DNA from: an uncultured Chloroflexota bacterium
Lineage (GTDB): Bacteria > Chloroflexota > Limnocylindria > Limnocylindrales > CSP1-4
DNA: 33,244 nt
Direction of reading: 5' to 3'
Assembly (NCBI GenBank): GCA_903925955.1
Contig: CAIYHO010000137.1
Coordinates: forward strand, 1 to 33,244
The notes under the pieces: model-generated
The model's database searches: none
What the model was told of the DNA's origin: nothing
The model's input: only the letters and a program-made list of their open reading frames with translations
Shown: one piece after another, positions 1 through 33,244 of the stretch
Position numbering within the stretch: the first letter of the stretch is position 1
Layout: every line of letters starts with the position of its first letter
Program-made: the position numbers and the translations under genes

Positions 1-59
1 CACGCCGCGCCCCCTGCTGAGTCAGGCGTGGGTCACGGTGCAGCGGACTCCGCGGCCCG
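1..59. repeat. 59-bp direct repeat, copy 1
   Basis: The first 59 bases of the window recur without a mismatch at 215-273 and diverge at the next base. The repeat may start before the window edge. It carries an imperfect palindrome at about 20-35 (TGAGTCA-N4-TGGGTCA). The stretch between the copies (60-136) is very GC-rich low-complexity sequence in which I recognise no gene. Confidence 0.9.
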
Positions 60-136
60 GCGACGGCGACGCGCCCGGCGACCTTCGCCGCGTCCCGCGC
101 CCCGGCGCCCGCGCCCCGGCGCACTCCCCCGCGGCT

Positions 137-154
137 TGACCCAGCTGTGGGTCA
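137..154. repeat. Palindrome TGACCCA-N4-TGGGTCA (type D)
   Basis: TGACCCAGCTGTGGGTCA has perfect 7-bp arms around a 4-bp centre. Its arms match the right arms of the imperfect palindromes inside the two 59-bp repeat copies. A further inverted repeat lies just downstream: CGTGCACGAT at 168-177 against ATCGTGCACG at 209-218. It could be a dimer-binding site upstream of the histidine kinase or part of a dispersed element. Confidence 0.6.
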
Positions 155-214
155 GGAGCGGGACCCTCGTGCACGATCCGCGCCCTAAATCGCCATTCCG
201 GCATGCCGATCGTG

Positions 215-273
215 CACGCCGCGCCCCCTGCTGAGTCAGGCGTGGGTCACGGTGCAGCGGACTCCGCGGCCCG
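215..273. repeat. 59-bp direct repeat, copy 2
   Basis: This is an exact copy of bases 1-59. It lies directly upstream of the GTG start proposed for the histidine kinase. If translation began instead at the ATG at 203, the repeat would be coding, which is one reason to prefer the later start. Confidence 0.9.
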
Positions 274-316
274 ACCCGTTCGCCAGCAGAGCCGGGATGC
301 CGTACGGTTGGTTGCC

Positions 317-1630
317 GTGAGCCCCACACTCCGCCGGCCCGCCCAGCCCGGCACCGTCAAGAGCAGCCAGGATCCGGCGCCTCAGTCCGTATCGGCAGGC
401 GATGCCGCACGTCTTGCGCAGCTCGCCGTCCTCCACGACCTGGCGCAACTGGTGACGCAGTCCCGCGATTGGGATGAGCTCATGCGCACCGTCGTGGACC
501 GCACAACCGCAGCCATGGGCGTCCGCGTCTGTTCGCTCTACCTGTTTGACCGCGATGGCCAGCATCTGACGCTCGCCGCCACCAACGGCCTTGATGTGGA
601 GCAGGTGGGCAAGGTTCGCATCGACCTTGGCAAGGGTCTGACTGGGCTTGCCGCCTCAACACGGTTGCCAATCTCGTCGCGCGACGTGACCGCGGATGAG
701 CGGTTCACCTGGCTCCCGCAGCTGGACCTGCGCGGCCTGCACGCAATGCTGGCAATGCCGCTGGTCTGGAACGACGCCCTCGTTGGCGTGCTCAACGTCC
801 AGGACGGACCGGTCCGCGACTTCACCCCGTCAGAGGTTGAGCTCCTGGCCACCATCGCGGCGCTCCTCGGCGGCATCGTGGAGAAGGGCCGCATGCAGAT
901 GGAGGCCGAGGCGCAGCTTGACCGGCTTTCCCACCTGGACGCGGCACGGGCGGAGCTGTTGGCCGTGGTCACGCATGAATTGCGGACACCGCTGGCCGTG
1001 GTTCGGGCGTATGTGGATCTGCTGGCCGATGCCGCGTTGAAGGGCGCGGGCGCCAGCCCCGAAGCCCCGGCCCACATCGCCAACTGGCGTGACGCGGCCA
1101 CAGACCAGGTGGCCCGGCTCGACCGCCTGGTGGACAGCATTCTCGCGAGCGTCCGGGGCGAGGGGCTAACTGGTCTGCAGCGCGAGCCGTTTGACGTTGC
1201 TGCATCAGTGGGCGCAACCGTAGGCACGCTTGCAATGCTCCTGCGCACGCGGGCGGTTCGCTGGAACCCGCCGCAGCGCGAGTTCGCAGCGCTTGGGGAC
1301 GAGGCTCGCTTCCGACAGGTGCTGGAGCAGCTGCTCGATAACGAGGCCAAGTACGCGCCACCGGACTTCGCCGTGTCGATTGGCGTGTGGCCCGTGGGCG
1401 GCGAGGTGCAGGTCTACATCACCGATGACGGCCCGGGCGTCCCCATCGCAGACTGGGAAGCCGTGTTCCAGCCGTATGTGCGCGTGGACCGTGCCCGGTC
1501 GCGTGGCTCAGGTATCGGGCTGTTTGCGGCTCGCCGGCTGATGGAGGCCATGGGTGGGCGCGTGTGGATTGAGAAGAACGGATACGGCGGGTCGCGCTTC
1601 ATGATCGCCCTGCCCGCCGTCCAGCCATAG
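317..1630 (+). CDS. GAF-domain sensor histidine kinase (orphan)
   Basis: This is a cytoplasmic two-component histidine kinase. With the GTG start at 317 it has about 437 residues. An N-terminal GAF domain covers roughly residues 40-175 and contains the segment LPISSRDVTADERFTWLPQL. The dimerisation/phosphoacceptor helix has the H-box THELRTPLA, with the phosphorylated His at residue 220. The ATPase domain follows: N-box QLLDNEAKYAPP, G1 box DDGPGVP, F-box region VFQPYVR and G2 box GSGIGL. No membrane segment is visible, so the signal is probably an intracellular ligand bound by the GAF domain. No response regulator is encoded nearby. The N-box has Glu where Ala usually follows the Asn. The start is uncertain because neither GTG 317 nor ATG 203 has a Shine-Dalgarno sequence. 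I prefer 317 because the upstream codons fall in repeated DNA. It probably forms an operon with the next two genes. Confidence 0.88.
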   Translation: MSPTLRRPAQPGTVKSSQDPAPQSVSAGDAARLAQLAVLHDLAQLVTQSRDWDELMRTVVDRTTAAMGVRVCSLYLFDRDGQHLTLAATNGLDVEQVGKVRIDLGKGLTGLAASTRLPISSRDVTADERFTWLPQLDLRGLHAMLAMPLVWNDALVGVLNVQDGPVRDFTPSEVELLATIAALLGGIVEKGRMQMEAEAQLDRLSHLDAARAELLAVVTHELRTPLAVVRAYVDLLADAALKGAGASPEAPAHIANWRDAATDQVARLDRLVDSILASVRGEGLTGLQREPFDVAASVGATVGTLAMLLRTRAVRWNPPQREFAALGDEARFRQVLEQLLDNEAKYAPPDFAVSIGVWPVGGEVQVYITDDGPGVPIADWEAVFQPYVRVDRARSRGSGIGLFAARRLMEAMGGRVWIEKNGYGGSRFMIALPAVQP

Positions 1631-1654
1631 CCAACTGCCGAGCCGGAGGGAACG

Positions 1655-2554
1655 ATGCCCAGCTGGGACGGAAACTCGGGCGGGGTTGACTGGACCCTGA
1701 CCCTAGAGCGCGATGTGCTGCTGCCGTCGCGGCTGGTCAACGGCACGGTCCGCGTGGTGGCCCAGCACGCGGTCGAGGCACGCGCCCTGCTGGTCAGGCT
1801 GCGCGGGGTTGAGCACTGGGTCTATGAGACCACCACCACCGATGGGCGCGGCCACACCACCACCACGCGCCACACCGGGTCACACGACCTGCCCTCGGAG
1901 CCCGTCATGGTGGCGGGCGCCGTGAGCCTCGCCCCGGGCGAGAGCCGTGAGTTCCCCTTCCAGCTCCCCACCCCGCAGCTTGGCCCGCCCACAATCCTGG
2001 CCGAGATGGTCCGCGTTGATTGGTCCGTTGAGGCGAAGCTGGACCGAGAAGGCGGGTTCGACTCGTCCATCGAGGTGCCGGTCATGGTGGCGCAGCCGAT
2101 CGCCCTGCTGCGAGCCGGCGTGGTCCGCGTGGAGCAGTTCGCGCTCTACCCGTCCGCGGATGCGGCAGACGGCAAGTTGGCTGGGTCCATCGCGCTCGAT
2201 CCTCTGCCGCTTGTGGCTGGCGCCCCGTTCACCGGGACCATCTCGTTTGCGCCCAGCAGCGCGGTCACGGTGCGATCCATCCGGGCCGAGGTGCGCGTCC
2301 ACGCCAAGGCCACGGTGAGCGGCGGGCTGTCCGAGGTCATCACCGCCTGGTCCGCGCAGCTTGCGGGCGAGGGCACCATCAGCGGCGCAACGGTCTACCC
2401 CATCACCGGCACGCTGCCCATCACCACCCCGCCCACGGCCGAGACGCCGCACGGCAAGGTCTGGTCAGAACTTGTCCTGGTGCTGGACGTGGCGTGGGCG
2501 CAGGATCCACACCTGCGCCGCGACATCACCATCGCCTCCACCGGCGAGCTGTAG
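1655..2554 (+). CDS. Arrestin-like / Spo0M-like beta-sandwich protein
   Basis: This 299-residue soluble protein has no signal peptide or membrane segment. The N-terminal half (VDWTLTLERDVLLPSRLVNGTVRV, written here in two overlapping ideas: an extended strand set and a PSRLVNG turn) resembles arrestin-N/Spo0M folds, as do the later pieces LAPGESREFPFQLP and VRVDWSVEAKLD. A polar loop near residues 58-75 is rich in Thr and His (GRGHTTTTRHTGSH). The second half repeats a similar beta-sandwich pattern. GGAGGG sits 7 nt upstream of the ATG. The gene starts 24 nt after the kinase and its stop abuts the next start, so the three are probably co-transcribed. Spo0M-like proteins are known as cytoplasmic scaffolds or regulators. 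A role beside the kinase is inferred from position only. The fold call comes from pattern recognition, not a clear motif. Confidence 0.6.
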   Translation: MPSWDGNSGGVDWTLTLERDVLLPSRLVNGTVRVVAQHAVEARALLVRLRGVEHWVYETTTTDGRGHTTTTRHTGSHDLPSEPVMVAGAVSLAPGESREFPFQLPTPQLGPPTILAEMVRVDWSVEAKLDREGGFDSSIEVPVMVAQPIALLRAGVVRVEQFALYPSADAADGKLAGSIALDPLPLVAGAPFTGTISFAPSSAVTVRSIRAEVRVHAKATVSGGLSEVITAWSAQLAGEGTISGATVYPITGTLPITTPPTAETPHGKVWSELVLVLDVAWAQDPHLRRDITIASTGEL

Positions 2555-3499
2555 GTGGCAGGTCACGAGACCCGCGCGCGCCAACAGGGCCGCAGCGTTC
2601 TGGAGGTCCTTGGCGCGGCGGTGCTGTTTGGCACGACGGGCACCACAGCGTCGCTTGCGCCGGCCGCCGCAGGCTCCATCGCCATCGGCTCGGCACGCCT
2701 GGTCGTCGGCGGCGTGGGCCTGTTCGCGGCGCTGCCGCTGCTCGGGGGGAGCCGGCGTTCCGCGATAGCGCTCTGGCGCACGCGGTGGGGCCTCACCGCC
2801 GGCGTGATGACGGCTCTGTACCAGTTGGCCTTCTTTGCCGGTGTCGCGCGCGCCGGTGTCGCGCTGGCCACGCTGCTCACCATCGGGTCTGGCCCCGTCC
2901 TCGTGGGGCTCATCTCGTGGGTGCTCCTGCGCGAGCGGCCGGCGATGCTGTGGTGGGTGTCGACGGCTGTGTGCCTCGCCGGTCTGGCACTGCTGACGCT
3001 GCACGGCAGCACCGAGACCGGAGCAGACGCCAGCGGCCCACTGTTTGCGCTGGCGTCTGGCCTTGGGTACGCCATCTACACCGTGGCGGCAAAGCATCTG
3101 ATGAACCAGGGCATCCATGCGCCTGAGGTCATGGCGTCAGCATTCAGTCTGGGCGGGCTGATCTTGCTGCCTGTGCTCCTCCTTGCGGGGGCCACGTGGA
3201 TGGCGTCCGTGGAGGGGCTTGCCGTGGCGCTCTGGCTTGGGCTGGCAACCACCACCGTTGCGTACGTCCTGTTTGGCCGCGGGCTGCGGGTTCTCCCCAC
3301 CGGACCCGTGGCAACGCTGGTGCTGGCGGAACCCCTTGTGGCGACGATGCTTGGGGTGTTGCTTCTGGGTGAGCGCCTTGACGCCACCGCGTGGGCCGGT
3401 GCCGCGCTTGTGGCAGCGGGGCTTGGCCTGCAGGGCGTGGTGTCGGTGCGATCTCGCAGCGATGACGAACCCAACGTCGTGGAGGCCGTCCTGGCCTGA
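2555..3499 (+). CDS. EamA/DMT-family transporter
   Basis: This 314-residue protein has about ten hydrophobic helices in two EamA halves, as expected for the drug/metabolite transporter superfamily. Typical pieces are LTIGSGPVLVGLISWVLLRE in the first half and ATLVLAEPLVATMLGVLLLG with GERLDATAWAGAALV in the second; the PVLVGLISW/EPLVATMLG pair marks the internal duplication. The GTG start at 2555 directly follows the TAG of the preceding gene, so translation is probably coupled. The substrate cannot be told from sequence; amino-acid or metabolite export is common in the family. Three EamA proteins occur in this window (also at 26123 and 28391) and they are not near-identical copies. Confidence 0.88.
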   Translation: MAGHETRARQQGRSVLEVLGAAVLFGTTGTTASLAPAAAGSIAIGSARLVVGGVGLFAALPLLGGSRRSAIALWRTRWGLTAGVMTALYQLAFFAGVARAGVALATLLTIGSGPVLVGLISWVLLRERPAMLWWVSTAVCLAGLALLTLHGSTETGADASGPLFALASGLGYAIYTVAAKHLMNQGIHAPEVMASAFSLGGLILLPVLLLAGATWMASVEGLAVALWLGLATTTVAYVLFGRGLRVLPTGPVATLVLAEPLVATMLGVLLLGERLDATAWAGAALVAAGLGLQGVVSVRSRSDDEPNVVEAVLA

Positions 3500-3510
3500 T
3501 GGCGCGAAAT

Positions 3511-3559
3511 GGCGCGTGGCGGCTGGGCGGGTGGCGGCGCGTGGCGGCTGGGCAGGTGG
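3511..3559. repeat. 24-bp tandem duplication
   Basis: GGCGCGTGGCGGCTGGGC plus GGGTGG (3511-3534) is repeated at 3536-3559 with one mismatch (GGG to AGG), at a period of 25 bp. It lies just after the EamA stop codon at the left edge of the repeat-filled convergent gap. Confidence 0.8.
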
Positions 3560-3562
3560 TCA

Positions 3563-3748
3563 GTTCATCACCGCTCGTGATAAACGCCCGCATGTTGCGG
3601 TGACCTGAGCGCCAGCAGCCTCCTTCCGTGCCCGGTGATCACATGTGGTGATATTCGGGCCGTCATTCGGGCTCGCGTGCGCCGCGGCGAGCTGCCGATG
3701 TCGCCGCCGAGCCAATCCCGTGGCCGATTATCACGAGCGGTGATGAAC
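3563..3748. repeat. Type A palindrome cluster, copy 1
   Basis: Three palindromes lie in this convergent gap. The outer two (3563-3583 and 3728-3748) are perfect 21-bp inverted copies of each other with the core ATCACCGCTCGTGAT. The middle one (3638-3652) is ATCACATGTGGTGAT. The 186-bp unit therefore looks like a small element with terminal inverted repeats. No target-site duplication is apparent and there is no ORF inside. The same arrangement recurs at 9175-9376. Confidence 0.75.
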
Positions 3749-3840
3749 CGGATCGAACCGAACCGGATCGAACCGAACCGGACCGAACCGAACCGAACCG
3801 GATCGGACCGAACCGAACCGGATCGGACCGGCCCGGACCG
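3746..3840. repeat. Pentanucleotide array, 19 units
   Basis: Nineteen consecutive 5-bp units fill 95 bp: ten AACCG, four GATCG, four GACCG and one GCCCG. Every unit ends in CG. The left end overlaps the right terminal repeat of the type A cluster, and the right end stops two bases before the stop codon of the minus-strand oxidase. A 15-bp higher-order period (GATCG-AACCG-AACCG) is visible at the left. A 5-bp period is not compatible with a repeated peptide unit, so I read it as non-coding. Confidence 0.92.
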
Positions 3841-3842
3841 CG

Positions 3843-5036
3843 TCAGCTCCAGAGCGGCCCGTACGGGTGCTCGCCGTCGAGGCGTCGCCCTTCGACGACG
3901 CGCGCAAACGAGAACGGCGTGATGTCCACGGTGATGGGGCGGCCGTCGAGGATCCACTCGGCCATTGACGCCCCGATGGCGGGCGCCGTCTTGAAGCCCG
4001 TCCCAGAGAAGCCGCACGCCAGCCACAGACCGTCCGGACCCGGTACACCCACGGGCCCCAGGATCGCGCGCTGATCGGGCGTGATGCCGTCCTGGCCGCC
4101 GTGCGATGTGCGGACGTCGCCCAGCGTCATCCACGGGACGCGGCGGCAGAGCCGCTCCACCGCCACCTCCACAAAGCCCGGGTCGCCCACGTCCACCGGC
4201 AGGTCCGGCGAGCCGCCAAGCACGTTGTGCGTCTCCAGGCCCACAAGCAGCAGGTCGCGCCCCTCCGGCCGGAAGTACACGGCACCTGGCCGGTCCAGCA
4301 CCACGGGGATAGATGAGGGGTGCGTCAGCGGCAGACCGAAGTACGCCGTGTCGTGACGCCACGGTTCAACGGGGACTGCCACGCCCGCTGTTGCCGCAAG
4401 TACGGCAGACCAAGCGCCCGCCGCCACGACCACCACCGGCGCGGCGATATCGCCGGCGTCTGTCGCAAGCCCCGTGACGCACCCGCCAGCCGTCCGGATG
4501 GCAGTGGCCCGGACGCCGGCGGACAGCGTCGCGCCAAGATGCACAGCCGCCGCGATGAACCCGGCCGCCGTCCCCGACGGATCCGCGTAGCCCGACAGCG
4601 GCTCGTACGCCCCGCACACGATCCCGTCGAGCACGATCCCCGGCACCAGTTGGGCGATCTCGGCCGGCGACACCACGCCAGTGCGGATCCCAAGCGCCAC
4701 CTGCGCGTGGACGTTGGCGCGCAAAGCGGCCGCGTCATGCACATCGGCCAGCTGCAAGAAGCCCGTCTGGACAAAGCCCGGATCGCCCGCGCCCACGTGC
4801 TCGCCCCAGGACGTGAAGTACGGGAACGAGGCCCACGCAAGCGCCGACTCAACCGCGAGGTCGTAGTGCATGCGTACAAACCCGGACGACCGGCCTGTGG
4901 CGCCCGCGGCAATCGCCGAGCGCTCAACAACGGCCACCCGGACACCGCGCTTGGCCAAGTGAAACGTCAGCGAGGCGCCCTGGACGCCAGCGCCCACGAC
5001 AACGACGTCGGCCGTGGCGGGGACGCTTGTCCTCAC
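3843..5036 (-). CDS. FAD-dependent oxidoreductase, DAO (sarcosine/D-amino-acid oxidase-like) family
   Basis: This 397-residue flavoenzyme has the N-terminal Rossmann motif [13 protein letters not shown] (GxGxxG) and the second dinucleotide element [17 protein letters not shown], as in glycine, sarcosine and D-amino-acid oxidases. The C-terminal FAD contact [16 protein letters not shown] is also typical. Where monomeric sarcosine oxidase has a flavin-linked Cys before the TPD motif, this protein reads GQDGITPD, so covalent flavin attachment of that type is not expected. No signal peptide is seen and it is probably cytoplasmic. The GTG start overlaps the TGA of the upstream adenosine deaminase gene by 4 bp (GTGA), which indicates translational coupling. 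The substrate is probably a secondary amine or amino acid and is unresolved. A pentanucleotide array lies immediately 3'. Confidence 0.85.
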
Positions 5037-6142
5037 CCGGCCACCACCGCCGCGGCTGCCTCGCGCGCTCGAAGCCGAGCGTATCCGGGCTTCACCAGCT
5101 CGTTGATGAGCCGGAGCCGCTCGTCAAATGAGACAAACGATGACTTGAGCGCATTGATCGTGAGCCACTCCATCTCGCCAAGGCCGATGCCAAAGGCAGC
5201 GTCGAGCGCCGCGAACTCAGACGACATCGAGACGCCGCTCATCAACCGGTTGTCCGTGTTGACCGTGACGCGGAAGCGGAGCCGCCGAAGCAGGTCGATC
5301 GGGTGCTCGGCAATGGACGCGCAGGCGCCGGTGTGCACGTTGGATGTGGGGCAGAGCTCCAGCGGCACCCGCCGGTCGCGGACAAACGCGGCGAGCCGGC
5401 CAAGGACAACAGACCCGTCCGGGCGAACAGTGATGTCGTCGATGATCCGCACGCCGTGGCCCAGCCGCTCGGCGCCGCACAGCTGGAGCGCCTCCCAGAT
5501 GGACGGCAACCCGAAGGATTCGCCCGCGTGGATGGTTGTGTGGAAGTTCTCGCGGTGGATGTGCTCAAACGCGTCCAAGTGGCGCGTGGGCCGGTGACCA
5601 GCCTCGGGGCCCGCGATGTCGAAGCCAACGACGCCCTTGTCGCGCCATCTGACCGCAAGTTCGGCGATCTCGCGGGAGCGGGCCGCCTGGCGCATGGCCG
5701 TCACAAGCGAGCGGGCGACGATGGGGTGGCCGGCTGCCGCGGCGCGCCGCTCGCCCTCCGCAAACCCCTCGAGGATCGCCTCGGTCGCCTCGTCAAGCGT
5801 CAGGCCCTGCTCCACGCAGAGCTCGGGCGCCATGCGGATCTCGGCGTACACCACGCCATCGGCGGCAAGGTCCTCCACGCACTCGGCGGCCACGCGGATG
5901 ATGGCGTCGCGGTGCTGCATGACGCCGCAGGTGTGGGCGAAGGTCTCGAGGTACAGCTCAAGTGATTTGCGGTCGGCCCCGCGCCGGATCCAGGCCGCCA
6001 GATCGTCCGCGTCTTGCGTGGGCAAGCCCTTGTAGCCAAACTCCCGTGCCAAGTCGATGATCGTGGCCGGTCGAAGACCGCCGTCCAGATGGTCGTGAAG
6101 CAGCGCCTTGGGCGCCTCGCGGATCGTGTCGAGCGTGAGCAT
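5033..6142 (-). CDS. add: Adenosine deaminase
   Basis: This enzyme converts (deoxy)adenosine to (deoxy)inosine and ammonia in purine salvage. The 369-residue TIM-barrel sequence has the zinc motif [12 protein letters not shown] (His16, His18), a third zinc His in IHAGES (His205) with the catalytic Glu208, His229 in LGHGVR, and the zinc-ligand Asp297 in [10 protein letters not shown]. The usual second Asp of the TDDP motif is Asn298, a variant I associate with actinobacterial-type Add proteins. The ATG is supported by GGAGGT about 7 nt upstream. It is the first gene of a minus-strand pair with the FAD oxidase. Adenine or 6-aminodeoxyfutalosine deaminase are alternatives, but DGGLRP and the C-terminal motif favour Add. 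Confidence 0.9.
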
Positions 6143-6363
6143 GCGGGTACCTCCGTCGTGCGTCCGATGCTATCGCCCAAGACGGGACTTCGGGCTCCAC
6201 AACAGCCACGCCTCAGCGTATGCACTGGAGCACGGCGGCGCGTGCTGGACAGCCGACAGGCGAGATAGCCCCCGAAGACGTGCTTCCGGGTCTGCCGATG
6301 GAGGGGAATGCCGACTACGGTGTGAGGGCACCATCATGTGACAGCCAAAGAGGTCGATAGCGC

Positions 6364-7644
6364 GTGACACAAGGCGGCCGAAGGCCCCTGGGTATCCCGG
6401 CAGTCCGCTCAATGCGAGGCTTCGTTGCCCGCCAGCAGCGCGACTGGAAAGTGACGGTTGTCCGCACATCGCTCGACCGCCTCGCCTACCAGATGGTCTT
6501 TCCCTACCTGTCGCTGTACATCATCGCCCTCGGCGCGACCGCCACCCAGCTGGGGCTGGTGACAAGCGCCGGAATGCTGACGGCAGGTATCGCCGGCCCG
6601 GCCATCGGCTGGCTCATCGACCGCCACGGTCCGCGCAGGTTCTACCTCATGGGCATCGCGCTCCTGGGGATCTCGTACCTAACCTACGCCCTCGCGCAGA
6701 GCTGGGAGATCACCGCCATGGCGATGATGGCCTATTGGCTCGGCTACTCCATCAGCGGCCACAGCTGCGCAACCATCTGCGGGAACTGCCTGGCCAACCG
6801 CGACAGGGCAACGGGTATGACCATCTGCGAGACAGCCGCCGCGGGTCTGCTTGGGATCGTCGGGCCGATTGTCGGGGCGCTGATCGTCGCCTCGTCCGGA
6901 ACCATTGACGCAGCCTCAATTCGGCCGCTGTTCCTGCTGGCCGGCGTCATCACGGTTGGAACCTTCGCGGTGATCTACACGCAGCTCTCGCCCCAGCGCT
7001 GGGGGGTGCGCGGGTCAGGACGGGCGGTGCTCCGTGATCTGGGCGCCGTCATGCGCGGGGGACGGCACCTGCGCCGCTGGCTTGTCATCTCAGCGATTGG
7101 CCAACTCCCCGTGGGCATGGTGTTCGCGTTCTCCCAGGTCTACGCGCACGAGGTGAAGGGGGCTGACGCGGTGGTGCTCGGGGGCATGGCTGCCGCCGGG
7201 GCCATCGGCTCCATCACGATGGCTATCCCGCTCGGCAGGCTAGCCGACCGAGTTGGCCGCAAGCGGATCCTGTATCTGGCAATCCCGCTCTTCAGCCTGT
7301 CGTGCCTGGTGCTCGTCTGGGCGCCCGGGCCGCTGGCCCTGCTCGCCGCCGGCGCCCTCCAGTCCTTCTACTACGTCAGCGGCCCAATCGCCGCCGCGAT
7401 GGAGCGAGAGTTGGTTCCCGCAGCCCACATGGGCCGGTGGATCGGGATTGGCAGAGTCGCGAAGATGCTGGTGGGCGCAGTGCTCGTGGTCGTGGCTGGC
7501 GCGATCTGGGATCGGGTTGGACCCGAGTGGGTGTTCCTCACCTTCGTCATGATCGATCTGGGCATCCGCATGCCGCTGCTCATCTCGATGCCGGAGACGC
7601 TGCACCTCCGCTTCCCCCCAACGCCGATCCAACTGACCAACTGA
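6364..7644 (+). CDS. MFS transporter
   Basis: This 426-residue integral membrane protein has about twelve hydrophobic helices and major facilitator motif-A loops at both equivalent positions: GWLIDRHGPRRFYLMG between helices 2 and 3, and GRLADRVGRKRILYL between helices 8 and 9. The N-terminus is basic and cytoplasmic. The GTG start at 6364 has AGAGG about 10 nt upstream; an in-frame ATG at 6412 is a possible alternative. It is transcribed divergently from add across a 221-bp gap in which I see no strong promoter match. Its end converges with argH after only 31 bp. The substrate is unknown; drug or metabolite efflux is the usual default for this type. Confidence 0.88.
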   Translation: MTQGGRRPLGIPAVRSMRGFVARQQRDWKVTVVRTSLDRLAYQMVFPYLSLYIIALGATATQLGLVTSAGMLTAGIAGPAIGWLIDRHGPRRFYLMGIALLGISYLTYALAQSWEITAMAMMAYWLGYSISGHSCATICGNCLANRDRATGMTICETAAAGLLGIVGPIVGALIVASSGTIDAASIRPLFLLAGVITVGTFAVIYTQLSPQRWGVRGSGRAVLRDLGAVMRGGRHLRRWLVISAIGQLPVGMVFAFSQVYAHEVKGADAVVLGGMAAAGAIGSITMAIPLGRLADRVGRKRILYLAIPLFSLSCLVLVWAPGPLALLAAGALQSFYYVSGPIAAAMERELVPAAHMGRWIGIGRVAKMLVGAVLVVVAGAIWDRVGPEWVFLTFVMIDLGIRMPLLISMPETLHLRFPPTPIQLTN

Positions 7645-7675
7645 TCCCGCCCCGCTTGCGAACAAGGGAACCGCG

Positions 7676-9097
7676 CTAGGCGATGTCGAGACGCTCCTTC
7701 GCGGCGGCCAGTGCCGAGGCAACACGCGCAGGCGCCGTCCCGCCAATGACGTCAGCAGACGCGAGCGAACCCTCGAGTGTGGCCGCCGCACGCAGCGCCG
7801 CCGCAACCCCCCGCTCGTGCGCCAGTTGGCGGGCGACCGGGTCATCAGAACCGTCAAGCGCGGCGCGGAACGCCTCGTCGGGGAGCGCTGCAAGCGTCCG
7901 GATGCCCTCAGCCTCCGCACCGCCCACAAGCCCACCGACGATGTGGTGCGCTGCCCGGAACGGGACGCCCCGACGGACAAGCGCGTCGGCGAGCGCGGTG
8001 GCCGTGGTGTAGCCCTCGTCGGCCGCCGTCCGCATCCGGGTCCGGTCGATGATCAGGGTCTCGATGAGGCCAGCCATGACGTCAAGCGACGTCTCCAGCG
8101 TCCGCAAGGACGCGAAGAACGCGGGCTTGTCTTCCTGAAGATCACGCTGGTACGCCAGCGGCAGACCCTTGATGAGCGTCAGCATCCCGGCCAGCGCGCC
8201 GATGACGCCTGCGGACCGCCCACGAACAAGCTCCGCGGGATCCGGGTTCTTCTTGTTGGGCATCATCGACGAGCCCGTGGAGAACGCGTCCGCAACCCGC
8301 ACATAGCCAAACCGCGGGTTGGACCACCACGTGATCTCCTCCGCCAGCCGCGAGAGGTGGACCATCGCCAGCGCCGCGGCACTCAGGACTTCCACAACAA
8401 AGTCGCGGTCCGAGGTGGCGTCCATTGAATTGGCCGTCACACCGGCAAAGCCAAGCTCGGCCGCTGTGATCTCGCGGTCCAGCGGGTAGCCCGCTCCGGC
8501 CAGGGCGCCCGCGCCAAGGGGCGACAGGTTGAGCCGGACGCGCGCATCGGCCAGGCGGCCCCGGTCGCGCTCCAGCATCTCGACATAGGCAAGCAGGTGG
8601 TGCGCCAGCAGCACGGGCTGTGCCGGCTGGATGTGCGTGGTGCCAGGCAGGACGGCATCGCCCTCGCGCTCCGCCAGGTCCACGAGCGCCCGCTCAAGGC
8701 CAACCAGCGCCTCGTCCAGGTGCCCAATCCGCCGCCGAGTCCACAGACGCAGGTCCGTTGCAACCTGGTCATTGCGCGAGCGCCCCGTGTGGAGCTTCCC
8801 GCCAACCGCGCCAACCCGCTCGGTCAGCATGGTCTCGAGGTTCATGTGGACGTCTTCGAGCGCCGGGTCCCACACCACGGACCCCGCCACGACGTCCTCG
8901 CGCAGACTCACCAGCCCAATCTCGAGCTGCTCAGCCTCCTCGTTTGTCACGAGGCCGGCGCGCGCCAGCCCACGCACGTGCGCGATGGAGCCCGCGATGT
9001 CGTCGAGCGCGAGCTCCGCGTCAACCTCGATGGAGCGGGTGAAATCCGCCATCCGCGCGTCCGGACCATCGCCGAACCGACCGCCCCAAAGCCGCAT
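7676..9097 (-). CDS. argH: Argininosuccinate lyase
   Basis: ArgH catalyses the last step of arginine synthesis, splitting argininosuccinate into arginine and fumarate. With the start used here it has 473 residues, normal for the family, and begins MRLWGGRFGDGPD. The fumarase/aspartase signature GSSMMPNKKNPDPAELVRG lies around residues 275-293 and holds the catalytic Ser loop. TTHIQPAQPVLLAHH carries the active-site His region. An upstream in-frame ATG at 9199 exists, but the start at 9097 is preferred because it has GGGAGATG just upstream and matches the conserved N-terminus. No other arginine genes are nearby, so argH stands alone. Its stop faces the MFS gene. Confidence 0.95.
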   Translation of the reverse strand: MRLWGGRFGDGPDARMADFTRSIEVDAELALDDIAGSIAHVRGLARAGLVTNEEAEQLEIGLVSLREDVVAGSVVWDPALEDVHMNLETMLTERVGAVGGKLHTGRSRNDQVATDLRLWTRRRIGHLDEALVGLERALVDLAEREGDAVLPGTTHIQPAQPVLLAHHLLAYVEMLERDRGRLADARVRLNLSPLGAGALAGAGYPLDREITAAELGFAGVTANSMDATSDRDFVVEVLSAAALAMVHLSRLAEEITWWSNPRFGYVRVADAFSTGSSMMPNKKNPDPAELVRGRSAGVIGALAGMLTLIKGLPLAYQRDLQEDKPAFFASLRTLETSLDVMAGLIETLIIDRTRMRTAADEGYTTATALADALVRRGVPFRAAHHIVGGLVGGAEAEGIRTLAALPDEAFRAALDGSDDPVARQLAHERGVAAALRAAATLEGSLASADVIGGTAPARVASALAAAKERLDIA

Positions 9098-9174
9098 GTC
9101 ATCTCCCGTTTGTGGTGGGATGGCCATCGTACCGGGCGGCGGTGCGCTGCCGGGCGGCGGGGCCCCTGTCGCCG

Positions 9175-9376
9175 CATCACCGCTCGTGATAATTGGCAAC
9201 TGTTTCGAGGGCGCAGCCGGCCGCGGACGGGGCTACAGGCCGCAATGAGCGCGTTGTGGCGCCGGATATCACCGCTTGTGGTCGCGTGGCGCACGCGGGA
9301 CGGCGCACGGACGCGTCGCGGGGCACAGCGCCGGCCGGAGTCCATAGATGCGGCGGATTATCACGAGCGGTGATGA
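9175..9376. repeat. Type A palindrome cluster, copy 2
   Basis: Three palindromes occur upstream of argH and downstream of galT: 9175-9192 (CATCACCGCTCGTGATAA), a degenerate middle copy at 9268-9282 (ATCACCGCTTGTGGT), and the reversed copy at 9358-9376. The outer two match over 18 bp as inverted repeats, and centre-to-centre spacings are about 91 and 92 bp. The 22 bp at 9356-9377 are identical to 3726-3747 in cluster 1. With the hairpin below, this accounts for the gap 9098-9447, which has no gene. Confidence 0.75.
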
Positions 9377-9406
9377 AGCACCCGCCGTGGGGCACACGCG
9401 CAGCCT

Positions 9407-9426
9407 CCCCGCCGGAGCCCGCGGGG
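9407..9426 (-). terminator. GC-rich hairpin downstream of galT
   Basis: CCCCGC (9407-9412) pairs with GCGGGG (9421-9426) across an 8-nt loop, beginning 22 nt past the galT stop. There is no U-tract, so it is only a possible terminator. Confidence 0.3.
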
Positions 9427-9447
9427 CCTGCCGGAGCCGCTTGGGCC

Positions 9448-10494
9448 TCAGTCCGGCGAGGCGTCCCGTAGTCGCTCGGCCGCCTCTTCGGGCGTCAGGT
9501 CCCGCTGCGGCTCTGAGAGCAGCTCATACCCAACCATGAACTTGCGGATGCTTGCGTGCAGGAGTGGCGGGTAGAAGTGCGCGTGGAGCTGCCAGGTGCC
9601 GTCGTCGTCACGGGGGCCAAACGGGGCCTGGTGCCAGCCCATGGAGAACGGAAAGGGCTTGCGGAACAGGGCGTCATAGCGGCGGTTGAGATCCCGCAGG
9701 GCACCGGCTAGGCCATCGCGCTCGTCTGGACTAAGGCCAGCAAGCCGGGAGACTGGCCGCAACGGCACCAACAGGGCCTCAAACGGCCACGATGCCCAAA
9801 ACGGCACGAGCGCCAGCCAGCCGTCGGCATCGCGGATCACCCGCGGCCCGCCGCGCTCGGCGGCGGCGTACGCGACGAGCAGCCGCTGACCGGCCTCTGC
9901 CGCATAACGGCGCTGCTCCCCCAGCTCCAGACTGGCCTCAACGGGGAGGGCGTCGCCAGACCAGATCTGGCCGTGCGGGTGCGGGTTGGATGCACCCATC
10001 GCCGCGCCGCGGTTCTCAAAGACCTGGACCCAGCGGAACTGCCCGCCCAGCGCGGTGGTCTGCTCTGCCCACACGTCGATGACGCGGCGGATCCCCGCGA
10101 CGTCCATCCCGGCAAGCGTCAGGTTGTGGCGCGGCGAGAAGCAGACGACGCGGCAGGTGCCACGCGTGCCCTCGGCCCTAAACAAGCCGCTCCCGACCTG
10201 AGCGGCCGACGTCGTTGGGCGCAGGGCGGCGAAGTCATTGGTGAAGACAAACGTGTCCGCGTAGACCGGGTTTTGGTCGCCAGTGACGCGCGTGTTGCCA
10301 GGGCACAGATAGCAGCCCGGATCGTGCGACGGACGCTCTTCGGGCGGCTCTGGCTCCTCTGCGCCAAGCCAGGGGCGCTTCGTCCGGCCGGCTGAGACCA
10401 GCACCCACTCGCCAGTGAGCGCATTGCGGCGGCGATGCGGTTCCGCGTCCAGCGCGGCAAGTTCGCCGTCGTCCGGTCGGGGGTCAGCGGCCAC
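9448..10494 (-). CDS. galT: Galactose-1-phosphate uridylyltransferase
   Basis: GalT exchanges UMP between UDP-glucose and galactose-1-phosphate in the Leloir pathway. The 348-residue length is usual for the family. The active-site motif NPHPHGQIW has the nucleophile His at residue 174. Zinc-site residues are visible in CYLCPGN and in SPRHNLTLAG. C-terminal pieces such as GWHQAPFG and LHAHFYPPLL are typical of the second HIT-like half. The open frame runs further upstream, but the start is set at GTG 10494 because GGAGGG lies 5 nt before it and the upstream codons are a shadow of the repressor gene. It overlaps the end of that gene by 11 bp, so the two are co-translated. Confidence 0.94.
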   Translation of the reverse strand: MAADPRPDDGELAALDAEPHRRRNALTGEWVLVSAGRTKRPWLGAEEPEPPEERPSHDPGCYLCPGNTRVTGDQNPVYADTFVFTNDFAALRPTTSAAQVGSGLFRAEGTRGTCRVVCFSPRHNLTLAGMDVAGIRRVIDVWAEQTTALGGQFRWVQVFENRGAAMGASNPHPHGQIWSGDALPVEASLELGEQRRYAAEAGQRLLVAYAAAERGGPRVIRDADGWLALVPFWASWPFEALLVPLRPVSRLAGLSPDERDGLAGALRDLNRRYDALFRKPFPFSMGWHQAPFGPRDDDGTWQLHAHFYPPLLHASIRKFMVGYELLSEPQRDLTPEEAAERLRDASPD

Positions 10495-11335
10495 TGCTGC
10501 CCTCCGCGTTGAACCCCCGCGCTGTCCGCGAGAACTCAATTGGCGCATCCACCTCGTCTGCGGCCGCAAGGGCCAGCACGACCTCCGGGATCGCCCCTTG
10601 GAGCACTCCGAGCGCAGTGGGCGAAATGGCCGCGTCCGTAACAAGCACGTCCGCCTCGTCAAGCCTGGCAATCGTCGCGATGCCGATGACGCCCCACTTG
10701 GTGCGGTCCGCCAAGACAATGAGCCGGCGGCCCGCCTCGATGAGCGCGCGGTCCGTGTCCGCCTCCATCAGGTTGGGGCAGGTGAAGCCCGCCTTGGCGT
10801 CCATCCCGTGCACGCCCATGAAGACGAGGTCAAGGTGCACGGATCGCAGCTGGGCGATGGCGAACGGCCCAACCAGCGCCTCCGACGGGGTGCGGATGCC
10901 GCCCGTGAGGATCACGGTCTGGTCGCGGCGACCGTTGAGGTTGAGCACATCCGCCACCCTGACGGAGTTGGTCACCACCGTGAGGCCCGAGACGTCTGCC
11001 AGCCGCCCTGCAAGCGCAAACGTGGTGGAGCCCGCCGAGATGGCGATGGCCATGCCGGGCTGGACCATGGCCGCAGCCTCGTCTGCAATGGCGGCCTTCT
11101 CGCCCTGCTGCATCGCGGACTTGGTGGCGAACGCCGGCTCATAGCTTGCGAGGCGCGACGGGACCGTGGCGCCGCCGTGGACCTTCTCAAGGAGCCCTGC
11201 GGTCTGCAGGATCTCCAGATCGCGGCGCACCGTCATGTCGGAGACTTCCAACTCGCGCACGAGATCGGCCACGCGGACCGCTCCAACCTGCCGGACACGC
11301 TCGAGAATCAGCGCCTGACGCTGCCGAGCGAGCAT
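10484..11335 (-). CDS. DeoR-family transcriptional regulator (galactose locus)
   Basis: This 283-residue regulator has an N-terminal winged helix-turn-helix (residues about 5-58: VADLVRELEVSDMTVRRDLE followed by ILQTAGLLEKVHGGA). The C-terminal DeoR sensor domain resembles phosphosugar-isomerase folds, with ISAGSTT and LTGG-containing loops that normally bind a phosphorylated sugar. The start at ATG 11335 is chosen over an upstream in-frame start because AGGAAGGG precedes it and homologues begin close to MLARQRQ. It is co-transcribed with galT and divergent from the sugar importer. It is the likely repressor of both directions, with a galactose-derived phosphosugar as a plausible effector. 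The DeoR family call is firm; the target and effector are inferred. Confidence 0.92.
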   Translation of the reverse strand: MLARQRQALILERVRQVGAVRVADLVRELEVSDMTVRRDLEILQTAGLLEKVHGGATVPSRLASYEPAFATKSAMQQGEKAAIADEAAAMVQPGMAIAISAGSTTFALAGRLADVSGLTVVTNSVRVADVLNLNGRRDQTVILTGGIRTPSEALVGPFAIAQLRSVHLDLVFMGVHGMDAKAGFTCPNLMEADTDRALIEAGRRLIVLADRTKWGVIGIATIARLDEADVLVTDAAISPTALGVLQGAIPEVVLALAAADEVDAPIEFSRTARGFNAEGSSGR

Positions 11336-11411
11336 CTGTCGTCCCTTCCTGGCTCCCGCGCCGGCGACGGACGGACCACGCGTGGCGTGCGTGCGGGCGT
11401 CGGCGGCCACC

Positions 11412-11441
11412 ATGATGGCGCGGTTCGAAGGAAAAAGTCAA
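11412..11441 (-). promoter_or_regulatory. Candidate promoter for deoR-galT
   Basis: On the minus strand TTGACT (11441-11436) is followed after 18 bp by CATCAT (11417-11412), a plausible sigma-70 type pair. It lies in the divergent intergenic region and overlaps the repeats proposed as an operator. Confidence 0.4.
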
Positions 11442-11469
11442 CGAAGTCACACACAAATCACCGTTTGAT
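11435..11469. promoter_or_regulatory. Candidate DeoR operator repeats
   Basis: AAGTCA occurs at 11435-11440 and again 9 bp later at 11444-11449, with a related AAATCA at 11455-11460 followed by TTTGAT at 11464-11469. This AT-rich patch lies between two divergent promoters in a very GC-rich region. DeoR-family proteins often bind short tandem or inverted repeats, so it is a reasonable operator candidate; assignment is by position. Confidence 0.35.
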
Positions 11470-11483
11470 CGCGGGTGAGTCTC

Positions 11484-11512
11484 TTGACATTGCGCTACCG
11501 GCTCGCAACAAT
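11484..11512 (+). promoter_or_regulatory. Promoter of the galactoside uptake operon
   Basis: A perfect TTGACA (11484-11489) is followed after 17 bp by AACAAT (11507-11512, 4/6 match to TATAAT), 59 bp upstream of the binding-protein ATG. It is the best sigma-70 type promoter on the plus strand of this locus. Confidence 0.6.
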
Positions 11513-11571
11513 CGCCATCGGTGATCCGCACGCGCAGACTGCACGCGCCTGCATCACAGAGGAGGAACTTC

Positions 11572-12921
11572 ATGGCTGATCTTGGCCAGCGTCTTTCGCG
11601 CCGCACAGTGCTGAAGAGCGGCGCAGCCGTCGCCGCCCTTGGCGGCGTCTCTGCGTTCATTGCGGCTTGCGGCGGCAGCACCAGCACCCCCGCCCCGACG
11701 GCCGCGCCGACCGCCGCCCCAACCGCGGGGCCAACCGCGGCGCCGACACCTGTCGCTGCCGTCACGTTTGGTTCCAACTACTCGGACGACGTCCCCAAGA
11801 AGGCCATGCAGGCCGTCGTGGACGCGTTCACCAAGAAGACCGGCATCCCGGTCACGGTGAACACCGTCGAGCACGGCAAGTTCCAGGACTCCATCAACGC
11901 GTATCTCCAGGGCACCCCTGACGACACGTACACCTGGTTTGCCGGCTACCGCATGCGGTTCTTCGCCGCACAGGGCCTTGCCACGGACATCAGCGATGTC
12001 TGGAGCACCATCGGCGCCAGCTACACCGATGCCTTCAAGACGGCATCCACCGGCGACGACGGCAAGCAGTACTTCGTCCCGTTCTACAACTACCCATGGG
12101 TTGTCATCTACCGCAAGAGCGTGTTCGCCGCGAAGGGCTACACGGTCCCGGCCACCATCGCGGACTTCACCGCGCTGGGCGACAAGATGAAGAAGGACGG
12201 GCTCATCCCGCTTGCCTTCGGTGACAAGGACGGCTGGCCCGCCATGGGCACGTTCGACATCATCAACATGCGGATGAACGGCTACGACTTCCATATCGGC
12301 CTCATGGCCGGCAAGGAGAAGTGGACCGATCCCAAGGTCAAGGCAGTCTTCCAGAAGTGGGCGGATCTGCTCCCCTACTTCGACCCGCAGCCGCTGGGCA
12401 AGACCTGGCAGGATGCTGCCAAGGACATGATCGACAGCAAGGCCGGGATGTACTTCCTGGGCACGTTCGCCGGCGAGCAGGCCACGGACAAGACGGTCCA
12501 CGACGACCTGGACTTCTTCCCCTTCCCGTCGTTTGGCACCGCCTTCGACGCCGAGAAGGCAATCGACGCCCCCATCGACGGCTTCATGGTCTCCGCCAAG
12601 GCGAAGAACGTGGACGGCGCCAAGGCGTTCGCGGAGTTCCTTGCCTCGGGTGAGGCACAGCTCGTCTTCCTTGCCTCGAGCCCCAACAACGTGGCCGCGG
12701 CGAAGGGTGTCGACACCGCCAGCTACTCCCCGTTCCAGAAGAAGATGGCCGAGATCATCGGCGGCGCCGGCAAGATCGCGCAGTTCCTCGACCGCGACAC
12801 CAACCCGGCGTTTGCAGGCGCAAACGGCATGCAGGGCTTCCTCCAGACGTTCCTGGGCAACCCCACGGGGGACCTCGACAAGTTCCTGTCGGGTATCCAG
12901 GCCTTCTACGACACCCTGTAA
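11572..12921 (+). CDS. Sugar ABC transporter substrate-binding lipoprotein (Tat-type)
   Basis: This 449-residue extracellular solute-binding protein captures sugar for the downstream permeases. The N-terminus has a twin-arginine motif (SRRTVLK, Arg10-Arg11), a hydrophobic helix and the lipobox FIAAC with Cys33 as the lipidation site. It is followed by a low-complexity linker of PTAAP repeats to about residue 62, a hallmark of many Chloroflexota lipoproteins. The mature part has family-1 binding-protein features such as YLQGTPDDTYTWFAGYRMR, YNYPWVVIYRKSVF and a Trp/Tyr-rich ligand cleft. GAGGAGG lies 7 nt upstream of the ATG. It is the first gene of the operon with two permeases, beta-galactosidase and alpha-galactosidase, so galactosides are the likely ligands. 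Confidence 0.93.
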   Translation: MADLGQRLSRRTVLKSGAAVAALGGVSAFIAACGGSTSTPAPTAAPTAAPTAGPTAAPTPVAAVTFGSNYSDDVPKKAMQAVVDAFTKKTGIPVTVNTVEHGKFQDSINAYLQGTPDDTYTWFAGYRMRFFAAQGLATDISDVWSTIGASYTDAFKTASTGDDGKQYFVPFYNYPWVVIYRKSVFAAKGYTVPATIADFTALGDKMKKDGLIPLAFGDKDGWPAMGTFDIINMRMNGYDFHIGLMAGKEKWTDPKVKAVFQKWADLLPYFDPQPLGKTWQDAAKDMIDSKAGMYFLGTFAGEQATDKTVHDDLDFFPFPSFGTAFDAEKAIDAPIDGFMVSAKAKNVDGAKAFAEFLASGEAQLVFLASSPNNVAAAKGVDTASYSPFQKKMAEIIGGAGKIAQFLDRDTNPAFAGANGMQGFLQTFLGNPTGDLDKFLSGIQAFYDTL

Positions 12922-12948
12922 CCCGGCGCGCGGTCTAACCCCGCACCA

Positions 12949-13965
12949 ATGAGCGAGTTTGCGGTGACGCAGCCCGTCTCCAGCACCGCCCCGTCGGCAT
13001 CAGCCGGCGGGGCGGTGCTGCCCACCACGCCCGCCAAGAAGCGGCGACGACGCAAATTCAGCGTTCTCACCCGGCGGGATCGCCTGACCCTCGTGTTCAT
13101 GGTGGGCGTCCCGGCGTTCATCCACATCTTCCTCATCTGGGTCCCGACCGTCGCGTCGATCATCCTGTCGTTCACCAAGTGGAACGGCGTCGGCGGGATA
13201 GAGAAGATCCAGTGGATTGGCCTCAGGAACTACGAAGTCCTGAAGGACATCTACCAGCCGTTCTGGCCGGCTGTCCAGCACAACTTCATCTGGCTGGGCA
13301 CATTCCTGTTCATCGCCACCCCCTTGGGGATGCTGATCGCGGTGATCCTGGACCGCAACCTCCGCGGATCCCGGATCTACCAGAGCGTCCTCTACATGCC
13401 GGTCGTGCTGTCGCTCGCCATCGTGGGCTTCATCTGGCAGCTGATCTATGCGCCCGGATCCGGTTTCATCAACAACTTCCTTGACGTCGTCACCGGCAGC
13501 ACCAAGTGGACGACACCAGGCACCGCCATCGACTGGCTTGGCAACCACGACCTCAACCTGTGGGCCGTGCTTGTTGCGGCAAGCTGGCGGCACGTGGGCT
13601 ACATCATGGTGCTGTACCTGGCGGGTCTGAAGAGCGTGGACAACACGCTGCGGGAGGCGGCCGCCATCGATGGCGCCAATGCCCGCCAGACCTTCTTCCG
13701 GGTGATCTTCCCTGTGCTCGCGCCCATCAACGTTGTGATCCTGGTGGTCACCGTGATTGAGTCGCTGCGAGCCTTCGACATCGTGTACGTCATCAACAAA
13801 GGCCTCAACGGCCTCGAGCTGCTGTCGGTGCTCATCACCACAAACCTGCTCGGCGAGGCAAGCCTCATTGGCTTTGGCTCCTCGATTGCGGTGGTCCTGC
13901 TGCTGATCTCCATCGGCCCGATCATCTTCTACCTCTACCGGACGATGCGGGAGCAGCCCGAATGA
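12949..13965 (+). CDS. Sugar ABC transporter permease (MalF/UgpA type)
   Basis: This 338-residue inner-membrane permease has a basic cytoplasmic N-terminus (KKRRRRKF) and about six membrane helices. The ATPase-contacting EAA loop reads EAAAIDGANARQTFFRVIFP. The early segment MVGVPAFIHIFLIWVPTVAS is a typical first helix of MalF-type carbohydrate permeases. It follows the binding protein by 27 bp and overlaps the next permease by 4 bp (ATGA), so the pair is translationally coupled and should form the heterodimeric channel. The ATG at 12949 has no good Shine-Dalgarno, so its translation may depend on readthrough from the preceding gene. Confidence 0.93.
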   Translation: MSEFAVTQPVSSTAPSASAGGAVLPTTPAKKRRRRKFSVLTRRDRLTLVFMVGVPAFIHIFLIWVPTVASIILSFTKWNGVGGIEKIQWIGLRNYEVLKDIYQPFWPAVQHNFIWLGTFLFIATPLGMLIAVILDRNLRGSRIYQSVLYMPVVLSLAIVGFIWQLIYAPGSGFINNFLDVVTGSTKWTTPGTAIDWLGNHDLNLWAVLVAASWRHVGYIMVLYLAGLKSVDNTLREAAAIDGANARQTFFRVIFPVLAPINVVILVVTVIESLRAFDIVYVINKGLNGLELLSVLITTNLLGEASLIGFGSSIAVVLLLISIGPIIFYLYRTMREQPE

Positions 13966-14882
13966 CCGCGAACGCAACGCCTGTGGCCCGCGCCGCTGCA
14001 CCCGTGGCCAGCCCGGAGAAGAAGAAGCAGAGCCGCCACCTCGGCACCCACTTCTTCCTGACGGTCATCTGCATCACCTGGCTGTTCCCGCTGGTCTGGG
14101 CCGTCTACACGGCGTTCCGGCCGTACAGCGAGACCGGCGCCAACCCGCGCGGCTACTTCTCGGTGGGTGGCGCCTACAACTTCGACAACTTCCTCAAGGC
14201 GTGGAAGGACGCGGAGCTGTTCCAGCACTTCCTCGACACGCTGATCGTGGCCATCCCGGCCATCATCCTCATCCTGTTCTTCGCCTCGATGATCGCCTTT
14301 GCGGTGAGCCGCTACAGCTTCCGGTTCAACATCGCGCTGCTCATGCTGTTCACCGCCGGCAACCTGCTCCCCCAGCAGGTGGTCATCACGCCGCTGTATC
14401 GGATGTACCTGGCATTGCCCATGGTCAGCCCCATCTCGGACAACGGCATGTGGTACGACCAGTTCTTTGGGCTGATCATGATCCACCTCGCCTTCCAGCT
14501 TGGGTTCTGCACGTTTGTCCTGTCCAACTACTTCAAGCAGGTCCCGCGCGAGATCAACGAGGCGGCAGTCGTCGATGGCGCAAGCGTCTGGCGGACGTAC
14601 TGGTCCGTGCTCCTGCCGCTTGCCCGGCCGGCCTTGGCGGCGCTGGCAACCCTGGAGTTCACCTGGATCTACAACGACTTCTTCTGGGGGATCCTCCTCC
14701 TGACCAAGGGCTGGAAGTTCCCGGTCACCTCGGCGCTCAACAACCTGTCAGGCCAGTTCTTCACGGACTACAACCTGCTTGCGGCCGGGTCGCTCATCGT
14801 GGCCCTGCCAACGCTCATCGTGTATCTGGTGCTCCAGAAGCAGTTCGTCGCGGGCCTCACCCTCGGTTCAACCAAGGGGTAG
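13962..14882 (+). CDS. Sugar ABC transporter permease (MalG/UgpE type)
   Basis: This 306-residue second permease of the importer has about six membrane helices. The start of the transport domain is near FFLTVICITWLFPLVWAVYT, and the EAA loop reads NEAAVVDGASVWRTYWSVLL followed by PLARP. The start overlaps the preceding stop (ATGA). No ABC ATPase gene follows in the operon. Importers of this type commonly share an MsmK/UgpC-like ATPase encoded elsewhere, so that subunit is expected outside the window. Confidence 0.93.
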   Translation: MTANATPVARAAAPVASPEKKKQSRHLGTHFFLTVICITWLFPLVWAVYTAFRPYSETGANPRGYFSVGGAYNFDNFLKAWKDAELFQHFLDTLIVAIPAIILILFFASMIAFAVSRYSFRFNIALLMLFTAGNLLPQQVVITPLYRMYLALPMVSPISDNGMWYDQFFGLIMIHLAFQLGFCTFVLSNYFKQVPREINEAAVVDGASVWRTYWSVLLPLARPALAALATLEFTWIYNDFFWGILLLTKGWKFPVTSALNNLSGQFFTDYNLLAAGSLIVALPTLIVYLVLQKQFVAGLTLGSTKG

Positions 14883-14970
14883 CTGCGCCGGGCGTACTGT
14901 TTGGGAGCCACGCGCACGGGCCTGCTGGCACTCGCCGTTTGAGACGCGCCAGCGGTCCAGGAGGACCCGC

Positions 14971-17900
14971 ATGACCCCCGCACCCTGGGCCGATCCGGAG
15001 TTGACCGCGCGCGGCCGCCTGCCGATGCACGCCGTGCCCCACGATGACAGGGTGTCGCTGGACGGTGTCTGGGCGTTCCAGCTGCTGCACACCCCCGCGG
15101 ACGCGCTGGCGGTCACGATTGGTGGGGACGCGTGGCGCGACATCGATGTCCCGGGCTGCTGGACCATGCAGGACACCTGGGACAAGCCGCACTACACCAA
15201 CGTGCAGATGCCGTTCCCCCACCGGCCGCCCGAGGTGCCGGCGGAGAACCCCACGGGCGTCTACGAGCGCACGTTCACGGTGCCTGCGGGCTGGACCGGG
15301 CGGCGCGTTGTGCTTCATGTGGGCGCCGCCGAGAGCGTGCTGATCGTGGCGCTCAACGGGGCGGAGATTGGGGTGAGCAAGGACTCGCACCTCGCTGCGG
15401 AGTTTGACCTCACGCGGCACCTGCGCGACGGCGCAAACACGCTGCGCCTCACGGTGGTCAAGTGGTCTGACGCATCCTTTATCGAGGACCAGGACCAGTG
15501 GTGGCACGGGGGCATCACCCGCTCCGTGTACCTGTACGCGACGGGGCCGGTGTATCTCGCGGACTTGGTGATCGATACCGGCCTTGCGGCCAACAACAGC
15601 ACCGGCACCCTGTCGATCGAGGCCGGGCTTGGCTGGACGGGCACGCTGGCTGCGGGCTGGACGGTTGAGGCTGAGGTCACCGGGCTTGGCGAGCGCCTGG
15701 CCGCCGTGGTGCCCAACGCCGCGCCGCCCGATGGCGGACCCGGCGCCTTTGCTGTGGCCGGCCCGCCGCGCCGTGGCGTTCTGGACCTGCGCAGCCTCGC
15801 CGCCGCCCACGCCTTCGCCAACGCCGAGGACGCCGCCGCCTGGGCCGAGGCGGAGCCCGTGGTGCGCGCGCCGCGACGCGGCCGGGTGCGTCTGGAGGCA
15901 AGCTACCCCGACATCACGCCCTGGTCCGCCGAGGTGCCCGCCCTGCACACGCTGACGGTGACCCTGCGCGACCCTTCCGGCGCGATCACCGAGCAGGTCA
16001 CCCGCCGCATCGGCTTCCGCCGCGTGGAGGTCAAGGGCCGCGAGCTGCTGATCAACGGCCGCGCCCTGCTCATCCGCGGCGTCAACCGCCACGACTTCGA
16101 CCCGCAGACCGGCCGCGTCGTGAGCGCTGCCAACATGCGCGCAGACGTCATCGCCATGAAGCGCTTTGGCTTCAACGCGGTCCGCACCTCGCACTACCCC
16201 AACGACCCCGCGTTCCTTGACGCGTGCGACGAGCTAGGGCTGTACGTCTGGGACGAGGCCAACATCGAGAGCCACGCCTGGTACGACGACGTCTGCAATG
16301 ACCCGCGGTATCGGGCGGTCTTTGTGGACCGGGTGGCGCGGATGATCGAGCGTGATCGGCACCATGCGTCCGTCGTTATCTGGTCGCTTGGCAACGAGTC
16401 CGGCTATGGCCCCAACCATGACGCCGCCGCCGGCTGGGCCCGCCGTGCCGACCCGAGTCGCCCGCTCCACTACGAGGGCGCCATCGCGCTGGACTGGGAC
16501 AGCCCGCAGACCGCCAGCGACCTTGTCTGTCCCATGTACCCGCCCATCTCGGCCATCGTGGCCCACGCCACTTCTGGCAAGCAGCGGCTGCCGCTGATCA
16601 TGTGCGAGTTCACCCACGCCATGGGCAACTCCAACGGCACGCTGGCCGAGTACTGGGACGCCATCGAGAGCACGCCCGGGCTCCAGGGCGGGTTCATCTG
16701 GGAGTGGCGCGACCACGGTCTGGATCAGCGCCTGCCCGACGGCACGGTCCGCCACGCGTACGGCGGCGACTTCGGCGACGTGCCCAACGACGGCACCTTT
16801 GTCTGCGACGGGATGACGTTCCCGGACCGCGCGCCAAAGCCGGGCCTGTGGGAGCACCGCCATCTGGCGTCGCCCGTGCGCCTGGTGTCCGGGGCAGCCG
16901 ATGCACGCGCCGGGCGCGTGACGCTGGAGAACCGCGGCGACTTCCGCTCGCTCGACTGGCTGCGCGCCACCTGGGCCCTCGAGGCCGACGGGTTTGCGGT
17001 GGCCGAGGGCGAGCTTCCGCTGCCTGAGGTGGCTCCGGACGAGCGGGCTGAGGTGACCCTGCCGGGGTTTGCCCTGCCGGTCTCGGATGGCCGCGAGCAG
17101 ATCCTCACCCTGCGCTTCGCCCTGGCTGAGGCCACGGAGTGGGCGCCGGCGTGCTTCGAGGTGGCTTGGGCGCAGCTCCTCTTGGCGCAGGGGCGGCCTG
17201 CTGACCTCGGGGACTGGAGCGGCGCCGTACCGCTGGACGCGGAAGGCAACCTCGCGCTCAAGGAGTTTGCCGCTCCCCCGTCGCTGGCCCTCTGGCGTGC
17301 GCCCACCGATAACGACCGCATCGGCGGCATGGGCGACCGCTGGGCTGGCTGGGGTCTGGGGTCCCTGATCCGGCGGCTCGTGGCCATCGAGGAGGCGGAC
17401 GAGGCCACCACCGTGCGCGCCGTGTGGACCACCGCCGCGGGCATCGAGATCCCGCACACGCAGGTGCTGGCGGCCGATGCCATGGGGCGCATCCGCGTCA
17501 CCGAGACCGTGGAGATCCCGGTCGTGCTGGACGATCTGCCGCGGGTGGGCACACTGCTGACGCTTACGCCCGGCCACGACTCACTGCTGTACTACGGCAC
17601 AGGACCCCACGAGACATACCCGGACCGCGCGCGCGGCGGACAGGTTGGCCGCTGGATGTCGTCCGTCGCGGATCAGCTCACGCCCTATGTTCGGCCGCAG
17701 GAGAACGGCGGCCACGCAGACGTCCGCTGGCTGGCGCTCCACAGCACCGTGACCGGCGGCCTGACGATCTCGCTGGACCAGCCTCGGCAGGTCAGCGTCC
17801 TGCACGTCACCGCCACAGATCTGGACGCCGCCACGCACGACGTTGAGGTGCGCCCGCGCGCCGAGACGTTTGTCACCATCGACAGCGTCCACCGCGGCGT

Positions 17901-18006
17901 GGGCAGCGCCAGCTGCGGGCCCGATACCCTCGCCGCATACCTCGTCCCGACCGGCACACACAGCTGGACGTGGACGCTTGAGCCGCTGGAGACGGACACG
18001 CCATGA
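14971..18006 (+). CDS. lacZ: Beta-galactosidase, GH2 (LacZ type)
   Basis: This 1011-residue glycoside hydrolase cleaves terminal beta-galactosides such as lactose. Visible layout: N-terminal jelly-roll sugar-binding domain (about residues 40-180, with QWWHGGITRSVYLYATGP), immunoglobulin-like domains, a TIM barrel (about 345-640) and a C-terminal Bgal_small_N-type domain with YYGTGPHETYPDRARGG. The acid/base Glu476 lies in WSLGNESGYG, and the nucleophile Glu546 in IMCEFTHAMGNSNG. No signal peptide is present, so it acts in the cytoplasm after uptake. The start is fixed by GGAGGA 6 nt before ATG 14971; the longer open frame upstream overlaps the permease gene. Its TGA overlaps the alpha-galactosidase ATG by 4 bp. 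Length and domains match LacZ rather than beta-glucuronidase. Confidence 0.95.
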   Translation: MTPAPWADPELTARGRLPMHAVPHDDRVSLDGVWAFQLLHTPADALAVTIGGDAWRDIDVPGCWTMQDTWDKPHYTNVQMPFPHRPPEVPAENPTGVYERTFTVPAGWTGRRVVLHVGAAESVLIVALNGAEIGVSKDSHLAAEFDLTRHLRDGANTLRLTVVKWSDASFIEDQDQWWHGGITRSVYLYATGPVYLADLVIDTGLAANNSTGTLSIEAGLGWTGTLAAGWTVEAEVTGLGERLAAVVPNAAPPDGGPGAFAVAGPPRRGVLDLRSLAAAHAFANAEDAAAWAEAEPVVRAPRRGRVRLEASYPDITPWSAEVPALHTLTVTLRDPSGAITEQVTRRIGFRRVEVKGRELLINGRALLIRGVNRHDFDPQTGRVVSAANMRADVIAMKRFGFNAVRTSHYPNDPAFLDACDELGLYVWDEANIESHAWYDDVCNDPRYRAVFVDRVARMIERDRHHASVVIWSLGNESGYGPNHDAAAGWARRADPSRPLHYEGAIALDWDSPQTASDLVCPMYPPISAIVAHATSGKQRLPLIMCEFTHAMGNSNGTLAEYWDAIESTPGLQGGFIWEWRDHGLDQRLPDGTVRHAYGGDFGDVPNDGTFVCDGMTFPDRAPKPGLWEHRHLASPVRLVSGAADARAGRVTLENRGDFRSLDWLRATWALEADGFAVAEGELPLPEVAPDERAEVTLPGFALPVSDGREQILTLRFALAEATEWAPACFEVAWAQLLLAQGRPADLGDWSGAVPLDAEGNLALKEFAAPPSLALWRAPTDNDRIGGMGDRWAGWGLGSLIRRLVAIEEADEATTVRAVWTTAAGIEIPHTQVLAADAMGRIRVTETVEIPVVLDDLPRVGTLLTLTPGHDSLLYYGTGPHETYPDRARGGQVGRWMSSVADQLTPYVRPQENGGHADVRWLALHSTVTGGLTISLDQPRQVSVLHVTATDLDAATHDVEVRPRAETFVTIDSVHRGVGSASCGPDTLAAYLVPTGTHSWTWTLEPLETDTP

Positions 18007-20243
18007 CGATCACCTGGAGCGCCGAAACCCACGAGTGGCATCTGGCCAACGGCCGGACCAGCTGGGTCCTGCGCGTCCTGGAGAACGGCTGGATTGGCCT
18101 GCTCCACGCTGGGGCGCCGATGGCCGTTGGGCCGTCGTATCGGCATCTCGGCCCCGCCGATTTCGCAGGGTTCGACAACCGCGTGGGCGAGCCTGTGGGG
18201 TTTGCCGTGCCGGTGCCCGGTGTCGGCGACTTCCGCGTCCCGGCGCTGGTCGTGGAGAACCCGGACGGGTCCACCGTCCTGGACCTGCAGTACCGCAGCC
18301 ACCGCATCGTCGCCGGCAAGCCCGCCCAGCCGGCACTGACGCCCGCCACCTACTGCGATGATGCGGCCGAGGCCGACACGCTGGAGATCACGCTGATCGA
18401 CGCCCTCACCGGCGTCACGGTGGTTCTGGGCTTCACGCTGTTCGCGGGCGCCACCGTCGTCGCGCGCAACATGCAGATCGTCAACGGCGGCGCCGAGCGC
18501 GTCGTCGTCCGCGGCGCCTTTGGCACGCTGGACCTGCCGGACGCGGACTGGACGCTTGTCACGCTGTCCGGCACGTGGGCGCGGGAGCGCGCGGTCTACG
18601 AGCGGGCGCTGGTGCCGGGTCGGCAGGGCGTGGGCAGCCTGCGCGGCGGCTCGGGCGCGGAGCACAACCCGTTCATCGCGCTTCGCCGGGCGGCCACCAC
18701 GGAGGACGCGTGCGAGGCGTGGGGCGCGGCCCTGGTCTACTCGGGCAACTTCCTCGCCGAAGCGGACGTGGACGCGTTCCACACCACGCGGCTGCGCCTT
18801 GGCATCCACCCAGACGGCTTCGCCTGGCCGCTGGACCCCGGCGCCGCGTTCACCGTCCCCGAGACGCTGTTTGCGTGGAGCGGCGAGGGCCTCGGCGGCG
18901 TGTCTGACGCCCTCCACGGGATCATGCGCGACCGGCTCGCCCGCGGCCCGTGGCGCAACAAGGCGCGCCCCGTGCTCCTCAACAACTGGGAGGGCACGTA
19001 CTTCAACTTCAACCACGAGCGCATCGTGGAGATGGCGCGCGCCGCCAAGGACATGGGCATCGAGCTCTTCGTCCTTGACGACGGCTGGTTTGGCCGCCGC
19101 GACGATGATCACCGCTCGCTTGGCGACTGGGTCATCGACCGCCGCAAGCTCCCCGCGGGCGTGGACGGGCTGGCGCGCGAGGTCAAGGCGCTGGGGCTCC
19201 TCTTTGGGCTGTGGATTGAGCCAGAGATGGTCAACCCAGACTCGGACCTGTTCCGGGCGCACCCGGACTGGGCCATCGGCATCCCCGGGCGCAAGCGCAC
19301 CGAGAGCCGCCAGCAGCTGGTGCTGGATATGGGCCGGCCGGAGGTTGTGGACTACCTGGCCGATTCGATTGGCGAGGTCATCGCCTCAGCTCCTATCGAC
19401 TACATCAAGTGGGACTGGAACCGCTTCATCACGGAGCCGTTCTCGCTGGTCCTGCCGGCGGATCGACAGGGCGAGTTCTTCCACCGCTACAACACCGGCA
19501 TGTACGAGCTGTACGAGCGGCTGACGACGCGGTTCCCGTCGATCCTGTTTGAGTCCTGCGCCAGCGGCGGCGCCCGCTTCGACGCCGGGATGCTGTTCTG
19601 GGCGCCACAGGCCTGGACCTCTGACGACACCGATGCCGTGGAGCGGCTGCGGATCCAGTGGGGCACTTCATTGGGGTACCCGGTGTCCTCCATGGGCGCG
19701 CATGTGTCTGCGGTGCCAAACCACCAGACCGGGCGGCTGACGCCCATCGACTTCCGCGCGGCGGTGGCCATGTTTGGCGTGTTTGGCTACGAGCTTGACC
19801 CCACGGCGATGCCTGCCTCTGACCGGGAGGCCGTGCGCGCGCAGGTGTCCTTCTACGTGGAGCGGCGCGAGGTTCTGCAGTACGGGAGGTTCCTGCGGCT
19901 GCGCTCCCCGTTTGCGGGCGACGGCAACGAGACGGCCTGGATGTCGCTGGCCCCCGACGGGTCACGCGCCGTGGCGGCCCACTACCGCGTCCTCCAGCAC
20001 CCGATGCGCTCCCGGGACCGGCTCCGCCTCCGCGGGCTGGACGCCGCCGCCCGCTACCGCGTCACCGTCTGGCGCTCGTTTGACGCCCCGGCGGGCTCGT
20101 TTGAGCGCGGCGGCGACGACCTGATGTCCGTGGGCCTGTCGATTGAGCCTCCCGAACCCATGCCCGGCGGCATCCCCAACGACGGCGTCCGCTTCCTAGG
20201 CTCCGACTTCAACTTCCGGCTGTACGACGTGGTGCGGCTCTAG
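18003..20243 (+). CDS. Alpha-galactosidase, GH36
   Basis: This 746-residue cytoplasmic enzyme releases galactose from alpha-galactosides such as melibiose and raffinose. It has an N-terminal beta-sandwich (about 1-310), a TIM barrel beginning at LLNNWEGTYFNFNHERI and a C-terminal beta domain. Catalytic motifs are clear: nucleophile Asp471 in YIKWDWNR and acid/base Asp541 in WTSDDTDA. The 70-residue spacing between them matches that in characterised GH36 tetrameric enzymes. LDDGWFGRRDDD and ESCASGGARFD are further family hallmarks. ATGA coupling to lacZ suggests coordinated production, so the operon handles both alpha- and beta-linked galactosides. It ends at a convergent gap with the SPFH gene. 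Confidence 0.95.
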   Translation: MTITWSAETHEWHLANGRTSWVLRVLENGWIGLLHAGAPMAVGPSYRHLGPADFAGFDNRVGEPVGFAVPVPGVGDFRVPALVVENPDGSTVLDLQYRSHRIVAGKPAQPALTPATYCDDAAEADTLEITLIDALTGVTVVLGFTLFAGATVVARNMQIVNGGAERVVVRGAFGTLDLPDADWTLVTLSGTWARERAVYERALVPGRQGVGSLRGGSGAEHNPFIALRRAATTEDACEAWGAALVYSGNFLAEADVDAFHTTRLRLGIHPDGFAWPLDPGAAFTVPETLFAWSGEGLGGVSDALHGIMRDRLARGPWRNKARPVLLNNWEGTYFNFNHERIVEMARAAKDMGIELFVLDDGWFGRRDDDHRSLGDWVIDRRKLPAGVDGLAREVKALGLLFGLWIEPEMVNPDSDLFRAHPDWAIGIPGRKRTESRQQLVLDMGRPEVVDYLADSIGEVIASAPIDYIKWDWNRFITEPFSLVLPADRQGEFFHRYNTGMYELYERLTTRFPSILFESCASGGARFDAGMLFWAPQAWTSDDTDAVERLRIQWGTSLGYPVSSMGAHVSAVPNHQTGRLTPIDFRAAVAMFGVFGYELDPTAMPASDREAVRAQVSFYVERREVLQYGRFLRLRSPFAGDGNETAWMSLAPDGSRAVAAHYRVLQHPMRSRDRLRLRGLDAAARYRVTVWRSFDAPAGSFERGGDDLMSVGLSIEPPEPMPGGIPNDGVRFLGSDFNFRLYDVVRL

Positions 20244-20263
20244 CGTTCCGGCGCTTCGGCCGG

Positions 20264-20435
20264 CGCCGTTTCCGGCGAATAGTCTCCACACAACTGTTTG
20301 TCACGCCGAAACCGGCGTTTATGCGCGGGGCGACTGCCTGACAGCAATTGAGGCCACATCCGGCCGGATCGGGGCGGTTTCACACCGCGCCCGCCGTCAA
20401 GCATGCTCCCCGAGACTAAACGCCAGTTTCGGGCG
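20264..20435. repeat. Type E palindrome cluster / convergent terminator region
   Basis: The convergent gap 20244-20447 holds four palindromes: CGCCG-TTTC-CGGCG (20264-20277), ACGCCG-AAAC-CGGCGT (20303-20318), GCGGT-TTCAC-ACCGC (20374-20388) and CGCC...GGCG (20421-20435). The two ends look like imperfect terminal inverted repeats, since GGCGAATAGTCTC on the left mirrors GAGACTAAACGCC on the right. The second forms the best RNA stem-loop and could terminate transcription in both directions. There is no gene in the gap. Confidence 0.6.
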
Positions 20436-20447
20436 GGGTGAGATCGC

Positions 20448-22586
20448 TCAGGCGGGCGCGGTGCCTCCATCGGCAGGCATCGCAGGCTCAGTGGCCGGCG
20501 CCGAGGCCGCCGGCGCAGCGGCCGACGTCGCCGCCGGAGCCGACGAGTTCGCCGCGAGTCCCGCTTCGGCAGCCGCCAGGATCTTCGCCCGCAGCGCGTC
20601 AACGGACGCGTTGGCCTCGGACGAGGAGCCGGACACGCTGGACCCGGTGAGCTTCTCCGTGGCGAGCAGCGTCATCAGCAGGCCAAACGCGTTTGCCGAG
20701 CCGCCGCCGGAGCCGCCCTCGCCGCCACCGCCCATCTCCACGACGGTCTGCGGCACGATGGGGATCTGCCCGTTCTCCACGGCCGTGGAGAAGCGCTCCA
20801 TCACGGACTGCGTCAGGACAAAGCCCGGGCCGCCGTACGCTTGGACGTTCTGGTCAACCGCGATGGCCTTGCCGATGCCGATCTGCGCCTCGCGGACGGA
20901 CTCAGCCTCGGCCAGGAAGCGGATCTGGTCTGCGTTTGCGCGCGCCAGGGTTCGGATCTTCTCGCCGTCTTGGACAGCACGGGCGGCATCGGCCTTGCCC
21001 ACGTTCTCCTGGATGGAGATGTTGATGCTCGACTGGGTCAGGGCTGTCTGCTGGACGGCCGTCGCCTCGGACTCCTTGAGTTCGCGCTGCTTGTCGGCGG
21101 CGACACGCTGGGCGTCGTAGGTGAGCAGCTGCTCGCGGGCGATCTGGCGGTCGCGGAGCTGGGTGAGGATGTTCTCGATGCGCGTGTCGTCAGGGGCGCC
21201 GCGCGGCGTGCCGATGAGGACTTCCTCTAGCTCCAGGTTGTAGGCCAGGAACTTGGCCTTCATGTCATCGGACGAGTTGGCCTGGATCTCGGAGCGCGAC
21301 TGGATCAGCTCGATCAGGGTCTTCTGCTGGCCGATGTTCTTGAAGTACGCGCCAACCATCGGATCGAGCGTCTGGTTGACCAGCAGCTTCACGTCGCCAA
21401 ACCGCTGGATCACCAGCGGCGCCTTGCGGTAGTCGATGTGGATGACCACCGAGAGCGGCAGGTATGGCTCGAACGCGTCCTTGGTGATGAGGCCAATCTC
21501 GGCGAGGTTCTCGTCAAAATGGTGGGCGCCGGCCTCGCCGCTGATCCACTTGAGGATGATGTTGGTGGTGGGCACCTGGACCACGGCGCCGGCGTACGTG
21601 TTAAAGGCGTACTTGCCGGGCATCAGCGGGTCCTTCCAGACGCCGCGATGGCCGTTGGCGACAAGCTCACCATGCGTGTACGTATCGCCGGAGAGATCCT
21701 CGCCCTTAGGCCCAACGTAGCTGATGACCACGCCCGCCCAACCGACAGGGATGATGGTCTTGAGGATGGGCTCAACCGTGGCGAAGAAGCGGTTGATGAA
21801 GTACGTGCCCTCGGTGAGCACCTGGAGCTGACGCCCGCGATAGCCGCCCGCGAGGAGGAACTTCGTGGGGTCCTGGAAGTTGTTGTGGAAGTTGGGCGCG
21901 GCGGCCTGATCGCCCACGTTGGGGGCGATGATGTCGCCCGTGGGCAGCGACGGGCCGTCGTGGACGGTCACGATGCCGCAGAGGTCGTCCTTGTCACGGA
22001 TGACGATGGGCGTGAAGCCGCCAACCTGGCGCAGGTGCTCGCCCATCGAGTCCACGGTCTTGGCCTCGGATGGGTCCCTCATGCGGTGGTAGAACGCGCC
22101 CTGCTCTGTGAGCACCACGAACTGGGCGAGGTTAAAGGCATAGGTGCCTTCGCGGAGGATGGCGCGCTGCGGGCCCTTCTGGCCGCCTCCGCCAAGGAAC
22201 GCGCGGGTGTCCTGGAAGTTGGCGCACTCGACAACCTCGGCCAGCGTCTGGTCGGGTCGGAGCGCGAGGCCGTCACGGGCGAAGATGTAGCCAATCTGGC
22301 CCTGCGGGATGGTCACCAGCGGGTAGCGGTGGACCCGGTACAGCAGCGGACTCCGAAAGTGGACGCCTGCACGCAGCACATCGGGCTGGTAGCCCGCCTC
22401 GCCGTTGAGCGCGATGATCTGGTTCTTCAGCGAGCCGCGGCGTGACCACCACTTCTCCACGACGCCCATCTGGCTTGAGCCGATGATCTGGACGCCGACG
22501 ATCCAGAAGACGAGCCAGGCGACGGCGAGGATGACAACCAGCACCACCACGGGTGCGATGACGCCGTTGAGGTCGATTGGGTCCAT
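20448..22586 (-). CDS. SPFH/Band-7 (flotillin-like) membrane protein
   Basis: This 712-residue protein has one N-terminal membrane helix (about residues 8-33, VVVLVVILAVAWLVFWIVGV), then a long SPFH/Band-7 region with LPLSVVIHIDYRKAPLVIQR. A charged coiled-coil follows (about 490-580, including DRQIAREQLLTYDAQRVAAD). The tail has a Gly-rich segment and an Ala/Pro-rich disordered end. SPFH proteins oligomerise on membranes and scaffold lipid microdomains or proteases. It is longer than a typical flotillin because of extra sequence between the helix and the SPFH core and because of the tail. The start at ATG 22586 has GGAGGG upstream; an in-frame start five codons earlier lacks this. It sits inside the galactose locus beside galK without an obvious functional link. 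Confidence 0.82.
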   Translation of the reverse strand: MDPIDLNGVIAPVVVLVVILAVAWLVFWIVGVQIIGSSQMGVVEKWWSRRGSLKNQIIALNGEAGYQPDVLRAGVHFRSPLLYRVHRYPLVTIPQGQIGYIFARDGLALRPDQTLAEVVECANFQDTRAFLGGGGQKGPQRAILREGTYAFNLAQFVVLTEQGAFYHRMRDPSEAKTVDSMGEHLRQVGGFTPIVIRDKDDLCGIVTVHDGPSLPTGDIIAPNVGDQAAAPNFHNNFQDPTKFLLAGGYRGRQLQVLTEGTYFINRFFATVEPILKTIIPVGWAGVVISYVGPKGEDLSGDTYTHGELVANGHRGVWKDPLMPGKYAFNTYAGAVVQVPTTNIILKWISGEAGAHHFDENLAEIGLITKDAFEPYLPLSVVIHIDYRKAPLVIQRFGDVKLLVNQTLDPMVGAYFKNIGQQKTLIELIQSRSEIQANSSDDMKAKFLAYNLELEEVLIGTPRGAPDDTRIENILTQLRDRQIAREQLLTYDAQRVAADKQRELKESEATAVQQTALTQSSINISIQENVGKADAARAVQDGEKIRTLARANADQIRFLAEAESVREAQIGIGKAIAVDQNVQAYGGPGFVLTQSVMERFSTAVENGQIPIVPQTVVEMGGGGEGGSGGGSANAFGLLMTLLATEKLTGSSVSGSSSEANASVDALRAKILAAAEAGLAANSSAPAATSAAAPAASAPATEPAMPADGGTAPA

Positions 22587-22628
22587 GTTCCCTCCCCACA
22601 CACGTTGCGGACGCTATCTGCAGGGCAA

Positions 22629-22648
22629 GTGTGCGCCTTTCCGCACAC
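22629..22648. promoter_or_regulatory. Perfect 7-bp inverted repeat upstream of the SPFH gene
   Basis: GTGTGCG (22629-22635) and CGCACAC (22642-22648) flank a 6-bp centre, 43 bp upstream of the SPFH start. It could be an operator for that gene or a weak hairpin after galK. Confidence 0.35.
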
Positions 22649-22689
22649 CCGTGCGAATGCCAGACGCGCAGGCCGCCAAGACGTGACAG

Positions 22690-22702
22690 CGCCACCGTGG
22701 CG
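22690..22702 (-). terminator. Small hairpin after galK
   Basis: CGCCACCGTGGCG is a perfect 13-bp palindrome starting 18 nt downstream of the galK stop. It may stop or slow transcription, but there is no U-tract. Confidence 0.3.
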
Positions 22703-22720
22703 GAGCGGCGAGCGCCCGCG

Positions 22721-23923
22721 CTAGGCGATGCGGCGAGCCCCCGCGGACGCCGCTACCTCGAAGACGCGCGGTGTAAGACCGGTGCGCGCCGGGTAATCGC
22801 GCAAGACCGCCTCGCGCAGGGCCGGGACCGCGTCGCGGTGGACCAAGTTGATGGTGCAGCCCCCAAATCCGGCACCGGTGAGGCGGGCGCCGATGACGCC
22901 GGGCGTGGCCCGCGCAATCTCAACCAGCGTGTCCAGCTCTGGCGAGCTGACGTCGTACAGGTCGCGCAGGGATGCATGCGAGGCATAGAAGAGGCGGCCC
23001 ACCTCGGCGAGATCGCCGGCCTCAAAGGCCGCGATGGCGTCCAGCACGCGCTGGTCCTCCTCAACCACGTGCGTGGCCCGGCGGACGGCGAGGGGCGAAA
23101 GCCGGTCCCGGACGGCGTGCAGCATCGCGGGCGTCACAGCGCGCAGCGCAGTCACGCCGGGCTCCAGCCCGGCGATCGCCTCCACGGCAGCATCGCACTG
23201 GGACCGGCGCTCGTTGTAGGCCGATGCCTCCAGCCGCCGCGGCGACCCGGAGTGGCAGGCCACCAGGGCGAGATCGTCGCCCACAAGCTGGATCGCGCGG
23301 TGGTCAAGGCTTCGGCAGTCCAGCAGGAGCGCCCGGCCGGGTTCGCCAAAGATGGACGCAAACTGATCCATGATCCCGTTGTTGAGCCCGATGTAGCCGT
23401 TCTCGCCGCGCTTGACCAGATGCACAAGCCGCATTGGGTCAACCGCGGGAGCCTGCCCGCCCGAGAGCGCCCAAGCGCCGACAACCTCCAGCGCGGCCGA
23501 TGACGACAGGCCCGCGCCCTGCGGCAGGTCTGACGCCAGGACGCCGCGGAAGCCTCTCATTGGCAGCCCCGCCTCGCCAAACGCAAACGCCATGCCGGCC
23601 ACATAGTCAATCCATGTATGCCGCCGTTCGCCGGGCGCCGCAGCCACAAACGTCTGCGTGTCGCCGTTCTCGGCCAGCGTCAGGCTGACAATGCCGTCAT
23701 CGGTGGGCGCCAACGCAATGGCAATGCCCAGGTCAATGGCCACGGGGAGCACGTAGCCCTCGTTGTAGTCCGTGTGCTCACCAATCAGGTTGACGCGCCC
23801 CGGGGCGTGCACCACGCGGATGTCGGCCGAGCGCTCGCGCACCTCGGGGTGGAGATCGAGGAGCTTGGCGGTCAGCGCGTCGGGATTGCGGGCAAGGTCA
23901 ACGTGCTCGGTGTGCTCAGGCAT
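22721..23923 (-). CDS. galK: Galactokinase
   Basis: GalK phosphorylates galactose with ATP to galactose-1-phosphate, the substrate of GalT. The 400-residue GHMP kinase has the galactokinase signature GRVNLIGEHTDYNEGYVLP (about residues 42-60), the ATP-binding loop LPQGAGLSSSAAL (about 133-145) and the C-terminal GHMP motif LTGAGFGGCTINLV. It belongs functionally to the galT/lacZ/alpha-galactosidase locus although it is separated by the SPFH gene and lies on the minus strand. The ATG at 23923 has only a weak ribosome site. It starts 47 bp downstream of the ABC-2 permease stop, so it may be read from that transcript or from a promoter inside it. Confidence 0.95.
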   Translation of the reverse strand: MPEHTEHVDLARNPDALTAKLLDLHPEVRERSADIRVVHAPGRVNLIGEHTDYNEGYVLPVAIDLGIAIALAPTDDGIVSLTLAENGDTQTFVAAAPGERRHTWIDYVAGMAFAFGEAGLPMRGFRGVLASDLPQGAGLSSSAALEVVGAWALSGGQAPAVDPMRLVHLVKRGENGYIGLNNGIMDQFASIFGEPGRALLLDCRSLDHRAIQLVGDDLALVACHSGSPRRLEASAYNERRSQCDAAVEAIAGLEPGVTALRAVTPAMLHAVRDRLSPLAVRRATHVVEEDQRVLDAIAAFEAGDLAEVGRLFYASHASLRDLYDVSSPELDTLVEIARATPGVIGARLTGAGFGGCTINLVHRDAVPALREAVLRDYPARTGLTPRVFEVAASAGARRIA

Positions 23924-23970
23924 GGCGAAAGCCTACCCAACTCCCCCGTGGCGCGTGGCGGTTTGGGGCC

Positions 23971-25101
23971 TCAGACCACCTCGCGGCGGATCGTGAGCGA
24001 CGCGACCCAGGCAAACAGCACGGCCACCAGCGCCAGCACAAAGAGGTCGCCCTGGAGAGCACCCGAGGCGAGATCCGCTCCGCCGATAAACACCTGGCGC
24101 AGCGCGTCCACGGCATAGCCCAGCGGCATCACGGCCACCAGCGGCCTGACCACCGCTGGGAGCGTCTCCACCGGGAACAGCACGCCCGACAGCAGGAACT
24201 GCGGCACCAGCACCACGGGGATGAACTGGATGACCTGCAGTTCCGTGCGGGCAAACGTGGACAGGAAGATGCCCAGACTCACCGCGCCAAGCCCTAGCAG
24301 CACCACAACGAGGAAGGCGATGAGCGGGCTGCCCGCCACAGGGATACCCAAACCGATGGCGAACTCCGGGATAGGGCCCAGCGCCGGCACGTGGATGGCG
24401 CCCAGCGCCCACGTCAGGACAACGGCTACCTGGATGGTGGCGAAGAGGGCGAAGCCGATGGCGTAGCCGGTCACCACTTCGCTCCGCGTGACCGGTGTCG
24501 CCATGAGGCGCTCCAGCGTGCCGCCGGTGCGTTCGCGAAGGAAGCTGATGCCCGTGAGCAGGTAGACGAAGAAGTAGAGGAAGAACGCCACGATGGCGGG
24601 CGCGAAGGGCACCATCGGGTCCGTGCTGGGCGTGCCGTAGACGGTCTCGTGCGCGATGGTGGGCGCGCGGGCGCCAGCCGCCGCAACGGCCGCACCAACG
24701 AGCACCCTCTGCACGGCACCGATCTGGGCGCCCTCGGCCGATGGGTTCAGCCCGTTGGTGACAAGCGTGATGGTCCCGCCCGCAAGGTTTGGCGGCAGCA
24801 GGATGGCCACCCAGCCCGGGTTGTGGGCCACATTGACTCGGGCGGTGGCCTCGTCGAACTGCACAGTCTTGATGCCGCCCCGCTCAAGGGCACCCTCGAT
24901 GGCCGCGACCACCGGGCCAGGCGTGTCTGCGCTGGCCACGAGGACGGCCGTCACGTCGGGCGTCTCCGCCTCGCGGAGGATGAAGGTCAGCAGGCCCGTC
25001 ACGACGATGGGCGCGATAAACAGCAGCGCCAGTGACGGCCGGTCGCGGCGGACCTCGGCGACAACACGGCGAACGATGGCCCGGAGGCGGCGCAGGTTCA
25101 C
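23971..25101 (-). CDS. ABC-2 type transporter permease
   Basis: This 376-residue permease of an ABC exporter has an N-terminal membrane helix at about residues 24-42 (LALLFIAPIVVTGLLTFILR), a long external loop to about 165, then five more helices. RERTGGTLERLMATPVTRSE is the typical cytosolic loop of ABC2_membrane_3 proteins. The GTG start overlaps the TGA of the ATPase gene by 4 bp (GTGA), so the two are coupled and form one exporter. The substrate is unknown; drug, lipid or peptide export are all possible. Confidence 0.92.
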   Translation of the reverse strand: MNLRRLRAIVRRVVAEVRRDRPSLALLFIAPIVVTGLLTFILREAETPDVTAVLVASADTPGPVVAAIEGALERGGIKTVQFDEATARVNVAHNPGWVAILLPPNLAGGTITLVTNGLNPSAEGAQIGAVQRVLVGAAVAAAGARAPTIAHETVYGTPSTDPMVPFAPAIVAFFLYFFVYLLTGISFLRERTGGTLERLMATPVTRSEVVTGYAIGFALFATIQVAVVLTWALGAIHVPALGPIPEFAIGLGIPVAGSPLIAFLVVVLLGLGAVSLGIFLSTFARTELQVIQFIPVVLVPQFLLSGVLFPVETLPAVVRPLVAVMPLGYAVDALRQVFIGGADLASGALQGDLFVLALVAVLFAWVASLTIRREVV

Positions 25102-25832
25102 GCGGCCACCGCGCCAACGCCTGCGAAATGCAGGAATGCCGCTTCAAGGTCCTTTGTCCCGGCCTGCTCACGGAGCGTGGCGCCACTGCCGCGGGCGATC
25201 ACCTTGCCTGCACGCATGAACAGCAGCTCGTCACAGCGGTCCGCCTCGTCCATCACGTGGCTGGAGACGACGATGGTGGTGCCGGCGTCCGCGAGTTTGC
25301 GGAAGTGTGCCCAGAACTGGACGCGCAGGAGCGGATCCACGCCAACGGTGGGCTCGTCGAGGAACAGCACCTCGGGCTGGTGCACAAGCGCACAGGCGAG
25401 CGAGAGGCGCCGCCGCTGTCCGCCCGAGAGCGTTGCGGCGATGGTCTTCTCGCGGTCAGCCAGGTCAACCAGCGCAAGCGCCTCGCGGACGCGCGCCATG
25501 TCCTCAATGCCGTAGGCCGCGGCAAAGAACTGCACGTTCTCCCCCGCCGTGAGCGCGGGGTAAATCCCGTCGGCCTGCGTCATGTAGCCAATCCGCGCAA
25601 GGTTTGGCCGGTTTGGCATCGCCACACCAAGCACCTCGGCCTGGCCTGATGTGGGTCTGGTCATACCGGTGAGCAGCCGGATCAGCGTGGTCTTGCCGGA
25701 TCCGTTGGGACCCAGAAGGCCGTAGATGCGGCCGGGCGCCAAGTCGAAGGTCAGCCCGTCAACGGCCGCCACAACCCCAAAGTGCTTGACCAGTGCAACC
25801 GCGCGGATTGCGGCGTCCACGGGGTCCTCCAT
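25098..25832 (-). CDS. ABC-2 type transporter ATPase
   Basis: This 244-residue ATP-binding subunit has Walker A GLLGPNGSGKTTLIRLL, a Q-loop in GYMTQADGIYP, the signature LSGGQRRRLSLA, Walker B VLFLDEPTVGVDPL and the switch His in VVSSHVMDEADRC. It energises the coupled permease. It is the first gene of the pair; a 13-bp direct repeat lies just upstream and may control it. No strong ribosome site precedes the ATG. Confidence 0.95.
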   Translation of the reverse strand: MEDPVDAAIRAVALVKHFGVVAAVDGLTFDLAPGRIYGLLGPNGSGKTTLIRLLTGMTRPTSGQAEVLGVAMPNRPNLARIGYMTQADGIYPALTAGENVQFFAAAYGIEDMARVREALALVDLADREKTIAATLSGGQRRRLSLACALVHQPEVLFLDEPTVGVDPLLRVQFWAHFRKLADAGTTIVVSSHVMDEADRCDELLFMRAGKVIARGSGATLREQAGTKDLEAAFLHFAGVGAVAA

Positions 25833-25852
25833 CGCCCACTGGCGGCCTCAGT

Positions 25853-25879
25853 TCGCCAATGAACCGTCGCCAATGAACC
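25853..25879. promoter_or_regulatory. 13-bp direct repeat (period 14) upstream of the ABC ATPase
   Basis: TCGCCAATGAACC occurs at 25853-25865 and again at 25867-25879, followed by the fragment CAATGCTAAC. The pair ends about 20 bp upstream of the ATPase start in the divergent gap and looks like a tandem protein-binding site. Confidence 0.5.
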
Positions 25880-25962
25880 AATGCTAACGCGTCACGACGC
25901 TGCCACCCGGACAACCGCGGCACCCCACGCGCGTCCCGATGGGGACTTCATCAGCCTGCGCT

Positions 25963-26042
25963 TCTGGCGCGCCAGATCATGAAGTTGGGGCCCGATCTCC
26001 ATCATCCCGCCCGCGTGATGCACCAGACCATGAAGCCTTCAT
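25963..26042. promoter_or_regulatory. Palindromes in the ABC/EamA divergent gap
   Basis: TCTGGCGCGCCAGA (25963-25976) is a perfect 14-bp palindrome, and ATGAAGCCTTCAT (26030-26042) is a perfect 13-bp one around a central base. They are possible regulator sites. No gene is seen between 25833 and 26122 apart from an unlikely N-terminal extension of the EamA frame. Confidence 0.35.
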
Positions 26043-26079
26043 CGAGAGGCGCGTCAGATGCCGCAGCGCGGAAACCGCA

Positions 26080-26116
26080 GTCTTGGCCTAAGACCATGGG
26101 CCAAGACCGGTATGCT
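26080..26116 (+). promoter_or_regulatory. Inverted repeat plus -10 box for the EamA gene
   Basis: GTCTTGGCC (26080-26088) and GGCCAAGAC (26099-26107) are perfect 9-bp inverted arms around 10 bp. TATGCT at 26111-26116 lies 7 bp before the preferred ATG, so transcription would start at or next to the start codon. The inverted repeat covers the -35 region, as for an activator or repressor site. Confidence 0.5.
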
Positions 26117-26122
26117 GCCGCG

Positions 26123-27052
26123 ATGCAGCGATCCGCAACCACCTGGGTCTGGCTCCCCTTCATCGCCCTGGGCTTCTTGTGGGGCACCAGCTACCTCTGG
26201 ATCAAGATTGGCGTCGAGACGCTGCCCCCTCTCACGCTCATCGGCGGGCGTCTGACAATGGGTTTCATCTTCCTCGCGATTGTTGTGGCAGTGGCGCGCC
26301 AGGAGCTGCCCCGCAGTCGCCGCCAGTACGGCCACCTGCTGGTCATGAGCGTGATCAACATCGTGATCCCATTCACCCTGATCACCGTGGGCGAGCAGTC
26401 CATCGACTCCGCCCTCGCCTCCATCCTCAATGCGGGCGTGCCCCTTGGCGTCATCATCCTGACGCCGATGTTCCTGCCCGAGGAGGGGCTGACAGCTGCC
26501 AAGCTCGTTGGGCTCGCCGTGGGCTTTGCTGGCGTCATGTGGCTGGTGGCGCCGGGGCTCACGTCAGGCCTTGGGAACAACCTGCCAGGCGAGCTGATGA
26601 TGCTGGGCTCCACCATCAGCTATGCGGCGGGCAACATCTACGCTCGGCGCAACGTGCGGGGGCTGCGGCCGATGATCCCGGCGTTGTTCCAGGTGGGCTT
26701 TGCGGCAGCCATCATCGTGCCGCTGGCGCTGATCATCGACCAGCCGTTCAGCCGCGTACACGCCGCCCCAGAGGCCTTTGTCGCCATCGCCTGGCTGGGC
26801 CTCCTTGGCTCGGGTGCGGCGTACCTCTGCTACTTCACAATCCTGTCGCACTGGGGCGCAACACGGACATCAACCGTGTCGTACCTGCTGCCGGTCGTGG
26901 GGATTGCGGCGGGCGCACTCGTCATGGGCGACCCAATCACGCCCGGCCGCATTGGCGGCACGGTGTTGATCGTGGCGGGTATCGCTATCGTCTCGTCTGG
27001 CTCAGCCCTGCGGCGGCTCTGGGACCGCCGCCAGCCGGCTCCCGCTCGCTAG
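26123..27052 (+). CDS. EamA/DMT-family transporter
   Basis: With the start used here this is a 309-residue protein of about ten membrane helices in two EamA repeats. The first begins WLPFIALGFLWGTSYLWIKI, and the second contains GLLGSGAAYLCYFTILSHWG. LNAGVPLGVIILTPMFLPEE is characteristic of the first EamA half. The frame is open back to an ATG at 25979, but those 48 residues are not hydrophobic and include the promoter-like inverted repeat, so ATG 26123 is preferred. It has no Shine-Dalgarno, consistent with leaderless translation from TATGCT. The substrate is unknown. It converges with the F420-enzyme gene. Confidence 0.88.
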   Translation: MQRSATTWVWLPFIALGFLWGTSYLWIKIGVETLPPLTLIGGRLTMGFIFLAIVVAVARQELPRSRRQYGHLLVMSVINIVIPFTLITVGEQSIDSALASILNAGVPLGVIILTPMFLPEEGLTAAKLVGLAVGFAGVMWLVAPGLTSGLGNNLPGELMMLGSTISYAAGNIYARRNVRGLRPMIPALFQVGFAAAIIVPLALIIDQPFSRVHAAPEAFVAIAWLGLLGSGAAYLCYFTILSHWGATRTSTVSYLLPVVGIAAGALVMGDPITPGRIGGTVLIVAGIAIVSSGSALRRLWDRRQPAPAR

Positions 27053-27059
27053 CTCGGGC

Positions 27060-27213
27060 GCGGCTCACCCGGTGAGTCATGGCGCGCACGCGAACGCAGT
27101 TTGGCTCACCCCGTGGGTCAGGGGAGGCTGGACGGGCTCCCGGGACCCCTCGCCGGGGCGCAGATGACCCACCCGGTGAGCTCCTGCGCCGGAAGACTCA
27201 CCCGGTGAGCCGC
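27060..27213. repeat. Type B palindrome cluster, copy 1
   Basis: Four copies of a CTCACCCGGTGAG-like palindrome lie at 27062-27080, 27103-27120, 27164-27183 and 27195-27211. The first two point one way and the last two the other. The outer pair match 18/19 as terminal inverted repeats (GCGGCTCACCCGGTGAGTC). The unit is homologous in inverted orientation to 29334-29484, including 30 identical bases at 27060-27089. Confidence 0.8.
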
Positions 27214-27248
27214 GAGGCCAGCTGCTACAGCCGAGGCGCAAGCGGTGG

Positions 27249-27280
27249 GGCTGCGGCGCACCGAATTGGGCACCGCAGCC
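27249..27280 (-). terminator. Hairpin terminator downstream of fgd
   Basis: GGCTGCGG (27249-27256) pairs perfectly with CCGCAGCC (27273-27280), with further near-pairing inward. It begins 14 nt after the stop of the minus-strand dehydrogenase. It lies in the convergent gap and could act in both directions, though no U-tract follows. Confidence 0.5.
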
Positions 27281-27293
27281 AACGACCGGATGA

Positions 27294-28298
27294 TCAGCCG
27301 AAGCGGGCGCGCAGGCGCGGCAGAATCAGTTCGCCGTAACGCTTGATCGCGGTCTCCTGGTCCTTGCCCGGGAAGTGGAAGACCAGGTGGTTGAACCCGT
27401 ATGCGAGATACGGCGCAATCTGCTCGATGTGCTCGTCCGGGTCTGCGGACACAAGCCAGCGGCGGTGTGCCACAGGCTCGGCCAGCTTTGCGGCCTCTTC
27501 CATCTCAAGCGCGTCGTGGATGCCCATCTTCTGCTCGCCGGTGAGCGCGAGGGCCGCCCAGATCTTCGTGTCCTCCATCGCCTGCGCGTGGTCGGTGTCG
27601 AAGGAGACCTTCATCTCGATCATCTTGTCGATGCCGGCCGCGTCGCGGCCAGCCTTCTCAGCACCCTCGACCAGCCCGGGCAGCAGGGTGTCCACGTAGA
27701 GCTCGGCGCCCTTGCCGCTGGTGCAGATGAAGCCGTCCGCGATCCGCCCGGCAAGTCTTGCCGCTGCGGGCCCGGACGCGGCGATGTAGACCGGGACGGG
27801 CTCCTCGGGGCGGTCGTAGATGGTGGCGTTGGCGGTGCGGTAGTAGTCGCCCTCAATGGTGAGCCGCTCGCCGCGCCAGAGCTGCTGGATGAGGCTCACG
27901 GACTCCCTAAGGCGCGCGAAGCGCTCAGCCTGCTCAGGCCACGCGACGCCAACCGGGACCTCGTTGAGGCTCTCACCGGTGCCCACGCCCAGGATCACGC
28001 GACCGGGCGCAAGGCAGCCCAGCGTGGCAAACGCCTGCGCCACGATGGCCGGGTTGTAGCGGAACGACGGGGTCAGGACGCTGGTGCCCAGCACGACGCG
28101 CTTGGTGGCCTGCGATGCCGCGCCAAGCCAGACGAGCGCGTTGGGGGCGTGGCCGTCCGTGTGGCGCCAAGGCTGGAAGTGGTCGCTGGTCCAAACGGAG
28201 TCGAAGCCCGCGTCCTCTGCCGCCACCGCAAGGTTCAGCAGACGCTGCGGCGGGAACTGCTCAGCGGAGGCCTTGTAGCCAAGTTTTAGGGCGGGCAT
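27294..28298 (-). CDS. fgd: F420-dependent glucose-6-phosphate dehydrogenase
   Basis: This 334-residue luciferase-like (LLM) TIM-barrel enzyme oxidises glucose-6-phosphate and reduces coenzyme F420. The start LKLGYKASAEQF and TSDHFQPWRH closely match mycobacterial FGD1. Asp39, His40, Trp44 and Glu109 fall at the same numbers as the catalytic/F420 residues I recall for FGD1. The phosphate-binding set Lys198, Lys259 and Arg283 corresponds to Lys196, Lys257 and Arg280 here, allowing for small gaps. FICTSGKGAELY and LTGEQK are preserved. AAGGAG lies 5 nt before the ATG. Keeping the phosphate site argues for a sugar-phosphate substrate rather than a generic F420 oxidoreductase. No F420-biosynthesis gene is in the window. 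Confidence 0.88.
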   Translation of the reverse strand: MPALKLGYKASAEQFPPQRLLNLAVAAEDAGFDSVWTSDHFQPWRHTDGHAPNALVWLGAASQATKRVVLGTSVLTPSFRYNPAIVAQAFATLGCLAPGRVILGVGTGESLNEVPVGVAWPEQAERFARLRESVSLIQQLWRGERLTIEGDYYRTANATIYDRPEEPVPVYIAASGPAAARLAGRIADGFICTSGKGAELYVDTLLPGLVEGAEKAGRDAAGIDKMIEMKVSFDTDHAQAMEDTKIWAALALTGEQKMGIHDALEMEEAAKLAEPVAHRRWLVSADPDEHIEQIAPYLAYGFNHLVFHFPGKDQETAIKRYGELILPRLRARFG

Positions 28299-28390
28299 CG
28301 GGGCTCCTTGCGGGATCTTGAGGGGTCTCGGGCCATGTCCGGCTGCGTGGGCCCGTGTCGGGGCCGTGTCGGGGCGGCCGATTATCGCAC

Positions 28391-29284
28391 TCAGCCCCCG
28401 ATCGCGAGCAGCAAAACCCCCGCGAGCACCATGAGGGACCCTGCCAATCGCAGACCGATCTCACGCCGTCCAACCGCCTCGCCCAGCCGGATCACACCCC
28501 ATGTGGACGTCAGCAGCATGGCCGATTCCCGCAGCGGACTCACGACTGCAAGCGGCGTGACCGAGAGCGCGGCAAGCATAAGGAGGTAGGCGCCCACGGT
28601 CAGGAGCCCACCCGCGATCGCCCGCCTGAGGTCCAGCGCCGTTGCCGTAGGCGCAAACGCTCCGCCTGCAACCCTCGGCCGCAGCCAGTTCACGCCCAGC
28701 AGGCCGGCCGCACAGACAGGCCACAAGACCGCCGCATAGAGCCACGGCTCAGTCAGGCGGACGCCGATCCGGTCGATGGTGGAGTACATGGCGATGGTCA
28801 GGCCAGTGAGGAGCGCGAAACCCGCCGCCGACCGTGACGCCGCATGGCTGCCCCGCAGGAGCCGCCAGGGTCGCTGGACGGTGAGGAGTCCGGCGAGCAG
28901 CAGCGCAACACCCGCGGCTGCCAGCGGCGCGAGACGCTCCCCCAGCAGGAGCACGCCAACGGCCACCAGCAGGAGGGGCGCACTCCCGCGGGCGAGCGGG
29001 GCCACCACCGAGAGGTCCCCGCGTCGGTACGCGGCCGCGAGGAAGATGAAATAGGCAATCTCGACGCAGCCCGAGACGAAGCCCAGCAGCAGCGCCTCCG
29101 TCGGCACAGGCGGGGCGCCAGTGATCACCCATGCCACAAGGGCGCCCGGCACCAGCACTGCGGACGCAGCCACCATGCCAACGGTCGCCGTGCGCAGCGG
29201 GTCGCCGGCACCCTTGAGCAGGATGTTCCAGCTGGCGTGGAGGACCGCCGACACGGCGATGAACGCGAGGGCGAGAGGGCTCAC
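28391..29284 (-). CDS. EamA/DMT-family transporter
   Basis: This 297-residue membrane protein has about ten hydrophobic helices and two EamA-like halves. SAVLHASWNILLKGAGDPL in helix 1 and PLARGSAPLLLVAVGVLLLG with GERLAP in the first half are typical; the second half has PLRESAMLLTSTWGVIRLGE. The GTG start at 29284 fits the conserved N-terminus. It lies upstream of fgd on the same strand with a 92-bp gap, so co-transcription is possible. It resembles DMT proteins with a His-Trp-Asn motif in helix 1. The substrate is unknown. Confidence 0.88.
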   Translation of the reverse strand: MSPLALAFIAVSAVLHASWNILLKGAGDPLRTATVGMVAASAVLVPGALVAWVITGAPPVPTEALLLGFVSGCVEIAYFIFLAAAYRRGDLSVVAPLARGSAPLLLVAVGVLLLGERLAPLAAAGVALLLAGLLTVQRPWRLLRGSHAASRSAAGFALLTGLTIAMYSTIDRIGVRLTEPWLYAAVLWPVCAAGLLGVNWLRPRVAGGAFAPTATALDLRRAIAGGLLTVGAYLLMLAALSVTPLAVVSPLRESAMLLTSTWGVIRLGEAVGRREIGLRLAGSLMVLAGVLLLAIGG

Positions 29285-29333
29285 ACGGGGAGTCTATCGG
29301 CCGGGTGGGTTCAGCCCGCCGTGGCTCGGCGTT

Positions 29334-29484
29334 GACTCACCGGGCGGGTCATCGCGCGCAGATGCTCACCGGGTGGGTCATCCAGGGCTCGGCTGACCGC
29401 GGACTGGCACTCTCCAGCACGGCCTGCCCCACCAGGTGAGCAACTCGTGCTCGTGTGCGCGCCATGACTCACCGGGTGAGCCGC
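29334..29484. repeat. Type B palindrome cluster, copy 2 (inverted)
   Basis: Four palindromes at 29333-29352, 29364-29381, about 29428-29441 and 29464-29482 repeat the 27060-27213 pattern in reverse. Centre spacings are about 30, 63 and 38 bp, against 41, 62 and 30 in the other cluster. Bases 29455-29484 are the exact reverse complement of 27060-27089. No gene is present in the gap 29285-29524. Confidence 0.8.
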
Positions 29485-29524
29485 AGTGCGCAGGCCAGCC
29501 GCAGCCAAGCGGCACGCCGCGCGC

Positions 29525-31192
29525 CTAGCGCTCGATATCGCGCCGGCTTGCGCCCCACGCGCCCAGCGCAATGCCGCCCACCGCAATCACGAGGGACGCA
29601 ACAACGCCCGTCATGTCCCACTGGCCAATCATCGGCTTGCCCACATGGTTGGTCAGCGCAAGTTGCGTCACCCAGTTGGGCCAGTTGAGCGCAGGTCCAA
29701 ACATGCCGATCAGGTACGTGGCAATCACCACGACGGCCGTGACCTCGGCCGCCAGCGACGTGCGCCAGAGGCAGCCCACCGCAAAGCCCACGCCAACCAT
29801 CGCGGCCGCGAACAGGCCAAGCGAGGCTGAACCCAGCACCGCGTCGCCCGCCCCGCTGCCGCCGGACGCCGCCCCGAGGACAATCCCAAGCGCAAACAGC
29901 ACGGTCATGATCACCACCGAGACCAGCGCCGCGATCCCGCCGGCAACCACCCATCGGGCGCGCGTGACGGTTCCGGAGATGACGGCCTCAAGCCGGCCGT
30001 CGGTCTCGTCCGACGCCCATTTCGACACAAAGGTGGCAGCCGCAAGACCCACAAAGATGTAGAAGAGCTCGGCGTAGAGCTGCATCCAGCCCCCGGCGTT
30101 AGAAAAGTCGTACCCCTTGAAGATCTGGCTAAAGATCTGGGTGAGGTTCTGCTCCCCGGTGAGCTGGGTGGTGAACGAGCCCACAAGCGAGGCCAGCAGC
30201 GCGCTCCACAGCGCAATCCCCAGACCCCAGGCGATGGCCCGGGGCAGCTGATCGCCAATCGCGCGGCTGATGGGACCGCGGACGCCAAGCAGGTCCTGCG
30301 GCAGGCCGGGCAGCGAGAGGCCCATCGTCACGCCCATGTCGCGGCGCACAAACAGCTCCACGCCCACAACCAGCAGCACCACGCCAAGGACACCCGTGAG
30401 GATCACGCCGGGCCACGCGTAGAGACCCACCAGCGGGATCATCTCGGCGGTCCAGTGGAACGGGCTGAGCGTGACGAGGGGGCCACCGATGCTTAGGCCG
30501 CTTGCCGCCCAGAGCAGCATCATCACGATGGCGGACACGCCTGCTGCACCGCCCTTGCCCAGCAGCGGGGCCAGCGCAAACGCCAGACCGCCAAAGAACA
30601 TGGCGAAGCAGCCCACAAGGATCGCAAAGGCGAAGGCCCCGGCAAGCGGGATCTGGTCGCCAAGTGCGGCGTTGCCAAACGTGTTGGAGCTTGCGGTGAT
30701 CGCGAGGGCCAACAGCACCTGGGTGATCCAGAGCAGCGTGAGGTGCGCGCCAAGCTTCTCCAGCGCGATCCGGCGCTTGCCGTACGGCGTGGAGCCCACG
30801 AAGTCCAGGCTGCCCTTGGCCGCCTCGCCCGCCAGCGTGCCGGTGAGCGCAAGGATGGACCAGGCCGCCGTCCCCAGGAAGAACATGGCGCCGTACTTCC
30901 AGGTCATGTAGCCGCCCAGCGTGCCGAGCTTGGCGCCCATGAGCGTGGCGTTGCCAAACAGGTTGACCATCGCGGCGGGCATGGCGCTGACCAGCTTGTC
31001 CACGGCAACGCGATCAGCAGGCGTCTTGAACACGGACCCGATGGCCGTGCCCATCACCATCGCAAGCCCGGCAAAGATGCCAACGGCGATGAGGAACGAG
31101 AACCGCGAATCGCGAATGGTCTTGCCGTAGATGCTGCCGAAGCCGTAGATGCGGCTGAACGGCTTGGCAAGGGTCTGCGTGCTAGCGGCCAT
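29525..31192 (-). CDS. ABC transporter permease (large ABC-2 type)
   Basis: This 555-residue permease has about twelve hydrophobic helices, roughly two ABC-2 halves fused in one chain. The conserved N-terminal piece IYGFGSIYGKTIRDSRFSFL precedes helix 1. A cytosolic loop (DETDGRLEAVISGTVTRARW) divides the second half, and a similar loop (EAAKGSLDFVGSTPYGKRRI) the first, which supports internal duplication. The ATG overlaps the upstream ATPase stop by 11 bp, so the two are translationally coupled. It is the last gene of a tetR-ATPase-permease operon and probably exports a toxic or antibiotic-like compound sensed by the TetR protein. The substrate is not identifiable. Confidence 0.9.
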   Translation of the reverse strand: MAASTQTLAKPFSRIYGFGSIYGKTIRDSRFSFLIAVGIFAGLAMVMGTAIGSVFKTPADRVAVDKLVSAMPAAMVNLFGNATLMGAKLGTLGGYMTWKYGAMFFLGTAAWSILALTGTLAGEAAKGSLDFVGSTPYGKRRIALEKLGAHLTLLWITQVLLALAITASSNTFGNAALGDQIPLAGAFAFAILVGCFAMFFGGLAFALAPLLGKGGAAGVSAIVMMLLWAASGLSIGGPLVTLSPFHWTAEMIPLVGLYAWPGVILTGVLGVVLLVVGVELFVRRDMGVTMGLSLPGLPQDLLGVRGPISRAIGDQLPRAIAWGLGIALWSALLASLVGSFTTQLTGEQNLTQIFSQIFKGYDFSNAGGWMQLYAELFYIFVGLAAATFVSKWASDETDGRLEAVISGTVTRARWVVAGGIAALVSVVIMTVLFALGIVLGAASGGSGAGDAVLGSASLGLFAAAMVGVGFAVGCLWRTSLAAEVTAVVVIATYLIGMFGPALNWPNWVTQLALTNHVGKPMIGQWDMTGVVASLVIAVGGIALGAWGASRRDIER

Positions 31193-32105
31193 CGCTCACC
31201 GTCCCGGCCTCCGCCGCAGCGGCGTTCCCGTACTGCGCGAGGAACGTCTCCTCAAGACTGGGCTCACGCGAGACAAAGTCCAGCAGCTCAAACTGCGCCG
31301 CTGCACGGACGACTGGCGTGATGGGCCCGGCAACCCGCATGCGCATCACGTGATCGGCCGCAACAAGCTCGCTCACGCCCGGCAGGTTGATAAACGCGTC
31401 GGCGGGCACCGCACCCGCAAACCGCAACTCCACCTGGTGGTGCGCCAGGTCCCGCAGGCCATCGACGGTGTCCAGCTTCACGATGCGACCGTCGCGGATG
31501 ATCGCCACGCGGTCGCAGCTCTTCTCCACCTCGGACAGGATGTGGCTGGAGAGGAACACGGTGGAGCCGGCCTGCACCGTCTCGCGCAGCGTCATGAAGA
31601 AGGTCTGCTGGACAAGCGGGTCAAGACCGCTGGTGGGCTCGTCAAGGATCAGCAGCTCGGGCTTGTGCTGGAGGGCGATGATCACGCCCACCTTCTGCTT
31701 GTTGCCCTTGCTGTACTGCTTGAACCGCTTCTTCGTGTCCAGATCAAACCGCTCGATGAGCGACGCCTGGTACGCCTTGTCCACGCCGCCGCGCAGGTTG
31801 GCAAAGTACTCAAGCGTCTGGCCGCCGGTGAGCCGGTCATAGAGGGCAAACTCGCCCGGCACATAGCCGATGCGCTTGTGGATGGACACGGGGTCCGCGG
31901 AGCTTTCGATCCCGAACACCATGGCCGTGCCGCGGGTGGGCCGGATCAGGTCCAGCATCGTGCGGATGGTGGTGGTCTTGCCTGCGCCGTTTGGCCCAAG
32001 GAAGCCAAACACCTCGCCCTGGTTGACCTGCAGATCCACATCGATGATGCCGCGGCTCTTGCCGTAGGTCTTGGTGAGCTTTGCAAGCTCGATGACGGCG
32101 GTCAT
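31182..32105 (-). CDS. ABC transporter ATPase (exporter)
   Basis: This 307-residue ATP-binding subunit has Walker A GFLGPNGAGKTTTIRTML, the signature variant YSKGNKQKVGVI, Walker B LLILDEPTSGLDPL and the switch His in FLSSHILSEVEKSCD. The C-terminal extension of about 90 residues, ending in SLEETFLAQYG, is typical of ATPases paired with large ABC-2 permeases. The start is ATG 32105, with AGAGGAG upstream; the open frame upstream of it is a shadow of tetR. The gene begins 13 bp after the tetR stop. Confidence 0.94.
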   Translation of the reverse strand: MTAVIELAKLTKTYGKSRGIIDVDLQVNQGEVFGFLGPNGAGKTTTIRTMLDLIRPTRGTAMVFGIESSADPVSIHKRIGYVPGEFALYDRLTGGQTLEYFANLRGGVDKAYQASLIERFDLDTKKRFKQYSKGNKQKVGVIIALQHKPELLILDEPTSGLDPLVQQTFFMTLRETVQAGSTVFLSSHILSEVEKSCDRVAIIRDGRIVKLDTVDGLRDLAHHQVELRFAGAVPADAFINLPGVSELVAADHVMRMRVAGPITPVVRAAAQFELLDFVSREPSLEETFLAQYGNAAAAEAGTVSDGR

Positions 32106-32118
32106 GGGCACTCCTCTT

Positions 32119-32802
32119 TCAGCTGAACCATGTCTGCAGGCCAGATCGGTCGATGAACGTGAAGGAACCAGGTTTGAGGCCGAGGATCCGCTCCACGGCC
32201 TGGTCGTAGGCCGCCATGCGGCGCTCCACCTGGTCGAGCGTGATGCGCCCGTCGAGGGCGTCGAGGACCATGACGCGCAGCGCATCGGCGGAACCTGTGA
32301 GCAGGGCGATCAGGACCGAGGCGGTGTCGGCCGGGCTGTCGGTTGTGAAGTCGCCTTCAGCCGCGCCCTGGGCGACGATGGCCTCGAGCATCGGGGTCAT
32401 GGCAGCCATGCCAGCGGTGTTCGCGCGAAAGCGGACGAGGTCGTTGCCGGGGGCCAGCCAGGAGCGGATGAGCGCCAGCAGCAGGTCGCTGCGCTGGGCC
32501 TTCCAGGCGCCTGCCGTTGCGAACACGGCGCGCAGCTTGTCCACGGCGCGCATGGTCGGGTCTGCGGCGATGGGCGCCAGTACCGGCGCGATGGCCGTGG
32601 TCATGCGCTCGATGACGGCCTCGAGGATGGCCTCTTTGCTGCGGAAGTAGTGGTAGATGGCGCCGCGCGAACAGCCCAGCTCGTTCTGGACGTCCTGAAC
32701 GCTCACCCCGTCATACCCGCGGGTGCGGATGAGCCGCTCCGCCACGTCAAGGATCTCGTCGCGGCGGACTGCGTGCGCGGTGGCGTTCAGCGTGCGGGCC
32801 AT
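32119..32802 (-). CDS. TetR-family regulator of the ABC exporter
   Basis: This 227-residue repressor has an N-terminal helix-turn-helix at about residues 14-60 (VSVQDVQNELGCSRGAIYHY then FRSKEAIL), the usual TetR N-terminal pattern. The helical C-terminal ligand domain is divergent, as is normal. It is the first gene of an operon with an ABC exporter. A perfect 21-bp palindrome next to its own -10 box implies autoregulation. The ligand is unknown and may be the exporter's substrate. Confidence 0.93.
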   Translation of the reverse strand: MARTLNATAHAVRRDEILDVAERLIRTRGYDGVSVQDVQNELGCSRGAIYHYFRSKEAILEAVIERMTTAIAPVLAPIAADPTMRAVDKLRAVFATAGAWKAQRSDLLLALIRSWLAPGNDLVRFRANTAGMAAMTPMLEAIVAQGAAEGDFTTDSPADTASVLIALLTGSADALRVMVLDALDGRITLDQVERRMAAYDQAVERILGLKPGSFTFIDRSGLQTWFS

Positions 32803-32827
32803 GGGCTGTCCGGGTGCCTACGTATTC

Positions 32828-32853
32828 TCCGACCGACTGTCGGTCGGATTATA
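32828..32853 (-). promoter_or_regulatory. TetR operator and promoter of the tetR-ABC operon
   Basis: A perfect 21-bp palindrome (32828-32848) has the arms CCGACCGAC and GTCGGTCGG around a central T. It contains the ACCGAC-N-GTCGGT core seen in many TetR operators. On the minus strand a perfect TATAAT (32853-32848) adjoins and overlaps its edge by one base, so the transcription start falls inside the operator. The -35 region is not obvious. Confidence 0.82.
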
Positions 32854-32887
32854 CGCCGCGGTGTGTCGCCGGTGCAGGTCGCCTAGG

Positions 32888-33009
32888 CCGTAATACTCAC
32901 CGGGGTGGTGTTAACGGGTGTGCGGAGGCGCTTGACGCCCTCGGCGTGCGTGAAACGCGGTCTGGCGAGCCCGCGATGGGCCGTAGCACTCACGCGGGTG
33001 GTATTACGG
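32888..33009. repeat. Type C palindrome pair
   Basis: Two related imperfect palindromes bound a 122-bp stretch: CCGTAATACTCACC... at 32888-32917 and CCGTAGCACTCACG... at 32981-33009. The outermost 9 bases, CCGTAATAC and GTATTACGG, are perfect inverted repeats. It occupies the gap between the tetR promoter and the downstream gene's 3' end, with no ORF of its own. The layout matches types A, B and E. Confidence 0.65.
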
Positions 33010-33055
33010 AATTGCGGCACGCCCCAACGTCAGGCCCCGAGCCTAGACCCCGCGG

Positions 33056-33244
33056 CTACACCCCGATGGGGTGCCAGACGGTCTTCATCTCCAGGAACGC
33101 GGCGATCCACTCCGGGCGCTCGGCGGCGCGGTCGTCCAGCCAGTCAAACTTGGCATCGGCGACGCCGCGCGGGCGGCGGGCGACGCGCTTGACCGAGTCC
33201 GCGGCGGCCTGCTCGGCGGCGAGGCGCAGCTCGTCGGGGATCCC
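33056..33244 (-). CDS. C-terminal fragment, possible aldehyde dehydrogenase
   Basis: A minus-strand frame enters from the right edge and ends at TAG (33058-33056), giving 62 residues that finish FLEMKTVWHPIGV. The segment before it (FDWLDDRAAERPEWIAAFLE) is rich in Trp and acidic residues. The ending resembles C-termini I associate with some aldehyde dehydrogenases, but no catalytic motif is in view. The coding frame is credible because it stays open to the edge with codon use like its neighbours. The family call is weak. The gene is truncated by the window, not necessarily in nature. Confidence 0.5.
   Translation of the reverse strand, partial: GIPDELRLAAEQAAADSVKRVARRPRGVADAKFDWLDDRAAERPEWIAAFLEMKTVWHPIGV

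Follow-up and report, generated by a model that had tools for sequence, protein, structure and literature searches.

The pentanucleotide tandem array at positions 3746-3840 of the window (the whole stretch of 33,244 nucleotides of uncultured Chloroflexota DNA that was analysed) is probably a private, imperfect microsatellite, which arose after the split from the nearest sequenced relatives in the tolerant spacer behind the stop codons of two convergent genes. In all likelihood the array serves no dedicated function. This reading is carried by the structure of the array, its uniqueness in the genome, its absence at the two nearest orthologous loci and its membership of a class of tandem arrays that flank stop codons. 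The features of the locus, together with a second copy of the neighbouring palindromic element, are:

2555..3499, plus strand: EamA/DMT transporter gene, convergent with the oxidase gene (gene calls and Pfam)
3511..3559, unstranded: second post-stop array, unrelated to the pentamers, about two copies of a 25-bp unit, 11 nt past the stop codon of the DMT gene
3567..3744, unstranded: type A element, adjoining the array and not part of it; inverted ATCACGAGCGGTGAT palindromes on the outside (3567 and 3730) and a degenerate one in the middle (3638)
3746..3840, unstranded: pentamer array of RNYCG type, with AACCG x10, GATCG x4, GACCG x4 and GCCCG x1 (unit parse and TRF)
3746..3775, unstranded: within the array, two perfect copies of the 15-bp unit AACCG GATCG AACCG (unit list and TRF period-15 row)
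3791..3830, unstranded: within the array, two perfect head-to-tail copies of the 20-bp unit AACCG AACCG GATCG GACCG (unit list and TRF period-20 row)
3843..5036, minus strand: FAD-dependent oxidoreductase gene of the DAO family (the oxidase; Pfam PF01266, E 4.6e-54), stop codon 3843-3845, 2 nt from the array
9176-9374: second type A copy in the window; more copies occur in genomes G000, G007 and G008

A unit-by-unit parse divides the array into 19 contiguous 5-bp units without any indel. Written with A for AACCG, T for GATCG, G for GACCG and C for GCCCG, their order is A T A A T A A G A A A T G A A T G C G. The longest run of identical units is three (AACCG), and repetition at a higher level proceeds in steps of 15 bp (A T A) and 20 bp (A A T G). 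TRF returned periods of 5, 10, 15 and 20 with a top score of 119. The period-5 self-match was 71/90 over 95 bp; the runner-up place in the window reached 42, and the best of 40 first-order Markov simulations of the window gave 46. With 19 units and a self-match of 71/90 against at most 46 in simulation, the array is a microsatellite or short tandem repeat (STR) in the usual sense of head-to-tail units of 1-6 bp above chance. The sequence-only reading that was followed up here had described nineteen 5-bp units of these four types, and the array's existence and coordinates proved to be exact and far above chance. Its 5′ edge lies 1 nt past the type A palindrome ATCACGAGCGGTGAT at 3730-3744, and its other edge falls 2 nt (CG) short of the oxidase stop codon on the minus strand. 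The placement between converging gene 3′ ends was described correctly, as the transporter stops at 3499 on the plus strand and the oxidase at 3843 on the minus strand. It had also been remarked that two units equal about one helical turn. The arithmetic is right, but no motif repeats on one face of the DNA, because the unit types do not alternate. A promoter scan found no promoter-like site in 3400-3950, no terminator-like site with a T run was found in the same interval (0 sites), and Rfam gave no match at the gathering score across the window. At the start of the window, a perfect 59-bp direct repeat (1-59 and 215-273, 214 bp apart) lies upstream of a gene at 308-1630 that resembles a histidine kinase by eye.

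Comparison with orthologous loci bears on the age of the array. The oxidases of two genomes of the same genus, G007 and G008, are 88% identical to that of the window. In G007, the gene order is the same (adenosine deaminase, oxidase, transporter), and the spacer between oxidase and transporter is 77 bp compared with 343 bp in the window, with neither the type A element nor the pentamers. A 9-bp array unrelated to the pentamers begins there at the stop codon of the orthologous oxidase. The orthologous locus of G008 has kept the type A element, and the pentamers are missing. Since both close orthologous loci are without it, the array would most simply be a gain in this lineage. The expected evolutionary lability was thus borne out at the level of comparison between species. 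Among 20 homologous loci, two (G000 and G007) reach a tandem score of at least 12 in the first 60 nt past the stop codon, and their units are unrelated. The G008 locus has two further peculiarities: a reading frame that is cupin-like by eye lies between the oxidase and the type A element, and the transporter (L059, G008:C41, 241-387) is shortened, its start region joining its end region as if it had been internally deleted.

The array occurs only once in its genome. A pattern search gave 25 matching places, 16 of which are the array itself, and the remaining nine (with two to three mismatches) did not exceed the 15 matches of a reversed-pattern control; the search for other pentamer arrays thus returned this one alone. 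The motif is also uncommon outside the genome, as had been supposed. Arrays of at least five RAYCG units with at most one mismatch occur in 3 of 107 genomes of the family (its own genome, G003 and G033), and at least eight exact units were found in 93 stretches, scattered over phyla, in a collection of 84,980 species from which the window's own genome may be missing. Most arrays among the 80 of these 93 loci that were tabulated have homogeneous units. By rough gene calls on the 93 stretches, 80 arrays are intergenic and 14 lie within genes. The stop preference of the motif across bacteria is weak, since the gene end nearest to the intergenic arrays is a stop in 43 cases and a start in 37; for those at most 60 nt from a gene end, the counts are 18 and 9, respectively.

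A sample of 427,962 bases (about 428 kb) of the array's own genome was annotated with a home-made gene caller based on codon usage, and tandem matching was scored in the 60 nt beside every gene end that has a gap of at least 60 nt. Arrays within these 60 nt were present at 18/143 stop flanks and at 4/181 start flanks (p=0.00025), and without the present array the stop-flank count is 17/142 (p=0.0005). Shuffled sequences gave 1/715 (mononucleotide) and 6/1430 (dinucleotide). The arrays behind the stop codons have units of 5-25 bp and show no kinship with one another. When stop-side gaps of at least 180 nt were divided by distance, arrays were present in 14/72 at 0-60 nt, 5/72 at 60-120 nt and 1/72 at 120-180 nt (first bin against the remaining bins, p=0.0007). 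Given this enrichment, the array belongs to a class that is common beside stop codons in this genome. The strength of the class is uneven elsewhere. Arrays were found at 7/85 stop flanks compared with 1/95 start flanks in G003, at 5/41 compared with 1/59 in G057, and at 6/51 compared with 1/59 in 14 pooled Streptomyces loci in which the arrays searched for had been masked. The enrichment is not universal, as the corresponding counts were 1/81 and 0/97 in G005, 4/56 and 4/86 in G015, and 1/22 and 0/30 in G059. In G003, a short pentamer array with this motif is likewise close to a stop codon, at a distance of 12 nt. The genome-wide birth of unrelated post-stop arrays would account for the array being private to its lineage.

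A plausible history begins with a short CGRAY-like seed beside the stop codon. The seed may have been multiplied by replication slippage or tandem duplication, a process suggested by the block structure, which is itself observed. Single units would have been multiplied first and the blocks of 15 and 20 bp later. The genome-wide counts suggest that the array survives because sequence directly behind a stop codon can take up insertions and holds no promoter, and the folding of its transcripts would be a by-product of the quasi-palindromic CG-RNY unit. The concentration of arrays at 0-60 nt, which exceeds the prediction from a plain lack of constraint, is a caveat to this reading of tolerance. 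A bolder proposal takes the first 60 nt past stop codons in this lineage as a genuine hot spot where tandem arrays are born rather than a place of mere tolerance, for example because RNA polymerase pauses, terminates or meets replication there. The pentamer array would then be the strongest-folding product of the hot spot, perhaps kept as a hairpin terminator without a U-tract between the convergent genes. Taken as a whole, this proposal seems unlikely.

The adjoining type A element is judged to be more interesting than the array. Copies consist of three ATCACGAGCGGTGAT palindromes with divergent spacer sequences, and the distances between palindromes (60, 71-72, 82, 92, 101-104 and 113-114 bp) follow a period of about 10.5-10.7 bp. 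R is 0.97 when all 58 spacings are counted and 0.89 when each of the 11 distinct values is counted once, although the spacings are not fully independent, as copies may share descent. The set comprises 29 hand-listed triplets (17 from G000, nine from G007 and three from G008) and omits pairs with no recognised middle palindrome, truncated copies and the copy of the window, whose middle is degenerate. The window copy, with palindromes at 3567, 3638 and 3730, has spacings of 71 and 92; its counterpart in G008 (429, 521, 634) has spacings of 92 and 113, each spacer differing by 21 bp. Of 37 genomes sampled, G000 (57), G007 (32) and G008 (16) are the only ones with more than two type A cores. This pattern of spacing and occurrence suggests that type A is a helically phased, putatively protein-binding element that has spread in a clade of three species. 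Palindromes of other kinds are also present in the window. Clustered CTCACCGGGTGAG-type palindromes of another family (27060-27214 and 29336-29484) flank the gene pair at 27294-29284 and are partly long inverted repeats, 97% complementary over 34 nt, and a third type, GTAATACTCACCGGGGTGGTGTTAAC with a related inverted copy, occupies 32889-33016 in the intergenic DNA past 32802.

The alternative that comes nearest to the evidence is a role of the array in RNA. A long hairpin of CCGR/YCGG pairs would form in oxidase transcripts and, from the opposite strand, in those of the transporter. Where the two genes converge, it would end the mRNA or shield it, acting as a terminator with no U-tract or as a barrier to decay. 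An effect on mRNA 3′ ends had been suggested, and the part of the suggestion that stands is that the RNA can fold strongly. For 100 nt of array RNA, the minimum free energy is -58.1 kcal/mol on the minus strand and -46.9 kcal/mol on the plus strand, with z-scores against dinucleotide shuffles of -3.6 and -4.0, respectively. Both strands fold strongly because RNYCG units are palindromic except for the central base. Of the two components of an intrinsic terminator, the array thus has the stable GC-rich hairpin and lacks the U-tract (0 sites in 3400-3950). U-tract terminators are apparently seldom used near stop codons in this genome, as TTTT was absent within 60 nt of all 143 stop codons in the sample, which favours a terminator of another type. 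Simulated substitution starting from an AACCG ancestor never reached the observed energy on either strand (0/500). However, the outcome of this test depends on the ancestor assumed, since arrays derived from GACCG by random substitution folded as well as the observed one in 248/500 (plus) and 23/500 (minus) cases, and few of the unit changes would be independent if variants were inherited via block duplication. Nor is the order of units significant, as permutations folded equally well in 45/500 (plus) and 108/500 (minus) cases. Taken as a class, the post-stop arrays show no better folding than the rest of the post-stop DNA (mean z of -0.43, n=18, compared with -0.89, n=125), and the structure is missing from the orthologous spacers, which are not unusually folded (z of -0.01 in G007 and +1.0 in G008). 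The pentamer array is the strongest folder among the 18 post-stop arrays (z of -4.3 for the first 60 nt), so that selection for a hairpin is conceivable. A hairpin function may exist but need not be invoked, and the reading in which the array acts in RNA is quite improbable.

Two further proposals of the sequence-only reading fared worse. Contingency repeats of Neisseria and Haemophilus, with units of four or five nucleotides, are near-perfect tracts in coding or promoter DNA. The array shares with them short units that are prone to slippage, and a contingency-type locus, at which a change in unit number alters the expression of a neighbouring gene, would agree with 5-base units being a common slippage substrate, with the absence of the array in relatives and with the 15- and 20-bp blocks, which suggest changes of several units at once. 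However, the array differs from those repeats in lying after a stop codon and in its mixed units. It is located between gene 3′ ends, outside coding sequence and away from any promoter-like site found, its neighbours are an oxidase and a transporter, and four mixed unit types with no identical run longer than three should reduce slippage. The length-variable switch is therefore very improbable, and a phase-variable locus proper, with its tract in coding or promoter DNA and a long uninterrupted run of identical units, was considered and rejected. A protein-binding, iteron-like tract that cooperates with the type A palindromes could draw on the helically quantised spacing of the adjoining element and on the length of two units, about one helical turn. 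Against it, the array is not conserved, it has no alternation of unit types, none of the other type A copies has pentamers (one array for 39 type A end repeats) and the type A element at the orthologous G008 locus is without them; the last two observations also led to the rejection of the array as a component of type A. Beside type A ends, tandem arrays of any kind were present in 9/34 cases, compared with 18/143 stop flanks (p=0.06), two sets that overlap. The binding tract is just as improbable as the switch. An artefact of assembly or binning is the least credible of all. The genome is a draft of 308 contigs, which suggests that it was probably assembled from a metagenome, with a completeness of 92.5% and a contamination of 2.14%; yet both flanking genes are syntenic with G007, and an inflated read repeat is unlikely for an imperfect array of 95 bp with mixed units.

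As a private microsatellite, the array resembles the intergenic STRs of bacteria (microsatellites, VNTR) in its head-to-tail units of at most 6 bp, its intergenic site, its privacy to a lineage and its block-wise expansion. Compared with a typical STR or VNTR it is imperfect and of mixed units, and the likeness to VNTR is one of structure; in the comparison between species, with one genome for each, the array is either present or absent. A survey of 117,861 genomes (PMC12699852) reports that bacterial and archaeal STRs favour positions downstream of transcription end sites, a placement shared by the array; it calls this effect weak in bacteria and ties pentanucleotide STRs to indels. The tandem repeats of Borgs (PMC9879509) are likewise recently formed, of independent origins and different between relatives at one locus, and some start at or within gene ends. 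Those repeats are described as perfect and enriched in A, whereas the array is GC-rich, imperfect and on a bacterial contig.

Taken alone, the array is probably a private microsatellite of an ordinary kind. In the part of the genome that was sampled, roughly every eighth stop-codon flank has its own unrelated tandem array, most densely in the first 60 nt, and this frequency is a caution against assigning a function to any one such array. It also raises the question of whether the ends of transcription are a mutational hot spot or merely tolerant. If the hot spot were real, transcription termination would be linked to tandem duplication in bacteria.
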